A DNA stretch of 64,000 nt from Pseudomonas purpurea. Its GTDB lineage: Bacteria; Pseudomonadota; Gammaproteobacteria; Pseudomonadales; Pseudomonadaceae. Numbering within the stretch: the stretch's first letter is position 1; each line of letters opens with the position of its first letter. Under the pieces are notes generated by a model. The model was not told the DNA's origin. It saw only the letters and a program-made list of their open reading frames with translations, and made no database searches. Positions 1-64,000 of the stretch are shown in pieces. Where the stretch lies: the NCBI RefSeq assembly GCF_039908635.1, contig NZ_CP150918.1:2661001-2725000 (forward strand), given 5' to 3'. Position numbers and translations under genes: made by a program.

Positions 1-297
1 GCTCACGCCGATGATGCCGGTGAGCACCAGCATCAGCGCCGACAAGCGATCGACCACCAGGACGATACCGAACGGTACTTGCCAGTTGCCCGGCAGGTAC
101 ACGCCGATGGAGCCCGGCACGTCGGTTTGCTGGGTCCATTGCAGCAGCAACACGGCAATGCCCAGGCCCACGAGACTGGAAAACAGATTGATCCGGGCTT
201 TGAGCGGACGATGCTTCTCGCCCAGCATCAGCATCAGCGCGGCGGTCAGCAGCGGCAGCAGGATCGGTGCGGCAATCAAATGAGGCATCAAGGTCAT
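1..297 (-). CDS. mrpD: Mrp/Pha Na+/H+ antiporter subunit D (partial, N-terminal part only)
   Basis: This is the N-terminal 99 residues of a NuoN/MrpD-like proton-translocating membrane subunit; the gene runs off the left edge. Translation begins MTLMPHLIAAPILLPLLTAA and is strongly hydrophobic, with a first membrane helix followed by a short charged loop (LGEKHRPLKAR) and further helices. The ATG overlaps the TGA of the upstream subunit C gene as ATGA, which suggests translational coupling. Mrp complexes exchange cytoplasmic Na+ or K+ for protons at the inner membrane and need all subunits. Subunits E, F and G would be expected beyond the edge. Assignment rests on operon order and hydrophobic pattern. 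Confidence 0.85.
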   Translation of the reverse strand, partial: MTLMPHLIAAPILLPLLTAALMLMLGEKHRPLKARINLFSSLVGLGIAVLLLQWTQQTDVPGSIGVYLPGNWQVPFGIVLVVDRLSALMLVLTGIIGVS

Positions 298-638
298 TCT
301 TTAGGCTCCCGGCCATCCACATGGTCGGTGCCGGTCAGGCCCCGGGAGGCCAGCAGTACCACGAGAAACAACGCCGTCATGGCGAAGCTGATGACGATAG
401 CCGTCAGCACCAGCGCCTGGGGCAGCGGGTCGGTGTAATGCAGCAAGTCCTGCGGCACACCGTCCTTGATGTTCGGTTCTTTGCCGATGAACAGGCTGCC
501 CATGCTGAAGATGAACAGGTTGACCCCATAGGACAGCAGGCACAGGCCCATCACCACCTGAAAGGTCCGGGGGCGCAGCACCAGCCAGACCCCGGAGGCC
601 GCCAGTACGCCGATGGCAATTGCGATGACTTCTTCCAT
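294..638 (-). CDS. mrpC: Mrp/Pha Na+/H+ antiporter subunit C
   Basis: A 114-residue membrane protein of the NuoK/MrpC family with three predicted transmembrane helices (about residues 3-21, 28-48 and 75-97). It has the family's usual length. It carries the typical GLCLLSYGVNLFIF segment in helix 2 and a PLPQALVLTAIVISFAMTA segment in helix 3. In the Mrp complex it is an essential small core subunit related to complex I NuoK. It starts at the last base of the mrpA stop and ends by overlapping the mrpD start, so the three genes form one tightly coupled minus-strand operon. Confidence 0.93.
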   Translation of the reverse strand: MEEVIAIAIGVLAASGVWLVLRPRTFQVVMGLCLLSYGVNLFIFSMGSLFIGKEPNIKDGVPQDLLHYTDPLPQALVLTAIVISFAMTALFLVVLLASRGLTGTDHVDGREPKE

Positions 639-3556
639 CAGGCGGCTCCTGGCTTGGCAATGGGTTTGGGTTGGTAGCCCGGCTTGTGGCCACGCACCGA
701 CTGGTGAGCCAGGGCGGTGAGGATCAGCAAGGTCGAGCCGACGACCACGCCGTACACGCCGACGTCGAAGAACAAGGCACTGGCGATATGAATGTCACCC
801 AGCACCGGCAGTGTGAAGTGCCAGGTGTGGGTGGTCAGGAACGGATAGCCGGCCGCCATTGCACCGAGGCCGGTTACGGTGGCGAAGAACAACCCGATGC
901 CCATCCAGCGCAACGGCCGAAGGCTCATCTGCGCCTCGACCCATTGGGTGCCGGCCACCATGTATTGCAGGATGAACGCCACGGACATCACCAGCCCGGC
1001 GACAAAGCCGCCACCCGGCTGGTTGTGTCCGCGCATGAAGAGGTAGAACGACACCACCAGCGCAATCGGCAGCAGCAGCCGCACGAGCACAGCCGGGACC
1101 ATCATGAAGCCCAGCGCGGTGTCGCTGGCCTGACGCGGGTTGACCAGATCGGTGACCACGTCCGGCGCCAGCAAGCGCTGTTGCGCCGGCAGTTGCATGC
1201 TTTCTTTCGGTGGGCGGAAGCGTCGCAGCAGGGCGAACACTGCGAGGGCTACGGCCACCAGCACAGTGATTTCGCCGAGGGTGTCGAAGCCACGGAAATC
1301 CACCAGCATCACGTTGACCACGTTGCTGCCGCCCCCCTCGGGCAAGGCGCGGCTGAGGTAGAACGAGGAGATGAAGTTGGGCGTCTGGCGCGTCAGCATG
1401 GCGTAGGACAGCACGGCCATGCCGACACCGACGGCAATCGACAGCAGCAAGTCGCGCAGACGGCGGACCCGGGCTTTCGGCACGCTGCTGGGCAGCGGCG
1501 AGACGTCTTCGATCCGGCGCGGCAGCCAGCGTAAACCGAGCAGGATCAACACCGTGGTCACGACTTCAACCACCAGTTGCGTCAGCGCCAGGTCGGGGGC
1601 CGAGAACCAGACGAATGTCACGCAGGTCATCAACCCGCAGACGCTGACCATGGTCAGGGCCGCGAGCCGGTGGTACTTGGCCTGCCAGGCGGCGCCCAGT
1701 GCACAGGCAATTGCCAGCAGCCACAGGGTGACGAAGACGATAGAGCCCGGAATCTTCGGCCGGTCGCCCCACGTCAGGCTGCTGTGAAGCATCGGAATCA
1801 GCCCGGCGAGGACCGCCAGCAGCACCAGCAGGAACAATTGGGTTTGCAGGCGTTGGGTGGTGACTCGCCGTTCAATGCGCCGGGCTGCACGCATCATGAC
1901 CACCAGGCTGCGCTCGAACAGGCGTTTGCCGTTGAAGCGGCCGATGAGCGGCGGGTACTTGAAACGCCCGCGCTTGAGCTGATTGCGCAACAGCAGGTAA
2001 AGCAGAATGCCGCAGGACATGGCGATCAGGCTCATGATCATCGGCGCGTTCCAGCCGTGCCAGATGGCCAGGCTGTACTCGGGCAGGGTTCCGCCCACCA
2101 CGGGCAACGCCGCTGCGGCGAGCAGCGGGCCCACCACTTGGGCCGGGAAAATCCCCACCACCAGACAGGTGAACACCAGCAACTCAACCGGCGCACGCAT
2201 CCAGCGTGGTGGTTCGTGCGGGGTGTGGGGCAGGTCGGTGGCGGTGGGGCCGAAGAACACATCCACGGTGAACCGCAGGGAGTACGCGACGCTGAAGGTG
2301 CCAGCGATGGTCGCCACGATCGGCAGGCTCATTTCGACCCAGGCGGTGGCATTGATGAACACGGTTTCGGCGAAGAACATTTCCTTGGACAGGAAGCCGT
2401 TGAGCAGCGGCACGCCCGCCATCGAGGCGCTGGCCACCATGGCCAGGGTCGCGGTGAAGGGGATCAGTTTGATCAGGCCACTGAGTTTGCGAATGTCGCG
2501 GGTGCCGCTTTCGTGGTCGATGATCCCGGCGGCCATGAACAGCGACGCCTTGAAGGTGGCGTGGTTGAGAATGTGGAACACCGCTGCCACGGCGGCCAGT
2601 GGGCTGTTCAGCCCCAGCAGCAGGGTGATCAGGCCCAGATGGCTGATGGTCGAGTACGCGAGCAGGCCCTTGAGGTCGTTCTGGAACATCGCGCAATACG
2701 CGCCGAGCAACAGCGTACAGGCGCCAGCACCGCTGACGATGTAGAACCATTCTTCACTGCCGGACAACGACGGCCATAACCGGGCCAAAAGAAACACGCC
2801 TGCCTTGACCATGGTGGCCGAGTGCAAATAGGCCGAGACCGGTGTCGGTGCGGCCATGGCGTGGGGAAGCCAGAAATGAAAGGGGAATTGGGCGCTTTTG
2901 CTCAGGGCGCCGATCAGGATCAGGGGTAACAAAATGGGGTAGAGGGAGTGGGCGCGAATCAGATCGCCGGCGGCCAGGACCTTGTCCAGGTCATAGCTGC
3001 CGACGACATGGCCAAGCAGCATGACCCCCGCCAGCAGGCACAACCCCCCGGCACCCGTGACCATCAGCGCCATGTAGGCACCACGGCGGGCATCGGCGCG
3101 GTGGTGCCAGTAGCCGATCAACAGGAACGAGAAGAGGCTGGTCAGCTCCCAGAAAAACACCATTTGAATCAGGTTGCCGGAGATCACCAGCCCGAGCATG
3201 GCCCCCATGAACGCCAGGAAAAACGCGAAGAAGCGCGGCACCGGATCTTCCGGTGACATGTAATACCGTGCGTACAGCGACACCAGCGTGCCGATGCCCA
3301 GCACCAGCATCGAGAACAACCAGGCGAACCCGTCCATGCGCAGGACGAAGTTCAGGCCCAGGCTCGGTAGCCAGAGGAACTCTTCACGAATGACGCCGCC
3401 ATGGGCGATTTGCGGGTACAGCAGGGCCACCTGGACGGTGCCGATCAATGCGACCAGGCCCGCCAACAAGGATTCGGTGTTACGCGCGTTGTGCGGCAGC
3501 AAGGCCGCCAGACAGCTGCCAATGAATGGCAGAAGCAGTAGAACTATCAGGGACAT
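638..3556 (-). CDS. mrpA: Mrp/Pha Na+/H+ antiporter subunit A (A/B fusion)
   Basis: A 972-residue polytopic inner-membrane protein. The N-terminal 500 or so residues are NuoL-like, with characteristic stretches such as FFWELTSLFSFLLIGYWHHR, KSAQFPFHFWLPHAMAAPTP and YLHSATMVKAGVFLLARLWP. The C-terminal third contains MrpB-type helices (RGHNQPGGGFVAGLVMSVAF), so subunits A and B are fused, as in other pseudomonads and rhizobia (PhaAB). The protein is the main proton and cation path of the multisubunit antiporter, acting in Na+/K+ and alkaline pH homeostasis. It is first in the operon. The 241-bp gap upstream separates it from a divergent small membrane-protein gene and must hold its promoter. 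Confidence 0.95.
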   Translation of the reverse strand: MSLIVLLLLPFIGSCLAALLPHNARNTESLLAGLVALIGTVQVALLYPQIAHGGVIREEFLWLPSLGLNFVLRMDGFAWLFSMLVLGIGTLVSLYARYYMSPEDPVPRFFAFFLAFMGAMLGLVISGNLIQMVFFWELTSLFSFLLIGYWHHRADARRGAYMALMVTGAGGLCLLAGVMLLGHVVGSYDLDKVLAAGDLIRAHSLYPILLPLILIGALSKSAQFPFHFWLPHAMAAPTPVSAYLHSATMVKAGVFLLARLWPSLSGSEEWFYIVSGAGACTLLLGAYCAMFQNDLKGLLAYSTISHLGLITLLLGLNSPLAAVAAVFHILNHATFKASLFMAAGIIDHESGTRDIRKLSGLIKLIPFTATLAMVASASMAGVPLLNGFLSKEMFFAETVFINATAWVEMSLPIVATIAGTFSVAYSLRFTVDVFFGPTATDLPHTPHEPPRWMRAPVELLVFTCLVVGIFPAQVVGPLLAAAALPVVGGTLPEYSLAIWHGWNAPMIMSLIAMSCGILLYLLLRNQLKRGRFKYPPLIGRFNGKRLFERSLVVMMRAARRIERRVTTQRLQTQLFLLVLLAVLAGLIPMLHSSLTWGDRPKIPGSIVFVTLWLLAIACALGAAWQAKYHRLAALTMVSVCGLMTCVTFVWFSAPDLALTQLVVEVVTTVLILLGLRWLPRRIEDVSPLPSSVPKARVRRLRDLLLSIAVGVGMAVLSYAMLTRQTPNFISSFYLSRALPEGGGSNVVNVMLVDFRGFDTLGEITVLVAVALAVFALLRRFRPPKESMQLPAQQRLLAPDVVTDLVNPRQASDTALGFMMVPAVLVRLLLPIALVVSFYLFMRGHNQPGGGFVAGLVMSVAFILQYMVAGTQWVEAQMSLRPLRWMGIGLFFATVTGLGAMAAGYPFLTTHTWHFTLPVLGDIHIASALFFDVGVYGVVVGSTLLILTALAHQSVRGHKPGYQPKPIAKPGAA

Positions 3557-3797
3557 AGGCTTCTAATCTGCGGAAGTTTGTGAAGGATCATACGTGCCGG
3601 ACCCCGGATCACCAACCGTCAAGCTGTGGCAGGATCCTACAAGGTAGGTGGAAAACTCCTGTTTATCCTTGTTTCCTGGGAATGGATTCACAGGAGCTGG
3701 TGCGGTCAAGACCCCGTTCAACCGCCTCTGGAAGTGGTATTTTGACGCCCGCCAAAAACGCAGGCCAAACGTGAAGGGAATACAGCGATGCACTTTT

Positions 3798-4271
3798 ATG
3801 GATAAAACAGCCCTCAGTAAAAAACTCGCCTACCTGTTCATGGGCGTGGTGTGTGGCCTCTTGCTGGGCGCCGCCCTGATGTTGTTCAACGGTCCTTCAA
3901 AGATCTGGGGGCGGACAATGCTCAAGACTCAGGAGCCGTTCGTGATCGAAAGCCCCGATAACGATGGGCGTGATTACAGGTTGCCTGCGGGCACAGTGCT
4001 CTATCACGACCAGAACTATGCAGAGGGATTCACCCGGTACATCGTTTACTTCAACTATAAAGGCCCCATCGCGCATGACGAGGTGCCGATGGAGCCCAAG
4101 TATGGTGGCGTGCTGATCGCGCCATTGTGGTTGTCAGACGTTGAGGGGCCGGACGCTGCAGCAAACGTCCGGCGCCCGGCGATTTCCCGGGCCGATGTGG
4201 CGGCGGCGGTAAAGTCCGGAGAGATTACCCGCAAGGATCTGCAAGAGATTCTGCGTACTTCGGCACGGTGA
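3798..4271 (+). CDS. small single-pass membrane protein of unknown function
   Basis: A 157-residue protein that I do not recognise. It starts with a short basic segment (MDKTALSKK) followed by one hydrophobic helix (about residues 10-30) that can serve as an uncleaved signal anchor. The rest is hydrophilic and probably periplasmic. It contains the YHDQNYAEGFTRYIVYFNYK stretch and ends with an Asp/Glu/Lys-rich helix (AVKSGEITRKDLQEILRTS). The open frame extends 150 bases further upstream, but the hydrophobic segment right after this ATG favours position 3798. It is divergent from the Mrp operon and convergent with the next gene, which ends 2 bases after it. Confidence 0.65.
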   Translation: MDKTALSKKLAYLFMGVVCGLLLGAALMLFNGPSKIWGRTMLKTQEPFVIESPDNDGRDYRLPAGTVLYHDQNYAEGFTRYIVYFNYKGPIAHDEVPMEPKYGGVLIAPLWLSDVEGPDAAANVRRPAISRADVAAAVKSGEITRKDLQEILRTSAR

Positions 4272-4273
4272 AC

Positions 4274-5222
4274 TCAGTCGTTCGAATCAACGGGCTCGCG
4301 CAGGGGGGCCTCTTGCGGCGCGGTATCGTTCTTGCCCTTGGTTTTCAGTTCGCTGACGATCACCGCCGCGACAATCAAGGCTGCGCCGAACAGCGCAAGC
4401 GCCGGCAAGCGTTCACCCGCGAGACGCCCGGCGATGCCCGCCCAGACCGGTTCGCCGGCATAAATCAGGGTGGCGCGGGTCGGTGAAACGCTTTTTTGCG
4501 CCCAGTTCATCGCCACCTGAATCGCCGCACTGGCGGCCCCCAGGCCCACGGCGCTGAACAGCAGCAACCAGGAAAATCCGGGAATCGTTTCCTGGGTCGG
4601 CACCACCATCAAAAATGCCAGCACTGAGGTGACCGCCAATTGCACGACGGTCACCCGGCGCACGTCGACCTGGCCGGCATACGTGCTGATCAAAATGATT
4701 TCGGCGGCGATGGCGACGGCACTGATCAGCGTGGCGATTTCGCCGGGGCTGAAATTCAGCGAGGCCCCGGCAGGTCCGGAGAGCATCATCAGCCCGGTAA
4801 ACGCCAGCATGATGCCGATGCTCGGCATCAACCCAGGGCGCTTGCCCATGATCAACCATTGCAGCAGGGGCACGAAGGGCACGTACACCGCGGTAATGAA
4901 TGCGGACTGACTGCTGGGAATGGTCTGCAAACCGACCGTCTGCAAACCGTAGCCGAGCATGATCGCCACGCCAATGAAGGCGCCGGCCCTTGAGTTCGAA
5001 CAAGGTCAGGTCCCGCAGGCTGCGCCAGGAGAACAGCGCGACGATGCTGGCGGCGGCAGCAAAGCGCAGGCCGACGAAGAACATCGGCCCGCTGACCGTC
5101 ATTGCATGTTGCACCAACAAAAATGTCCCGCCCCAGACCATGGTGATCAGCACCAGCACGCATTCAGCCTTGCTGAGCCGTGAAAACCGGGAGGACGGCT
5201 GGGAAGTGTTCGACGACGTCAT
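4274..5222 (-). pseudogene. DMT (EamA) family exporter, interrupted by a one-base frameshift
   Basis: If one base is removed near 4985-4988 the two frames join into a 315-residue, ten-helix drug/metabolite transporter. The N-terminal frame gives MTSSNTSQPSSRFSRLSKAE through TLFELKG. The C-terminal frame continues GAFIGVAIMLGYGLQTVG to the end. The corrected length is an exact multiple of three, and the break falls inside helix 3 with no loss of sequence, so this looks like a recent mutation or a base-calling error. The break lies in AAGGGCCGGCG, where AAGGCCGGCG would restore the frame. The gene is divergent from an XRE-cupin regulator with a perfect palindrome between them, so it is probably that regulator's target. 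Substrate unknown. Confidence 0.8.
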
Positions 5223-5264
5223 GACCTTGCGCACTACCTGAGTGGGACGCACAATGCGCCCGAA

Positions 5265-5286
5265 GTTGGGCAGTATACTGCCCAAC
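5265..5286. promoter_or_regulatory. perfect 22-bp palindrome, probable operator of the XRE-cupin regulator
   Basis: The core TTGGGCAGTATACTGCCCAA is flanked by G on the left and C on the right, giving two perfect 11-bp half-sites with no spacer. It lies 8 bases before the regulator's GTG start and 42 bases before the divergent exporter's start. The arrangement suits an autoregulatory operator that also controls the transporter. Recognition by the adjacent helix-turn-helix protein is inferred from position and symmetry. Confidence 0.7.
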
Positions 5287-5294
5287 GTCACCCA

Positions 5295-5870
5295 GTGAGC
5301 AATATAGTGCACAACGATTCAACACAACGGGCGTCCGTCCTGCAACACGTCAGCCAGAATGTCCGCCGATTGCGGCATCTCTCCGGGCTGAGCCAGACCG
5401 CCCTGGCAGAAAAATCCGGGGTCAGCCGGCGGATGCTGGTGGCCATCGAGGCCGGTGAAAAGAACGTCAGCCTGACCACCCTCGACCGCGTGGCCGAGGC
5501 GTTGGAGGTGGCGTTCAGCGACTTGATCCAGGCCCCCGACGCGCGTGACCCGAGCCGCATCAACGAACTGGCCTGGGCCGGCCTGATCCCCGGCAGCAAA
5601 GCCGTTTTGCTGGCCAAGGCCAATGCCAGCCGCGAAGTCGAACTGTGGGAGTGGCGGTTGGAGCCGGGCGAGGAATACCTCTCTGAAGCCGATGCCGATG
5701 GCTGGAGCGAGCAGCTCTATGTCTTTGAAGGGGGCTTGACGCTGGTGATCGGTGAAGAGCGACGGCTGATCGCGCAAGGGGAGTTCGTCAGCTTCGCCAG
5801 CAATCGCCGTCATGCCTATCGTAATGAAGGCGCCGTGGCGGTGCGGTTTGTGCGCAATGTGGTGATTTGA
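5295..5870 (+). CDS. XRE-family transcriptional regulator with C-terminal cupin domain
   Basis: A 191-residue two-domain regulator. Residues about 15-75 form a Cro/C1-type helix-turn-helix (LRHLSGLSQTALAEKSGVSR, then MLVAIEAGEKNVSLTTLDRV). Residues about 110-190 form a cupin barrel (LEPGEEYLSEADADGWSEQL, ending in FASNRRHAYRNEGAVAVRFV) likely to bind a small ligand. The GTG start is chosen because it is the first start in frame; no strong Shine-Dalgarno is visible. Proteins of this architecture usually control the neighbouring transporter or catabolic gene. The frameshifted DMT exporter is divergent, and the palindrome overlaps the shared promoter region. Confidence 0.87.
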   Translation: MSNIVHNDSTQRASVLQHVSQNVRRLRHLSGLSQTALAEKSGVSRRMLVAIEAGEKNVSLTTLDRVAEALEVAFSDLIQAPDARDPSRINELAWAGLIPGSKAVLLAKANASREVELWEWRLEPGEEYLSEADADGWSEQLYVFEGGLTLVIGEERRLIAQGEFVSFASNRRHAYRNEGAVAVRFVRNVVI

Positions 5871-5872
5871 GC

Positions 5873-5888
5873 GAAGCACCGGTGCTTC
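5873..5888. repeat. perfect 16-bp palindrome after the XRE-cupin gene
   Basis: GAAGCACCGGTGCTTC starts 3 bases after the regulator's stop codon. There is no following T-run, so it is not a standard terminator. It could be a protein-binding site for the next gene (start at 6008) or a simple RNA hairpin. Function unknown. Confidence 0.4.
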
Positions 5889-6007
5889 CAGCACGCATCT
5901 CTGCCTACGGCTTTCAGCCGGCGACGATGGCGACCTGATGCTACATTCCGTGTGCATGGAAGCCGCGATTTCTTTCTATCCCGGTAGCGCTGATCGGTGA
6001 ACACAGC

Positions 6008-7438
6008 ATGATTTCAACCTCTGACGGGCAAGACCGTGACGTTCTGCGCAACGCCGATGTGCTGATTGTCGGCGGCGGCTTGAGCGGCACGTTGCTGGCG
6101 GCGCAGCTGTTGCGGTTGCCTGGCGAGCGTCGGGTACTGGTGATCGAACCGCGTGCCGAGTTGGGTCGGGGCGAGGCCTACAGCGCCGTCGAGCTCGGCC
6201 ACACGCTGAATGGCAACGCGGCGCGCATGAGCGTTGACCCGGACAATCCGGATGACCTGACTCAATGGCTGGCTGCATTTATCGCCCAGGGCGGTTGGCC
6301 GGAGTCGGATCAGCAGTCGGTGCCGGTGGCCGAGCTGTTCCCGCCGCGCGGAATTTTCGGTTTGTATGTGCAACAACGCCTGGCCGAGGCCCGGGTGGTG
6401 GGCGCGCCTCAGGGGGCAAGCGTCGAACACGTGCGGGGCGAGGTGGTCGACCTGCAAACCGAGGCGCAATCGGCGTTGCTGACATTGAGCGACGGCACCC
6501 GGCTGCGGGGGCGTGTCGCGGTGCTCGCCACCGGCCTGTTTCCTGCTGCGCGCACGCCACAAACCGAGTCCAGTGGCCTGAACGCGGCAGCGCTCGACCC
6601 TTGGGATGTGGCGGCGATGACGCAGCTTGATCCGCAGTCGACGGTATTGATCATCGGCTCGGGGCTGACCATGGTCGATGCCGTGGTTTCGCTGGAGCAG
6701 GCCGGGCATCGTGGGCCGATAGAGGTGTTCTCCCGTCACGGCTTGCTTCCCCATGTCCGCCGCCAACCGCCGGTGTGGGATGACTTTCTGGAACAGGACC
6801 ACGCTATTCGCAGCCCTCGGCAGTTGGTTCGGGAAGTACGGCGTCAGTGTCGTGCGGCGATGGCCCAAGGTATCGACTGGCAAGCGCCATTGGATACGGT
6901 GCGCGCCCATATCGCCCGCTTGTGGAGCCAGGCGACGGATAGACAGCGGCGTCAGTTTGTGCGCCACGTACGGCCGTGGTGGGAGAGTCATCATCACCGT
7001 TCGCCACCCTTGAGCGCCGCCTTGGTGGCGCGTTTGCACAGCGAGGGGCGACTGCGGATCCAGGTCGCTTCCTTCAAAGGTCTGGCACTCTCGTTGGATG
7101 GCCGTGTGAGTGTTTGCATCCGGCGTCGCGGCGAAACCGAAGTGACGCAGGTATCTGGCGATGGGTTGATCAACTCCAGCGGTATCGAATATGACTGGCG
7201 TCGCGTCGCCCGACCGTTACCGCAGCAGTTGTTGGCGCGCGGGCTGGTTCAGCCGGGGCCGTTGGCGCTGGGGATCGCGGCAGATGCGGGTGGTGCGGTG
7301 CTGGATGCTGAAGGCCAAGTCTCAAATCGGCTGTTCGCCATGGGCCCGCCGTTGCGCGGGATGTGGTGGGAGAGCACGGCGGTGACCGATGTAGCGAGCC
7401 AAGCCAAGGCCCTGGCGCAGCGCTTGGTGCTCGGGTGA
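6008..7438 (+). CDS. FAD/NAD(P)-binding protein (YdhS-like)
   Basis: A 476-residue flavoprotein. The N-terminus has a Rossmann dinucleotide-binding motif (DVLIVGGGLSGTLLAAQLL, about residues 18-36). A second GXGXT-type motif lies near residue 220 (VLIIGSGLTMVDAVVSLEQA). The C-terminal AMGPPLRGMWWESTAVTDVA is typical of the NAD_binding_9/YdhS family. Substrate and reaction are unknown for this family. The ATG follows a GGTGA Shine-Dalgarno. The gene is convergent with the Gfo/Idh/MocA gene, 21 bases away, and shows no operon partner. Confidence 0.8.
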   Translation: MISTSDGQDRDVLRNADVLIVGGGLSGTLLAAQLLRLPGERRVLVIEPRAELGRGEAYSAVELGHTLNGNAARMSVDPDNPDDLTQWLAAFIAQGGWPESDQQSVPVAELFPPRGIFGLYVQQRLAEARVVGAPQGASVEHVRGEVVDLQTEAQSALLTLSDGTRLRGRVAVLATGLFPAARTPQTESSGLNAAALDPWDVAAMTQLDPQSTVLIIGSGLTMVDAVVSLEQAGHRGPIEVFSRHGLLPHVRRQPPVWDDFLEQDHAIRSPRQLVREVRRQCRAAMAQGIDWQAPLDTVRAHIARLWSQATDRQRRQFVRHVRPWWESHHHRSPPLSAALVARLHSEGRLRIQVASFKGLALSLDGRVSVCIRRRGETEVTQVSGDGLINSSGIEYDWRRVARPLPQQLLARGLVQPGPLALGIAADAGGAVLDAEGQVSNRLFAMGPPLRGMWWESTAVTDVASQAKALAQRLVLG

Positions 7439-7459
7439 TCGGTCCCGCCGACGAGCGTG

Positions 7460-8576
7460 TCAGATCTCTTCGATCCTGACCCAGCGTTGTTCCTGCGCCG
7501 CCATTCGGATCGCCGCCGCCAGTCGTTCCACTTCCCAGGGCCTGCTCGAAGTCAGTGCCGTCCCGGCCTTGCCCGGCCAGCGCCATGATCAGGGCGTGTA
7601 CCTCCAGTGTTTTCAGTTCGTTGTAGCCCAGTTGATGGCCCGGTGCAGGGCTGAACGCGGCGTATCCGGGCAGGTTCGGCCCGGCCAGTATCCGCTGGAA
7701 CCCGTCCTGGCCGGCGCGGTACAGGCGTAATTCGTTCAGACGCTCCTGATCGAACGCCAGGGTGCCGAGGGTGCCGCTGATCTCGAAGGCCAGGTGATTT
7801 TTGTAACCTTGCTTGAGCCAACTGCTGCTGACGGTGCCGCGGGCGCCGTTGGCAAAACGCAGGAGGGCGTGAACCTGATCGTCGACGGCAATCTCGCGTC
7901 GTTCCTGGCTGCCCGCCGTCGCGGGCCGCTGCCGGTGGACGGTCTGGCTATCGGCACACACGGCCTGAACATCGCCCACCAGATAACGCGCCATGGCCAG
8001 CAAATGGCTGCCCAGGTCCGCCAGGGCGCCGCCCGCCTGCGAGGCTTCGCACCGCCACGACCACGGCGACATCGGATCGGCCATGAAGTCTTCGCTGAAC
8101 TCACCTTGAAAACTGATGATCTCGCCAAGGTCACCGTTGTGGATCAACTCACGAGCCAGCGTGATGATCGGGTTGTGCTGATAGTTGTAGCCCACCCGGG
8201 TGACGACGCCTGCCGCCTTCGCCGCCAAGCGCATGGCACTGGCCTGTTCGAGGCTGACGGCCAGGGGCTTTTCGCAATACACCGGTTTGCCTGCCGCCAG
8301 GGCCGCCATGGCCATGGGGTAGTGCAGGTGGTTGGGGGTGGTGATGGCGATCAATTGCACCTTGGGATTATCAATCAGCTGTTGCCAGTCGTTGTGGGTC
8401 TGTTCAAAGCCCCAGGCATTGGCGCAGTGAAGGGCGCGTTGCGGGTCGGCATCGGCGAGGGCCGTCAGGCGCACTGTGAAAGGCAGGTTGAACACTGCGC
8501 TGACGTTCCGAAAGGCCAAGGCATGGGCGCGCCCCATGAAGCCTGTACCGATGAGTACGATTCCGAGTGCTTGCAT
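7460..8576 (-). pseudogene. Gfo/Idh/MocA family NAD(P)-dependent oxidoreductase, one-base frameshift near the C-terminus
   Basis: The sequence encodes an N-terminal Rossmann fold (LGIVLIGTGFMGRAHALAF), the EKP motif (KPVYCEKPLAVSLEQAS) and the C-terminal substrate domain of sugar or inositol dehydrogenase-like enzymes. The main frame runs past the natural end and out of homology after DGTDFEQAL. Removing one C at 7538-7540 gives FEQAWEVERLAAAIRMAAQE and a stop at 7460, making a 371-residue protein of family-typical length. The break lies in CAGGGCCTGC. The last 28 residues are therefore altered in the sequence as given. Substrate unknown. The ATG at 8576 was chosen because it begins the Rossmann strand. 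Confidence 0.8.
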
Positions 8577-8717
8577 GATGGGGCCTCTGGCGTGGGTGTG
8601 GTCAGGAGGCTTACTTATGGAATATAAATTCATTTTAATCAATTTGTGGAATAAATATTCTTTATTCGGGGTTCAAAGATTTTCGGCAATCGGCATCAGG
8701 CCACTGCCCGACTGAAT

Positions 8718-8740
8718 GGGCCGTCGGTGGTCGACGGCCC
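8718..8740 (-). terminator. probable hairpin terminator after the halovibrin-like gene
   Basis: GGGCCGTCG and CGACGGCCC form a perfect 9-bp stem with a 5-base loop, 32 bases downstream of the minus-strand gene at 8772. The T-tract on the minus strand is weak, so efficiency is uncertain. Confidence 0.5.
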
Positions 8741-8771
8741 TTTGTGAATGCTTTGAGCTGAATGCAGTGCT

Positions 8772-9677
8772 TTAGTGGCCGGACACACCGTTCAGTGTGA
8801 GTTGATCAGAGGGCAGGTAAGTGAATGTCGCATCCTCCGAGGGGGATCGGGGCAAGGTGACGTTCAGGACTGGAACGAACCGTCCCGTTTCGGCATGGAA
8901 TGCCTTTTGATCTTTTTGTGCGGCGTCAAGGCCACCTTCAATGTAAAAGAACGACATGACCGGAAATGCTTTTCCAAGGCCATTTGCCCATGTGGCGAGG
9001 CGCAATTCGTTATTGCTCTTTCCTAGAAGACCAAAACTTTCATCCTGTATGTATTGCATCGCCCGCAGGGTTTCAATGAACTCTTTTGCTGCGGGGCCGG
9101 TTGGGTTGGTGATGATGTCGAAAGAACATTGGCGATGATGTGACTTGTTATTTTTGACATAAAGGGCATACCACTGTTCGGCGGTGGTGATTCCTTGCTG
9201 TTGGCAACTGCTTTCAAATTCAGGGGTCAGGTTGGAGTCGTCGCACCCTAATACTTGCCGCTCATCAGTGCCGCCATCAATTGGGAACGCACAAATAACT
9301 TGTGTGCGACTCATTCCAGCAGGCATTTGATAATCCGGGTAGCGGATGAAGCCGTTGCGACCTCCCCCCGCCATTTCGTTGAACTTCGAGTCGGCCCTGA
9401 GGTAAGAGAACGATACTCCGCCGGAAGCTTTGGATTTTGGGCTTGGTTCCCACGAACGATAGGCATCCGAATAACGCGTGGACCTGATGATGACGCCTGA
9501 ACAGGCGAAAGCCGGTTGTGCGTAGCCACGGCAGGAGTCACGGGTATCCGCATAGTTTGCGCTGACCTGTGCCCCGATCTTTGCGCCGTATTCATCATTG
9601 TTTGCGTAAAGATGTCCACTGAAGCCGGTTGTTATCAGGCAGGCCATGGTTAAAGAAAGTTTGAGTCGTAAGTTCAT
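8772..9677 (-). CDS. secreted halovibrin (HvnA)-like protein
   Basis: A 301-residue exported protein. A signal peptide is visible in the first 26 or so residues (MNLRLKLSLTMACLITTGFS then GHLYAN). The mature part shares segments with proteins annotated as halovibrin HvnA in other pseudomonads: GAQVSANYADTRDSC, ASGGVSFSYLRADSKF, VICAFPIDGG, ELRLATWANGLG. It has about six mature cysteines, consistent with periplasmic or extracellular disulfides. HvnA of Vibrio fischeri was reported as a secreted ADP-ribosyltransferase, but no catalytic motif is obvious here and activity is unproven. The ATG at 9677 has a GGA Shine-Dalgarno and begins the signal peptide. The surrounding DNA is visibly AT-richer than the neighbours, which hints at acquisition. 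Confidence 0.65.
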   Translation of the reverse strand: MNLRLKLSLTMACLITTGFSGHLYANNDEYGAKIGAQVSANYADTRDSCRGYAQPAFACSGVIIRSTRYSDAYRSWEPSPKSKASGGVSFSYLRADSKFNEMAGGGRNGFIRYPDYQMPAGMSRTQVICAFPIDGGTDERQVLGCDDSNLTPEFESSCQQQGITTAEQWYALYVKNNKSHHRQCSFDIITNPTGPAAKEFIETLRAMQYIQDESFGLLGKSNNELRLATWANGLGKAFPVMSFFYIEGGLDAAQKDQKAFHAETGRFVPVLNVTLPRSPSEDATFTYLPSDQLTLNGVSGH

Positions 9678-10098
9678 GAGTATGTTTCCGATTATATAAA
9701 TGGCATGCGCGCTATTTCCTTTGTTTTTCGGGGTGGGAAGTGTTGGCGCATGAGTGTGGCGCAGCAAGTGGATTAATGATATTGGGTTGTTGAAGTGTCT
9801 GGCTGCGGGTTTGAGGCTAACGGGTTTTGTTGTAAGTAGTGCGGAGAATGCGCTTCTAAATGTTTAACTTAGTGCGAATGTGGTGCGGCAGTGATTGTTC
9901 TTACAGTTTTGGGGCTGGGCTGGAATGTTTCGATGCTTGTTTGAAGGGAGTGAATCAACTTGGCTGAATGACAGTGTCACGCTTATTACCTGAAGCAAAA
10001 ATGCCTTGCCCGGTTGAGGGCAAGGCATTTTTGGTGTGCTGCTTATTGTCGCTACAGGTGTCGCTCAATAAAGGTCGATCACCCTTGAATGTCGGGTT
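9678..10098. other. AT-rich intergenic region
   Basis: About 420 bases without a convincing gene, rich in T and G and poorer in GC than the flanks. It should carry the promoter of the halovibrin-like gene at its left end. A strong bidirectional terminator lies at 9996-10033. Nothing else was recognised. Confidence 0.6.
9996..10033. terminator. strong bidirectional rho-independent terminator
   Basis: CAAAAATGCCTTGCCC pairs perfectly with GGGCAAGGCATTTTTG around a 6-base loop, giving a GC-rich stem flanked by A-run and T-run. It lies downstream of the minus-strand SDR gene that ends at 10099 and can stop transcription from either side. Confidence 0.9.
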
Positions 10099-10866
10099 TC
10101 AAGACAAGAACCCCCCATCCACATTCAACGAAACCCCGGTCGTATAACTCGACGCATCACTGGCCAAATACAACACCGCGCCGGCCATTTCGCTCGGATC
10201 AGCCACACGCTTGAGCGGAATCTGTTGCAGCGCGGTCTTCAAAATAGCGTCGTTCTTCACCAATGCCGAAGCAAACTTGGTGTCGGTCAGCCCTGGCAAC
10301 AGGGCGTTGCAACGGATGCCGAATGGCGCGCATTCCTTGGCGAACACTTTGGTCATGTTGATCACCGCCGCTTTTGTCACCGAGTAGATGCCCTGGAACA
10401 CACCCGGTGAGACGCCGTTGATCGAGGCGACGTTGATGATGCTGCCACCGCCGTGCTCGCGCATCAGCTTGCCGGCTTCCACCGACATGAAGAAATACCC
10501 GCGAATGTTGACGTCGACGGTTTTCTGGAAGGCGCTGAGGTCGGTGTCCAGCACATTACAGAACTGCGGGTTGGTGGCGGCGTTGTTGACCAGGATGTCC
10601 AGGCGCCCGAACTGTTCGCGAATGCCGGCGAAGACCTGGCTGATCTGTTCCATTTCACCGATGTGGCAAGCGACGGCGGTGGCTTTGCCGCCATCGGCGA
10701 TGATCGCGTCGGCCACGTGCTGGCAGCCTTCGAGTTTGCGGCTTGAGACGATCACATGGGCGCCTTGTTGGGCCAGCAGTTTGGCGATGGCTTCACCAAT
10801 GCCACGGCTGGCGCCGGAAACGAAAGCGATTTTGCCGTCGAGGTCGAACAACTGAGTCTTGGACAT
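10099..10866 (-). CDS. SDR family NAD(P)-dependent oxidoreductase
   Basis: A 255-residue classical short-chain dehydrogenase/reductase. It has the cofactor motif SGASRGIGEAIA (about residues 16-27), the NNAA motif (DILVNNAATNPQF), a catalytic Tyr/Lys pair in GIYSVTKAAVINMTKVF and the C-terminal GVSLNVDGG. The start ATG has an AAGGA Shine-Dalgarno. The gene follows the phosphotransferase gene by 36 bases on the same strand. This pair recurs in pseudomonads and is often linked to acyl-CoA dehydrogenases, so a role in fatty-acid or branched acyl metabolism is plausible. The exact substrate is unknown. Confidence 0.88.
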   Translation of the reverse strand: MSKTQLFDLDGKIAFVSGASRGIGEAIAKLLAQQGAHVIVSSRKLEGCQHVADAIIADGGKATAVACHIGEMEQISQVFAGIREQFGRLDILVNNAATNPQFCNVLDTDLSAFQKTVDVNIRGYFFMSVEAGKLMREHGGGSIINVASINGVSPGVFQGIYSVTKAAVINMTKVFAKECAPFGIRCNALLPGLTDTKFASALVKNDAILKTALQQIPLKRVADPSEMAGAVLYLASDASSYTTGVSLNVDGGFLS

Positions 10867-10902
10867 GGTGTTTCCTTGTGAGGGGCGTGGCGCCAGGCGC
10901 GA

Positions 10903-11970
10903 TCAGAGGCTGGATTTCTGGATGACTTGCAGGCTCATGTGTTCCAGCAGTTTGTTCATGTGAATGAACTGCGCGAAGCGTTTGTCCTGGGTCTGGCCAT
11001 GGAAGAAACGGTAGTAGATCTGCTGCACGATACCGGCCAGGCGGAACAGCCCGTAGGTGTAGTAGAAGTCGAAATTGTCGATCTGGATGCCCGAGCGTTC
11101 AGCGTAGTAGTCGACGAACTCGCGGCGGGTCAGCATGCCGGGAGCGTGGCTGGGTTGGCGGCGCATCAGTTGCACCGGCGCCGGGTCGCTGGCTTCGATC
11201 CAGTAGGCGAGGGTGTTGCCCAGGTCCATCAGCGGATCGCCGAGTGTCGTCAGTTCCCAATCCAGCACGCCGATGATCTGCATCGGGTTGTTCGGGTCGA
11301 GGATCACGTTGTCGAAGCGGTAGTCGTTGTGAACGATGCTCGACGTCGGGTGGTCGGCCGGCATTTTGGCGTTGAGCCAGGCCTTGACCGCTTCCCAGTC
11401 CGGCGCGTCGGGCGTCAGGGCTTTTTCGTAGCGTTCGCTCCAGCCTTTGATCTGCCGGGCGACGTAACCTTCGGGTTTGCCCAGATCGCCCAGACCACAG
11501 GCCCTGTAGTCGACGCGGTGCAGTTCAACGAATTTGTCGATGAAGCTCTTGCACAGGGTCCGGGTTTTATCGGCATCAAGGCCCAGCTCCGGCGGCAGTT
11601 CGGAACGCAGGATGATCCCGTTGACCCGCTCCATCACATAAAATTCGGCGCCGATCACCGATTCGTCGGTGCAGTGCACGTAGGCTTTTGGGCAATACGC
11701 AAAACCATCCTTGAGCTGATTGAGGATGCGAAATTCGCGGCCCATGTCGTGGGCGGACTTGGCCTTGTGGCCGAACGGCGGCCGACGCAGCACGAACTCC
11801 TGATCCGGGTATTCCAGCAGGTAGGTCAGGTTCGATGCACCCCCGGGGAACTGGCTGATCTGCGGCGTGCCACGCAAACCCGCGATATGTGCCTTGAGGT
11901 ATGGGTCGATCAGGCTGGCATCGAGTTCTTCGCCCGCACGGATACGGGTGGACTGGTCAGTAAGCGCCAT
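10903..11970 (-). CDS. APH/ChoK-type phosphotransferase family protein
   Basis: A 355-residue aminoglycoside phosphotransferase-fold protein. The catalytic loop is SSIVHNDYRFDNVILD and the metal-binding DFG-equivalent is GVLDWELTTLGDPLMDLGNT. The N-terminus has the FPGGASNLTYLL nucleotide-loop region. These bacterial proteins resemble the N-terminal domain of ACAD10/11 and are thought to phosphorylate hydroxyacyl compounds rather than antibiotics. The ATG is preceded by AAGGGATAAGC. It is first in a two-gene unit with the SDR gene, which supports a joint role in acyl-group metabolism. Confidence 0.87.
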   Translation of the reverse strand: MALTDQSTRIRAGEELDASLIDPYLKAHIAGLRGTPQISQFPGGASNLTYLLEYPDQEFVLRRPPFGHKAKSAHDMGREFRILNQLKDGFAYCPKAYVHCTDESVIGAEFYVMERVNGIILRSELPPELGLDADKTRTLCKSFIDKFVELHRVDYRACGLGDLGKPEGYVARQIKGWSERYEKALTPDAPDWEAVKAWLNAKMPADHPTSSIVHNDYRFDNVILDPNNPMQIIGVLDWELTTLGDPLMDLGNTLAYWIEASDPAPVQLMRRQPSHAPGMLTRREFVDYYAERSGIQIDNFDFYYTYGLFRLAGIVQQIYYRFFHGQTQDKRFAQFIHMNKLLEHMSLQVIQKSSL

Positions 11971-12122
11971 GCTTATCCCTTCTGCTTATTTTGGAGGCCA
12001 GACATCATTGGCTAATCTAATGGCGCGCCCGCAGAGCCACAAGCGCGGCAAGGCCTTATAGGTTAGCGTGTTGCCGGATAATCAGCGTTCCTGATGCGCA
12101 GTCGTCCCTCACCGGGGTGCCC

Positions 12123-13091
12123 CTAGGAGGCGTGCTCGGATTGGGTGGGCGGAGGCAGGGCAACAGGCGTCAACACCGGTCGCCCGACAAAGAACGCCTG
12201 CAGGTTTTTGCCCACCAGTTCCACGGTTGCCTGGGTGGCTTCCGGTGAGAGCCCGGCGACGTGGGGCGTAAGGATCACGTTGCTCAAGGTCTTGAGCGCG
12301 TCGGGGACTTGAGGTTCTGCGTCGAACACGTCCAGGGCGGCACCGGCAATCCGCCGTTGCTCCAGGGCGGTAATCAGATCGGCGGTGACCACGACACTGG
12401 CCCGGGCAATATTGACCAGGAAGCCATTGGGGCCCAGTGCGTCGAGCGCCTGTTTGTTGATCAGGTGGCGAGTGCCAATGCCGCCAGGGGTGGCGATGAC
12501 CAGGAAATCAGAGGCCCGCGCCAGTTCCGTCGGGGTTGAGCAGTAGCGGTAGGGCACGTCGCTGCGATGCTGGCGATTGTGGTAGCTGACGCTCATGTCG
12601 AAGCCCAGGGTCGCCCGTTGCGCGATGGCCATGCCGACGGCACCGAGCCCCAGGACCCCCAGGTGTTTGCCGGCCAGGGACGGGCGCATGATTTTCGGCC
12701 ACTCGCCACGACGTACCGCCGCATCGGCCCGGGGGATGTCGCGCACCAGTGCCAGCAGCAAGGCCATCGCGTGGTCGGCCACTGACGAAGCGTTGACCCC
12801 GGCGCCGTTGGTTACGGTGATACCACGGTTGCTGGCGGCTTGCAGGTCGACATGTTCGAAGCCGGCACCGATCACGCAGATGATCTGCAGCTGTGGCAGC
12901 GCGGTGATCTCTTCGGCGTACAGGCCCAGCGGGCCGCGTGTGAGCACGGCCTTGATTTGCCCTCCATGAGTGGCAATCGCCTGGGCGCGTTCGCTGGGCG
13001 TCGGCGCGAGAATCAGATGAAAGCCCTGATGCTCAAGAATCGGCAGGTAGTCATTGATGGTTTCAACCAGTACCAGAACGGTTGCAGGCAT
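12123..13091 (-). CDS. D-isomer-specific 2-hydroxyacid dehydrogenase
   Basis: A 322-residue NAD(P)-dependent dehydrogenase of the glyoxylate/hydroxypyruvate/2-ketogluconate reductase type. Visible landmarks are the VTNGAGVNASSVADHAMALL segment, the Rossmann motif GVLGLGAVGMAIAQRA (about residues 140-155), the catalytic Arg in FLVNIARASVV, the Glu in LDVFDAEPQVP and the His in VILTPHVAGLSPEA. The start at 13091 is chosen over an upstream ATG because AGGAG lies 7 bases before it. It follows the isochorismatase-family gene by 121 bases on the same strand and may be cotranscribed. Its physiological substrate is not evident. Confidence 0.88.
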   Translation of the reverse strand: MPATVLVLVETINDYLPILEHQGFHLILAPTPSERAQAIATHGGQIKAVLTRGPLGLYAEEITALPQLQIICVIGAGFEHVDLQAASNRGITVTNGAGVNASSVADHAMALLLALVRDIPRADAAVRRGEWPKIMRPSLAGKHLGVLGLGAVGMAIAQRATLGFDMSVSYHNRQHRSDVPYRYCSTPTELARASDFLVIATPGGIGTRHLINKQALDALGPNGFLVNIARASVVVTADLITALEQRRIAGAALDVFDAEPQVPDALKTLSNVILTPHVAGLSPEATQATVELVGKNLQAFFVGRPVLTPVALPPPTQSEHAS

Positions 13092-13212
13092 GCTGGGCTC
13101 CTGAGGGATGATCAAACGAAAAAGTGTGCCTGCGCGGCGTCAATGGCCAGGCTCAAGCCCGGGCATTGACGCCGTGTCTGGCAAGGATGTGCACTGCGCG
13201 ACCGTGTGTCGG

Positions 13213-13755
13213 TCAGAATCTCACCTGCGCGGTGTCCAGCCGTTTGACCAGCGCTGCGCCAAGGGTTGCATTGTGATGCTCAATAATCATTTTGGCCGAT
13301 AACTGCGGGGTGTCCATGCAGGTATGGGCATCGGCCACCAGCGTCACGTCAAAGCCTGATTCCACCGCGACCCGACATGTGGTGTCGATGCAAAACTGGG
13401 TTTTCATGCCGACGATCACCAGGTGCTTGATACCCACGTCGTTGAGCTGTTGCGCCAGTCCGGTTGCGAAAAAACTGCTGGGCCTGGTTTTGTCGAACAG
13501 GGTGTCCAGCGCCGGGTCCAGCTCAAGGGCGGGCAGCAGTTGCCAGAGCGCACTGCCGGCCGCGATGGGTGAACCGGCCGGGCCGGTATGACGAACGGCG
13601 AAGATCGGTGCCGAGGCTGAGCGGGCTTTTCGGATCAGTTGCTGGATGTTGTCCAGTACCCGTTCACCCTCATAGGGTTTTTCCGGGCCGTTGAATAGCC
13701 CGACCTGCATGTCGACAATCAACAGGGCAGAGCGGCTGGAAGCAGGGGATGCCAT
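13213..13755 (-). CDS. isochorismatase-family cysteine hydrolase behind a threonine attenuator
   Basis: A 180-residue isochorismatase-fold hydrolase. The catalytic triad positions are visible: Asp in ALLIVDMQVGLFNG, Lys in LFDKTRPSSF, and Cys in GMKTQFCIDTTCRVAVESGF. Family members hydrolyse amides, N-carbamoyl compounds or isochorismate; this one has no adjacent phenazine or siderophore genes. The ATG has a clear AAGGAG Shine-Dalgarno. A complete attenuator lies immediately upstream: a Thr-rich leader ORF at 13841-13918 and a terminator at 13788-13820. Expression should therefore rise when charged tRNA-Thr is scarce, and a role in threonine or related hydroxy-amino-acid metabolism is an inference from that. 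Confidence 0.85.
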   Translation of the reverse strand: MASPASSRSALLIVDMQVGLFNGPEKPYEGERVLDNIQQLIRKARSASAPIFAVRHTGPAGSPIAAGSALWQLLPALELDPALDTLFDKTRPSSFFATGLAQQLNDVGIKHLVIVGMKTQFCIDTTCRVAVESGFDVTLVADAHTCMDTPQLSAKMIIEHHNATLGAALVKRLDTAQVRF

Positions 13756-13787
13756 GGTTTTTCTCCTTGAAAGGCCAAAAGCAAGGC

Positions 13788-13830
13788 CAAAAAAAGACCC
13801 CGTCCATTGCTGGCGGGGCCTTGGGGTCAC
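13788..13830 (-). terminator. attenuator terminator before the isochorismatase-family gene
   Basis: On the minus strand GCCCCGCC and the downstream GGACGGGG form a hairpin followed by seven T residues, about 33 bases before the hydrolase ATG. The 5' arm CCCGCC can alternatively pair with GGCGGG inside the leader ORF, which would prevent terminator formation. A further upstream GACCCC can also pair with GGGGTC. This mutual exclusion is the signature of amino-acid attenuation. Confidence 0.8.
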
Positions 13831-13840
13831 TGCGCTGTGT

Positions 13841-13918
13841 TCATATCAGCCAGCCACCACTCGACCCGCCGGGGGCGGTCGTGGTGGTGCGGGTGAGGTT
13901 CAGCGTCAAAATGTTCAT
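13841..13918 (-). CDS. 25-residue threonine-rich leader peptide
   Basis: A 26-codon ORF begins MNILTLNLTRTTTTAPGG and ends with ...GGWLI and TGA. It contains six Thr codons, four of them consecutive (ACC ACC ACG ACC) after ACC CGC. The Thr-codon block forms the left arm of a strong hairpin (CCACCACGACC with GGTCGAGTGGTGG, one bulged A). A ribosome stalled there would free GGCGGG to form the antiterminator with CCCGCC downstream. It has no Shine-Dalgarno; the predicted transcription start falls on or next to the ATG. It is unrelated in sequence to the E. coli thrL beyond the Thr richness. Confidence 0.75.
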   Translation of the reverse strand: MNILTLNLTRTTTTAPGGSSGGWLI

Positions 13919-13924
13919 GGCCCG

Positions 13925-13954
13925 ATCATGCTGTGGCTGCAAAGGGCCTGTCAA
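13925..13954 (-). promoter_or_regulatory. sigma70-type promoter of the attenuator-controlled transcript
   Basis: On the minus strand a perfect -35 TTGACA (13949-13954) is followed after 18 bases by CATGAT (13925-13930) as -10. Only six bases separate the -10 from the leader ATG, so the transcript should start at or within a base or two of the A of ATG, making the leader mRNA leaderless. Confidence 0.7.
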
Positions 13955-14231
13955 CTTCGTTGTTGCTGAATATTTCAAGCGTGGTGATTGCTGGTTACGC
14001 ATCTTGCTTTTCTTGATTGTATTTCGGTGGATGGCCCGGTTTTCGCGGGCTGTGCGTCAAAAAGCCATCTCACATGAACTGATCCGCATAACCACTCCTC
14101 AGCTAAGTCTTTGCTTCTGTTGATTAATCCCGGACAATCGCGCCCCTGTTACGGCCGGGGCGCTGCCTGTCAGCCTTTTCTGACTCGTCCCGACTGTGTG
14201 GCAAATGACCGGAATGCGGAGATCCGACCGG

Positions 14232-15512
14232 ATGAATGATCAGGCCAATAGCGTTGATGAACGCTTTGAAGCGGCGGCACCAGCTAGCCTTGCAAGCTGG
14301 AATCGCCATGACACCACCTGGATGCTGGGCCTGTTTGGCACGGCGATTGGTGCGGGTACCCTGTTTTTGCCGATCAACGCAGGCCTGGGCGGTTTCTGGC
14401 CGCTACTGATTCTGGCGGTGTTGGCATTCCCGATGACGTTCTATGCACACCGCGGTCTGACCCGTTTTGTGCTTTCCGGCCGTGAAGGCGCGGACATCAC
14501 TGAAGTGGTCGAGCAGCATTTCGGGATCAAGGCCGGTGCCCTGATCACTTTGCTGTACTTCTTCGCGATTTTCCCGATCCTGCTGATTTACAGCGTGGCC
14601 CTGACCAACACCGTGGGCAGCTTTCTTGAACACCAGTTGCACATCATGCCGCCACCGCGGGCGATTCTGTCGTTCGTGTTGATCCTCGGCCTGCTGGGCG
14701 TGGTGCGTTGTGGCGAGCAGGTGATCGTCAAGGCCATGAGCCTGATGGTGTATCCGTTCATTGTGGCGCTGCTGTTTCTGGCGGTGTTCCTGATTCCGCA
14801 CTGGAATGGCGGCATCCTCACCACGGCAAGCACGCTGCCTGAACCGTCGGCGTTGATGCACACGCTGTGGCTGGCGATTCCGGTGATGGTGTTCTCGTTC
14901 AACCATTCGCCGATCATCTCGGCGTTCGCGGTGGACCAGAAGCGTCGTTATGGCGTTCATGCCGAAGAGCGCAGCTCGCAGATCCTGTCCCGCGCCCACC
15001 TGCTGATGGTGGTCATGGTGCTGTTCTTCGTGTTCAGTTGCGTGCTGACCCTGTCGCCGGCCCAATTGGCTGAAGCGAAGGCGCAGAACCTGTCGATTCT
15101 GTCGTACCTGGCCAACCACTTCAGCAACCCGACGATCGCCTTCGCGGCGCCGTTGATTGCATTCGTGGCCATCTCCAAGTCGTTCCTGGGCCACTACATC
15201 GGCGCCAGCGAAGGTCTCAAGGGCTTGATCGTCAAGAGCGGCAAGCGTCCAGCACCCAAGACGCTGGACCGCATGACCGCAGCCTTCATGCTGGTGGTGT
15301 GCTGGATCGTTGCCACGCTGAACCCGAGCATCCTGGGCATGATCGAAACCCTGGGCGGGCCGATCATCGCGGCCATCCTGTTCCTGATGCCGATGTATGC
15401 GATCCGCAAGGTTCCAGCCATGGCACGTTATCGCGGCCAGGCCTCCAACGTCTTCGTGACGCTGGTGGGCCTGGTAGCGATTTCGGCGTTGATCTACTCG
15501 CTGACCGCCTAA
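14232..15512 (+). CDS. HAAAP-family amino-acid permease (serine/threonine transporter type)
   Basis: A 426-residue, eleven-helix hydroxy/aromatic amino-acid permease related to SdaC/TdcC. Landmarks are MLGLFGTAIGAGTLFLPINA in helix 1, SGREGADITEVVEQHFG, and FSFNHSPIISAFAVDQKRRY in the middle loop. It imports amino acids, probably serine and/or threonine, by H+ or Na+ symport across the inner membrane. The ATG at 14232 is preceded by GGAG at about 10 bases; an in-frame GTG at 14196 is less likely. It is divergent from the gene controlled by a Thr attenuator, which fits a shared hydroxy-amino-acid theme, but the link is inferred. Confidence 0.88.
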   Translation: MNDQANSVDERFEAAAPASLASWNRHDTTWMLGLFGTAIGAGTLFLPINAGLGGFWPLLILAVLAFPMTFYAHRGLTRFVLSGREGADITEVVEQHFGIKAGALITLLYFFAIFPILLIYSVALTNTVGSFLEHQLHIMPPPRAILSFVLILGLLGVVRCGEQVIVKAMSLMVYPFIVALLFLAVFLIPHWNGGILTTASTLPEPSALMHTLWLAIPVMVFSFNHSPIISAFAVDQKRRYGVHAEERSSQILSRAHLLMVVMVLFFVFSCVLTLSPAQLAEAKAQNLSILSYLANHFSNPTIAFAAPLIAFVAISKSFLGHYIGASEGLKGLIVKSGKRPAPKTLDRMTAAFMLVVCWIVATLNPSILGMIETLGGPIIAAILFLMPMYAIRKVPAMARYRGQASNVFVTLVGLVAISALIYSLTA

Positions 15513-16156
15513 GCCTGCGCTTGCTCAGCCTGGTGCGCCAGCGCTGAGCCGGACCGCAGGAATGCCTGATTGAGCGAATTAACGGCCGCTGACTGCGCAT
15601 GAAGCGCGGCGCGGCCGTTTTTTTGATAGGCCGCAAAACTCAGTGCCACCACGTGATCGCGGTTCAACCGCTGTGGCTGGCCGAGCCGGCGCAGTTGCAC
15701 GCCATGGTGCAGGAAGTAGCGTTCAAGCGAAGGGGTCGTGACTGCCACGACCTCGGTCGCACCCAGCGACCAGGCGCTGTGCAGGCTGTTCCAGAACACC
15801 CGCATGGGCAGTTTTCCATTCTCGAGTGCGCTGGCGGCAAAGCGTGAGATCTCCCAGGTATCGCTACGCCGGGGGACGGCTTGATCGCACAAGAAACCAA
15901 ACACGTCGGACAGCAGGTACGGTTGAGTGGTCGGCAACAGCCGGGCGCAGCCGTGGACACGCTGGTCGCGGTCCAGGGCGATGATGTAGCGGGTATCGGC
16001 ATGGTCGAACTGGTCGAACTCGCGGTCTGGCAATGGGCTGCTGGTGTTCAACTCCCAGCCCAGTTGCTTGACGAAAACGTTGTGCCGGTAGCGGCCGAGG
16101 TCGTCATGCAACGCAGGCGTGAGCTCCTGACGATGCCGTGATATCACGGTAATCAT
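15509..16156 (-). CDS. rhlI: acyl-homoserine-lactone synthase, RhlI-like
   Basis: A 215-residue LuxI-family autoinducer synthase. It makes an N-acyl-homoserine lactone from S-adenosylmethionine and acyl-ACP. All invariant family residues are present: R24, F28 and W34 (YRHNVFVKQLGW), D48 and D51 (REFDQFDHADTRY), R72 (GCARLLPTTQPYLL), F86, E102 and R105 (WEISRFAASA). The segments FDQFDHADTRYI, CARLLPTT and VVAVTTPSLERYF match P. aeruginosa RhlI more closely than LasI. The C-terminus is about 14 residues longer. AAGGAT lies 8 bases before the ATG. It follows rhlR by 31 bases and probably shares its transcript. The chain length of the signal (C4 by analogy) is inferred. Confidence 0.92.
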   Translation of the reverse strand: MITVISRHRQELTPALHDDLGRYRHNVFVKQLGWELNTSSPLPDREFDQFDHADTRYIIALDRDQRVHGCARLLPTTQPYLLSDVFGFLCDQAVPRRSDTWEISRFAASALENGKLPMRVFWNSLHSAWSLGATEVVAVTTPSLERYFLHHGVQLRRLGQPQRLNRDHVVALSFAAYQKNGRAALHAQSAAVNSLNQAFLRSGSALAHQAEQAQA

Positions 16157-16187
16157 GGGTCGATATCCTTATCGTTGGGGGGTGGCG

Positions 16188-16913
16188 CTAGATCAAGCCC
16201 AGCGCGGCGCCATAGGCCGCTGCGAGGGTTTTATTGGCCGCGCCGAATTTTTTCTGAATGACCTTCAAGTGAAAATTCACGGTGTTCACCGAGATGCCGA
16301 GGATCAGCGCGATTTCACCCGAACTTTTACCATCGGCGGTCCATTGCAGTACTTCCCGCTCGCGCAGGCTTAGCTCGATGAGTTCCGACGTCGTTTGTTG
16401 ATGGCCGATGTCAGCCAGGCGCGAGTTCAGTACTTCGACGATACAGTGCAGGCGCAGGCGTATATGCTCGCATTCCGCCGCCCCGATGGGGGTGTAGGTG
16501 CGGGCCAGTGACAGCACGCTCAAGGTGTTGTTGGGTGAACGCATCGGCAAGGTCACCCCGAATCGCAGCCCCCAGTCCTGTGCCTCGCTCCATAAACATG
16601 GGCTGTTCTCGAACAGCGCATCGTTCCAGAGCATCATTTGGGTCGAGCGCAGCCCGTTCATGATCGACGGATCGATTGTCGCGTAGTTGTTCTGCTGATA
16701 ATGCTCTAGCCAATGCTTGGGGTATGAACCGTAGATGTCGGTTTTCGGGCGGGTGAAGGGGACCGAATGGCGCACACCGTAAGCGTAGTAATCAAAACCC
16801 AGCCGCTGAACTTCCTGCTCCAGAAGCGCAAAGATCTGTGGGGCTTCTTCTAGCTTGAGCATCTCCATGCGCAGGTCATTCCACCAGTGCATGAAGCCTG
16901 ATTCCTTTTCCAT
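16188..16913 (-). CDS. rhlR: LuxR-family quorum-sensing regulator, RhlR-like
   Basis: A 241-residue autoinducer-dependent activator, the same length as P. aeruginosa RhlR. The N-terminal ligand domain (about residues 20-165) has RLGFDYYAYGVRHSVPFTRP, DPSIMNGLRS and EAQDWGLRFGVTLPMRSPNN, close to RhlR. The C-terminal LuxR helix-turn-helix (about residues 175-235) has LREREVLQWTADGKSSGEIA and ends AAAYGAALGLI. W and Y residues expected around the lactone pocket are retained. Start MEKESG is chosen for length match; MLPVHG or MHWW starts are possible. A promoter with TTGACA sits in the 117-bp gap upstream. It is expected to bind the RhlI-like product and lux-type boxes. Confidence 0.92.
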   Translation of the reverse strand: MEKESGFMHWWNDLRMEMLKLEEAPQIFALLEQEVQRLGFDYYAYGVRHSVPFTRPKTDIYGSYPKHWLEHYQQNNYATIDPSIMNGLRSTQMMLWNDALFENSPCLWSEAQDWGLRFGVTLPMRSPNNTLSVLSLARTYTPIGAAECEHIRLRLHCIVEVLNSRLADIGHQQTTSELIELSLREREVLQWTADGKSSGEIALILGISVNTVNFHLKVIQKKFGAANKTLAAAYGAALGLI

Positions 16914-16953
16914 GGTCGTCCGTCCTGCTGCCGTGCATCCGTGCACAGGAAGC

Positions 16954-16981
16954 AATCTAGTTCACGACGACCGTCTGTCAA
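16954..16981 (-). promoter_or_regulatory. putative promoter of rhlR
   Basis: On the minus strand a perfect TTGACA (16976-16981) and TAGATT (16954-16959) are separated by 16 bases, about 40 bases before the rhlR start. No lux box was recognised here, so rhlR may be transcribed constitutively as well as by read-through from rhlB. Confidence 0.5.
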
Positions 16982-17030
16982 CGTTTCAAACGCTTATTTT
17001 TTCAAGGTGAACGCTCTGGCATGGGGTTCT

Positions 17031-18302
17031 TCACGACGCTGTGCGCAGCAGGCGCGGTTTTGTTGGCGGTCGGCAGCGTTCGATGATGCTGGCCGCGTGC
17101 TCGCAGGCCAGCGTGGCGGGCGGTGAAAGCTGGCGAGTGCGGGCGCAGGCCGCCACCATGCGAGCGTCCTCCAGCAAATCGATCAAGGCGTCACGCAGGC
17201 GGGCTTCGTCCAGCGGCAAACTCAGTTTGATGCCGCACCCCATGCGTACCAGTCGCTCGGCGTTGTCGAACTGATCGTGGGCGGCCGGCATGACGATTTG
17301 CCCGACACCGGCGGCCAGCGCCAGGCTCATGGTTCCGATTGCACCTGAATGGACCAGGCCCGCCGTGTGTGGCAGCAGGGCCCCCATGGGCGCGTGCTCG
17401 CGCTGCAACGCGCTCAGGGGCAGGCGTTTGAGGGGCGCCCGGTGCTCGCCGAGGAAAATCCCTCGTGCCCCGAGTTTTTGCAGGATCGACAGGGCCAGGG
17501 GGTAGAAGTGTTCGTCAAACTGCCGGGCCGCACCCGGTGCGAAGACGATGGGCGGCTGGCCTGCGCGAAGGAAGGCCTGCAATTCATCGTCAAGGCTTTC
17601 GTCGGTACGTTCGGACAGCGGAAAACCCGTCATGTGCAGCGGCTGCGGCCAGTCTTGCTGGACGGGGGCGAACCATTCGGGAAACAGGCAGATGACGCCA
17701 TCGGGCGCGTGCATCCACTGACTGAACACGTGTTTTACCGTGCCCTGCAAACCTTTCTTGTGGCGCAGGGCATTGATCTGCGGGGCGCAGATCCGATCCA
17801 TCTTGAGGTATTCAATCGTGCGGCAGAGCATTTTGCGCATGACCAGCGGAATGCCCTGCGGAACCTTGAACCGGGGGTGTACCGGTGGCAGGTGGGCAGA
17901 GATCAGCGTGGCGGGGGAGACCTGCACCGAGAGGTAAGGCATGCCGAATTTTTCCTGGGCGACCCGTGCCCCCAGCGCCCATAACGAACCCACGACAACG
18001 ATGTCGTCGTGTCGCCGGGCGGCGATGTACTCGTAGACCGGTTCGAGCATGCCCGAGAGGGCTTTCCACCGCGCAGAAAACGAGGTCCTGGAGCCCCGGG
18101 GTTTCGAGTCGCTCATGGCCGCGTTGCCGGTCGTTTCGTCGCAGATGGCGGCAAACTCCAGGCCGTTGTGTTCAATTGTCGTGGCAAACGCGGGCAGGCT
18201 GCACACCGTCACAGGGTGCCCACGGCGCACCAGTGCCTTACCCAGGCTGATGAAGGGACGGACGTCGCCCTCCGAGCCGATGGCGATCATGATAATGCGC
18301 AT
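17031..18302 (-). CDS. rhlB: RhlB-like rhamnosyltransferase (GT1/GT-B glycosyltransferase)
   Basis: A 423-residue GT-B glycosyltransferase very similar to P. aeruginosa RhlB (426 residues). RhlB joins dTDP-L-rhamnose to 3-(3-hydroxyalkanoyloxy)alkanoate to make mono-rhamnolipid. Matching blocks are RHDDIVVVGSLWALGARVAQ, PYLSVQVSPATLISAHLPPV, QWMHAPDGVICLFPEWFAP, QQDWPQPLHMTGFPL, and the donor-binding AAHDQFDNAERLVRMGCG. The frame is intact end to end. Its usual partner RhlA, which supplies the lipid acceptor, is not encoded here; the upstream neighbour is a divergent SulP gene. A lux-box-like site lies 98 bases upstream. Alternatively it may glycosylate another hydroxy-lipid. Confidence 0.85.
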   Translation of the reverse strand: MRIIMIAIGSEGDVRPFISLGKALVRRGHPVTVCSLPAFATTIEHNGLEFAAICDETTGNAAMSDSKPRGSRTSFSARWKALSGMLEPVYEYIAARRHDDIVVVGSLWALGARVAQEKFGMPYLSVQVSPATLISAHLPPVHPRFKVPQGIPLVMRKMLCRTIEYLKMDRICAPQINALRHKKGLQGTVKHVFSQWMHAPDGVICLFPEWFAPVQQDWPQPLHMTGFPLSERTDESLDDELQAFLRAGQPPIVFAPGAARQFDEHFYPLALSILQKLGARGIFLGEHRAPLKRLPLSALQREHAPMGALLPHTAGLVHSGAIGTMSLALAAGVGQIVMPAAHDQFDNAERLVRMGCGIKLSLPLDEARLRDALIDLLEDARMVAACARTRQLSPPATLACEHAASIIERCRPPTKPRLLRTAS

Positions 18303-18399
18303 AACTCCTCCTTGAGTTGCAGCGCCGGATCGAGGTGCAAGCGTGTCTGCGGGTCGCGTGCAGTGGGAGGGATTCTTATCCGCAGACCGGGTCGGGACA

Positions 18400-18417
18400 A
18401 CTACCTGATCTGGTAGC
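18400..18417 (-). promoter_or_regulatory. lux/phz-type box upstream of rhlB
   Basis: ACTACCTGATCTGGTAGC is an imperfect dyad: CTACC(T)GATC(T)GGTAG has 14 of 16 symmetric positions. It resembles the CTAC...GTAG boxes recognised by PhzR and RhlR. On the minus strand, GATAAG lies 20 bases after the box, so the box would be centred near -42, as in LuxR class II activation. It is the best candidate for quorum control of the rhlB-rhlR-rhlI transcript. Confidence 0.65.
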
Positions 18418-18594
18418 GGAGCGGGTGCGCCGGGGTAAGCTGCGCCGTTGGTCGGCGATGGGCCGAATAGACGCTACACTCCCTCACCGACCCGAAAAGG
18501 CCTGATTGGAGACGCTAGATGGCTCGCGAACACTCGCTACTGACCACCGTGCCTCGTTGGGAGGCCTGCCTTTGCGCGGGCCAGGGAGGCCCGA

Positions 18595-20241
18595 TTGCCG
18601 GCTGAGCCTTCCAGCGTCCGCGACCGGCCGAACCGTTGGCAGGACCTGTTGGCAGGGTTGTCGATTGCCGGTTTATTGCTGCCAGAAGCGGTCGCTTACT
18701 CGAGCATTGCCGCGTTGGCGCCTCAGGCTGGCGTCATTGCATTGTTTGCCGGGCTGCTGTGCTATGGGCTTCTGGGCACCAGCCGGTTTGCGATTGTCTC
18801 GGCGACGTCGTCTTCGGCGGCGGTACTGGCGGCGGCCAGCATGACGCTGTCAGGCGGTGATCCGGCGCTGCGCTCCACGCTGGCTTTCGGCCTGGTGTTG
18901 GTCACCGGCGGGTTCTTTTTACTGGCCGGGTTGTTCCGGCTCGGCAGCGTTACGTCCTTTATTGCCAAGCCGGTGCTGCGCGGGTTTGCCTTTGGCCTGG
19001 CGCTGACGATCATCCTCAAACAACTCGCCAGTGTGGTCGGTGTGCACTTGAGTGACGGCAACCTGATCCGCTTTTTGCCTCAGTTGCTGGAGCAACTGCC
19101 TCGGTGGAACTGGGCGGGCGCGGGTGTCGCGGCGGTGGCGTTGATGTTGTTGTGGTGCTTCGCACACTTCCGGCGTTTGCCCGGTGGACTGCTGGTGGTG
19201 ATGATCGGTATCGGGGCGGGTCAATGGCTGAATCTGCCAGATCATGGCGTCCCGTTGATAGGTGCGATTGACCTCAGCCTGGAGGTGCCACGGTTGCCAG
19301 CGCTGCCCTTTGCCGATTGGCTGCGGCTGGGGGAGCTGGGGTTTGCCATGGTGATGATTCTTTACGCAGAGTCCTACGGCTCGATCAGCGCCTTCGCACT
19401 CAAGCACGGTGATCGGGTGACCTCCAACCGGGACTTGCTGGCCCTCGGCGCGGCCAATCTGCTGTCCGGGCTGTTCCATGGCATGCCGGCGGGGGCGGGG
19501 TATTCCGCGACGTCCGCCAATGAAGCGGCGGGCGCGACCTCGCGGCTGGCCGGTGGGCTGGCGGCGCTGGTGGTGTTGCTGATTGTGCTGACGGTGTTGC
19601 CCTACATCGCCTTGACCCCGGAGCCGGTGTTGGCGGCCATTGTCATGCATGCGCTGGGCCGTGGCCTGAGCTTGCAGCCGCTGGGCCGTTACTTCATCTG
19701 GCGTCGTGATCGCCTGCTGGTGATCTGCGCCGTGGCGGCAGTGCTGGTGCTCGGCGTGCTGGACGGTCTGTTGCTGGCGGTGGCGATCAGTGTGTTGCTG
19801 ATGCTCAAACAGATGTCGGCGGCGGATATCCAGATCCTCGGGCAGATCGGCGGCGGGCATGATTTTGTCGACCTGCAACGCCATCCTTTGGCCAAAGCCG
19901 TGCCGGGTGTGCTGATTGTCCGGCCGAGCGAGGCGCTGTTCTTCGCCAACGCCGAGCGGATTCTGGGGGCTGCGTTACGACTGGTCCGACATTCCGAGGT
20001 GCCGATTCATACGGTGATTCTCAGCCTGGAGGAGTCGCCGGACCTGGACGGCACCAGTATCGAGGCGCTGGAGGAGTTTTTCCTTCGTGTGCGTCTTGAA
20101 GGCAAGCGCTTGGTGTTGGCGCGCCTCAAGCATGAAGCGCTGAGCGTGCTGGCCTCGCTGCCGGAGGTCGAGCGTTCACGGGTCAGCCTCAGCGGCCTGA
20201 GCGTGGACGGTGCGGTGCAAGAGGCGGAACGCCGGGCATAA
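18595..20241 (+). CDS. SulP family anion transporter with STAS domain
   Basis: A 548-residue SulP permease. Membrane part: LLAGLSIAGLLLPEAVAYSS, GLLCYGLLGTSRFAIVSATS, and MPAGAGYSATSANEAAGATS near the TM8-9 signature. The cytosolic C-terminal STAS domain (about residues 430-540) contains PGVLIVRPSEALFFANAERI and VILSLEESPDLDGTSIEAL. Members transport sulfate, bicarbonate or dicarboxylates; substrate is not deducible here. The start is TTG at 18595: an AGGGAGG Shine-Dalgarno lies five bases before it and no in-frame ATG fits. A terminator follows at once. Confidence 0.88.
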   Translation: MPAEPSSVRDRPNRWQDLLAGLSIAGLLLPEAVAYSSIAALAPQAGVIALFAGLLCYGLLGTSRFAIVSATSSSAAVLAAASMTLSGGDPALRSTLAFGLVLVTGGFFLLAGLFRLGSVTSFIAKPVLRGFAFGLALTIILKQLASVVGVHLSDGNLIRFLPQLLEQLPRWNWAGAGVAAVALMLLWCFAHFRRLPGGLLVVMIGIGAGQWLNLPDHGVPLIGAIDLSLEVPRLPALPFADWLRLGELGFAMVMILYAESYGSISAFALKHGDRVTSNRDLLALGAANLLSGLFHGMPAGAGYSATSANEAAGATSRLAGGLAALVVLLIVLTVLPYIALTPEPVLAAIVMHALGRGLSLQPLGRYFIWRRDRLLVICAVAAVLVLGVLDGLLLAVAISVLLMLKQMSAADIQILGQIGGGHDFVDLQRHPLAKAVPGVLIVRPSEALFFANAERILGAALRLVRHSEVPIHTVILSLEESPDLDGTSIEALEEFFLRVRLEGKRLVLARLKHEALSVLASLPEVERSRVSLSGLSVDGAVQEAERRA

Positions 20242-20280
20242 AAAAAACGCCGCTCATCGTGGGATGGGCGGCGTTTTTTA
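20241..20280. terminator. bidirectional terminator between the SulP gene and acnB
   Basis: ACGCCGC...CATC and GATG...GCGGCGT form a 12-pair stem with one mismatch, flanked by seven A residues on the left and six T residues on the right. It serves the convergent SulP and acnB genes. Confidence 0.88.
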
Positions 20281-20293
20281 TGGCGTTGTAACG

Positions 20294-22894
20294 TTAGGCT
20301 TGAACGACCGGAATGTTGGCGTTCGCTGCAGCTTCACGGAACTCGGCGATCTGGTCGAAACTCAGGTAGCGATACACATCGCTGGCCATGGTGTCGATTT
20401 CCTTCGCGTAGGCCATGTACTCCTCGACGGTCGGCAGGCGACCCAGGATCGAAGCCACCGACGCCAACTCGGCCGAAGCCAGGTAAACGTTGGCGCCATC
20501 GCCCAGACGGTTCGGGAAGTTACGGGTCGACGTGGACACGACGGTGGAGTTCGGTTCTACGCGTGCCTGGTTGCCCATGCACAGCGAGCAGCCCGGCATT
20601 TCCATGCGTGCGCCAGCCTTGCCGTAGATGCCGTAGTAGCCTTCTTCGGTCAGTTGGTGAGCGTCCATCTTGGTCGGCGGCGACAGCCACAGACGGGTTG
20701 GCAGCTGACCCTTGACCTGATCCAGCAGTTTACCGGCAGCGCGGAAGTGACCGATGTTGGTCATGCACGAACCGATGAACACTTCGTCGATCTTCTCGCC
20801 AGCAACGCTGGACAGCAGACGGGCGTCGTCCGGGTCGTTCGGCGCGCAGAGCACAGGCTCCTTGATGTCGGCCAGGTCGATTTCGATGGTTTCAGCGTAT
20901 TCGGCGTCAGCATCGGCAACCATCAGCTCAGGGTTGGCGATCCAGGCTTCCATCGCTTGAGCACGACGTTCCAGGGTACGCGCATCGCCGTAGCCTTCGC
21001 CGATCATCCAGCGCAGCAGGGTGATGTTGGAGCTCAGGTACTCGGTGATCGACTCTTTCGACAGCTTGATGGTGCAACCGGCAGCGGAACGTTCGGCCGA
21101 GGCGTCGGACAGCTCGAAGGCTTGTTCGATGCTCAGGTTGTCCAGGCCTTCGATTTCCAGGATGCGGCCGGAGAAGGCGTTCTTCTTGCCTTTCTTCTCT
21201 ACGGTCAGCAGGCCAGCCTGGATCGCGTAGTAAGGAATGGCATGAACCAGGTCACGCAGGGTGACGCCCGGTTGCATTTTGCCTTTGAAGCGCACCAGGA
21301 TCGATTCCGGCATGTCCAGTGGCATCACGCCAGTGGCTGCGGCGAACGCGACCAGGCCGGAACCGGCCGGGAACGAGATGCCCATCGGGAAACGGGTGTG
21401 GGAGTCACCACCGGTACCGACGGTGTCCGGCAGCAGCATGCGGTTCAGCCAGCTGTGGATGATGCCGTCGCCCGGACGCAGGGAAACGCCGCCGCGGGTC
21501 ATGATGAAGTCGGGCAGGGTGTGGTGAGTGGTGACGTCGATCGGCTTTGGATAAGCAGCGGTGTGGCAGAAGGACTGCATGACCAGATCGGTCGAGAAAC
21601 CCAGGCATGCCAGGTCTTTCAGTTCGTCACGGGTCATCGGGCCAGTGGTGTCCTGGGAACCGACGGTGGTCATTTTCGGCTCGCAGTACGTACCTGGGCG
21701 AACGCCCACTACGCCGCACGCCTTGCCGACCATCTTCTGCGCCAGGGTGAAACCCTTGGTGCTTTCAGCCGGTGCTTCAGGCTTCTTGAACAGCTCCGAA
21801 GGTGGCAGACCCAGCTCGGTACGCGCCTTCTCGGTCAGGCCACGGCCGATGATCAAAGGAATACGACCGCCGGCACGGACTTCGTCCAACAGCACCGGGG
21901 TCTTCATTTCGAAGGTGGTCAGGACTTCGTCAGTACCGTGTTTGCAGACTTTGCCAGCATGCGGGTACAGGTCGATCACGTCGCCCATGTTCATGTTGGT
22001 AACGTCGAATTCGATTGGCAGTGCGCCGGCATCTTCCATGGTGTTGTAGAAGATCGGAGCGATTTTGCTGCCGAAGCAGAAACCGCCGGAGCGCTTGTTC
22101 GGCACGTAAGGAACGTCGTCGCCGAAGAACCACAGCACCGAGTTGGTGGCCGATTTACGCGACGAACCGGTACCGACCACGTCACCGACGTAGGCGATCG
22201 GGAAGCCGTCGTTGCGCATCTGCTCGATTTGTTTCATCGGGCCGATGGAGCCTTGTACGTCAGGAACGATGCCGTCACGGGCCATTTTCAGCATGGCCAG
22301 GGCGTGCAACGGGATGTCCGGGCGGGACCAGGCATCAGGCGCAGGGGAGAGGTCGTCGGTGTTGGTTTCGCCGGTGACCTTGAACACGCGCAGGCTGATC
22401 TTGTCGGCCAGGGTCGGGCGGTTCTTGAACCATTCGCCGTCAGCCCAGGATTGCAGTACGCCTTGGGCGTGAGCATTGCCGTTCTTGGCTTTTTCCGCGA
22501 CGTCGTGGAAAGCATCGAACATCAGCAGGGTGTGCTTGAGTTGCGCTGCGGCAACAGGTGCCAGTTCAGCGCTGTCGAGCAGGTCAACCAGGGTCACGAT
22601 GTTGTAGCCGCCCTGCATGGTGCCGAGCAGTTCAACAGCGCGTTTCTTGTCGATCAGAGGGGACGTGGCTTCGCCTTTGGCCAGTGCGGACAGGAAGCCT
22701 GCCTTTACATAGGCCGCTTCGTCCACGCCAGGTGGAACGCGATTGGTGATCAGGTCCAGCAGAACAGCTTCTTCGCCTGCCGGGGGATTCTTCAGCAGCT
22801 CGACCAGGCCTGCAGTTTGTTCGGCGTTAAGCGGCTGGGGAACGATACCCAGTGCTGCACGCTCTTCGATATGTTTGCGGTAGGCTTCAAGCAC
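20294..22894 (-). CDS. acnB: bifunctional aconitate hydratase 2 / 2-methylisocitrate dehydratase
   Basis: An 866-residue AcnB (E. coli 865), interconverting citrate and isocitrate through cis-aconitate with a 4Fe-4S cluster. It opens [16 protein letters not shown], has the HEAT-like domain with [20 protein letters not shown], and the cluster cysteines in [15 protein letters not shown] and [12 protein letters not shown]. The GTG at 22894 is chosen because it aligns with the E. coli N-terminus and has GAGGG about nine bases upstream; a longer ATG start would add 20 unconserved residues. AcnB is the main TCA-cycle aconitase in exponential growth. The 507-base region upstream contains two inverted-repeat structures that may affect its mRNA. 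Confidence 0.97.
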
Positions 22895-23013
22895 AGTTAT
22901 TACCCTCATCAGTGGTCCCAAATGGGTGTCCGGGACGCTCATCCAGAAACTCACGGCACTCAGCGCTTGGGGGCTTTTTGAGCCGCAAAGCCTGAGTTGC
23001 CGGAATTCCTCAC

Positions 23014-23151
23014 AGAAGCTGCTTTCAAAGTTTTACGCCTGCAGAACGGAGCTGATGAGGGTTGGCGCTGAGTGTTCCCCGCTGGAAAAACTCCTCGCCA
23101 ACACCGCTCTGAAGGAACGACTGTGCTCGTGACGCTTTGAAAACAGCTTCT
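23014..23151. repeat. long-range inverted repeat upstream of acnB
   Basis: AGAAGCTGCTTTCAAAG (23014-23030) and CTTTGAAAACAGCTTCT (23135-23151) are reverse complements with one mismatch, separated by 104 bases. The interior also holds a weaker pair around GTTGGCG and CGCCAAC. In the acnB transcript this could fold into a long stem. Alternatively the unit could be a decayed mobile repeat. Confidence 0.55.
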
Positions 23152-23212
23152 AACGGACATTGGCGCCTTAAAAGGCTGGCTGATTCTACGGCAAAAAAAA
23201 TCTAAAGGTAAG

Positions 23213-23318
23213 TCAGGGTCTATTGGACTTTGGTGGCGAGCCGCGTTGCTGGGCCAACGTGTGCGAGGCAAGGCGCGGGCATCCGTCGCGGTCGTCACCA
23301 AAGTCCAACAGACCCTGA
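23213..23318. repeat. MITE-like element with 23-bp terminal inverted repeats
   Basis: TCAGGGTCTATTGGACTTTG (then GTG) at 23213-23235 is the reverse complement, with one mismatch, of the 23 bases at 23296-23318. Pairing continues inward with small bulges (GGCGAGCCGCG versus CGCGGTCGTC), so almost the whole 106 bases folds into one hairpin. There is no coding capacity and no clear target-site duplication. It resembles a miniature non-autonomous repeat. Confidence 0.6.
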
Positions 23319-23401
23319 TGCCCTGAAGTTTGAGGGGTGATCAATGTTAGACAAAGGGCTAACATGCCGGCCTGTTTTGCTTTCTCGCGTTTTGCCTACC
23401 T

Positions 23402-23872
23402 ATGCCCAATCAGACCATCAAGACTCCCTGCATCGGCCTCTGCTCCACTGTTTACGGTGATCTGGTGTGCCGTGGCTGCAAGCGTTTCCACCATGAAGTG
23501 ATTCACTGGAACGGTTACAACGAGGAAGAAAAGCGCGCGGTGTGGCTGCGCCTTGAACAGTTACTGGTACAGGTAATGGCCGGAAAACTGGAAATATTCG
23601 ATTCCGCACGGCTGCGCTTGCAGCTGGAACAACGAAAAATCCGCTTCGTGCCCCATCAGTCCCCTTACTGCTGGGCGTACCAACTGATCGCCCGCGGTGC
23701 ACGGGTGATCAACCAGTTGGAGGCGTATGGCATGGTGTTGTTGCCGGAGTTTCGCGACTGGAACCTGCCCGAGTTGCGCGACGCCATTGATCGGGAATTC
23801 TTCCTGCTGTCCGAAGCGCATTACCAGCGCTATATCGCGCCGGGGTTCCTCAAGGACGCGTTTGGCGACTGA
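23402..23872 (+). CDS. DUF1289 domain-containing protein
   Basis: A 156-residue protein with the short N-terminal DUF1289 cysteine motif (TPCIGLCSTVYGDLVCRGCK, four Cys at about residues 9, 13, 22 and 25) followed by WNGYNEEEKRAVWLRLEQL. The remaining 100 residues are an alpha-helical extension specific to pseudomonads. The cysteine arrangement suggests metal binding, but no function is established. It is a lone plus-strand gene, convergent with the Usp gene across a REPIN. Confidence 0.85.
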   Translation: MPNQTIKTPCIGLCSTVYGDLVCRGCKRFHHEVIHWNGYNEEEKRAVWLRLEQLLVQVMAGKLEIFDSARLRLQLEQRKIRFVPHQSPYCWAYQLIARGARVINQLEAYGMVLLPEFRDWNLPELRDAIDREFFLLSEAHYQRYIAPGFLKDAFGD

Positions 23873-23884
23873 TCCCTGAAAGCA

Positions 23885-23952
23885 TCGCAGGCAAGCCTTG
23901 CTCCTACAACGGCACCACTGCACCTGTAGATACCGACTTGCCCGCGAAAGCG
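23885..23952. repeat. REP doublet (REPIN) between convergent genes
   Basis: TCGCAGGCAAGCCTTGCTCC(TACA) and, inverted, CTGTAG...CTTGCCCGCGAAAGCG are the two halves of a typical fluorescens-group REP pair. Such elements sit mostly in gaps between convergent genes, as here. Confidence 0.7.
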
Positions 23953-23973
23953 ATCTATCAAATACCGATGAAT

Positions 23974-24837
23974 CTATGCCTTGGTCGCCAACTCCCCCAG
24001 GTGATCCATCATTTCCTGCGGCTTGAGCACCAGCACGTCACTTTCCAGTGAGTCGAGCACCACCTCGGCGGTGTTGCCGATCAGCGCGCCCGAAAACCCG
24101 GTGCGCGCCACAGTGCCGATGACCGTCACGGCGGCCTGCAATTTATGCGCAATGTGGGGAATCAGCACGTCCGCCGGACCTTCCTCGATGTGCAGGTGGG
24201 CGTCGTCGATATCGAATTCGGCCTGGAACGCCTTGCACTGCTCGCGGTAGCGGGCCTCGATGGTTTCCTTGAGCTGGAACACCGGGTCGGCCGCCGAGAG
24301 CATCGGCGAGGGATGGGCACTGATCACATGCAGGTGAGCCTTGGCCAGGTGCGCGATATCGAAGCCGTGATCGACGATGGTGGCGTGCAACACGCGGTGT
24401 TCCGGGTCGCTGTTGCCCACATCAATGGCGGCAAGAATGGTTCCGCCCGCCCACGGCGTGGCGGTTTTTACCAGCAGCACCGGGCTCGGGCACTGGCGCA
24501 ACAGTTTCCAGTCCGCCGGGGTCAGCAGGGCTTTTTTCAGCGGGTTATCGGGGAAGTGTTGTTTGATGACCAGCCCGCAGCCTTCGGCTTGCTGCACCTC
24601 AATGATGGTTTCGTGCAGGCTTTCGTTCCACGCCTGTTCGGTGGTGACGCTATGGCCTTCTTCCTGGAGGCTGGCCTTGAGCACGCTCAACAGCGCCGAA
24701 TGATCATGCTTCTTGTCGCAGACCAGCAAATGCAGGTGTGCCTGGGTCACCCCGGCGATCAGCTTGGCGCGTTTGAGGGCGAGGCTTTCGGCCGGTGTAG
24801 GCTCGATGACCACCAGGATACTGCGGATGGCTTGCAT
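23974..24837 (-). CDS. tandem universal stress protein (two UspA domains)
   Basis: A 287-residue cytoplasmic protein made of two Usp domains. The first begins MQAIRSILVVIEPTPAESLA; the second carries the ATP-loop-like GTVARTGFSGALIGNTAEVV and VLDSLESDVLVLKP near the C-terminus, matching the ATP-binding G-2X-G-9X-G(S/T) pattern. This UspE-like arrangement is linked to stress and stationary-phase survival. The ATG at 24837 has GGAG nine bases upstream and begins the first beta strand. The gene is divergent from miaE. Confidence 0.9.
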   Translation of the reverse strand: MQAIRSILVVIEPTPAESLALKRAKLIAGVTQAHLHLLVCDKKHDHSALLSVLKASLQEEGHSVTTEQAWNESLHETIIEVQQAEGCGLVIKQHFPDNPLKKALLTPADWKLLRQCPSPVLLVKTATPWAGGTILAAIDVGNSDPEHRVLHATIVDHGFDIAHLAKAHLHVISAHPSPMLSAADPVFQLKETIEARYREQCKAFQAEFDIDDAHLHIEEGPADVLIPHIAHKLQAAVTVIGTVARTGFSGALIGNTAEVVLDSLESDVLVLKPQEMMDHLGELATKA

Positions 24838-24953
24838 GATCGGGATCTCCGATGAATGAAAAGACGCTGCGTTGCACAACTATAGTTGCTGCTCGTGAAC
24901 TCGGGTCTTGATGCATATCAAGTGCGGTGGCTGGTGGTCTGCCGGCAGGCCGG

Positions 24954-24959
24954 TATAAT
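24954..24959 (+). promoter_or_regulatory. -10 element for miaE
   Basis: A perfect TATAAT lies 39 bases before the small upstream ORF and 89 bases before miaE. The matching -35 is poor (CTGGTG at 17 bases), so activity may be modest. Confidence 0.45.
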
Positions 24960-24997
24960 CGGCGGCCTTCGCTGTGAACCCTTTTTTCGTGAGCCTC

Positions 24998-25051
24998 ATG
25001 TTACTGATCCCCGAAATCGTCGCTGTCCTGCCGTGTGGTGCTACCCAATGA
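24998..25051 (+). CDS. 17-codon upstream ORF overlapping the miaE start
   Basis: ATG at 24998 opens MLLIPEIVAVLPCGATQ and its TGA overlaps the miaE ATG as ATGA. The peptide mimics the conserved MiaE N-terminus (M-LIPEI-FLGC in related strains), so it is probably a decayed tandem duplication of the gene start. It could couple translation to miaE. It has no strong Shine-Dalgarno. Confidence 0.35.
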   Translation: MLLIPEIVAVLPCGATQ

Positions 25052-25656
25052 TCCTTCCCGAAATCCATGAATTTCTCGGCTGCCGCACGCCGCAGGGTTG
25101 GATCGAGGCCGCGCTGGCGGATCAGGAAACCTTGCTGATCGACCACAAGAACTGCGAGTTCAAGGCGGCCAGTACGGCGCTCAGCCTGATTGCCAAGTAC
25201 CACTCCCATGTTGATTTGATCAACCTGATGTCGCGTCTGGCCCGGGAAGAACTGGTGCATCACGAGCAAGTCATGCGCCTGATGAAAAAGCGCAAGATCG
25301 AGTTGCGGCAGCTGTCCGCCGGGCGCTACGCCTCGAGCCTGCGCAAAGTGGTGCGCAGCCATGAACCGGTGAAGCTGGTGGACACGCTGGTGGTCGGTGC
25401 ATTTATCGAGGCGCGTAGCTGCGAGCGCTTCGAGGCGCTGGTGCCGCATCTGGACGAGGAACTGGGCAAGTTCTACTTCGGCCTGCTGAAAAGCGAAGCC
25501 CGGCACTTTCAGGGTTACCTGAAGCTGGCTTATCAGTATGGCGACGCCAAGGACATTGCTCAGGTGATCGAAAGAGTCCGCACGGCGGAACAGGAACTCA
25601 TCGAGTCGCCGGATGTGGAGTTCCGCTTCCACAGCGGTGTGCCGACCGCCGCATAA
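25048..25656 (+). CDS. miaE: tRNA-(ms2io6A)-hydroxylase
   Basis: A 202-residue non-heme diiron monooxygenase that hydroxylates the isopentenyl group of ms2i6A at position 37 of tRNAs reading U-initial codons. Ferritin-like helices carry the iron ligands: LADQETLLIDHKNCEFKAAS, LAREELVHHEQVMRLMKK, AFIEARSCERFEALVPHL and LLKSEARHFQGYLKLAY. Length and sequence match pseudomonad MiaE. The start at 25048 begins MILPEIHEFLGCRTPQGW; the longer frame upstream is unconserved. A short ORF overlaps the start by ATGA. Confidence 0.93.
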   Translation: MILPEIHEFLGCRTPQGWIEAALADQETLLIDHKNCEFKAASTALSLIAKYHSHVDLINLMSRLAREELVHHEQVMRLMKKRKIELRQLSAGRYASSLRKVVRSHEPVKLVDTLVVGAFIEARSCERFEALVPHLDEELGKFYFGLLKSEARHFQGYLKLAYQYGDAKDIAQVIERVRTAEQELIESPDVEFRFHSGVPTAA

Positions 25657-25658
25657 CC

Positions 25659-25732
25659 CTGTAGGCGCACGGCTTGCCGGCGACGGCGTCCTTGAGATCC
25701 CCATCACTGACAAGCCAGGCGCCTGCAAAAGT
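25659..25732. repeat. second REP doublet
   Basis: CTGTAGGCGCACGGCTTGCC and the inverted GACAAGCCAGGCGCCTGCA are two facing REP halves, of a different subtype from the repeat at 23885. It lies just downstream of miaE. Confidence 0.6.
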
Positions 25733-25758
25733 GATTGTTTGATTTGATATTGTTAAAA

Positions 25759-25770
25759 ACTCTTAAGAGT
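25759..25770. repeat. 12-bp palindrome between miaE and the rstA-like gene
   Basis: ACTCTTAAGAGT is a perfect palindrome in an AT-rich stretch about 120 bases before the response-regulator start. The miaE terminator separates the two, so an operator role for that gene is doubtful. Confidence 0.25.
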
Positions 25771-25784
25771 ATGAAAGATCACTG

Positions 25785-25810
25785 AAAACCGGCCCCCGAG
25801 GCCGGTTTTT
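25785..25810. terminator. rho-independent terminator after miaE
   Basis: AAAACCGGCC and GGCCGGTTTT form a perfect 10-bp stem with a CCCGA loop, followed by a T. It isolates the rstAB-like operon from miaE. Confidence 0.88.
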
Positions 25811-25889
25811 GCTGCCTGCGATAACCGTCCCATTCCCAATTGGCGCCATAATACGGCCCACTTCACACAAGGGTTGGCAGACGGTCGTT

Positions 25890-26597
25890 ATGGATAACCT
25901 GGGGTTTGGCAAAGTATTGCTCGTTGAAGACGACGAAAGGCTCGCGACGCTGATCGCGCACTTTCTGTCGCAACATGGCTTTGAGGTCATGACCGTGCAT
26001 CGGGGCGATCTGGCGCTGGCGGCGTTTCTCGATTTCAAACCGAAAATCGTCGTGCTCGACCTGATGCTGCCAGGGCAAAGCGGTTTGCACGTGTGCCGCG
26101 AGATTCGCAGCGTTTCGGAGACGCCGATTGTCATCCTGACCGCCAAGGAAGACGACCTGGATCACATCCTGGGCCTGGAATCCGGGGCCGACGATTACGT
26201 GATCAAACCGATCAAGCCGCCTGTGCTATTGGCTCGCCTGCGCGCGTTGCAGCGGCGGCAGATTCCCGAAACCACCGTGCGCGGCTCCCTGGCGTTCGGC
26301 AACCTGTCGATTGATCGCAGTTGCCGCGAAGTACGGCTGGCGGGCGAGGTCATCGAACTGACGACCATGGAATTTGAATTGCTGTGGTTGTTGGCCAGTG
26401 CGGCGGGCAAGATTCTGTCGCGCGATGACATCCTCAATCGCATGCGCGGAATTGCCTTCGACGGCCTCAACCGCAGCGTCGACGTCTACATCAGCAAGTT
26501 GCGCGGCAAGCTCAAGGACAACCCTCGGGAGCCGGTGTGCATCAAGACCATTTGGGGCAAGGGTTATCTGTTCAACCCGTTCGCCTGGGAGCTGTAA
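25890..26597 (+). CDS. rstA: RstA-like OmpR-family response regulator
   Basis: A 235-residue two-domain regulator. The receiver (about residues 8-120) shows the acidic pair VLLVEDDERLATLI, phospho-acceptor Asp in VVLDLMLPGQSGLHV, T in VILTAKEDD and the conserved Lys in DYVIKPIKPPVL. The winged-helix domain (about 135-232) shows LTTMEFELLWLLAS and IKTIWGKGYLFNPFAWEL. The start at 25890 begins MDNLGFGKVLLVEDD; the longer frame is unconserved. It is followed without a gap by its sensor kinase. The pair resembles E. coli RstAB, which responds to Mg2+, pH and envelope conditions; the signal here is unknown. Confidence 0.88.
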   Translation: MDNLGFGKVLLVEDDERLATLIAHFLSQHGFEVMTVHRGDLALAAFLDFKPKIVVLDLMLPGQSGLHVCREIRSVSETPIVILTAKEDDLDHILGLESGADDYVIKPIKPPVLLARLRALQRRQIPETTVRGSLAFGNLSIDRSCREVRLAGEVIELTTMEFELLWLLASAAGKILSRDDILNRMRGIAFDGLNRSVDVYISKLRGKLKDNPREPVCIKTIWGKGYLFNPFAWEL

Positions 26598-27884
26598 ATG
26601 CTGCGTCTTTTCTTTGGGCTTTTTATTGTTCTGGCGATTGGCATGGTGGCGGCGCTGGAGGTGGTTGATCGCACGTTTACCGCGCTGCTCGACGGCACGC
26701 TGCAGACCTACAACCGCGATGCCATGAGAGGCCCGGCGTATTCGCTGGTGCAGCAACTCCAACCCCTCGATGAGGCGGGCCGCGAGCAGCAATTGCAGGT
26801 GCTCAAGCCCCATTACGGTTTGCAGCTGCAACTGGTACAGCGCGAAGCACTGGCACTGAGTGAGCGGGAAAAGACCTTGCTCGATGAGGGCCAACTGGTA
26901 ATTCGGGACAAGTACACGCAGTTTATCTCGGTCATCGACAACGGTCCGCAGTTGCTCAGTATCAAGCTCCCCGAAGAGCCCAACATGAACGCGTTCTACC
27001 TGATAGCGGCGTACACCATGCTCGGGGTGTTGCTGGGGATCGTGTTGTTCTTTTGGGTTCGCCCTCATTGGCGTGATCTGGAGAAACTACGCCTTGCCGC
27101 GCAACGTTTCGGCGACAACGACCTGAGCTCACGCATCCAGCTCTCGAAGCGCTCGAACATTCGCGACCTGGCCGGACACTTCAATCAAATGGCCGCCCGT
27201 ATCGAAGGCTTGATCGCCAATCAGCGTGAGCTGACCAATGCGGTTTCCCATGAGCTGCGCACGCCGATTACACGATTGTCTTTTGAACTCGATCAGCTCA
27301 AACAGCTGTCCGACCCGCAGGCGAAACGCGAGCTGATCGCCGACATGTACGCCGACCTTGGCGAGCTGGAAGAAATGGTTTCGGAGCTGTTGACCTACGC
27401 CAGCCTTGAACGCAACGCCACGGTGGTCAACCGTGAAAACATTCAGGCCCTCAGTTGGCTCGACAGCGTGGTGGGCAGTGTTGCTCTGGAGGCGGAGGCG
27501 GCGGGGGTTGTGTTGTCGATCCGTGCCTGTGAGGTCGAGTCGATCTGTATCGAACCGCGATTTATGGCCCGGGCGGTGATCAACTTGCTGCGCAACGCCA
27601 TTCGGTATGCGGACCAGCGCGTGGAGGTGTCGCTGGTGTTGGGCGAGCAGGGTTACGAAGTGCTGGTCAATGACGACGGGCCGGGAGTGCCGCTGGACGG
27701 GCGCGAAAAAATCTTCGAACCGTTCGCCCGGCTGGACGCCAGCCGTGATCGCCGCACCGGTGGTTTCGGGCTGGGGCTGGCCCTGGTCAGGCGAGTCTCG
27801 CAAGGGCACGGCGGCAAGGTTGAAGTCGGCGATTCGCCTTGGGGCGGGGCGTCGTTTCGCATGACCTGGGCGGCCGCGGATTGA
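26598..27884 (+). CDS. rstB: RstB-like sensor histidine kinase
   Basis: A 428-residue inner-membrane kinase. TM1 at about residues 2-20, a periplasmic sensor of roughly 115 residues (RstB-type), and TM2 at about 137-157 (LIAAYTMLGVLLGIVLFFWV). Then HAMP, the H-box with phospho-His (NAVSHELRTPITRLSFELDQ), N-box region (NLLRNAIRYADQRVEV), G1 (VNDDGPGVPLDGREKIFEPF) and G2 (RTGGFGLGLALVRRVSQGHG). Translation starts one base after the regulator's stop codon, so the two genes are coupled. It is convergent with mipA. Confidence 0.9.
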   Translation: MLRLFFGLFIVLAIGMVAALEVVDRTFTALLDGTLQTYNRDAMRGPAYSLVQQLQPLDEAGREQQLQVLKPHYGLQLQLVQREALALSEREKTLLDEGQLVIRDKYTQFISVIDNGPQLLSIKLPEEPNMNAFYLIAAYTMLGVLLGIVLFFWVRPHWRDLEKLRLAAQRFGDNDLSSRIQLSKRSNIRDLAGHFNQMAARIEGLIANQRELTNAVSHELRTPITRLSFELDQLKQLSDPQAKRELIADMYADLGELEEMVSELLTYASLERNATVVNRENIQALSWLDSVVGSVALEAEAAGVVLSIRACEVESICIEPRFMARAVINLLRNAIRYADQRVEVSLVLGEQGYEVLVNDDGPGVPLDGREKIFEPFARLDASRDRRTGGFGLGLALVRRVSQGHGGKVEVGDSPWGGASFRMTWAAAD

Positions 27885-27935
27885 GGCGGCTTTCAAGCTC
27901 GGCGCCTCATCCGTAACGTAGCCGCTGGCGATCAA

Positions 27936-28739
27936 TCAGAAACTGTATTTCACTTGCCCGGCCAGTGACGTCTGCAAGCGCTGCTCGACAATCGGGCTGT
28001 CAGCCGCCTCCTTGCTCAGGTGCTGCACCGCCAGCACGGTGCTGAACTCGGTCTGGTCATTGATCGGCACAGCCCAGGTCAGGTTGGCGCCACGGCTGAC
28101 CAGCCCACCGTGGGTGTCGTGGGCCCGGAATCGGCTGCGTGCTGCCTGAGCGTCGCTGACGCCATACCAGGTGCGCATATAGTCCGCGTTGCCAAACTGA
28201 CTGTTGAGGCTGCCGTCGAGGCTGCCATAGTCGCCCTCGTACAGCCGCGTGCTGACGCTCAGTTCCAGGCGGCTGTACGCCGAATCGGTGTCGTGATTGT
28301 CGTCACTCTTTTTCAGCGCATGTTCCGCCGTCGCACCCAGCACCACCGCGCCGAGGGTATAGCTTGCGCTGACGCCCAGTTGCGCCCGCGATTTGATCGA
28401 GCCCATGCCCTTCAAGTCGTCCGAGCCACCCAGTGTCGACTGGCGATCCTTGCGAGTTTGGCTGGGGCCGACGTAGGTGCTGAGCGCCAGGTTGCCCCAT
28501 TCGCTTTGCCAGCCCAACCCCCGCGAGGTATCGAGGAATACGCCGTAGGGGCTGACAATCTCGCCGCCCAACAACGGGGTGACAACACGTTCGTCGCTGC
28601 CGCTGTAGCGCGGCACGCTGGCGGCGCCACCCTTTACGCTGTAATGCCAGTCTTCGGCGTGCAGGGAGTCGGTCGAAGCCAGCACACATAAAGAGGTGAG
28701 TGACAGGCAGAACGTTTTGGAGCTGATCAGGGTTTTCAT
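27936..28739 (-). CDS. MipA/OmpV family outer-membrane protein
   Basis: A 267-residue outer-membrane beta-barrel with a cleavable signal peptide (first 28 or so residues, ending DSLHAED). Family features are YSVKGGAASVPRYSGSDERV near the mature N-terminus, VSPYGVFLDTSRGLGWQ, and the C-terminal aromatic SLAGQVKYSF typical of BAM substrates. MipA of E. coli scaffolds MltA and PBP1B in murein synthesis; other family members are porin-like. It lies six bases after the beta-lactamase-fold lipoprotein gene on the same strand, so the two are an operon with an envelope theme. Confidence 0.88.
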   Translation of the reverse strand: MKTLISSKTFCLSLTSLCVLASTDSLHAEDWHYSVKGGAASVPRYSGSDERVVTPLLGGEIVSPYGVFLDTSRGLGWQSEWGNLALSTYVGPSQTRKDRQSTLGGSDDLKGMGSIKSRAQLGVSASYTLGAVVLGATAEHALKKSDDNHDTDSAYSRLELSVSTRLYEGDYGSLDGSLNSQFGNADYMRTWYGVSDAQAARSRFRAHDTHGGLVSRGANLTWAVPINDQTEFSTVLAVQHLSKEAADSPIVEQRLQTSLAGQVKYSF

Positions 28740-28745
28740 GGAGGG

Positions 28746-30071
28746 TCAGAAACTCAGGTTGTTGTTGGGTGGAAGGAGAGGATTGAAGGGGGCGCTGGTG
28801 TCATTGAGCTGGCGGCTGACGGCATGGCCCATGCCTCGGGCAGTGCGGGTACGTACTGCGTGGGCATTGGAGGCGTGTGGGTTGCAGTCCTCTGCGCACT
28901 CGCTCGGATCACCGTGGGCCTGGAGCATCAAGCGCAAGGTGCGGGTAACCAGGGGCGTGACCAGTTCCTGGCTGTTGCCGGCGTTGCTCATGACGATCAC
29001 TGCCAGTTGCTGTTCTGGCAGGACGCTCAATTGCGCGACGAAATCGCCGCTGGAACCGCTGTGCTGGACAATGGGAACACCTGGGTGGATGTCCTCGCCG
29101 CCGCAGGCCGACAGGAACCAGCCGAGGCCGACCTGGCAGTCGTAATCCAGCGGGTTGCGGGTGTTCTGGGAGCGGAGCATCTCGCGGATCGACTCGGCCG
29201 CCAGCACTTGCTCGCCGTTGTAGCGGCCCTGGGCAAACAACATCTGTACGTAATGACTGAGGTCCCGAGGGCTGGTCCACAGGCCTGCGGCGGGCATGTC
29301 GCGGGTATCGCTGTCAGCACGCCTGGCGCGTGCCGGATAGCCACGGGCGCGGAACACGGCGTCCGCCGCGTTGCCGACGAAACTGGACTGGCTCATTTTC
29401 AGAGGTCGCAGCAGGGTGTGTTGCAACTGGCTTTCAAAGTCTTGCTGGCTGCTGCGCTCAATCGCTGCGCCCGCCAGTGCATAGCCGAGATTGGAGTAGG
29501 CCACCTGGCTGCCGGGTGGGTGACTCAACCAGACTCCGGATACCCGCAGCGGCAATTGAGCCAGGTCGTAGGGTTGTTGCAGGTCGGGCAGGTATTCGTT
29601 GGGGATGCCGGCCTGATGGCTGAGCAGGCGACGCAGCGTCACCCCGCGGTTGGCATCACCCTGGCCGACATGAAAGTGCGAGCGCACGTAAAACTCTTCG
29701 AGGGTGTGTTGCACCGGTGCATCGAGCGAGAGTGCGCCGCTCTCGACCAATTGCAGGGCGGCTGTGGCGGTCAACAGTTTGGAAATCGACCCGGCACGAA
29801 ATGCGGTGTTTTCCGTCACCGGCACGCCGCGTGTCATGTCGGCGTAACCGAAGCCGCGTGCCCAGATCAGTTGTTGGCCATCCACCAGCGCCACCGACAG
29901 CCCCGGCACATTGTGCTCGGCCATCTCGCGCGGTATGTGTTTTTGCAGGTAGTGGACGATGGCCGCATAGTCCCCTTTGTGAATCGTCGGCACAGCAGGT
30001 GGCTGGCCGTGACAACCGAGGCTGCCGAGCAAAAGTCCGAGCATGGGGACGAAGCGAGTCGCGCGAAGCAT
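28746..30071 (-). CDS. serine hydrolase / beta-lactamase-fold lipoprotein
   Basis: A 441-residue penicillin-binding-protein-like hydrolase. A lipobox (LGLLLGSLGC, Cys20) suggests lipidation. Class C-type motifs are present: SxxK in FRAGSISKLLTATAALQL, YxN in VAYSNLGYALAGAAIE, and HSG in PIVQHSGSSGDFVAQL replacing KTG. Such proteins are usually D-aminopeptidases, esterases or peptidoglycan hydrolases rather than true beta-lactamases. The C-terminal 60 residues after the fold are Asn/Arg/Pro-rich and unconserved-looking. It is cotranscribed with mipA, suggesting cell-wall remodelling. Confidence 0.87.
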   Translation of the reverse strand: MLRATRFVPMLGLLLGSLGCHGQPPAVPTIHKGDYAAIVHYLQKHIPREMAEHNVPGLSVALVDGQQLIWARGFGYADMTRGVPVTENTAFRAGSISKLLTATAALQLVESGALSLDAPVQHTLEEFYVRSHFHVGQGDANRGVTLRRLLSHQAGIPNEYLPDLQQPYDLAQLPLRVSGVWLSHPPGSQVAYSNLGYALAGAAIERSSQQDFESQLQHTLLRPLKMSQSSFVGNAADAVFRARGYPARARRADSDTRDMPAAGLWTSPRDLSHYVQMLFAQGRYNGEQVLAAESIREMLRSQNTRNPLDYDCQVGLGWFLSACGGEDIHPGVPIVQHSGSSGDFVAQLSVLPEQQLAVIVMSNAGNSQELVTPLVTRTLRLMLQAHGDPSECAEDCNPHASNAHAVRTRTARGMGHAVSRQLNDTSAPFNPLLPPNNNLSF

Positions 30072-30305
30072 GGGACACCCGGTTCAATAGTGGATGCCGC
30101 CATGCTAGGGGAGTGGTTACGGGCAATCTTTGAGAGCTTTGTCGGGAAACTGTCAAAGACTGTTAAAGGCCGGGGGATTCAAACGCGCCAGGGCTGGATA
30201 GCTCATCGTCACAGATACGTTCGATGGGCATCTGGAAAATGAGGCGTGACGCCCAATACGCCGCAATGATGACTCTCATCACACACCAGCGGTTTGCAAG
30301 AGCAT

Positions 30306-30740
30306 TTACTCAGTCGGTTTTCTGCGAGCGCTCGTTCGTACGGATGTATTGAGATCCACGGCCGCGCGAATCAACGTTTTTAGCGCGGCCTCATCAATCC
30401 TGTCGCCTTCATGGAGATCAATGGCACGTCGAGTGTTGCCTTCGAGGCTGGCATTGAAGAGACCTGAAGGGTCCTCCAGCGAAGCGCCCTTGGCGAAAGT
30501 CATCTTCACGGCGTGCTTGTAGGTTTCACCCGTGCAGATGATCCCGCCGTGTGACCACACTGGAACGCCTCTCCATTTCCATTCCTCGACGACTTCGGGG
30601 TCAGCCTGTTTGATGAGTGTCCGGGCCCAAGCGAGCATCTCGCCTCGCCAGTCACTCAGTTCCTTGATTCTCTCGTCGATCAACTGAGAAACAGTGCCTG
30701 CCGCGACTTCTTCCTTTGCGCCGATCGTCTCCTTCTTCAT
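30306..30740 (-). CDS. DUF1801 domain-containing protein
   Basis: A 144-residue small cytoplasmic protein with the YdhG/DUF1801 core: LIKQADPEVVEEWKWRGVPV, HGGIICTGETYKHAVKMTF and LEGNTRRAIDLHEGDRIDEA. The family has a structural resemblance to frataxin/YjbR-like folds, but no established function. The start at 30740 is set by GGAGG eight bases upstream; two earlier in-frame ATGs lack such a site. It stands alone on the minus strand. Confidence 0.82.
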   Translation of the reverse strand: MKKETIGAKEEVAAGTVSQLIDERIKELSDWRGEMLAWARTLIKQADPEVVEEWKWRGVPVWSHGGIICTGETYKHAVKMTFAKGASLEDPSGLFNASLEGNTRRAIDLHEGDRIDEAALKTLIRAAVDLNTSVRTSARRKPTE

Positions 30741-30954
30741 GGTTGTCGCCTCCGTCATGAGGGTTGTCACGTTCTTCAGGGTAGTGGGCGCTTGTTGATC
30801 ACTTGAGTATCACGGACTGACGGTTTGCCTCCCGGTCATCAACGACTGCTTCACGCCCCAAAGCGGTACACCCTTTGATGCTGCCTGAGGGATGTATCTC
30901 TAGATCGCCTTACCCTTGTCACGCGGCGGCTGAGCTCCCCATTGCCTTGCACAT

Positions 30955-31851
30955 CTACTTCGCAAACCTCTTCGCCCCGGCAACGCAGAGAATCACCGCG
31001 ACGGTCACCCCAAGCATGCCGATGCTGACGGTTTCGTGAAGCAAGGTGGCCGCCAGCGCCAGGCCAAAGAATGGCTGTAGCAACTGAAGCTGGCCCACGG
31101 CGGCAATGCCTCCCTGGGCAAGGCCGCGATACCAGAATACGAAACCGATCAGCATGCTGAAGAGCGAAACGTAAGCCAGGCTGAACCAGGCGGGCGGGCT
31201 GATTCCCGAGAACGAAGCGGGTGCCTGGAGCCCGGTCAGCGTCGCTACGACGGGCAGCGACAGCACCAATGCCCACGAAATCACCTGCCAACCGCCCAGC
31301 GCTCTTGAAAGCTTTGCCCCTTCGGCGTAACCGAGGCCACAGGCAATGATGGCCAACAGCATCAGGATGTCACCCTCGGGAGATGCGCTCAGGCCCTGGG
31401 AGACGGCGAACGCCACCACTGTCAGGCTTCCCAGGACCGAGAAGAACCAGAATGCCGGCCGGGGACGTTCGCCACCGCGCAAGACGCCGAATAGTGCAGT
31501 CGCAAGCGGCAACAGACCGAGGAAGACAATGGAATGTGCAGACGTCACGTGCTGCAAGGCCAGTGCAGTCAACAGCGGAAACCCGATCACCACGCCCATT
31601 GCCACAATGACCAAGGGTAAAAGTTGGCGTCGAGCGGGGCGCTTTTCCTTGAACAACAAAAGCATGCACAGCGCCAGCACGCCGGCGATGGTCGCGCGGG
31701 CAACGGTCAGAAAGACCGGGTCAAACTCCAGAACCGCCACCCGTGTCGCCGGCAGCGAGCCGCTGAAGATCAGGACGCCGATGAATCCGTTGATCCACCC
31801 GCTCGTGTTCTTTTCCAGCGTCGGGGTGTTTAGCAGCGAGGTACGTTCCAT
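30955..31851 (-). CDS. DMT (EamA) family exporter
   Basis: A 298-residue ten-helix transporter with two EamA repeats. Helix 1 has GFIGVLIFSGSLPATRVAVL; the second repeat includes AYVSLFSMLIGFVFWYRGLA and GQLQLLQPFFGLALAATLLH, both family hallmarks. These proteins export amino acids or metabolites; the substrate is unknown. The gene is divergent from a MocR-type regulator with a 91-base intergenic region, the usual arrangement for a MocR target. Confidence 0.87.
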   Translation of the reverse strand: MERTSLLNTPTLEKNTSGWINGFIGVLIFSGSLPATRVAVLEFDPVFLTVARATIAGVLALCMLLLFKEKRPARRQLLPLVIVAMGVVIGFPLLTALALQHVTSAHSIVFLGLLPLATALFGVLRGGERPRPAFWFFSVLGSLTVVAFAVSQGLSASPEGDILMLLAIIACGLGYAEGAKLSRALGGWQVISWALVLSLPVVATLTGLQAPASFSGISPPAWFSLAYVSLFSMLIGFVFWYRGLAQGGIAAVGQLQLLQPFFGLALAATLLHETVSIGMLGVTVAVILCVAGAKRFAK

Positions 31852-31908
31852 GGCGGGCCACACTCAATTGGGGGGTTGCATGCAGCGGAGCGTATGACCG
31901 AACATCAA

Positions 31909-31926
31909 GACAATCAAAATATTGTC
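31909..31926. promoter_or_regulatory. inverted repeat in the MocR/EamA divergent promoter
   Basis: GACAATCAAAATATTGTC is a 6-base dyad (GACAAT/ATTGTC) with a 6-base spacer, placed between the two divergent starts. It is a candidate operator for the MocR protein, though that family often uses direct repeats. Confidence 0.4.
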
Positions 31927-31942
31927 ATGGATACATCTCGAC

Positions 31943-33274
31943 ATGCCTCGTTCCCGGTACAAGTCGCTGGTCGACACCTTTGCCGCCGATATCCGCTCCG
32001 GGCGTTTGCCGCCCGGTACACGCTTGCCGACCCACCGCCACCTCGCCGCCACGCAAGGGCTGGCCCTGGTCACCGCCAGCAGGGTTTATGCAGAGCTTGA
32101 GGCCATGGGCCTGGTCAGCGGGGAAACGGGGCGCGGCACTTTTGTCCGGGAAACGTCCTTGTCTCCCGGGCTGGGCATAGATCAGCAAGACGTTGCTGCC
32201 GGGATGATCGATCTCAACTTCAACTATCCCTCATTGCCGGGGCAAACCGAGCTGTTGCGCCACGCCTTGCGCCAGCTCGCGTTGTCCGGTGACCTGGAGT
32301 CCCACCTACGCTACCAGCCGCACGCGGGGCGCCTGCATGAGCGGGCATCGGTCGCGCGCCATCTGAGTACACGCGGGCTGACAGTGCCCGCCGAGCAGGT
32401 GTTGATCGTCAGCGGTGCCCAGCATGGGTTGGCGGTGACCATGATGGCGCTCTTGCAACCCGGTGACGTCATCGCGGCCGACGCGTTGACCTACCCTGGG
32501 TTCAAGGTGCTGGCCGAAACGCTGCGGCTTGAAGTGGTGCCCATTCCGGCAACGGACGATGGGCCTGATCTCGATGCCCTCGAAAAACTCTGCCGGAGCC
32601 GCTCGGTGCGCGCCGTTTACAGCATGCCGACCCTGCACAATCCGTTGGGATGGGTGATGGCGGCGGGGCAGCGTGAGCAGCTCGTGGCGATAGCGCGCAA
32701 GCATGAACTGTTGATCATTGAGGACGCGGCGTACGCGTTTCTGGCGCAAGAGGCGCCGCCACCGTTAGCGGAGTGGGCGCCAGAACGAACGGTGTACGTT
32801 TCAGGGTTATCCAAGAGCATCGCCACCGGGTTGCGCGTCGGCTTTGTTGCCGCACCGACCCACCTGGTGCCGGCACTGGAGCGCACGATCAGGGCGACCA
32901 CCTGGAACACGCCCGGGGTGATGACCGCGATCGCCTGTGCGTGGCTCGACGATGGCACCGTCAGCCAGTTGGAAGTGCAAAAACGTGCAGACGCACAAGC
33001 GAGGCAGGCCATGGCCAGCGATGTATTGGCAGGGCTGCGATACGTTCGCCATCCTTCTTCCTACTTTCTGTGGTTGCCCTTGGGGGAGGATGCCAGGGCT
33101 GACCAGATTGCAATGGCGTTGATGCGCGAACACATTTCGGTCTCGACCGCCCAGCCTTTTGCGACCTCTGTCCACGTACCGCATGCGATCCGCTTGGCAT
33201 TGGGGTCTGTGGACACCGGCTCGCTTCGACAGGCGCTGATGACGGTGAAGCGGATTGTGGGTGCTTACGTGTAG
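31943..33274 (+). CDS. MocR-type GntR regulator with PLP aminotransferase domain
   Basis: A 443-residue fusion. Residues 1-70 are a GntR winged helix (SRYKSLVDTFAADIRSGRLP, THRHLAATQGLALVTASRVY). A linker leads to a fold type I aminotransferase domain. The PLP-binding lysine lies in VYVSGLSKSIATGLRVGFVA, and Asn and Asp contacts occur in YSMPTLHNPLGWVM and IIEDAAYAFL. It senses an amino-containing ligand or PLP and usually controls a neighbouring gene, here the divergent EamA exporter. ATG at 31943 is chosen because homologues start at MPRSRYK; a TTG 21 bases upstream is possible. Confidence 0.88.
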   Translation: MPRSRYKSLVDTFAADIRSGRLPPGTRLPTHRHLAATQGLALVTASRVYAELEAMGLVSGETGRGTFVRETSLSPGLGIDQQDVAAGMIDLNFNYPSLPGQTELLRHALRQLALSGDLESHLRYQPHAGRLHERASVARHLSTRGLTVPAEQVLIVSGAQHGLAVTMMALLQPGDVIAADALTYPGFKVLAETLRLEVVPIPATDDGPDLDALEKLCRSRSVRAVYSMPTLHNPLGWVMAAGQREQLVAIARKHELLIIEDAAYAFLAQEAPPPLAEWAPERTVYVSGLSKSIATGLRVGFVAAPTHLVPALERTIRATTWNTPGVMTAIACAWLDDGTVSQLEVQKRADAQARQAMASDVLAGLRYVRHPSSYFLWLPLGEDARADQIAMALMREHISVSTAQPFATSVHVPHAIRLALGSVDTGSLRQALMTVKRIVGAYV

Positions 33275-33382
33275 TGCGGCTGGCGAATGAACGGTCTCGC
33301 GCGGCTCGACCATGGAAACGGCCTTGACGGTGCGCGATTTCAAACGAGATGCTGAGGCCAACCCACTGAAAAAGGATGTGCA

Positions 33383-33959
33383 ATGAAGCCCGGTCCTGTT
33401 CGCATCACGGCGCAAGAAACCCTGTCCGACAATTGGTATGTGCTCAAGAAGTTCAGTTTCGACCTGCGCCGCCGCGACGGCAGTTGGCAGGCACAGACCC
33501 GCGAGGTGTATGACCGTGGCAACGGCGCGACCATCCTGTTGTTCAATCGCGAGCGACGTACGGTGTTGCTCACGCGTCAGTTCCGCATGCCGGCGTACGT
33601 CAACGGGCATGACGGCTATCTGATCGAGACCGCCGCAGGGCCTGCTGGACAACGCCAGCCCCGAAGAACGCATTCGCAAAGAGGCTGAGGAAGAAACCGG
33701 CTACCGCGTCGAATCCGTCCAGAAAATTTACGAGGCCTTCATGAGTCCGGGCTCGGTGACCGAACGGATTCATTTTTTTATCGGCGAATATCAACCCCAT
33801 GACCGTGTCGGCGACGGCGGTGGCCTGGCGGATGAGGGTGAAGACATAGAGGTGCTGGAACTGGGTTTCGAACAGGCCATTGCGATGGTGGGCAGCGGTG
33901 AGATCGCCGATGGCAAGACCATCATGCTGTTGCAGTATCTGGAGTTGCGCCTGATGTAA
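33383..33959 (+). pseudogene. nudK: NudK-type Nudix hydrolase, interrupted by a one-base frameshift
   Basis: Removing one G at 33638-33640 joins two frames into a 191-residue Nudix protein. The N-terminal frame gives [20 protein letters not shown] and [20 protein letters not shown]. The C-terminal frame supplies the Nudix box ([20 protein letters not shown]) and [20 protein letters not shown]. The break falls exactly at the start of the Nudix box, in CAGGGCCTGC; the corrected length is a multiple of three. NudK hydrolyses GDP-mannose and related sugar nucleotides. The conserved Arg of the Nudix REUXEE element is Lys here. As given, the frame would stop early and lose the catalytic site. Confidence 0.82.
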
Positions 33960-34047
33960 TTCGGTGTCAGCCAGACGGCGGTGGCGCAATGGTGTGCAGG
34001 GGCTATTGTTGGCTGTCTGAATGCCGGTTATCGACGAGGGTCTTGCC

Positions 34048-34752
34048 ATGAACACCAGCGATTTGCTCGAACAATTACTGCAGGCCGGCCAGGCCTCGAT
34101 GACTCAACAAGGAGGCGCTTCGACACAGGGCGGGCTCGGTGGTCTTGGCGGGCTGCTCGGTGGCCTGATGGGCGGTGCGGGCTCGGGTGGCGGCGCTGGC
34201 CTGGGGGGATTGTTGGGAGGCCTGCTGGGCGGTTCGTCTGGTGGCGGCACCGGGCAGGCGCGCGCGGGTGGCACTAACTACGCCGCGCTGGCATCACTGG
34301 GCATGATGGCGTTCCAGGCCTACCAGAACTGGCAGCAGCAACAGGCATCCGCGCCGCAGCAGGCATTACGCACCGTGGATCAATTGTCCGGGGCCGAGGC
34401 GGATGATCACAGCCACGCGATCCTGCGGGCCTTGATCGCGGCGGCCAAGGCCGACGGCCGGATCGACGAGCAGGAGCAACAGATGATCAGTGCTGAAATC
34501 GGTCGGCATACCGACGATCCGCAACTGCAGCAATGGCTCGATGACGAAGTTGCCCGGCCCCTGGACGCGGCCGATGTGGCGCAGTCTGCCCAGGACCCGG
34601 CCATGGCCGCGGAAATGTACCTGGCCAGTGTCATGCTGGTGGACGACCAGCAAGAGGCCGAACGCACTTACCTGGACGAATTGGCCAGTGCATTGAAACT
34701 CGATCCGCAGCTGCAACTGCACCTGGAGCAACAAGCCAAAGGCGGGGTCTGA
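34048..34752 (+). CDS. DUF533/TerB-like protein with glycine-rich N-terminus
   Basis: A 234-residue YebE-like protein. The N-terminal region (about residues 22-80) is an extreme Gly/Leu repeat (GGLGGLLGGLMGG and similar). It is followed by a helical segment and a TerB-like domain with ILRALIAAAKADGRIDEQEQ and YLASVMLVDDQQEAERTYLD, which holds the acidic residues of that fold. YebE proteins are inner-membrane associated and stress-induced in E. coli; function is unknown. GAGGG lies seven bases before the ATG at 34048. Confidence 0.83.
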   Translation: MNTSDLLEQLLQAGQASMTQQGGASTQGGLGGLGGLLGGLMGGAGSGGGAGLGGLLGGLLGGSSGGGTGQARAGGTNYAALASLGMMAFQAYQNWQQQQASAPQQALRTVDQLSGAEADDHSHAILRALIAAAKADGRIDEQEQQMISAEIGRHTDDPQLQQWLDDEVARPLDAADVAQSAQDPAMAAEMYLASVMLVDDQQEAERTYLDELASALKLDPQLQLHLEQQAKGGV

Positions 34753-34795
34753 CGGCTCTGCGCGCTAACGGTTCGGATAAGCGGTGAGGGCGTGC

Positions 34796-35071
34796 TCAGG
34801 GTGCCAGGGCTTTCCACTCGGTATAGGCCCTGGCCATGCACACCGCACATGGCCGGTAACCTGCGGCGCGGGCGGTGGCTTCGTCCTTGAAGAACACGCG
34901 ATGGGCCACGTACCCGCCGCGAGCAATGGCACGCAGGGCGGCCGGGCAGTCGAGGCAACCATAAAGGCGTGAGCGCCGATGACCGCCGACGGTCCCGCGC
35001 TCGGCGCTGCGTATCGGCTGGCCCTGAGCGTCAAGCAATGCATAGCGCTTCAAGGCTTCGGCACTCGCCAC
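34796..35071 (-). CDS. standalone Ada-type zinc-binding domain protein
   Basis: A 91-residue protein related to the metal-binding N-domain of Ada (PF02805). It has paired cysteines in LYGCLDCPAALRAI and GYRPCAVCMARAYTEW, with VFFKDEATARAAGYRPC between, as in Ada. In Ada this Zn-Cys4 domain repairs methylphosphotriesters; here there is no AraC or methyltransferase part. The GTG start at 35071 overlaps the end of the AlkA gene by 22 bases; an internal TTG start is possible. The overlap suggests coupled expression in alkylation repair. Confidence 0.7.
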   Translation of the reverse strand: MASAEALKRYALLDAQGQPIRSAERGTVGGHRRSRLYGCLDCPAALRAIARGGYVAHRVFFKDEATARAAGYRPCAVCMARAYTEWKALAP

Positions 35072-35661
35072 AAATACCAGGCTGCCACGGTTCGATAGGG
35101 GCTCAGAGGCCGGCCAATCTCGATCATGTGCTGGCGGCTGGGCGTCTGCGCCAGGCCCTTGAGGCGCCGGTAACCGTCACGCACGCCAAAATCGTCGGCG
35201 GGCAGAATGTCCAGGCGTTCGAGGGTGTAGATCAGCAGCATTTCCACGGTCCAGCGCCCGACGCCGCGCAATGCGGTCAGGCGTTCGATCAGCGCGTCAT
35301 CACTCATCGCCCGCGCCGTTGCATCGTCCGGAACCAGGCCGTCCAGTGCACCTTGGGCGATGCCCTTCAGGGTGGCGATCTTGCCTGCGGAAAAACCGCA
35401 GCCGCGCAGCACGTCCACCTCGGTGGCCAACAGGCGTTCGGGTGTCGGGAACGGCATCCCGGGAAACAGCGTAATCAAGCGTCCCAGAATCGCATCCCCG
35501 GCGCGGGCGTGAAGTTGCTGATAGGCAATCGCCCGCACCAGCGCTTCATACGGATCACGGGCCGGTTTGGGCTGATGCAGGCATGGGCCGATGGCCCTGA
35601 TGTGCCGCGCCCAGTCCGGGTCGATGGAGGCCAGGAACTCACTGGCGTGGTGATAAGGCAT
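35050..35661 (-). CDS. alkA: DNA-3-methyladenine glycosylase II (AlkA family)
   Basis: A 203-residue HhH-GPD base-excision glycosylase. It lacks the N-terminal beta domain of E. coli AlkA, as is common in short AlkA homologues. Visible parts: YEALVRAIAYQQLHARAGDA, helix-hairpin-helix and catalytic loop in LTALRGVGRWTVEMLLIYTL, and the catalytic Asp in DILPADDFGVRDGYRRL. It removes alkylated purines such as 3-methyladenine. Its stop overlaps the Ada-domain gene, so the two probably form a small alkylation-repair operon. Confidence 0.87.
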   Translation of the reverse strand: MPYHHASEFLASIDPDWARHIRAIGPCLHQPKPARDPYEALVRAIAYQQLHARAGDAILGRLITLFPGMPFPTPERLLATEVDVLRGCGFSAGKIATLKGIAQGALDGLVPDDATARAMSDDALIERLTALRGVGRWTVEMLLIYTLERLDILPADDFGVRDGYRRLKGLAQTPSRQHMIEIGRPLSPYRTVAAWYLWRVPKP

Positions 35662-35754
35662 AGGGGCTCCGGGCCGTAGTGGGCAAGTGTGGACAGGTTA
35701 GTGACCTGCCCGCAGGATGACACCCGGTCTCTTGCGCTCAAACTCGATGGAGAG

Positions 35755-36555
35755 CTAGGGCGCCATCAACGCGTTCAACTCGCCGTAACTGAAGGCTTTC
35801 AGGTGCTGAGTCTCAAGTTGCCCGTTCTGCAGAAAACCGCTGGCCAGGCTGCCCATGGCGCCGTAGAGGAACTCGGCGATGCTCGAACCGGCCGTCAGCC
35901 GGCGAACGCCCAGGGCTTGCAAGGCTTGTGGCGAAGGCAAGCCTTCGCGGGACAGCAGGTTCACCGGAAGCGACGTGCCGCAGCACAACCCGGCAATCTC
36001 GGTGGGCTCGCTCATGCCGGCCGCAAACAATCCGTCTGCACCCGCTGCCTGGTACTGCGCGGCACGCTTCAAGGTTTCGGCCAGACGCGATTCGGCGGGC
36101 ACCAGGTTTTTCAGGTAAACGTCGGTGCGGGCGTTGATGAACAGTTTCACGCCTCGAATGTCGGCCACCTGACGGGCCGTTTCGATCTTGCGGGCCAGCA
36201 GGTCAGGCGAGCCATAGCCGTCTTCAAGATTGATCCCTACGGCCCCGGCGCCGATCACCGCTTCAATGACCCCGGCAACCTGTTGCAGGTCGTCCGAGTA
36301 GCCAGCCTCGATGTCCACGGTCAGCGGCACGCTGATGACGCGGGCTATCGACTGCAAGGTGCTGCTCAGCAAGGGCAATGGCAATTGATTGCCGTCCTGG
36401 TAGCCGTGGGACCAGGCCACCGCCGCACTGCTGGTGGCCACGGCCTTGCTGCCCCGTTGCTCGACCAGGCGCGCACCGCCGGCGTCGGCCACATTGGGCA
36501 GTATCAGCAAACCATGGTGATGAAGGGCATGAAAAACGGTATCGCTGGTATCCAT
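35755..36555 (-). CDS. isocitrate lyase / PEP mutase family protein
   Basis: A 266-residue single-domain PEP mutase/ICL superfamily enzyme. Signature pieces: LLILPNVADAGGARLVEQRG, VPLTVDIEAGYS (Mg-binding Asp), GAVGINLEDGYG, and VKLFINARTDVYLKN. The canonical ICL KKCGH motif is absent, so it is not isocitrate lyase. Members act on C-C or C-P bonds of 2-oxo or 3-carbon acids (for instance oxaloacetate decarboxylase or methylisocitrate lyase-like). Specific reaction unknown. It is a monocistronic minus-strand gene. Confidence 0.85.
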   Translation of the reverse strand: MDTSDTVFHALHHHGLLILPNVADAGGARLVEQRGSKAVATSSAAVAWSHGYQDGNQLPLPLLSSTLQSIARVISVPLTVDIEAGYSDDLQQVAGVIEAVIGAGAVGINLEDGYGSPDLLARKIETARQVADIRGVKLFINARTDVYLKNLVPAESRLAETLKRAAQYQAAGADGLFAAGMSEPTEIAGLCCGTSLPVNLLSREGLPSPQALQALGVRRLTAGSSIAEFLYGAMGSLASGFLQNGQLETQHLKAFSYGELNALMAP

Positions 36556-36627
36556 CGCGGGTCAGTCCTTTTTGTGTAAACCATGAGTCATGAGGTTGAG
36601 GGTCAGTGTGTTGCCCGTGTTCAGCCG

Positions 36628-37668
36628 TCAATGCCGGTGCCGGTGGTGAATGTCCGGGAAGTGCGCATGGCTGTGGCGCAGTGCAGCATGCTGGTGGGGG
36701 TGGCTGTGAGGTTCGGTGCCGTCCCATTCATCGGCATGTTCATGTTGATGGTGTTCATCGTGAACATGCCGGTGCTCATGGTGCAATGGATCGTGTTGAT
36801 GCTCGTGGGCGTGGTGTTCGCGCAGATGAATCCACACCCCCGCGCCCATCAGCACGGCGGCCAGCCAGAACGTCCATGACACCGGCTCGCCCAGCAGCAG
36901 AATTGACAGGGCTGCGCCAAGAAACGGGGCGGTCGAGAAGTAGGCGCCCGTGCGTGCGGTGCCCAAGCCTCTGAGCGCCAGCACAAACAGCACCAGGCTG
37001 ACGCCGTAGCCCAGAAAACCGAGAAGTAACGCGGGGCCGAGTGTCGCCGCGTCGGGGAGCCGGGCGCCGAGAAACACCGCCAGCGAGCAGTTGACCGCGC
37101 CGGAAACCCAGCCTTTGGTCCCGGCGATGAACAGGGCGTCGGAGGCCGAAACCTTGCGGGTCAGGTTGTTGTCGATGGCCCAGCAGGCGCAGGCCAGCGC
37201 CACCAGCAGCGGTCCGGTCCAGCCCAGCGCCTGGGTGGAGTCGTGCGGCCAGGCGAGGACGACGCCCCCGGCGACAATGGCCAGCATCCCGGCGACAATC
37301 CTCCGGTCGGCGTTCTCCTTGAACACCAGCCAGGCCAGCAACGCGGTCAGCACAGCTTCCAGGTTGAGCATCAGCGACGCGGTTGAGGCGGGGGTCAGGG
37401 TCAGGCCGACCATCAGCGCAACGGGGCCGAGTATCCCGCCGAATACAATGGCGCCGATCAGCCATGGCCACTCCGATGCTTTCAGGCCGCTGGGGCGCCA
37501 TTGGCGGTCACGGATCAACCGGCAGAGGGTCAGGCCGATGCCGCTTCCCAAATACAGAAGCCCGGCCAGCATGACCGGCGAGAACGTGGCGCCCAGCAGT
37601 TTGGCCAACGGGGTGCTGGCGCCAAACAGTGCGGCGGCGGCCAAGGCGAAAAAAATGCTCAGATTCAC
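36628..37668 (-). CDS. DMT (EamA) transporter with histidine-rich C-terminal tail
   Basis: A 346-residue protein. Residues 1-282 are a ten-helix EamA exporter (AAAALFGASTPLAKLLGATF; LRGLGTARTGAYFSTAPFLG). After helix 10 comes a 66-residue hydrophilic tail containing 26 histidines with Asp/Glu (for example HHAHEHQHDPLHHEHRHVH). Such tails bind Zn, Ni or Co in metal transporters and are rare in DMT proteins. This suggests metal export or metal-gated activity; it is inference. The GTG start is forced by an in-frame stop just upstream. It is divergent from the LysE gene. Confidence 0.85.
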   Translation of the reverse strand: MNLSIFFALAAAALFGASTPLAKLLGATFSPVMLAGLLYLGSGIGLTLCRLIRDRQWRPSGLKASEWPWLIGAIVFGGILGPVALMVGLTLTPASTASLMLNLEAVLTALLAWLVFKENADRRIVAGMLAIVAGGVVLAWPHDSTQALGWTGPLLVALACACWAIDNNLTRKVSASDALFIAGTKGWVSGAVNCSLAVFLGARLPDAATLGPALLLGFLGYGVSLVLFVLALRGLGTARTGAYFSTAPFLGAALSILLLGEPVSWTFWLAAVLMGAGVWIHLREHHAHEHQHDPLHHEHRHVHDEHHQHEHADEWDGTEPHSHPHQHAALRHSHAHFPDIHHRHRH

Positions 37669-37834
37669 GGCAATGTCTCAAGTTATCTGCGGGCGGAGGC
37701 TTAACCATGCCATGAAAGAGGGCTGACGCGACAGCGTCAGATCGCCCTCATTGAGGGCATGCTCAAGCGTGTACCTCGACCAGCCACAAAGGCTGGACAC
37801 ATCGACAGCCTGACCTGCCGCGAGCGGGGCAGTT

Positions 37835-37903
37835 TTCTTCAATACAGGCACCGGGGGCGCTCGTTACGGTGAGTGCCTCCAATCCTACGACTGTATTGAA
37901 GAA
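37835..37903 (+). promoter_or_regulatory. structured leader overlapping the lysE ribosome-binding site
   Basis: TTCTTCAATACAG (37835-37847) and CTGTATTGAAGAA (37891-37903) are perfect 13-base inverted repeats around a 43-base loop that contains a second pair, GGCAC and GTGCC. The right arm runs into the GAAGG Shine-Dalgarno of the LysE gene, so folding could hide it. It might also be a protein operator. Confidence 0.5.
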
Positions 37904-37911
37904 GGTGTGCA

Positions 37912-38514
37912 ATGAGTTTGATCCATTCTATGGCCGCATTTGCGCTGGCGTCCTCGATCACGCCGGGCCCGGTGAACATCGTCGCCCTGAGCTCGGGCGC
38001 CCAGTACGGTTTTCGCGCCAGTCAGCGGCATGTGGCGGGTGCCACGCTGGGCTTTGTGCTGTTGTTGGTGCTGATGGGGTTGGGGCTGCATGAACTGTTG
38101 ACACTCTGGCCCGTCCTGACCCGGGTGGTGCAGTGGGCGGGGGTGGCGTTTCTGTTGTTTATGGCCTGGAAACTGGCGGCCGATGACGGGCGGCTCAGCA
38201 CCGATGACGACGGCCAGGCGCCCACGATGTTCTACGGCGCGCTGATGCAGTGGCTCAACCCCAAGGCCTGGCTGGCCTGTGTTGCCGGGATGGGCGCATT
38301 CGTCGCCGACGGAGAGGCGCAGTTGGTCTGGCAGTTTGCGGCGGTGTACCTGGTGGTCTGTTACCTGTCGGTCGGCTGCTGGGCCTATGCCGGGACATTC
38401 TTGCGCGGCTACCTGGGCAACCCGCGAGGCATGCGCGTGTTCAATCGGGTGATGGCCTTGCTGTTGGCGGTCAGCGCGGGGTATCTGGTGGTACCCCAAA
38501 CCTTGAACGTTTAA
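37912..38514 (+). CDS. LysE/RhtB-family amino-acid exporter
   Basis: A 200-residue six-helix exporter. The family N-terminal signature is FALASSITPGPVNIVALSSG; later FYGALMQWLNPKAWLACVAG is the typical QxLNPKAW segment. It exports amino acids or derivatives; substrate unknown. The ATG has AGAAGG six bases upstream, partly inside a stable inverted repeat. Its stop overlaps the stop of a convergent AraC regulator by four bases; this gene pair commonly occurs together, so the regulator probably controls it. Confidence 0.88.
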   Translation: MSLIHSMAAFALASSITPGPVNIVALSSGAQYGFRASQRHVAGATLGFVLLLVLMGLGLHELLTLWPVLTRVVQWAGVAFLLFMAWKLAADDGRLSTDDDGQAPTMFYGALMQWLNPKAWLACVAGMGAFVADGEAQLVWQFAAVYLVVCYLSVGCWAYAGTFLRGYLGNPRGMRVFNRVMALLLAVSAGYLVVPQTLNV

Positions 38515-39344
38515 CCGCGATACTGTCCCGGCGTGGCGGCCAGGTGCTGCTTGAAGGCGCGTTGAAAGTGCGCCTGATCGGCAAAACCGGCTTCCAGGGC
38601 CACGTCGGCGATCAGCTTGCCCCTGCGCAATTGTGCGGTGGCGAACTGGATGCGCCGGTTGACCAGGAACGCGTGGGGCGTCATGCCGTAATGCTGCTTG
38701 AAGGCGCGAATCAGGTACGAGGCCGACAGGTCGGCGGCCTGGCAAATGTCCTCCAGCTTGAGCGCCAGGGTGCAATGCTCGCGGATGTAGTCGGCCGCCC
38801 GTTCCAGCTTGAGGTTGGCCTCACGTAACGTCTCGCCTGCCGGGTTGAGCTGTTGTTGGACTTCGCTGAAAAACGCCACGACCACGCTGTGTTTCTCCAG
38901 GGTGTCGACCTGTTCGTCCACCAGGGTTTCGTACAACCGGTTGAGCCCTTCAAACAGGCGGGTGTCGGTGCTGTGCGTGAGCTCAAAGCGTCGAAAGTCC
39001 AACTGCTCGCTGAAACCCGATTGATGCTGAAGCTCGGTCAGCCAAGGCGTATCGACGTACAGCATGCGGTAAGACCAGGGTTGATCGTCGATGGGGTTGC
39101 AGGCGTGTACGTCGCCGGGGTTCATCAGCACCACGGTGCCGGTGCTGACCTCGAACGCGGAGCGCTCGTTGACATAGGTGCTGCGCCCGGCCGTAATCGC
39201 ACCGATGGAGAAGTGCTCGTGAGAGTGCCGGGCGTAGCAGACCTCGCGACCGTCGGCGATGGCGCGGGCCTCGATGAAGGGCAGGGCGTTGTCACGCCAG
39301 AAGCGCGGGGCGGTGTCGGTGTTCTTGGCAATCGCGTGTTTCAT
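38511..39344 (-). CDS. AraC-family transcriptional regulator
   Basis: A 277-residue regulator. The N-terminal cupin-like domain (about residues 20-150) has ARHSHEHFSIGAITAGRSTY and VVLMNPGDVHACNPIDDQPW, typical of the AraC_binding family. The C-terminal double helix-turn-helix has LEDICQAADLSASYLIRAFK and IADVALEAGFADQAHFQRAF. Relatives are usually encoded next to LysE-type exporters and activate them when an amino acid is in excess. No promoter motif was recognised. Confidence 0.88.
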   Translation of the reverse strand: MKHAIAKNTDTAPRFWRDNALPFIEARAIADGREVCYARHSHEHFSIGAITAGRSTYVNERSAFEVSTGTVVLMNPGDVHACNPIDDQPWSYRMLYVDTPWLTELQHQSGFSEQLDFRRFELTHSTDTRLFEGLNRLYETLVDEQVDTLEKHSVVVAFFSEVQQQLNPAGETLREANLKLERAADYIREHCTLALKLEDICQAADLSASYLIRAFKQHYGMTPHAFLVNRRIQFATAQLRRGKLIADVALEAGFADQAHFQRAFKQHLAATPGQYRG

Positions 39345-39381
39345 CGATGAGCGTCCCTCGGCAGGCCAGGGCTGGAGTGTA

Positions 39382-39885
39382 TTAGCTCTGGCCGTTAAAG
39401 GCTCGTTCGAGGATCGCGATGTCGAGTTTCTTCATCCGTAACAGGGCTTGCATCACACGTTGCGATTTGGCGGTGTCGGGGTCTTTCATCATGTCGGTCA
39501 GGGCGATGGGCACGATCTGCCACGACAGACCGAACCGGTCCTTGAGCCAGCCGCATTGCTGCGCCTGCGGGTCGCCGCCCACGGACAAGGCGTTCCAGAA
39601 GTGATCGACCTCGAACTGGTTGTGGCAATTGACCTGAAACGAAATGGCTTCGTTGAACCGGAACACCGGCCCGCCATTGAGGGCGGTGAAGCTTTGACCG
39701 TCGAGTTCGAAGCTGACGGTCATCACCGAGCCTTCGGGCCGACCGTGGAACTCGAAACCGGCCGCGCCGTAGCGGGTGATGGCGGTGATGGTGGAGTGTT
39801 CGAACACCGAGCAATAGAACTGCGCGGCGGCCTCGGCCTGGTCGTCGAACCACAGGCAGGGGGTGAGTTTTTGAATGCGCGACAT
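39382..39885 (-). CDS. VOC (PhnB-like) family protein
   Basis: A 167-residue glyoxalase-fold protein of the PhnB/3-demethylubiquinone methyltransferase-like group. It shows IQKLTPCLWFDDQAEAAAQF, FELDGQSFTALNGGPVFRFN and DRFGLSWQIVPIALTDMMKD, the standard blocks. Function is unknown; the family lacks confirmed enzymatic activity. GAGGAG lies seven bases before the ATG at 39885, which excludes the longer frame. Confidence 0.86.
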   Translation of the reverse strand: MSRIQKLTPCLWFDDQAEAAAQFYCSVFEHSTITAITRYGAAGFEFHGRPEGSVMTVSFELDGQSFTALNGGPVFRFNEAISFQVNCHNQFEVDHFWNALSVGGDPQAQQCGWLKDRFGLSWQIVPIALTDMMKDPDTAKSQRVMQALLRMKKLDIAILERAFNGQS

Positions 39886-40016
39886 GACGGTGCTCCTCTG
39901 CGGATTGGCACGCTGGATTATCAGCGTAGTCAGCCCGTAGTCGTCTGGCTGCACCGCAGATCGACAAGTACGCACAAGCACCGCTGCCGATCCCTCGGCA
40001 GCGGCGTTGGGTCAGC

Positions 40017-42506
40017 TTAGAAGTCCCACTTGGTGGTCAGTTGCAGGGCGCGCGGCTCGCCGTAGAAACCGGTGCCGAAGTTGCCCAGGCCGGTGTAGTA
40101 CTTCTTGTCGAAGAGGTTCTTCACGTTCAGGGTCGTGCTCAGGTGATCGTTGAAGCGGTAGCGCGCCATCAGGTCCACCAGGTAGTAGCTGTCCTGGGTG
40201 ATGCGCGAGTACTGGCCGAAGTTGACGCTGTCGTTCGGGTTGGGCTGGAACACGTTACCGAAGAACTCGCTCTGCCAGTTCACACCGCCGCCGACGGTGA
40301 GGTTTTCCCATTCGCCGGGCAACCGGTAGGTGCTGAACACCCGCACCACTTGCTGCGGGGCGGTGGTTTGCAGCACTGAGCCGTAGACGTAATTGCCTTC
40401 GGCGTCGCGGGTGTGGCTGTAGGTGTAACCGGCCGACAGGTTCCAGCCTTCCAGCACTTCACCGGCCAGTTCGAATTCGAAACCTTTGGTGGTCGCGCCC
40501 TGCACCGCGCGGTACACCGACTCCGTTTCGACGCCGCTGACGTACTGGGCGGCGTTGTCCTGTTCGATGCGGAACACCGCGAAACTGGCGTTCAGGCGAC
40601 CGTCGAAGTACGCGGCCTTGATCCCCGCTTCGTAGCTGTCGCCTTCAACCGGGTCGAGCAGTTTGCGCTCGGCGTCCTTGCTCATTTGCGGCTGATAGAT
40701 GTTGGTGTAGCTGGTGTACACGGAATACGTGTCGTCGAGGTTGTAGACCAGCCCGGCGTACGGCGTGACCACACCAGTCTGGCGGTAGCTGTCGTGCAGG
40801 CCCGGTCGGGTCGGGTCGGTGTAGTCGAGGTCGTCGTTGGCCGTGAAATTGCTGACCCGGGTGCCGATGATCACCGACAGGTCGTCCGTCGGCTTGAGCC
40901 GGGTGGCCAGGTAGGCGCCGGTCTGGCGCTGGACGATGTCATTGCTGCCGACGCGTGGAATGTCCGGCTTGGGGAACTCGCCGCGCCAGTCGAAGATGCT
41001 GCCTGGCACGGGCGGATACACCGAGCCATGCACCGGAATGTCCTGGCGGGTGTTCATCGACATGAACCCGGCGATCAACTCATGCTCGCGGCCGAACAGG
41101 CTGAACGGACCGGTGAGGTTGACGTCGAGGTTGTCCTGGACCTGATCGCCCTTGAACTTGCCCATGAACATGTACATGCCTTCACCGGTTACCGGGTTTG
41201 GGTTACCGCCGCTGGCTGAGGCGAGCAGGGTGTCATGCTGGCGATGCTTGCGGTCGTAGCTGACTTTGAGTTTCCAGTCGTAGGCCAGTTGCTGCTCCAC
41301 CGAGGCGAAGATCGTCTGGTTGGTGAAGTCGCGACGGCTCCAGTCGGTGGCCGGGTTGAAGGAGCGCGAGAAGTTCGTCCGCGAACCGTCGTTGTTGTAC
41401 ATCGGGAAACCGGTCCAACTGGCGCCGCGGGAGCGGGTGTTCTGCTGGTCGATGCCGAAGGTCACCAGGGTGTCCGGGGTCAGGTCCGCTTCAAGGATGC
41501 CGTAGGCGATGTCCTTGGTGTTCTGGTAGTGATCCATGTAGGCGCTGCGGTCCTGATAGGCCCCGACAAAACGCCCGCGCACGTTGCCGCTCTCGGTCAG
41601 CGGGCCGGAGATATCGCCTTCGGTACGGTAGTTGTCCCAGGAGCCGACCGTGCCGGTGACCGAGGCCTTGAACTCTTTGGTCGGGCGCTTGCGGATCAGG
41701 TTGACGGTGGCCGACGGATCGCCCGAGCCGGTCATCAGGCCAGTCGCACCCTTGATGATTTCGACGCGGTCGAAGGTCGCCATGTCGGTGCTGGTGGTGC
41801 CGTAATCGTAGACGCCGTCATAGTCGGTGTTGACGCCGTCGTACTGGAAATTGGTGATCGGCAAACCACGGCTGGAAAACTCCCAGCGTTCGCTGTCGTA
41901 GTTCTGCACGCTGATGCCGGGGGCGCGGCGTAGGGCATCGGCGATGCTGGTGGAGCCTTGGTCGTCCATTTGCTGGCGGGTGATGACCGTCACCGACTGC
42001 GGCGTTTCACGAATCGACAGCGGCAGGCCGGTGGCCGAAGACACCGCGCCAGTGGTGTAGGAATGTGTGTCTTCGGTGGTCGCGCCCAGCCCTTGGCCGG
42101 AAATTGTCGTGGCGCCCAGTTCCAGTGTGCCGTTGGCCTGCGGGGCGGCGTGCAGCACGTAACCGCCGTTGGCCTGGGGCTGGGCTTGCAGGCCGGTGCC
42201 TTGAAGCAAACGTTGCAACGCTTCCTGCTCGCTGAAGGTGCCTTCCAGGCCCGGGCTGCGTTTGCCGCTGGCCAGATCGTTATGCCCGGCGAGGAAAATC
42301 CCTGCTTGCTCGGCGTAGCGGTTGAGCACGCTGACCAATGGACCCGGTGCAATCGAGTAATGGCGTTTCGAACTGCTGGCCTGTTGGCTGCCCGTTTGTT
42401 CCTGAGCCTGGGCGATGGTCGGGGCGAGGCTCAGCAGGGCGGCCGGAAGGGCCAGCGCCAAAGGGCGCAAGGCAAAACGGAAACGGGCGGCAACGTGTGG
42501 CGACAT
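40017..42506 (-). CDS. TonB-dependent siderophore receptor with signalling (STN) domain
   Basis: An 829-residue outer-membrane transducer. It has a signal peptide (to about residue 34, ...APTIAQA), an STN/secretin-type signalling domain (about 45-130, SIAPGPLVSVLNRYAEQAGI), a plug (ETPQSVTVITRQQMDDQGST; PGISVQNYDSERWEFSSRGL) and a 22-strand barrel ending in TTKWDF. The STN domain means it passes ligand binding to the adjacent FecR, which controls the FecI-type sigma factor. The ligand is an iron-siderophore of unknown type. It is third in the sigma-antisigma-receptor series on the minus strand. Confidence 0.93.
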   Translation of the reverse strand: MSPHVAARFRFALRPLALALPAALLSLAPTIAQAQEQTGSQQASSSKRHYSIAPGPLVSVLNRYAEQAGIFLAGHNDLASGKRSPGLEGTFSEQEALQRLLQGTGLQAQPQANGGYVLHAAPQANGTLELGATTISGQGLGATTEDTHSYTTGAVSSATGLPLSIRETPQSVTVITRQQMDDQGSTSIADALRRAPGISVQNYDSERWEFSSRGLPITNFQYDGVNTDYDGVYDYGTTSTDMATFDRVEIIKGATGLMTGSGDPSATVNLIRKRPTKEFKASVTGTVGSWDNYRTEGDISGPLTESGNVRGRFVGAYQDRSAYMDHYQNTKDIAYGILEADLTPDTLVTFGIDQQNTRSRGASWTGFPMYNNDGSRTNFSRSFNPATDWSRRDFTNQTIFASVEQQLAYDWKLKVSYDRKHRQHDTLLASASGGNPNPVTGEGMYMFMGKFKGDQVQDNLDVNLTGPFSLFGREHELIAGFMSMNTRQDIPVHGSVYPPVPGSIFDWRGEFPKPDIPRVGSNDIVQRQTGAYLATRLKPTDDLSVIIGTRVSNFTANDDLDYTDPTRPGLHDSYRQTGVVTPYAGLVYNLDDTYSVYTSYTNIYQPQMSKDAERKLLDPVEGDSYEAGIKAAYFDGRLNASFAVFRIEQDNAAQYVSGVETESVYRAVQGATTKGFEFELAGEVLEGWNLSAGYTYSHTRDAEGNYVYGSVLQTTAPQQVVRVFSTYRLPGEWENLTVGGGVNWQSEFFGNVFQPNPNDSVNFGQYSRITQDSYYLVDLMARYRFNDHLSTTLNVKNLFDKKYYTGLGNFGTGFYGEPRALQLTTKWDF

Positions 42507-42617
42507 GGAGGTCCCTTTGGATCGAGTCGATCGGCAATTGAAGTGCTTCTGAGGGGTTAACCGAACGAGAAACGTAAAAGGGAACCTGCGTCTGAAAAAA
42601 ATCCAAACGTCGGGGTT

Positions 42618-43595
42618 TCAAACCGTGGGGCCGACGTTGACCCACCAGGACAGCGGCTTTTCGACCCGGATCGGCAGCGCGGCTTCCAGCAGGCGCAGTG
42701 CCTGATCGGTGTCCTTGAGCGGGAATGAACCCATCACCGGCAACCCGGCGATGCGCGGGTCGCAGCCCAGATGCCCTAGGCGATAACGGCTCAGTTCTTC
42801 CAGCAACTGGCCCAGTGGCAGGTTATCGGCCAACAGCACGCCGCGCCGCCAGGCTTCACGGGCGGCAACCGCCACCGACGACGGTTCAAACCCATGCTGG
42901 GTGAACGCCAGTTGGCGTCCGGCCGGCACGGTCTGCTCCTGGCCGTGGACGGTGCGCACCTGCACCGCGCCGTCGAACACATTGAGGCGTGTTTGGCCGT
43001 TTTCTTCGCGCACACTGAATCGGGTGCCCAGTGCCCGCAATCGACCTTGCGCGGTTTGCACCAGGAAGGGCCGGTCGAGGTCCTTGGCAGTGTCGATCAG
43101 CACTTCGCCGACCCGCAGATGCAGCAACCGCTCGCGGTTGCTGAAGCGTACATCCAGCGCACTCAGGGCATTGAGCCAGATCCGGCTGCCGTCGCTGAGC
43201 AGGGTTTCGCGGGTTTCGCCAACGCCTGTCGCGAGGTCCGCCGTCCAGCGGCTCAACGTGTCGGACAGCGGGGTGCCGCGCCAGGTGCTCCAGCCGAGCA
43301 GGCTGCCGCCGGTCAGGATCAGCAAGGATTTGAGGGCGCTGCGACGGCTGACGCGGCCTCGGCCCGGGCTGCGCAGTGCCTGGCTGCTGGCCAGCGGATC
43401 GGTGTCGTCATGCAGCGGCGCGAAGCGTTGACCGACCCGTTCCACGTAGCGCCACGCCTCCTGATGCTCACCGCTTTGCGCCAGCCAGGCTTGCCAGCGC
43501 TGGCGCTCGTGTTCGCCCACCTGTTGATCGTTGAGCTGGACGTACCAGTGGGCGGCCTGTTGCAGGCTGGTGTGGCTGAGGGTTTTCAAGGGCAT
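42618..43595 (-). CDS. fecR: FecR-family anti-sigma factor / sigma regulator
   Basis: A 325-residue inner-membrane signal transducer. The cytosolic N-terminal FecR domain starts with QQAAHWYVQLNDQQVGEHER and WQAWLAQSGEHQEAWRYVER, containing the conserved Trp residues. One TM helix lies at about residues 86-103 (LKSLLILTGGSLLGW). The periplasmic part includes TLLSDGSRIWLNALSALDVR and a C-terminal receptor-contact segment. It relays the signal from the TonB receptor to the ECF sigma factor encoded three bases upstream. Confidence 0.92.
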   Translation of the reverse strand: MPLKTLSHTSLQQAAHWYVQLNDQQVGEHERQRWQAWLAQSGEHQEAWRYVERVGQRFAPLHDDTDPLASSQALRSPGRGRVSRRSALKSLLILTGGSLLGWSTWRGTPLSDTLSRWTADLATGVGETRETLLSDGSRIWLNALSALDVRFSNRERLLHLRVGEVLIDTAKDLDRPFLVQTAQGRLRALGTRFSVREENGQTRLNVFDGAVQVRTVHGQEQTVPAGRQLAFTQHGFEPSSVAVAAREAWRRGVLLADNLPLGQLLEELSRYRLGHLGCDPRIAGLPVMGSFPLKDTDQALRLLEAALPIRVEKPLSWWVNVGPTV

Positions 43596-43598
43596 GGG

Positions 43599-44123
43599 TT
43601 ACTCGATCAGCAGGCCGTCGAGTTCGGCCTCCAGCAGGGCACAATGCATCAGCGCCTGGGCCAGGTACTTCTTGACCATGCGTTCGGACACACCGATCTC
43701 AATGGCGATGGTTTTGTACGGCATGCCCTGCAGTTGGGCGAGTACAAAGGCGTCCCGCACTCGCGCGGGCAAACGCTGGAGCATGGCGTCCACTTCGTGC
43801 AGGGTTTCGACAATGATCGCCCGGTGTTCCGGCGAGGGTTGCAGCGCCTGCGGCCGTTCGGCCAGCGCTTGCAGCCAGGCCTGCTCAAGTTGTCGGCGGC
43901 GCCAGTGATCGATGCACAGCCCACGGGCGATGGTCGCCAGGTAGGAGCGTTCATGCACCTCGCATTCAAAGGCCTGCGGGCGTTTGAGCACACGGATGAA
44001 GGTGTCATGCACCAGATCCGCCGCATCGAACGCGTTGCTCAGGCGTCGGCGCAACAATTCATACAGCCAGCGATGATGACTGGTGTAGAGGTTCGAAACA
44101 GAGCAGGAATCGGCGACCGGCAT
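43599..44123 (-). CDS. fecI: FecI-like ECF sigma factor
   Basis: A 174-residue sigma-70 ECF factor of the iron-starvation group. Region 2 has SHHRWLYELLRRRLSNAFDA and DLVHDTFIRVLKRPQ; region 4 has LPARVRDAFVLAQLQGMPYK and IAIEIGVSERMVKKYLAQAL. It should direct transcription of the TonB receptor gene when the siderophore is bound. The start is set at MPVADS (44123) because it gives family-typical length; the longer frame is unconserved. No clear Fur box was identified in the 203-base gap upstream. Confidence 0.9.
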   Translation of the reverse strand: MPVADSCSVSNLYTSHHRWLYELLRRRLSNAFDAADLVHDTFIRVLKRPQAFECEVHERSYLATIARGLCIDHWRRRQLEQAWLQALAERPQALQPSPEHRAIIVETLHEVDAMLQRLPARVRDAFVLAQLQGMPYKTIAIEIGVSERMVKKYLAQALMHCALLEAELDGLLIE

Positions 44124-44326
44124 TGAGAGCACGTATCCATGGGCGACGAGGCGCCGCGAGTGCAAATGGGAATGGGTCGCGATTAAAGCAAATGGCCCGA
44201 CAGGGTGCAAATGATATTGGTTTGCTTTTAGGTGTTGCGGATGCCGGTCGGCTCCCTTCGGGCTACACCTCGTTGGCCATCAACACTGCGCGGGCTTTGC
44301 CAGCACCGCGCAGCCTGAGCGTACCC

Positions 44327-45130
44327 TCAGAAGCGAACGGTAGCGCCCGTCGTCAGCCAACGGTCGCGATCACCAGTGAGGTTACGACCCAGCACCAGGT
44401 CCAGGTCCACGGCTTGCCCGAGATGAAACCTTGGCCCGGCCTGCCAGGATTGTTCGCCGCCTTCCTGGCCGTAGCGTTCGGCAATCAAGGTCAGTGAATC
44501 GGCAACCGCGTATTCAACGCCGCTGCCCCAGGTCATGCGGTGTTTTTGCTCGCCGTCGTCATAGGCATGGGCCCAACCGCCGTTGACGTTGAGTCGCAGG
44601 GCATCGAACGGTTGCCAGGTGAGCGGCACGCTCAGGTCGGCGCCGTCGAAGCTGTGGGCGCGGTTCAGGGCAAAATGCGCGGCACCCGACAGGGCGATTT
44701 CCAGCCCCAGGTCCTGGTTTGAATACAATTGCGCCTTGAGTTGCGGACTCAACTGGGTCTGCGTGCCGTCATCGCCGTGACCTTGCTGCACGGCGCCTCC
44801 CCATTGCAGCCAAGGCAGGCCCCGGGAGGTGCAGCCTTGAGAAATGACGGCGTTGTGGGTGGCGCCGTCATGGCGGTTGCGGGTGAACCAGGCGTCGATG
44901 TTGCACTCGCCGGGACGGTTGATCGCGCCATCGTCGACGGCGTACGAACCTGCGGCCGCGAACGCCTTGGAGAGCAGGCTGAGGGAGGCGACGGCGCCGA
45001 GTGTCATGCCGATGAAAAACACGTTGCGGCGCAGGGCGCGTTGTCGGGAGGGAGGCAGTTGCTGGAGAACGGAGCGCGGGAATACCGACGGTGTGGTGTT
45101 TTCAGGGCGGCGACGGTTGAGTGTGTGCAT
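44327..45130 (-). CDS. probable outer-membrane beta-barrel protein, unknown function
   Basis: A 267-residue protein that I cannot assign. A long basic N-terminal region is followed by a hydrophobic export segment (NVFFIGMTLGAVASLSLLSK, ending about residue 56 AFA). The rest shows alternating patterns of amphipathic strands (LQWGGAVQQG, LTWQPFDALRLNVNGGWAHA, MTWGSGVEYAVADSLTLIAE) and ends in GATVRF, a typical BAM-recognised C-terminus. It has two cysteines near the mature N-terminus. GAGG six bases before the ATG supports 45130. It lies next to the FecIR operon but shows no clear link. Confidence 0.6.
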   Translation of the reverse strand: MHTLNRRRPENTTPSVFPRSVLQQLPPSRQRALRRNVFFIGMTLGAVASLSLLSKAFAAAGSYAVDDGAINRPGECNIDAWFTRNRHDGATHNAVISQGCTSRGLPWLQWGGAVQQGHGDDGTQTQLSPQLKAQLYSNQDLGLEIALSGAAHFALNRAHSFDGADLSVPLTWQPFDALRLNVNGGWAHAYDDGEQKHRMTWGSGVEYAVADSLTLIAERYGQEGGEQSWQAGPRFHLGQAVDLDLVLGRNLTGDRDRWLTTGATVRF

Positions 45131-45288
45131 GGTGGACCTCGACTGACAAAGGCTCACGACGACCCCGACTGCGTGCCGAATGGAAGGCAGGCGGGGCATG
45201 GTCGAGAAGGGTATTGAACGGGTGGCTTCTATCGCGACGACAACTGGGGTCTTCGGTCATTGGGCACGCTCCTGGTGGGGATAAAGGG

Positions 45289-45636
45289 TCAACTCTCGAC
45301 CGATAAAACATGAATTCCGGCGGCCTTGGCCTGGCTGACCAGCTCACTGGTGTCCTCGCCGCCGGGCAAGGCGATGACGACGTCAGGGCGACTGTCCCTG
45401 AGCATGAAGTGGTTGCGCTGGCGCTCGGCCTGTTTGCCATGCAACTGCCAGTTCGGCGGGTAGCGGACCACGTCGGCCCCGACCTCACGGGCCCAGTCCT
45501 CTATCGCGCTGCCCAGGAACTGGCTGCCGCCGTGAATCAGCACATCAATGGCCTTGAGGCGGTGATAGGCATCCAGCACTTGTCGGGACATCGGGGTGTC
45601 GGCGTAGTGCCGGCCGGCACAGATCAGGACGCGCAT
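45289..45636 (-). CDS. DUF2493 / SLOG-family protein
   Basis: A 115-residue Rossmann-like SLOG-fold protein: MRVLICAGRHYADTPMSRQV, IDVLIHGGSQFLGSAIEDWA and PDVVIALPGGEDTSELVSQA. SLOG domains bind nucleotides or nucleotide-derived ligands and occur in DprA and stress-signalling proteins; this short form has no known role. The ATG overlaps the end of the Na/Pi cotransporter frame by 13 bases, so they are probably cotranscribed. AAGGA lies nine bases upstream. Confidence 0.82.
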   Translation of the reverse strand: MRVLICAGRHYADTPMSRQVLDAYHRLKAIDVLIHGGSQFLGSAIEDWAREVGADVVRYPPNWQLHGKQAERQRNHFMLRDSRPDVVIALPGGEDTSELVSQAKAAGIHVLSVES

Positions 45637-47310
45637 GTGACGGTGTCCTTGTGCGGTGCCAGTGCTTCGCAACGGTCCGGGATCAGGGTGTCGTTGTGCT
45701 CCCCGCAGCGTTCCAGTACCGGGTAGCCCAGGGCTGCAATGTGGTGATGAACGCGACGATAATCGCGCAGCACCCGCTGGAAAATATCCCCGGACTCGGC
45801 CCACGCCGTCTTGTCATTCTGCAATTTGCGAAAGTGTTCCCGACTGGCACTGGCTTCAAGTTTGCGTACGGTTTCCTTGTGGCTGACCAGGGCGTGGGCC
45901 GCCGAGACGTCCTCTCTCAAGAACGCGGTAATGGCCAGGTTCAGGCTGTCCAGCAAGGCCAGGTGCAAGGCCTGGATATGGATCAGTTCGAATTTTGAAA
46001 AGTGCTCGCCACGGCGAGTCCTGCGGATCGCCAACTGCGCCAGGTTGCCGAGAATGTCGCCAGCATGTTCCAGATTGATCACGAACATCAGGATTTCCTG
46101 GGCGCGGTCAGCATCGGCATCGCTCAGGCCATCCTGGCCGATGTCCGCGAGATAGGCGCGAATCGCGGCACTGAGCAGGTCCACGGAGTGGTCCAGTTGG
46201 CGGACCTTGTCGGCGGTGAGCTGGTCGGGCTTCTCGAACAGTTGCAGGACCTGATTGAGCATCAGGGACGCCATGTCCGCCAGGCGCAAGGCCTCGCGCA
46301 CGGCATTGGAGAGCCCGATGTTGGCCACTTCCAGCCCGGCCTCATCGAGGTATTGCGGCATACCGGGGTCCGCCGGGCGCTCTGGCTGGGGAAGCACACG
46401 GGTCAACACGCGTGCGAACGGTTCGGTCAGGCCGATGAACAGCACCGCCAGCGCCAGATTGAACGCGGTGTGCAGGTAGACCACCAGGTGCGCGGGGCCA
46501 ATATCGATCCGGGCCAAGTGACTGGCCAGGAACGGCAGGCAAGGCAGCAATGCCAGGGTGCCCAGCAGGCGGATCAACAGGTTGCCCACTGGCAGGCGCC
46601 GCGCCATGTTCGACCCGGCGCTCATCACTGATGGCAAGGCCCCGCCGATGTTGGCACCGAGCATCAGGGCCATCGCGGTGACGGGCGTCATCATTCCGGT
46701 ACCGGCCAGGGAGGCGATGAGCAGGACCACCGCGACGCTGGAGTGGCAGGCCCAGGTCAACAGGACCGTGGCGACCACCGCAATGATCAGATCGCCTTCA
46801 AGGCTTTGCATGACCACGCGAAACACCGGGGTTTCTTCCATGTGGCCCAGGCTGGCGCTGAGCAGGCCCAGGGCCAACAGCATCAGGCCCCAGGCCGATC
46901 AGGGCGCAGCCGACGCTTTCAAAGCGCGAATCATCGCGCAGCCGAAAGACGATAAAACCTGCCAGCAAGATGAGCGGCGTCACCAGTGACGTATCGAAGC
47001 TCAGCAGTTGCACCACCAGGGTCGAACCGATATTCGCCCCCAGCATCACCGCCAGGGCAGGTGCCAGGCTCAGGGTGCCGGCCGCGGTAAACGAGGTGGC
47101 CATCAGGCTGACCGCCGTACTGCTTTGCAGCACGCCGGTGATACCGATTCCGGAAATCAGCGCCATCCAGCGATTATTCAGGTGACGCCCCATCCAGTTG
47201 CGCAGTTGGGTGCCAAACCCGCGCAGCAGGGCGGTTGAGATCATATGGGTGCCCCACAGCAACAGTGCGATGGCGCCCGCGAGGTTCAGCAAGAGAGTGG
47301 TTCCCGGCAT
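45624..47310 (-). pseudogene. Na+/Pi cotransporter with PhoU-like domain, one-base frameshift
   Basis: Two frames join into a 561-residue NptA/Na-Pi type transporter after removing one base in the GGGG run at 46888-46891. The first frame gives LLLNLAGAIALLLWGTHMIS and GVLQSSTAVSLMATSFTAAG, ending at CALIGLG. The second gives LMLLALGLLSASLGHMEETP, then the QSS-containing second repeat and a C-terminal PhoU-like domain (about 200 residues). The break is in CTGGGGCCTG and the corrected length is a multiple of three. The start at 47310 has GGAG upstream. It imports phosphate with sodium in other bacteria. As given it would be truncated at about 150 residues. Confidence 0.82.
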
Positions 47311-47334
47311 GAGGAATCTCCACATAACAAACAT

Positions 47335-47550
47335 TTATTTTTTACGAGGCCGCAATAACCTGACGCTGGTGGTGTTCAAGGTGCTGCAAAAGCCCAGGGC
47401 GAAGCGCACTTCCACGGCGCTCAGCCATCCACGGGCGTACAGGCGAACACTGACGACCATCAAACCTTTCGCGGCGTTAGCCAGACAAAAAACAGACAGG
47501 GCCCGCATGCAGTGGTCTATCCACTGCAGGGTCTTGGACGCTGGGTTCAT
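47335..47550 (-). CDS. small hypothetical protein, 71 residues
   Basis: An ORF with a convincing GGAG Shine-Dalgarno seven bases before its ATG, between mgtA and the Na/Pi gene on the same strand. The product is basic (C-terminal RLLRPRKK) with a moderately hydrophobic middle (MRALSVFCLANAAKGLMVVS). I recognise no family. It could be a real small protein of the Mg/Pi region or a spurious ORF. Confidence 0.45.
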   Translation of the reverse strand: MNPASKTLQWIDHCMRALSVFCLANAAKGLMVVSVRLYARGWLSAVEVRFALGFCSTLNTTSVRLLRPRKK

Positions 47551-47617
47551 GTTCCGTCTCCACGCAATCGGGGGGCATGGGCCGGCGCGGCAAGGCGCCA
47601 GCCCATGCCGGTTCAGC

Positions 47618-50332
47618 TCAGTACCACTGCTTGAAGCGGCGGATGTAGATCGTCTTCATTAGTTGCGCGACGCAGCAGTAGCTGAGCAAGGTGCCCACCA
47701 GCCAAGGGAAGTACGCCAGCGGCAGCGGCTCCAGGCCCACCAGGGTGCCCAGTGGCGAGAACGGCACGTAGATCCCCAGCACAATCACAATGCAGGTCAT
47801 CATGATCACCGGCCACGCGGCGGTGCTCTGGAAGAACGGGATCTTGCGGGTACGCAGCATGTGCACCACCAGGGTTTGCGACAGCAGCCCCTCGATGAAC
47901 CAGCCGGACTGGAACAGGGTCTGCATTTCCACGCTGTTGGCCGAGAACACGTACCACATCAGGGCGAAGGTGGTGATGTCGAAGATCGACGAGGTCGGCC
48001 CGATCCAGATCATGAAGCGCCCGATGTTTTTGGCGTCCCACTTGCGTGGTTTTTGCAGGTATTCCTTGTCCATCTTGTCCCACGGCAACGCCAGTTGGGA
48101 GATGTCGTACATCAGGTTTTGCAGCAGCAGGTGGATCGACAGCATCGGCAGGAACGGAATGAACGCACTGGCCACCAACACCGAGAACACATTGCCGAAG
48201 TTGGAGCTGGCGGTCATGTTCAGGTACTTCATGATGTTGCCGAAGGTCTCGCGACCTTTGAGTACGCCTTCTTCCAGCACCATCAGGCTCTTTTCCAGCA
48301 GGATGATGTCGGCCGATTCCTTGGCGATGTCCGTGCCGCTGTCCACCGAAATACCGACATCGGCGTCACGCAGGGCCGGGGCATCGTTAATGCCGTCGCC
48401 GAGAAAGCCCACGGTATGACCGTTGGCTTGCAGCGCCTTGAGCACCCGGGATTTTTGCAGCGGGGTGAGCTTGGCAAACACCGTGCGCTCTTCGACCTGC
48501 TGCTTGAGCGTGACGTCGTCCATCGCCTCGATTTCCGGGCCCAGCAGCGGTGCGCCGGGTTCCAGCCCGACCTGACGGCAGATCTTGCTGGTGACCACGG
48601 CGTTGTCGCCGGTCAGTACCTTGACCGCGACGCCGATGTCCCGCAGCGCAGCAATCGCCGGGCCAGCGGTTTCTTTCGGCGGATCGAGGAACGTGAGGAA
48701 GCCACGGATCACCAGGTCCCGCTCATCGGCGGTGTGGTATTGGTTCTGCGACTGCGCCTTGGGAATCTCGCGGGTCGCCACCACCAACACGCGGAAACCA
48801 TCCTCGTTGTACTCGTTGGCCAGGGTCAGCAATTGCTGGCGGCGTGCTTGATCCAGAGCGACGACGGTGTCGCCTTCCATCACATGGGTGGCAATGCCGA
48901 GCATTTCTTCCACGGCGCCTTTGCACACCAGCAGGTGGTCATCGCGGCTGTCTTTGACAATGATCGACAGACGACGGCGCACGAAGTCGAAAGGCAGTTC
49001 ATCGACCTTGCTGTAGGCGAAGGGCACTTTGAACTTGGGGTCTTGCCGGGAGAATTGCACCACCGCCTGATCCATCAGGTTGCGGATGCCGCTTTGGTGG
49101 TGGCTGTTGAGCCAGGCCAGGGCCAGGATCGATTCGTCGCGCTTGCCGCGGGTGTCGACATGGTGCTCGAGGATGATGTGGTCCTGGGTCAGGGTGCCGG
49201 TCTTGTCAGTGCACAGCACGTCCATCGAACCCAGGTTCTGGATCGCGTTCAGGCGCTTGACCACCACTTTGCGCCTGGCCATGGCGGTGGCGCCTTTTGC
49301 CAGGTTGGCGCTGACAATCATCGGCAGCATTTCCGGGGTCAAACCGACCGCAACCGCCAAGGCAAACAGGAAGGCATCGCCCCAATCGCCCTTGGAAAAA
49401 CCGTTGAGGAAAAACACGATGGGCACCATGACCAGCATGAAGCGGATCAGCAACCAACTGACGCTGTTGACCCCTCGGTCGAAGGCGGTTTGTGTCCGTG
49501 AACCGACAATCGCCTTGGCCAGCGAGCCAAAGTAGGTGCGCGGACCGGTCGCGACCACCACCGCACGTGCGGTGCCGCTGACCACGTTGGTGCCCATGAA
49601 GCAGATGTTCGGCAGGTCCAGCAGGTTGCTCTGATCGGCTGCGGTGTGGCTGGCGGATTTTTGCGTCACATCGCCCAGGGTGTCGTATTTCTCCACCGGC
49701 AAGGCTTCACCGGTCAGCACGGCCTGGCTGATGAACAGGTCTCGGGACTCGATCAGGCGAATGTCGGCGGGGATCATGTCCCCGGCCGACAGTTGCACGA
49801 TGTCGCCCGCCACCAGTTCGCGCATCGGCACTTCCCGCACGGTCGCTTTGGCGCCGACTTCTTCGCGCCGCAGGACGGTGGCCGTGGTGCGGACCATCGC
49901 CTTGAGGGCTTCGGCCGATTTGGCCGAGCGGTGTTCCTGCCAGAACCGCAGCAGGCTGCTGAGGCCGACCATCAGCCCGATGATGATGACCTTGGTCAGG
50001 TCGCCGTCTTCGCCGTCACGCTCCGGGAGCCAGAAGTCGGTGACGAAGCTGATGATGCCCAGGGTCAGCAGTACGTAGATGAAGGGGTTATGCAGGGCCA
50101 GGAGAAACTGCACGAGGGCGTGAGGCGGCCGGTCGTGATCGACCTCGTTGTAGCCTTCGCGTTGCAGGCGGCCCTCGGCGTCCAGTTCGGTCAGGCCATC
50201 AGGGGTTGCCCTGACATTGGCCAGGGTGGCCGAGAGACCGTTTTGAGCTTCCCGGGCGGCACGCATCGACAGCTTGCTGGTGTCGCTGGCGCTGTTCTTG
50301 TCTCGAACCCTGGTGTTTTTTACTGTGCTCAT
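47618..50332 (-). CDS. mgtA: magnesium-translocating P-type ATPase
   Basis: A 904-residue P3B-type ATPase that imports Mg2+ across the inner membrane. Motifs: actuator LTGEALPVEKYD, phosphorylation DKTGTLT in VLCTDKTGTLTQDHIILEHH, KGAVEEML in the nucleotide domain, VKVLTGDNAVV, and the hinge GFLGDGINDAPALRDADVGI. Ten membrane helices are predicted. The start at 50332 is set by AGGAG eight bases upstream. In enterobacteria mgtA is induced by PhoPQ in low Mg2+; no PhoP box was confidently seen here. An upstream 94-residue ORF is on the same strand. Confidence 0.95.
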   Translation of the reverse strand: MSTVKNTRVRDKNSASDTSKLSMRAAREAQNGLSATLANVRATPDGLTELDAEGRLQREGYNEVDHDRPPHALVQFLLALHNPFIYVLLTLGIISFVTDFWLPERDGEDGDLTKVIIIGLMVGLSSLLRFWQEHRSAKSAEALKAMVRTTATVLRREEVGAKATVREVPMRELVAGDIVQLSAGDMIPADIRLIESRDLFISQAVLTGEALPVEKYDTLGDVTQKSASHTAADQSNLLDLPNICFMGTNVVSGTARAVVVATGPRTYFGSLAKAIVGSRTQTAFDRGVNSVSWLLIRFMLVMVPIVFFLNGFSKGDWGDAFLFALAVAVGLTPEMLPMIVSANLAKGATAMARRKVVVKRLNAIQNLGSMDVLCTDKTGTLTQDHIILEHHVDTRGKRDESILALAWLNSHHQSGIRNLMDQAVVQFSRQDPKFKVPFAYSKVDELPFDFVRRRLSIIVKDSRDDHLLVCKGAVEEMLGIATHVMEGDTVVALDQARRQQLLTLANEYNEDGFRVLVVATREIPKAQSQNQYHTADERDLVIRGFLTFLDPPKETAGPAIAALRDIGVAVKVLTGDNAVVTSKICRQVGLEPGAPLLGPEIEAMDDVTLKQQVEERTVFAKLTPLQKSRVLKALQANGHTVGFLGDGINDAPALRDADVGISVDSGTDIAKESADIILLEKSLMVLEEGVLKGRETFGNIMKYLNMTASSNFGNVFSVLVASAFIPFLPMLSIHLLLQNLMYDISQLALPWDKMDKEYLQKPRKWDAKNIGRFMIWIGPTSSIFDITTFALMWYVFSANSVEMQTLFQSGWFIEGLLSQTLVVHMLRTRKIPFFQSTAAWPVIMMTCIVIVLGIYVPFSPLGTLVGLEPLPLAYFPWLVGTLLSYCCVAQLMKTIYIRRFKQWY

Positions 50333-50411
50333 TGTATGTACTCCTGTCGCCAATACTCGACAAAACACACCTGCAACCAACCTTATTGAAGGCGAGCAAA
50401 AGCATGCCGAG

Positions 50412-50426
50412 TCGCGGAATTCGCGA
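50412..50426. repeat. 15-bp dyad in the mgtA 5' region
   Basis: TCGCGGAATTCGCGA has symmetric TCGCG/CGCGA arms and lies 80 bases before mgtA. It could be a small hairpin in the leader or an operator. Confidence 0.35.
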
Positions 50427-50615
50427 TCGGTTTAAATAAGTTTTTAGTTGTGAATTCAAGTCCCGCTATAACACCGCTATTAATTAAGCGCGCAGCGGGT
50501 AACTACTGGCTTCGTCCATAGAGAACTCCAGTTCATTAACAGTGGTTTTTAGCCGGAAAATAATAAGGGGCAAGAGCGTCTCGAAGAGAAAGTCCTGGCC
50601 GTTATTATTTAATGC

Positions 50616-50900
50616 TTATCCCGCGTGAGCGCCTGTATAGACGCTCGGCAACAGGCTCGCCCGGGCAAACTGGCCGAAAAAGCTTCTACTCTGCGGGTCT
50701 TGGGAATCGGCCAGGCTCCAGCGCTGCTCCAGTTGACCTGTGGCAGGGCTGACGCGCCAATGCACCTGGCGGTGCGCAGGCTTTACGCCGGGAACGGGGG
50801 CAGAGAAGGGCGCACGGGCACGGGAAGCAACGTCGTGCTTCACGCGCATGCTGGAGGCAAAGGCGCGAACGCCGGGTAGAACATGGGTTTTAAAGGTCAT
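50616..50900 (-). CDS. hypothetical 94-residue protein upstream of mgtA
   Basis: The ORF has GAGG six bases before its ATG and ends 283 bases before mgtA on the same strand. The product is basic N-terminally and contains HWRVSPATGQLEQRWSLADS followed by DPQSRSFFGQFARAS. No family was assigned, but this kind of short Arg/Pro-rich protein is found near Mg2+ transport genes in other pseudomonads by my recollection. Cotranscription with mgtA is possible. Confidence 0.5.
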   Translation of the reverse strand: MTFKTHVLPGVRAFASSMRVKHDVASRARAPFSAPVPGVKPAHRQVHWRVSPATGQLEQRWSLADSQDPQSRSFFGQFARASLLPSVYTGAHAG

Positions 50901-51446
50901 AACACACCTCGCGACCGGACTGGCGCCGGGGAGGTCGTTACGTTGGAGCGTCAGGCTCTAGCGCAGTTGACCCCGCCGTGCAGGCGAGTCCCGTCAATGT
51001 CTGGGTTTAGCGCCCGGATCTCCGCATTCACGGTGACCGGACAGCGACTAGATACTGTGTCCATTGGCTTCTTTTGTGAGGTTTAAAAAAGGCCTGAGTT
51101 ACCGGCCCGGGCAATCTACTCAGATGGGTAAGTAAAGTCAATGTTAAATGTCCGGTGTTGTCCCCGGTTCAGTGACTGTTCAGGAACTTCGATAGTTATA
51201 AATGGATAAGAGGTCGTGGATATTAAACAGGTCGTCGTTTAATCCGGGCAGAGCGTTGACCCGCTGACGCTTTGCATAGGCAGTCACTAACGCTTGTACC
51301 GATGGGGGCAAGGTGACGTGCGTACAGGCGGGAATGGAGCGTGAGGCGAAAAGGGTATTGGTTTGCTTTTGGCGGATGCGGATGTCGGCCCGTGCGGATT
51401 GCCGCTAGACTTGCCGCCCGAATTTGCCGCAAGGACGCTCCGCATC
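50901..51446. other. intergenic region between the small mgtA-linked ORF and the XAC2610-like gene
   Basis: This divergent 546-base region has no credible gene. It must contain promoters for both directions. The stretch TATTGGTTTGCTTTTGGCGG (starting about 51356) resembles one near 44214 (ATATTGGTTTGCTTTTAGGT), a possible short dispersed repeat. Nothing else was recognised. Confidence 0.5.
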
Positions 51447-52809
51447 ATGCTTGCCCGTCGTTTAGTCGCCGTTTCCAGTCTGTTGGCCGCAGCGTCCGCC
51501 TGCGCTGAGCCGTTGACCTATCACCTCACCGACCCTGCGCAAAAATACGCGATCGACGTGGTGTTTCCGACGCCGCCGCCCAAGAGTTACGAGGGTGCGC
51601 CAGCCACGGTCATCCTGCATGACAAGGCCAGCGGCCGTGAGCTGCAACGCATCGAGTCGCAGGACGCCTATGCGACGTTCACGGAGAAAGGCGATCAGTT
51701 GGCGATCAATCGGGCGCCGATGTATGGCGATCAGAGCGTGCTGTTTTTCGATGATTTCAACTTTGACGGGCATCAGGACCTGGCCGTGCGCAATGGCAGC
51801 GAGGGCGGCTATGGCGGGCCTTCCTATGACGTCTATCTGTTTGATCCGGCGAGTTCGATGCTGCACTTCAATGCTGCGTTTTCCAGCCTGACCCGGGATG
51901 GGCAGTTGGGGATGTTCGGTGCTGACGCCAAGGCTCAGCGTTTGTACACCTCATCGAAAAGCGGCTGCTGCTGGCATCAGCAAGCGACCTGGGCTGTGAT
52001 CGACAATGTGCCGCAGATGGTCGGTGAAAAGATCGAAGACGCCACTGCCGGTGTATATGCCCAATGGCCAATGTTGCCGCAGGGGTACATCCAGGAACTT
52101 GATCGCGAACTGGTCGACGGTCAGTGGAAGGAAACTTCGCGTTTTGTGGGCCCTTACACCGAAGACCCGGTGATGCTGCGGGGCACGCTGAACGGCAAGC
52201 TCGCCGTGGACCTTTGGTGGCAACGTCAGGGCGAAGCCTTTATTGGCGAGGTGCGTTACACCAAAAGCGGCAGCGGCCAGCCGATCCGCTTGATTGGCGA
52301 ACAGACGGAGGAAGGCAAGATCACCCTCCACGAGTTTGCCGCCGACGGCCAGATGACCGGCCATTGGCATTTCGATGAGCGAACCGAAAGTGGCGGTGGC
52401 CGCATCGGCCGCTGGCTCAGTGGCGAGCGTGATTTCACGGCGCGCATGAGTGCGGTCGAGGTGCCGGTCAGTTCCGTCAGCCTCGGCCCTGGTGACTGAC
52501 GGCCAACGCGACGGGCGCTATGTGATGAAGGACGGGGATGCGCGTCGTTCCTGCGAACTCACCCTCAAAATGGTCTCAGGCTACCCGCTTGACGCCTCCG
52601 GGACGGCGGACGTCCAGATCAGCACCTTGCTCAAGGGCCAACCGTCGACGACCACAATGCAGCGTGTTGGGATGTGGTCAAACAACCTGTTATTCACGGG
52701 GGCTTCGAAAGAACCGGAGTACCGGATTCAACTGCTCAAGGGTGGCGCCGTGTTGAAGTCCATGGGTGAGCGCGGGGCGTGCGACGGGGCTTATCTGAAG
52801 GTTCAGTGA
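51447..52809 (+). pseudogene. XAC2610-like exported protein, probable one-base frameshift
   Basis: The first frame (to 52499) encodes 350 residues: a signal peptide (MLARRLVAVSSLLAAASACA) and a region like XAC2610-related proteins with a calcium-type FDDFNFDGHQDLAVRNGSEG motif. An overlapping second frame continues LVTDGQRDGRYVMKDGDARR to 52809 and has no start of its own. Removing one C at 52487-52489 fuses them into 453 residues, a multiple of three, at GGCCCTGG. The fused product is therefore likely one periplasmic protein of unknown function. Alternatively the second frame is a separate small gene without a visible start. Confidence 0.6.
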
Positions 52810-52977
52810 GTACTGGTATGTAGTCGATATGACTCCTTGTGTTGTCGTAATGACATTATTCACCTTGTGTCATATTGACTATCGTTGCCCCAGGTGGCTG
52901 ATTTACAGGGCTTTTAGGGCTGGCACGGGATTTGATAAGTCATACGTACAACTGAACAGCTTCAGGAGTACGCCCAA

Positions 52978-53235
52978 ATGTTCGAGTTCTTCAGCCACCC
53001 CGAGAAAGTCCTGCACCTGTCGAGCCGAGTGCTCGGGTTCGGTCTGTTCCTGCTGGCCGTCGGCGTGATTGGCGCTTATGGCTACGAAGGCCAACTTGGG
53101 CTCGTTACGCTGGTGTCGATGCATGCCATGACCATCCTTGGCCCGACCCTGCTCAAGGTCGGTTACGTGATGCGCCTGCTGGCCCAGTATCAGTTGGGCA
53201 AACCTGCCAAACGCCTTCTAAGTGCGGGGGCCTGA
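52978..53235 (+). CDS. PpyR-like small membrane protein
   Basis: An 85-residue inner-membrane protein with two predicted helices (about residues 20-36 and 42-63; VLGFGLFLLAVGVIGAYGY and MHAMTILGPTLLKVGYVMRL). It resembles the short proteins annotated as PpyR transmembrane regulator in pseudomonads, linked in P. aeruginosa to psl and pyoverdine expression. AGGAG lies nine bases before the ATG. The gene ends one base before the NnrS gene, so they are cotranscribed. Confidence 0.65.
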   Translation: MFEFFSHPEKVLHLSSRVLGFGLFLLAVGVIGAYGYEGQLGLVTLVSMHAMTILGPTLLKVGYVMRLLAQYQLGKPAKRLLSAGA

Positions 53236-53236
53236 G

Positions 53237-54391
53237 ATGGGGTCGCTCAAGCACGTTCCACTGTGGAGCCTGGGGTTTCGGCCGTTCTTTCTGGCCGGTG
53301 CGATGTTTGCCTGCGTTGCGCTGGCGGTATGGGGGCTGTGGCTGTACGGGCATTTTCCCCAGGCACAGGCAACGGTCGGCATGCTCGCCTGGCACCGTCA
53401 TGAGATGCCCTTCGGTTTTGCCACGGCAATCATTGGCGGTTTCCTGTTGACGGCAGTGCCGAACTGGACCGGTCGCCCCGGCCTGAGTGGTTGGCCGTTG
53501 TTGGGCTTGCTGCTGGTCTGGCTGGCGGCGCGCCTGGCTTGGTGGTTGCCGATTCCGCAGAGCGGTTTGCTGGCGCTGCAACTGCCGTTCTTGCCGCTGC
53601 TGGTTCTGGTGTTGGGACGCGAGTTGATGGCGGCGGGCAAACGCGACAACTACCCGATCCTCGTGGTGCTTGCCTTGTTGGCCGGGTGTCAGGCGTTGAC
53701 CCTGGCAGGCATCGCCCAGGACGACGCGGGCCTGCAACGGCGCGGCGCGCTGGCCGCGTTGTGGTTGATCGCGGCGCTGATGAGTGTGATTGGCGGGCGG
53801 GTCATTCCGTTCTTTATCCAGCGCGGGTTGAACCGTACCAACGGTGCGGTGGGCCATCCTCGGCAAACCCAGGCCTTGTTGATTGCCAGCCTGTTGGCCG
53901 CGCTGCTGATCGGCACCGGGTTCAACGAGGTCCCGCAGCCATGGCTGGCTGCCTTGTATGCGCTGATCGGCACGTTGCACCTGCTGCGCTTGTGGCGCTG
54001 GTACGACCGTGGAATCTGGCGAGTGCCGCTGCTCTGGTCGTTATACTTGGCGTACGCCTGGCTGCTGATCGCGGTACTGGCCATGGCGTTGTGGCAACTG
54101 GGCGTATTGCCCCAGCAAAGCCTGGCGACCCATTCCCTGGCGGTCGGCGGCATGGGCGGATTGATTCTGGCGATGATCGCCCGTGTCAGCCTCGGCCATA
54201 CCGGCCGGCCGCTGAAACCGTCAAGCGCCGTGTCGCTCGGGTTTGCGCTGGTGCTGTTGGCCGGGGTGTGCCGGGTGTTTGTGGTGCCCTTTGCCAGCAT
54301 CGGGCTGGGGCTGTCGGTGGTGTTGTGGTGCGCCGCGTTCGCAGTGTTTGTGCAGGGCTACACCCGGACATTGCTCACACCGCGTCAGTAG
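53237..54391 (+). CDS. nnrS: NnrS family heme/copper membrane protein
   Basis: A 384-residue protein with about twelve membrane helices. Family hallmarks are LWSLGFRPFFLAGAMFACVA at the N-terminus, MLAWHRHEMPFGFATAIIGG and GHPRQTQALLIASLLAALLI; several helical His residues probably bind heme. NnrS protects against nitric oxide and nitrosative stress in denitrifying and other bacteria. It follows the PpyR-like gene by one base. No ANR/FNR box could be identified with confidence upstream of the pair. Confidence 0.88.
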   Translation: MGSLKHVPLWSLGFRPFFLAGAMFACVALAVWGLWLYGHFPQAQATVGMLAWHRHEMPFGFATAIIGGFLLTAVPNWTGRPGLSGWPLLGLLLVWLAARLAWWLPIPQSGLLALQLPFLPLLVLVLGRELMAAGKRDNYPILVVLALLAGCQALTLAGIAQDDAGLQRRGALAALWLIAALMSVIGGRVIPFFIQRGLNRTNGAVGHPRQTQALLIASLLAALLIGTGFNEVPQPWLAALYALIGTLHLLRLWRWYDRGIWRVPLLWSLYLAYAWLLIAVLAMALWQLGVLPQQSLATHSLAVGGMGGLILAMIARVSLGHTGRPLKPSSAVSLGFALVLLAGVCRVFVVPFASIGLGLSVVLWCAAFAVFVQGYTRTLLTPRQ

Positions 54392-54573
54392 GCGTTGTAC
54401 GTTCAGTCACAGGGCTGCCTTGAAAGAGGCGGCCCTTTTTGTGACCGGTTGTCGCGCCAGCCAGAGCCTTGGGGAATTTACGCTTAGCTCAATGGATAAC
54501 CCGATGCGCGCGTAGGCAGTCATTGCCACAGCGACGCCGTTGCGGGACGCCGTGAGTCCTGAGGAGATGAACC

Positions 54574-55035
54574 ATGCTGACGCTCAACATCAATGGTCAT
54601 GACCAGTCGTTTGACGTGCCTGGCGACATGCCGCTGCTGTGGGTGCTGCGGGATGTGGCGCACTTGACCGGCACCAAGTTCGGTTGCGGCATGGCCCAGT
54701 GCGGCGCCTGCACGGTGCAGGTCGACGGTGCGCCGTTGCGCTCGTGCATCACGCCCGTCGCGGCAGTGGCCAACGGGCAAAAAGTCCTCACCATCGAAGG
54801 CCTGTCGAGTGATGGTTCGCACCCGGTGCAACAAGCGTGGGCTGAACTGGACGTGGTGCAGTGCGGGTACTGCCAGTCGGGACAGATCATGTCGGCGGCC
54901 GCGCTGCTGGCGAAGATTCCTTCGCCGACCGACAGCGACATCGATCAGGCGTTGTCGGGCAATATCTGCCGCTGCGGCACCTACCCACGGATTCGCGCAG
55001 CGGTGAAGCGCGCGGCTGAAATCGGGAGGGCATGA
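54574..55035 (+). CDS. (2Fe-2S) subunit of a periplasmic molybdenum hydroxylase (IorA-like)
   Basis: A 153-residue two-cluster ferredoxin subunit of the xanthine oxidase family. The plant-type 2Fe-2S site is [19 protein letters not shown] with Cys in LRSCITPVA. The second alpha-helical cluster is [19 protein letters not shown] and [16 protein letters not shown]. It passes electrons from the Mo cofactor. The stop overlaps the next start (ATGA), so the subunits are coupled. It resembles the small subunit of isoquinoline 1-oxidoreductase; the aldehyde or heterocycle substrate is unknown. Confidence 0.9.
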
Positions 55036-57203
55036 GCATGAACACAGTCATCAATCCTTCGCGCCGCACCTTCCTGGAAAGCACCGTGCTGCTGGGCGGT
55101 GGCTTGGTGGTGGCGTTTGTCATTCCGGGCGCCAACCGTTTTGTCCGGGCGGCATCCGCACCGGATTCTACCTTCGCGCCCAATGCCTTCTTGCGCATTG
55201 CCAGTGACGGCACGGTGACGGTGTTGCTTGGCCATTCCGAGATGGGGCAGGGCATCTGGACCGGGCTGACCATGTTGATCGCCGAGGAACTGGACGCCGA
55301 TTGGTCGAAAATTCGCGTCGAGCATGCGCCCGCCGATGTGGCCTACGGGTTGCCAGCGTTCGGCGGGATGCAGATTACCGGGGGCTCCACGTCGACCTGG
55401 ATGGAGTTCGATCGTTATCGCCAGGCCGGCGCCGCCGCCCGGTTGATGCTGATCGAGGCCGCCGCCAAGCGCTTCAACGTGGCGCCTTCCAGCCTGCACA
55501 CCGAGCAGGGGCACGTGATGGTCGCCAACCAACGCGTCGGTTATGGCGAACTGGCCAACGAGGCCGGGCAACTGCCGGTGCCGGCCCCCGAGAGCATCAC
55601 ACTCAAATCCGCCAAGGACTGGAAGGTTATCGGCAAACCCACCAAGCGCCTCGACACCCCGGAGAAAATCACCGGTCGGGCGCAATTCGGCATGGACGTG
55701 CAGTTTGATGGCCTGCTGACGGCGTTGGTGGCACGGCCTCCGGTGTTTGGGGGCTCGGTCAAGTCCTTCGATGGCAGCGCGGCGCTGGCGTTGCCAGGGG
55801 TGAGAAAAGTGGTGCAGGTGCCCAGCGGCGTGGCGGTGGTGGCCGACCATTACTGGGCGGCGAAACTGGGACGCGATGCGTTGAAAGTCGAGTGGGACCT
55901 GGGGCCCAATGTCGGGTTGGACAGCGATGCACTGCGTGAATCGTTCCGCAAACTGGCCGCCACTCAAGGCACCTCGGCCAGCCAGGCCGGTGATGTGGCG
56001 GCGGCACTGGCGAAGGCATCGAAAACCATCGAGGCCGAGTACACCGTGCCGTACCTGGCCCATGCACCCATGGAGCCGCTCAATTGCACGGTCAAACTCG
56101 GCGCGGACACGTGCGAGATCTGGACCGGTACGCAGTTCCAGACCATGGACCAGCAGATCACGGCCAAAATCACCGGCCTCAAACCCGGGCAGGTGCAGAT
56201 CCACACACGGTTCCTGGGCGGCGGTTTCGGGCGGCGCGCCAACCCGGCGTCGGACTTCGTGGCCGAAGCGGTGCACGTCGCCAAAGCGGCACAGGCGCCG
56301 GTGAAAACCGTCTGGGCGAGGGAGGACGATGTGCGTGGCGGTTACTATCGCTCGGCGTTCCTGCATCACGCCCGGATCGGTCTGGGCGCCGACGGGTTGC
56401 CGGTGGCGTGGCGGCATGTGCTGGTGGGACAGTCGATCATGGCCGGAACCTCGTTCGAAGCCGGGTTCGTCAAGAACGGCATCGACGGGACCTCGGTCGA
56501 GGGTGTGGCCGACAGCCCTTACATCAAGGGCCTGGCGGATCATCAGGTCGACCTGCATTCGCCGCGAACCGGCATCAACGTGCTTTGGCTGCGGTCGGTG
56601 GGGCACAGCCACACGGCGTTTGTCATGGAGTCGCTGATCGACGAACTGGCGGCTGCGGCGGGTCAGGACCCGGTGGCCTATCGCCGGGTGCTGCTCAAGG
56701 ACCATCCACGTCATTTGGGCGTGTTGAACCTGGCGGTCGAGAAGGCCGGGTGGGGTTCACCGTTGGCCAATGGACGTGCACTGGGCGTGGCGGTGCATGA
56801 GTCGTTCGGCAGTTACGTGGCACAGGTGGCCGAAGTGTCCGAGGACAACGGCACGATCCGCGTGCATCGGGTGGTGTGCGCCGTGGACTGCGGAATTGCA
56901 GTCAACCCGACCAGCATCGCCGCGCAGATGGAGTCGTGCATCACCTTCGGGCTGGGGTTCGCCTTGCATAGCAAAATCACCTTCAAGGACGGCCGGGTGG
57001 TGCAGTCCAATTATCACGATTACCAAGTCTTGCGGTTGAACGAAATGCCCAGGGTCGAGGTGCATATCGTGCCCAGCAGTGACAAGCCGGGTGGAATCGG
57101 CGAGGCGGGCGTGCCACCCACCGCGCCCGCCGTGGCTAACGCGGTGTTTGCCCTGACCGGCCAGCGCCTGCGGGATTTGCCCCTGCAACTGGCGGGGGTG
57201 TGA
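55032..57203 (+). CDS. molybdopterin-binding subunit (IorB/aldehyde oxidase type) with Tat signal
   Basis: A 723-residue large subunit. The N-terminus carries a Tat motif, [17 protein letters not shown], so the complex is exported folded. MCD-binding and active-site regions include [40 protein letters not shown] and the catalytic Glu region [20 protein letters not shown]. No FAD subunit is encoded; a diheme cytochrome follows, as in isoquinoline oxidoreductase-like and periplasmic aldehyde oxidase systems. Cofactor maturation genes are not nearby. Substrate unknown. Confidence 0.92.
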
Positions 57204-57204
57204 G

Positions 57205-57783
57205 ATGAAACGGCATCTATTCATGGGCTCGCTGTTGTTGTTCGGGTTGGGAGGCTACGCGTCGGAGCTGTTTGCCGACGACCCGGCGGCGCTCGCGGCG
57301 TTTGCCACCGTGCAAAAGGTCTTCCAGAGCCCGCGTTGCCAGAATTGCCACATTCCCGGCGACTCGCCGTTGCAGTTCGATGCGGGCGTGCCCCACGCCA
57401 TGAGTGTGGTTCGCGGCGTGGATGGCAAGGGCTCGCCGGGGTTGCCCTGCGCGACCTGTCACGCCGAAAGCAATCCACCGGCCAGTTACGGGCCGCATGC
57501 GCCGCCGGGTGCGCCACACTGGGGGCTGCCGTCCGCCGCGCACAAGATGGCCTGGATCGGGCTGCCGGCCGACAAGTTGTGCCAGATGATCAAGGACCGT
57601 TCGAGCAATGGCGATCGGGACTTTGCCGCGCTGATCCAGCACGTCAGCGATGACAAACTGGTGCTCTGGGGCTGGAACCCCGGTGGCAATCGTGAGCCGG
57701 TGCCGGTGCCCCACGATATTTTCGTCACCCAGTTCAAACTCTGGGCGGCGGCCGGTGGGCCGTGCCCCGTGGTGGGAAGTTGA
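57205..57783 (+). CDS. periplasmic diheme cytochrome c, electron acceptor of the Mo hydroxylase
   Basis: A 192-residue exported protein with a signal peptide (to about residue 24) and two heme c sites, CQNCH and CATCH (about residues 48-52 and 79-83). Candidate axial ligands include HAMSVV and HKMAW. It begins two bases after the stop of the large subunit. It probably takes electrons from the Fe-S subunit to the respiratory chain. In other pseudomonads the same three-gene arrangement is annotated as isoquinoline oxidoreductase and associated subunit. Confidence 0.85.
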   Translation: MKRHLFMGSLLLFGLGGYASELFADDPAALAAFATVQKVFQSPRCQNCHIPGDSPLQFDAGVPHAMSVVRGVDGKGSPGLPCATCHAESNPPASYGPHAPPGAPHWGLPSAAHKMAWIGLPADKLCQMIKDRSSNGDRDFAALIQHVSDDKLVLWGWNPGGNREPVPVPHDIFVTQFKLWAAAGGPCPVVGS

Positions 57784-57874
57784 GGGGGCGAGGGAACTGA
57801 CGGCGGTGTTCATTCGAGTGACATCGACCTGAAAGCCCGAGTCGAACTCAGGTTTTGAAAGGCATGGAGATCTG

Positions 57875-57919
57875 CTCCCTTTCCCCTCGCCCCTTTGAGG
57901 AGAGGGTTGGGGTGAGGGG
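57875..57919. repeat. widespread CCCTC...GAGGG-type intergenic repeat
   Basis: TCCCTTTCCCCTCGCCCCTT followed by GAGGAGAGGGTTGGGGTGAG forms an imperfect dyad that I recognise as a common intergenic repeat in GC-rich gammaproteobacteria. Function unknown. Confidence 0.5.
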
Positions 57920-57977
57920 TAGATTTCGGGTCAGAACAGAGCATTCAGACGCTGAGTTTTCTTGACTGCCCGGCATT

Positions 57978-57998
57978 ACCCGCCGAGGCGGGTTTTTT
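57978..57998 (+). terminator. terminator of the Mo hydroxylase operon
   Basis: ACCCGCC and GGCGGGT form a compact stem followed by six T residues, about 195 bases after the cytochrome gene and close to the convergent fabI stop. Confidence 0.75.
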
Positions 57999-58010
57999 AC
58001 CGCGTGGGCA

Positions 58011-58805
58011 TCACTCTTCGAGGTTGCCCATGGCGGTGGTGTTGAAGCCGCCGTCCACGTACATGATTTCGCCGCTGATGCCGGACGCCAGGTCCGAGCA
58101 CAGGAACGCGCCGGCGTTGCCCACTTCTTCAATCGTGACGTTACGACGCAGCGGAGTTTGCGCTTGGTTGGCGGCCAGCATCTTGCGGAAGCTCTTGATG
58201 CCGGACGCGGCGAGCGTGCGGATCGGGCCAGCCGAGACACAGTTGACGCGGGTGCCGTCCGGGCCCAGCGAGCCGGCCAGGTAACGCACACCCGCTTCCA
58301 GCGAAGCCTTGGCCATGCCCATCACGTTGTAGTTCGGCATGGTGCGCTCGGCGCCCAGGTACGACAGGGTCAGCAGGCTGCCGTTGCGGCCCTTCATCAT
58401 GTCGCGGCCAGCCTTGGCCAGGGCCACGAAGCTGTAGGCGCTGATGTCATGCGCGATGCGGAAACCGTCGCGGGTGGTGGCTTCGGTGAAGTCGCCGTCG
58501 AGCTGGTCGCCCGGGGCGAAGCCCACGGAATGCACGATGCAGTCCAGGCCGTCCCACTTTTTGCCAAGCGCCTGGAAGACCTTGGCGATTTCTTCGTCGC
58601 TGGCCACATCGCACGGGAAGCACAGCTCCGGGCTCGAGCCCCAGCCTTGTGCAAACTCTTCAACGCGGCCCTTGAGTTTGTCGTTCTGATAAGTGAAGGC
58701 AAGCTCAGCGCCCTCGCGATGCATGGCGGCAGCAATGCCGGATGCGATGGACAGTTTGCTGGCGACACCGACGATCAGTACGCGCTTACCGGCGAGAAAA
58801 CCCAT
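58011..58805 (-). CDS. fabI: enoyl-ACP reductase (NADH)
   Basis: A 264-residue FabI of type II fatty-acid synthesis, reducing trans-2-enoyl-ACP. It shows the FabI-type cofactor region [20 protein letters not shown], the catalytic Tyr and Lys in [20 protein letters not shown] and the C-terminal [15 protein letters not shown]. The start at 58805 has AGAGGAG upstream. The gene follows yejF by 19 bases on the same strand, so it can be transcribed with the peptide importer operon, an arrangement also seen in P. aeruginosa (PA1806-PA1810). Confidence 0.96.
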
Positions 58806-58824
58806 GTGTTGCTCCTCTTTCAGG

Positions 58825-60435
58825 TTAATCGACAGCTGTCGGGGCCAGGAAAGCGGCCTCCAGCAACTGCTGTGTATAAGGGTGTTGCGGCGCCGCAAAA
58901 ATACGCTGCGCATCGCCTTGTTCGACCACTTGGCCGTGCTTGACCACCATCAACTGGTGGCTCAGCGCTTTCACCACCGCCAGGTCATGGCTGATAAACA
59001 GATACGTCAGGTTGTACTTGCTTTGCAGGTTGCGCAGCAGTTCAACCACCTGGCGTTGCACGGTGCGGTCCAGCGCCGAAGTCGGCTCGTCCAGCAGCAT
59101 CAACGCCGGTTTTAAAACCAGTGCCCGGGCAATGGCGATACGTTGCCGTTGCCCACCGGAAAATTCGTGGGGGTAGCGGTGGCGGGTTTGCGGGTCCAGG
59201 CCTACCTCCTTGAGGGCTGCGATAATCGCCAGTTCCTGTTCGGCCGCTGTACCGATCTTGTGTATCCGCAGGCCTTCGCCGACGATTTCGCTCACGCACA
59301 TCCGCGGGCTCAGGCTGCCGAACGGGTCTTGGAAAACCACCTGCATTTCCCGTCGCAGCGGTCGTACTTGCTGCTGTGACAGACCGTCGAGCGCCTTGCC
59401 TTCGAAGCGAATCGCGCCTTTGCTGGCGATCAACCGCAAGATCGCCAGGCCGAGCGTGGACTTGCCGGAACCACTTTCCCCCACGATCCCCAGCGTTTGC
59501 CCCTGCGGCAGGCTGAAGTTGATGCCGTCCACTGCCTTGACGTAATCGACGGTGTTACGCAAAAAGCCTTTCTTGATCGGGAACCAGACTTTCAAGTCCT
59601 CGACTTGCAGCAACGGCGGGCCAATCGAGTTGTTCGCCGGGGTGCCGCTGGGCTCGGCGGCCAGCAGTTCCTGAGTGTAGGGGTGCTGCGGTGCGCGGAA
59701 CAGTTCTTCGCACGGCGCCTGCTCGACGATGCAACCGCGCTGCATGACACACACGCGGTGGGCAATGCGTCGCACCAGGTTCAAGTCGTGGCTGATCAGC
59801 AGCAACGCCATGCCCAGGCGCGCTTGCAGCTCCTTGAGCAGTTCGAGGATTTTCAGCTGAACGGTCACGTCCAGCGCGGTGGTAGGCTCGTCGGCAATCA
59901 GCAATTCAGGTTCGTTCGCCAGGGCCATGGCGATCATCACGCGTTGCCGCTGCCCGCCGGACAACTCATGGGGCAGGGCCTTGAGCCGTTTGTGCGGCTC
60001 GGGAATGCCCACCAGTTCCAGTAACTCCAGCGTGCGCCGGGTCGCGACCTTGCCGGTCAGGCCCTTGTGGATGCCCAGCACTTCGTTGATCTGCTTTTCA
60101 ATCGAGTGCAGCGGGTTCAGCGAGGTCATCGGCTCCTGGAAAATCATCGCGATACGGTTACCGCGAATGTGCCGGATGGTTTTTTCCTTGAGCGACAGCA
60201 AGTCATGCCCGGCGTAGTTGATGGTGCCGGTAGGGTGCCGCGCCAGCGGGTAGGGCAGCAAGCGCAGGATCGAGTGAGCGGTCACCGACTTGCCCGAGCC
60301 GCTTTCGCCCACCAATGCCAGTGTTTCGCCGCGCTTGATGTCGAAACTGATGCCTTCCACCACCCGATGCACGCGTTCACCGGCCACAAACTCGACAGAG
60401 AGGTCGCGTACTTCGATCAGATTGTCCTGATTCAT
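58825..60435 (-). CDS. yejF: microcin C/oligopeptide ABC transporter ATP-binding protein (YejF-type)
   Basis: A 536-residue protein with two fused ABC ATPase domains. Domain 1: Walker [17 protein letters not shown], signature [15 protein letters not shown], Walker [13 protein letters not shown]. Domain 2: Walker [17 protein letters not shown], signature [15 protein letters not shown], Walker [13 protein letters not shown]. It powers peptide import for the YejBE permeases. The start [16 protein letters not shown] is preceded by GAGGAAG. It begins one base after the permease gene. Confidence 0.95.
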
Positions 60436-60436
60436 T

Positions 60437-61456
60437 TCACTTCCTCGGGTCGAAGGCATCGCGAGCGGACTCGCCGATAAACACCAGCAAACTCAACATC
60501 ACCGCCAACACCGCAAAAGCGCTCATACCCAGCCACGGCGCTTGCAGGTTGGATTTGCCCTGCGCCACGAGTTCACCCAGGGACGGCGCGCCCGGCGGCA
60601 GGCCGAAGCCCAGGAAGTCCAGCGCGGTCAGGGTGCCGATGGCGCCAGTGAGAATGAACGGCATGAACGTCATGGTCGAAACCATGGCGTTGGGCAGGAT
60701 GTGGCGGAACATGATCGCGCCGTTCTGCATGCCCAGCGCCCGGGCGGCGCGCACGTATTCGAGGTTGCGCCCGCGCAGGAACTCGGCGCGGACCACGTCC
60801 ACCAGGCTCATCCAGGAAAACAGCAGCATGATCCCCAGCAGCCACCAGAAGTTCGGCTGTACGAAGCTGGCCAGGATGATCAGCAGGTACAGCACGGGCA
60901 GGCCGGACCAGATCTCCAGGAAACGTTGTCCCGCCAGATCGACCCAACCGCCGTAAAAGCCCTGCAAGGCTCCGGCGATGACGCCGATGATCGAGCTGAG
61001 CAGGGTCAGGGTCAGGGCAAACAGGACCGACACCCGAAAACCGTAGATCACCCGCGCGAGCACGTCGCGGCCCTGATCGTCGGTGCCCAGCCAGTTGTCT
61101 GGAGAGGGAGGCGCCGGGGCCGGGACTTTCAGGTCGTAATTGATGCTCTGGTAGCTGAACGGGATCGGTGCCCACAAGGTCCAGGCATCCTTGGCCTTGA
61201 GCAGTTCGCGGATGTAGGGGCTCTTGTAGTTGGCTTCCAGCGGGAACTCGCCGCCGAAGGTGGTTTCCGGGTAACGCTTGAGCGCCGGGAAGTACCAGCC
61301 GCCGTCGTAATGCACCACCAGCGGTTTGTCGTTGGCAATCAGCTCGGCGCCCAGGCTCAGGCCGAACAGCGCCAGGAACAGCCAGAGTGACCACCAGCCA
61401 CGCTTGTTGGCTTTGAACAGCTCGAAACGTCGGCGATTGAGAGGGGAAAGGGTCAT
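60437..61456 (-). CDS. yejE: peptide ABC transporter permease (YejE-type)
   Basis: A 339-residue inner-membrane permease. After an N-terminal helix (WWSLWLFLALFGLSLGAELI) and a periplasmic segment of about 100 residues comes the GTDDQGRDVLARVIYGFRVS motif of OppC-type permeases. Five further helices and the EAA-loop-like EYVRAARALGMQNGAIMFRH follow. It pairs with YejB and sits one base before yejF, with no gap for a separate promoter. Confidence 0.94.
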   Translation of the reverse strand: MTLSPLNRRRFELFKANKRGWWSLWLFLALFGLSLGAELIANDKPLVVHYDGGWYFPALKRYPETTFGGEFPLEANYKSPYIRELLKAKDAWTLWAPIPFSYQSINYDLKVPAPAPPSPDNWLGTDDQGRDVLARVIYGFRVSVLFALTLTLLSSIIGVIAGALQGFYGGWVDLAGQRFLEIWSGLPVLYLLIILASFVQPNFWWLLGIMLLFSWMSLVDVVRAEFLRGRNLEYVRAARALGMQNGAIMFRHILPNAMVSTMTFMPFILTGAIGTLTALDFLGFGLPPGAPSLGELVAQGKSNLQAPWLGMSAFAVLAVMLSLLVFIGESARDAFDPRK

Positions 61457-61457
61457 C

Positions 61458-62531
61458 TCAATGCTCCCGGTGTTCGAAGTCGATGCGCGGATCGACCAGG
61501 GTGTAGGTGAGGTCGCCGATCAGCTTCACCACCAACCCCAGCAGGGTGAAGATGAACAGCGTGCCGAAGACCACCGGGTAGTCACGGTTGATGGCCGCCT
61601 CGAAACTCATCAGGCCGAGGCCGTCGAGGGAGAAGATCACTTCCACCAGCAGCGAACCGGTGAAGAAGATCCCGATGAAAGCGGAGGGGAAACCGGCGAT
61701 CACCAGCAGCATGGCGTTGCGGAACACATGGCCATACAGCACGCGGTGGTTGGTCAGGCCCTTGGCCTTGGCGGTGACCACGTACTGTTTGTTGATTTCG
61801 TCGAGGAAGCTGTTTTTGGTCAGCAGGGTCATGGTCGCGAAGTTGCCGATCACCAGTGCGGTCACCGGCAATGCGAGGTGCCAGAAGTAATCGAGGACCT
61901 TGCCGCTCAAGCTCAGCTCGTTGAAGTTGTTGGAAGTCAGGCCGCGCAAGGGGAACCAGTCCAGGTAACTGCCGCCGGCAAACACCACGATCAGCAGAAT
62001 GGCGAACAGGAACGCCGGAATCGCATAACCGACGATGATTGCCGAACTGGTCCAGACGTCGAAATGGCTGCCGTGCCGGGTGGCCTTGGCGATCCCCAGC
62101 GGGATCGACACCAGGTACATGATCAACGTGCTCCACAGCCCGAGTGAGATCGATACCGGCATCTTTTCCTTGATCAGGTCGATGACTTTGGCGTCACGAA
62201 AGAAGCTGTCGCCGAAATCCAGGTGGGCGTAGTTCTTGATCATGATCCACAAGCGTTCCGGCGCCGATTTGTCGAAGCCGTACATCTTTTCGATTTCCTT
62301 GACCAGCGCCGGGTCCAGGCCCTGGGCGCCGCGATAGCTGGAACCGGCCACCGATACCTCGGCACCGCCGCCGGCAATGCGGCTGGTAGCGCCTTCGAAG
62401 CCTTCGAGCTTGGCGATCATCTGTTCCACCGGGCCACCGGGAGCGGCCTGGATGATGATGAAGTTGATCAGCAGAATGCCGAACAGTGTCGGGATGATCA
62501 GCAGCAATCGCCGAAAGATATACGCCAGCAT
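61458..62531 (-). CDS. yejB: peptide ABC transporter permease (YejB-type)
   Basis: A 357-residue OppB-like permease with six helices: [20 protein letters not shown] at the start and the permease motif [20 protein letters not shown] in the EAA loop. A long periplasmic insertion near residues 30-80 ([20 protein letters not shown]) is typical of YejB. It stands one base after the solute-binding protein gene. Confidence 0.95.
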
Positions 62532-62532
62532 G

Positions 62533-64000
62533 TCAGTGCTCCACGCCCGCAGGCTCGGCTTTTTCTTGGGTCAACACTTCGATGGCCGGTTTCGCGTCGG
62601 GTTTGATCCACCAGGTGTCGATGCCGATGTCGTAGGTCGGTGAGGTTTTCGGGTGGCCGATGTGGTTCCAGTAGGCCACGCGCCAGCTCTTGATGTGCCA
62701 GTTCGGGATCACGTAGTAGCCCCACTGCAGTACCCGGTCCAGCGCACGGGCATGGGCTACCAGGCTGTGGCGCGAGTCGGCGTTGATCAGTTCCTCGACC
62801 AGTACGTCGACCGCCGGGTCCTTCAGACCCATGGTGTTGCGGCTGCCGGGCTTGTCGGCACTGTCGGTTTTCCAGAACTCGCGTTGCTCGTTGCCCGGAG
62901 AGTTGGACTGCGGAAAACTGCCGACGATGATGTCGAAATCCCGTGAGCGCACGCGGGTGACGTACTGGGACACGTCGACCCGGCGAATCACCAGTTCGAT
63001 TCCCAGATCGCTGAGGTTGCGCTTGAACGGCAGCAGGATGCGTTCGAACTCGGTCTGGGCCAGCAGGAACTCGATGACCACCGGTTTGCCGGTGGCGTCG
63101 ACCATTTTGTCGTCGACAATCCGCCAACCCGCCTCTTGCAGGAGCTGATAGGCCTGGCGTTGTTGGGCGCGAACCATCCCGCTGCCGTCGGACACCGAGT
63201 TCTGGAAGGGTTCGGTAAAGGCCTGAACGGGGACCTTGCCCTTGAACGGTTCGAGAATCGCCAGTTGCTCGGCGTCCGGCAGGCCGGTGGCGGCCATCTC
63301 CGAGTTTTCAAAGTAACTGCGGGTGCGCACATAGGCGCCGTTGAACAGCTGTTTGTTGGTCCACTCGAAATCCAGCAACAGGCTCAGGGCCTGGCGCACG
63401 CGCACGTCCTGGAACACCGGGCGGCGCAGGTTGTAGACGAACCCTTGCATGCCGGTCGGGTTGCCGTTGGGGATCTGTTCCTTGATCAGCCGCCCTTCGG
63501 TCACCGCCGGGATGTTGAAGGCATTGGCCCAGGCCTTGGCCGTCATTTCCAGCCAGTAATCGAACTGCCCGGCCTTCAAGGCTTCCAGCGCTACGGTGTT
63601 GTCGCGGAAGTAATCGGTGGTCATCACATCAAAGTTGTAGAAGCCGCGATTGACCGGCAGGTCCTTGCCCCAATAGTCCTTGACCCGCTCATAACGGATC
63701 GAGCGCCCGGCCTTGACCTCGCCGACCTTGTACGGCCCGCTGCTCAGCGGGGCTTCCAGGTTGCCTTTGTTGAAGTCGCGGGTTTCCCACCAGTGCTTGG
63801 GCAATATCGGTATTTGGCCGAGGATCAGCGGTAATTCGCGGTTGCTGGTGTCCTTGAATTTGAACAGCACCCGCAACGGGTCTTCGGCAATCACTTCGTC
63901 GACATCGGCGTAGTAGGTGCGATAGAGCGGGGCGCCATCTTTGATCAGGGTCTGGAAGCTGAACACCACGTCTTCGGCCCGTACGGGATGGCCGTCATGG
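62533..64000 (-). CDS. yejA: extracellular solute-binding protein of the peptide importer (YejA-type), partial
   Basis: The C-terminal 488 residues of a periplasmic SBP family 5 protein; the start lies beyond the right edge, since the frame stays open to position 64000. Conserved stretches are [40 protein letters not shown] and [20 protein letters not shown]. YejA binds peptides, including microcin C in E. coli, and delivers them to YejBEF. It is the first gene seen in the yejABEF-fabI unit, and its signal peptide is not in this window. Confidence 0.92.

Follow-up and report, generated by a model that had tools for sequence, protein, structure and literature searches.

Probable remnant of a quorum-controlled rhlABRI operon in Pseudomonas purpurea, with rhlA deleted, rhlB altered and a mirror-image loss in a sister lineage

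The window analyzed here, a 64,000-nucleotide stretch of the Pseudomonas purpurea genome, carries three open frames on the minus strand in the order rhlB, rhlR and rhlI, with no rhlA adjoining. The rhlB gene (17031..18302) encodes an orphaned rhamnosyltransferase I homologue of 423 aa, open but eroded (see below), rhlR (16188..16913) a LuxR-type receptor/activator of 241 aa as counted from ATG (an upstream TTG start gives a longer, 255-aa ORF), and rhlI (15509..16156) an acyl-homoserine-lactone synthase of 215 aa. A sulP-type permease gene (18595..20241, plus strand) diverges from rhlB. The conserved borders of the site are formed by the serine-threonine transporter gene stp/sdaC on the left (14196..15512, plus strand) and on the right by an ORF at 20294..22954 (minus strand), which we take from its sequence to be the aconitase gene acnB. 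The homology of the three genes to P. aeruginosa RhlB, RhlR and RhlI, proposed in the initial annotation, was upheld, the identity to the PA7 proteins being 59% for RhlB, 61% for RhlR and 48–51%, depending on the alignment, for RhlI; its observation that rhlA is not beside rhlB also holds, with no rhlA ORF present within 18303–18594. The RhlB has the GT-B fold of the GT1 type and is 57–62% identical over 423 aa to the rhlA-linked Pseudomonas RhlBs, compared to 39–46% for the other listed loci (Burkholderia-type and an rhlA-less Pseudomonas group). An identity as a macrolide-type GT1 enzyme was rejected, with NCBIfam scores far under the cut-offs and an rhlA-linked RhlB as the closest protein.

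The quorum-sensing pair looks normal for RhlI and nearly so for RhlR, as judged by sequence comparison. RhlI, encoded beside rhlR, contains the Autoind_synth domain (PF00765), is closest to RhlI proteins and shares 70–73% identity with those of the seven complete operons at the same site (see below). It breaks only 1 of 69 invariant columns, compared to 13 of 82 in PA7 and 0–2 in the others. RhlR has the autoinducer-binding and GerE DNA-binding domains and is closest to RhlR; its best solved structure is that of the P. aeruginosa RhlR, matched over the whole length with 340 bits, and it departs from the invariant columns at 7 of 103 (PA7, 10/113; others, 0–5). None of the 12 relative-rate tests reached p<0.05 for either protein, albeit all those for RhlR leaned toward the window.

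The site from acnB to stp/sdaC is conserved, and six arrangements were found there among 14 genomes: the complete rhlA-rhlB-rhlR-rhlI (7 genomes), rhlB with rhlRI and sulP (the window), rhlA with rhlRI and sulP (G673), rhlA with rhlRI (G405), rhlRI alone (G415), and only a 226-aa rhlB fragment (G182, G409 and G677). An ordinary RhlB query at E<=1e-5 matched nothing in G673, G405 or G415 (3/3 genomes). In ten relatives that lack rhl genes, sulP is likewise located at this site; these were selected for carrying sulP and therefore give no measure of how often the site is empty. The rhlABRI operons of P. cedrina (L025), P. paracarnis (L026) and Pseudomonas sp. WS 5079 (L027) share the site, promoter and gene order with the window (RhlR 63–67%, RhlI 70–73%, RhlB 60–61%) but have rhlA and no sulP at the site, whereas the window has sulP and no rhlA. 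The P. aeruginosa PA7 cluster (L028) resembles the window in the order rhlB-rhlR-rhlI and in a related box with a TAAAAA element, there placed before rhlA. In contrast to PA7, around whose cluster acnB and stp were not found, the window lacks rhlA, the box precedes rhlB, and many near-invariant RhlB positions are changed. Clusters of the rhlAB or rhlABRI type are described for P. fluorescens A506 and PF07 in the available excerpts of PMC7054101 and PMC9207406, respectively.

The 292 bases before rhlB were initially described as devoid of any rhlA remnant; there is indeed no rhlA ORF, but the region is not featureless, since the rhlA promoter was retained. Reading on the minus strand toward rhlB, it contains an rhl/lux-type box (CTACCAGATCAGGTAG, then TTGTCCC; 18401..18416) corresponding to the ancestral rhlA promoter box, 98 nt before rhlB, followed 22 nt past the box by a putative -10-like element TAAGAAT (18372..18378), assigned by alignment. 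After these come the junction created when rhlA was lost (18314..18371, approximate limits) and the rhlB ribosome-binding site (18307..18313), which lies within CAACTCAAGGAGGAGT, a segment that L158 (G182) also has upstream of rhlB. Promoter-side homology to G673 stops near 18363 and rhlB-side homology starts near 18319. Of 13 tabulated rhlA loci, 12 carry the pattern CTACCNGATCNGGTAG at a distance of 110–231 nt ahead of rhlA, and the remaining one, PA7, has a variant box; in the P. purpurea genome, CTACCNGATCNGGTAG occurs at 0 mismatches only in the box before rhlB. At 23 nt past the box, six rhlA loci have a TAAAA-type element (L025, L026, L161, L155, L153 and L251), three have CGAAACT or TGAAACT (L027, L159 and L160), and three have GAGAATC (L029, L030 and L253). 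Taken together, the sequence indicates that rhlA was deleted and that its promoter now stands directly before rhlB.

The suggestion that RhlA is encoded elsewhere found no support in the complete genome: an RhlA query against the whole single contig gave one match at E<=10, and this protein was identified as PhaG both by the published phaG synteny, with rsuA upstream and tRNA-Gly downstream, and by a tree in which PhaG and RhlA formed separate groups with 100% support. The RhlA HAA synthase that defines an rhlAB operon is hence missing from both the locus and the genome. Substitution by PhaG is disfavored as well. According to the available excerpts of PMC5352749, P. putida with P. aeruginosa RhlB alone produces no rhamnolipid unless HAA is supplied, and phaG is present in P. 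putida (PMC7054101, excerpts). An additional RhlA-like protein (57–61% identity), besides PhaG and outside the rhl operons, was present in 72 of 398 genus genomes among the rows listed, with a transporter gene as a neighbor in all four loci inspected; this paralogue was not found in the P. purpurea genome. The dTDP-rhamnose route is likely present, judging from rmlC (TIGR01221, 275 bits vs. a cut-off of 155.75), the sole gene of the supply route examined. TIGR01556 (RhlC) had no match in this genome, with none of 6 genomes and 14 controls over the cut-off either.

RhlB departs clearly from its family. It is changed at 13 of 90 near-invariant columns (97% threshold over 85 proteins), compared to 0–4 in ten rhlA-linked RhlBs, and nine of these 13 fall at residues 59–83 or 255–259; a narrower invariant-column test did not separate it from PA7 (40/218 vs. 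31/249). Residues unique to the window RhlB occupy 12/90, 14/88 and 27/239 columns in the classes from conserved to variable, while PA7 has 0 in the near-invariant and 23 in the variable class. The relative-rate test showed an excess in 12 of 12 comparisons (p<0.02), with 1.6 to 2.8 times the unique changes of the partners. Histidine H263, essential in P. aeruginosa RhlB according to the available part of PMC13185158, corresponds to Gln261 here; it is His in 10/10 close RhlBs but not in the Burkholderia-type. Near-invariant residues, the essential histidine among them, have therefore been lost. The changes adjoin the sugar-donor site and affect donor-loop and N-domain positions: of the 12 contacts to docked dTDP-rhamnose, five are not as in PA7, compared to 2/12 each in the G364 and P. 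cedrina RhlBs, and contacts 231, 260 and 324 are unlike those of all three compared RhlBs. Model confidence falls in the same regions, a weak comparison, as the shared alignment contains closer relatives of the control protein. The argument that all three genes are intact and consequently under selection suits rhlR and rhlI, whereas its application to rhlB is doubtful, given the eroded columns and rate excess. No close orthologue of the window rhlB was present in overlapping draws of 298, 398, 398 and 342 genomes. Its synonymous sites look, by judgement, too diverged for dN/dS.

The closest sampled relative, G673, is the mirror image of the window. Its locus (L251) has the same acnB-sulP-rhl genes-stp layout and the same promoter (RhlR 73%, RhlI 79%, SulP 86%) but retains rhlA, rhlR and rhlI and has lost rhlB. 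The two are sisters among the sampled genomes, with bootstrap values of 100% on acnB+stp+ydfX-like and 95% on RhlR+RhlI; as the placement of the window between the clades with rhl genes and those with sulP had low support (41–61%), only this pairing is relied on. With rhlA gone from one and rhlB from the other, one ancestral operon has been split reciprocally between sister lineages. At a 95% threshold, a scale different from that used for RhlB, the G673 RhlA departs from 1 of 69 conserved columns, and it had no rate excess in 6/6 comparisons. A rhamnolipid gene without its partner is also known from the P. fluorescens group, in which a lone rhlA (SBW25 type) is linked to a transporter, as already in print in the accessible portion of PMC7054101; unlike in the window, this is rhlA rather than rhlB, at another site, with no adjoining rhlRI in the four loci inspected. 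Among the matches listed, no open-licence paper described rhlB without rhlA or the reciprocal loss at the acnB-stp site.

The locus is most probably (probability about 0.72) a remnant of a quorum-controlled rhlABRI operon, with rhlA deleted, RhlB drifting or shifting, no rhamnolipid made de novo and a reciprocal loss in G673. The ancestor would have carried rhlA-rhlB-rhlR-rhlI at the acnB-stp site. In the window lineage, as the sequence shows, a deletion took rhlA and spared the RhlR-type promoter, so that rhlB came to lie directly behind it. The product of RhlI would be an acyl-homoserine lactone which, bound by RhlR, activates rhlB, as homology and the box suggest. Since no RhlA was found in the genome, no HAA is expected and RhlB would be left without its normal acceptor. 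With the constraint on it relaxed or altered, its sequence is probably drifting or shifting, and de novo rhamnolipid synthesis by the strain is not expected. G673, keeping rhlA and losing rhlB, would be a quorum-controlled HAA producer. Both lineages have retained the quorum-sensing pair.

The initial annotation had also offered that RhlB uses another hydroxy-lipid and yields a new glycolipid. Recruitment to a different acceptor, either a 3-hydroxy fatty acid in free form or some other hydroxylated metabolite, giving a new quorum-controlled glycoside, would agree with the open frame, the kept promoter, ribosome-binding site and fold, the probable dTDP-rhamnose supply, and the clustering of nine of the 13 changed columns, as a specificity change could give. 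However, the near-even spread of unique residues over the column classes is that expected under relaxed constraint, the essential histidine and several donor contacts are replaced (PMC13185158, in part), model confidence drops in the same regions, albeit with a weak control, and the window ORFs include no new partner gene adjoining rhlB. With donor-loop and N-domain erosion and no positive support, this reading is not favored and we consider it unlikely.

If RhlB still acted on HAA, the latter could come from rhlA-only neighbors (G673, G405 or the strains with transporter-linked rhlA), as such relatives exist at the same site and elsewhere in the genus, and rhlB-only P. putida imports HAA from the medium and forms mono-rhamnolipid (PMC5352749, excerpts). 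Yet from the erosion of the donor site one would expect RhlB to be weakly active toward its former substrates, and nothing indicates that the strains meet, which makes such scavenging very improbable. Even harder to credit is a normally working RhlB supplied from elsewhere in the genome by an RhlA or HAA synthase belonging to a different family: PhaG is a relative of RhlA, but it stands apart in the tree, was the only match of a search confined to RhlA relatives, and does not rescue rhlB-only P. putida; moreover, normal use would leave the RhlB erosion unexplained. Somewhat speculatively, the sisters might share the pathway, one exporting the HAA of RhlA and the re-tuned RhlB of the other glycosylating imported HAA or another hydroxy-lipid, both under quorum control. 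Such a division is conceivable, albeit doubtful; if true, either a cooperative surfactant would be completed by more than one strain or a new glycoside would be made under quorum control.

On the preferred reading of an operon remnant, the sister pair is a natural test of what becomes of either half of a cooperative pathway of two steps once its partner is lost and the quorum circuit kept: RhlA, whose product is itself a surfactant, would stay near normal, and RhlB, with nothing to act on, would erode. It is also a warning that rhlB, rhlR and rhlI in a genome do not predict rhamnolipid. RhlR-RhlI pairs without rhamnolipid synthesis would further leave their remaining targets open to direct study. 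No RhlR-box regulon is claimed from the genome places of CTACCNGATCNGGTAG: with up to 2 mismatches there were 23, fewer than the 55 of the reversed control, and therefore only the six places at 0–1 mismatch were considered. Apart from the rhlB box, two of these lie within ORFs, two are intergenic and one is a terminator-like hairpin.

The rhl cluster of the window lies on the minus strand and consists of rhlB (17031-18302, encoding a GT1 protein), rhlR (16188-16913, a full-length match to P. aeruginosa RhlR at 340 bits) and rhlI (15509-16156, with an autoinducer synthase domain). It is bordered by stp/sdaC (14196-15512, plus strand), whose end overlaps that of rhlI, and by sulP (18595-20241, plus strand) followed by acnB (20294-22954, minus strand). 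The homology to the P. aeruginosa genes proposed in the initial annotation is borne out by identities to strain PA7 of 59% for RhlB, 61% for RhlR and 48-51% for RhlI, depending on the alignment used.

The genome is complete, with one contig of 5,931,563 bases (window at G000:C1:2661001-2725000). The genome-wide search for RhlA that the initial annotation had called for, run with a complete-operon RhlA at E≤10, returned a single, PhaG-like match with 43% identity. This gene is preceded by rsuA (named from sequence) and followed by tRNA-Gly, the synteny described as the hallmark of phaG in PMC7054101, and in a tree it clustered at 100% support with three proteins likewise located beside tRNA-Gly. 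A second RhlA type (57-61%) was present in 72 of 398 genomes of the genus, counting listed matches at E 1e-98 or better minus rhl-operon copies, and was missing from the own genome in this search. It precedes an MFS transporter in all four loci inspected, an arrangement already known from the same paper (PMC7054101).

The acnB-stp interval is conserved across relatives. Eight rhl-free loci in which both borders were covered (L162-L167, L170, L171) contain sulP there, as do two others with a single border visible (L168, L169); all ten were chosen because they bear sulP. The complete rhlA-rhlB-rhlR-rhlI operon, without sulP, occupies the site in seven genomes (P. cedrina L025, P. paracarnis L026, Pseudomonas sp. 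WS 5079 L027, G364, G295, G032 and G218). The window has sulP, rhlB, rhlR and rhlI there, and its closest sampled relative, G673, has sulP, rhlA, rhlR and rhlI. Genome G405 carries rhlA, rhlR and rhlI, and G415 rhlR, rhlI and the promoter, both with an apparent relic of the rhlB start (judged by eye). An ordinary RhlB query (E≤1e-5; matches in five of eight genomes) found no RhlB in the whole genomes G673, G405 and G415, G673 and G405 being drafts of about 50 and 40 contigs and 99-100% complete. Three genomes (G182, G409, G677) hold only a 226-aa rhlB fragment, the same open frame in each, joining the N-terminal part to the C-terminal tail (L157:7808, L158:7206 and L252:7413, L158 being the locus of G182), and no other rhl gene was found beside it at the site. 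Complete operons at other sites occur in PA7 and strains L18 and M47T1. In G744, also with the operon elsewhere, rhlB (L253:8479-9747) is apparently frameshifted, possibly by sequencing error, and rhlA, rhlR and rhlI each give a single match.

Among the genomes included in the trees, the window and G673 group together, at 100% support for the shared border genes and 95% for RhlR and RhlI. By parsimony, their ancestor would have been ordered acnB-sulP-rhlA-rhlB-rhlR-rhlI-stp, an order seen in none of the genomes examined, from which the window line would have lost rhlA and the G673 line rhlB. The promoter of rhlA was retained. In 12 of the 13 rhlA loci tabulated, the RhlR-type box CTACCNGATCNGGTAG precedes rhlA by 110-231 bases (PA7 has a variant). 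TTGT follows the box, and 23 bases beyond it come TAAAA-type letters (six loci), CGAAACT or TGAAACT (three loci) or GAGAATC (three loci). In the window, the identical box (18401-18416, minus strand) precedes rhlB; TAAGAAT follows it at a distance of 22 bases and the ATG at 98, and this is its only zero-mismatch place in the genome. Homology to the region upstream of the G673 rhlA begins at the sulP start, takes in both the box and the -10-like element and then ends, and CAACTCAAGGAGGAGT before the window rhlB is common to G182. These limits on both sides indicate that rhlA was removed between its own promoter and the rhlB ribosome-binding site. RhlR would be expected to act on the box now preceding rhlB.

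When 85 RhlB-like proteins were aligned, the window RhlB departed from 13 of 90 near-invariant columns, those in which 97% or more of the other proteins agree; for ten rhlA-linked Pseudomonas RhlBs, each left out in turn, the number was 0-4. Residues unique to the window fall in 12/90 near-invariant, 14/88 intermediate and 27/239 variable columns, and those unique to PA7 in 0, 5 and 23, respectively. Relative-rate tests against four complete-operon partners with three outgroups (12 per protein, sharing sequences and thus not independent) gave 60-73 window-unique vs. 26-37 partner-unique RhlB changes (p 0.015 to 2e-6 in 12/12); RhlR leaned toward the window in 12/12 (p 0.058-0.27), and RhlI gave p 0.24-1. 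The narrower set of columns invariant in ten close RhlBs fails to set the window protein apart (40/218 broken), because PA7, a deep branch, also breaks 31/249. Nine of the 13 changes lie within residues 59-83 and 255-259, and pLDDT falls below 50 at 65-73 and 258-260, which is not the case for P. cedrina RhlB in the same alignment rows (a weak control). At the contacts predicted by docking on P. aeruginosa RhlB (PMC13185158; numbered here on PA7, not on the paper's reference), the window differs from PA7 at 5/12 for dTDP-rhamnose and two complete-operon RhlBs at 2/12 each, and for HAA all three differ at 2/5. Histidine 263, reported there as essential (PMC13185158), is glutamine in the window; it is common to close RhlBs, not to Burkholderia-type ones. 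Judged from its sequence, the window RhlB has apparently lost constraint.

The rhlB frame is open and ungapped against RhlBs of the complete operons at the acnB-stp site, its third-position GC (0.785) resembles that of neighbour genes, and the GT-B fold and docked contacts G9, S10, D13, D343 and Q344 are retained. The chance of remaining stop-free through 40 neutral missense changes is about 0.22, counting nonsense mutations alone. All in all, RhlB may still be in use.

A comparison of 73 RhlA proteins scored 69 columns in which 95% or more of the other proteins agree. The G673 RhlA, whose Ser, Asp and His motifs are all present, changes one of these columns, the G405 RhlA three and eleven complete-operon RhlAs 0-6. 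No rate excess was found for G673, and no significant one for G405, in 6/6 tests each. Where the eleven do not vary among themselves, the G673 protein departs from 14/131 columns, a higher number than for each of them (0-10), and the G405 protein from 7/131, so the RhlA-RhlB asymmetry is clear in rate yet not absolute. It fits the biochemistry in PMC5352749, where RhlA makes HAA by itself, whereas RhlB makes nothing without HAA.

Alongside the observed gene content, promoter fusion, reciprocal absence and RhlB acceleration, we give a probability of roughly 70% to an orphaned operon, in which RhlI would make the signal, RhlR would activate rhlB, no rhamnolipid would be formed de novo and RhlB would be idle or re-tuned. 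Recruitment of RhlB to another use is unlikely. Scavenging of HAA by RhlB is more doubtful still. A hidden HAA source in the own genome, where the phaG-type gene was the single RhlA match, is very improbable.

Rhamnolipid genes and lone rhlA genes of the P. fluorescens group are already published (PMC7054101, PMC9207406), and among the papers listed in our literature search there was none on an rhlB-rhlR-rhlI locus on an rhlA promoter with a reverse-loss sister. The survey of RhlB loci retained 80 named ones out of 302. The DNA retrieved for 68 of them contains an RhlA-like match and that for the other 12 does not; the latter are 39-42% identical, all from Pseudomonas, three with less than 4 kb upstream. 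RhlB-like glycosyltransferases of 39-42% identity without matching rhlA occur in P. corrugata, P. mediterranea, P. frederiksbergensis and others (L009-L021, L078, L081, L085, L088, L091, L092, L094, L096, L098-L100, L103). At a few of these loci, neighbour ORFs resemble, by eye, NRPS carrier domains or an outer-membrane efflux protein, and the proteins are possibly lipopeptide glycosyltransferases. Two of the 80 named loci, from Paraburkholderia/Burkholderia (L083, L102), have a luxR-luxI pair about 1 kb before rhlA (luxR-like from 6637 and 6688, luxI-like from 7456 and 7437, respectively), 35% identical to RhlR and 43-44% to RhlI.

Elsewhere in the own genome, a one-mismatch box at G000:C1:894628 (L175:1501-1516) has the same GTAGTTG tail and lies about 75 bases upstream of an ORF of 127 aa (L175:1591-1974) with no Pfam match. 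Another one-mismatch, RhlR-type box with 9-bp perfect inverted-repeat arms (G000:C1:3761748) is located about 450 bases upstream of a seven-gene run (G000:C1:3754359-3761295; L219:2360-9296), a candidate quorum-controlled small-molecule cluster encoding a hexapeptide acetyltransferase, a class-III aminotransferase, a transketolase-like TPP protein, an SDR, a DUF1349 protein, a HAD phosphatase and an O-methyltransferase.
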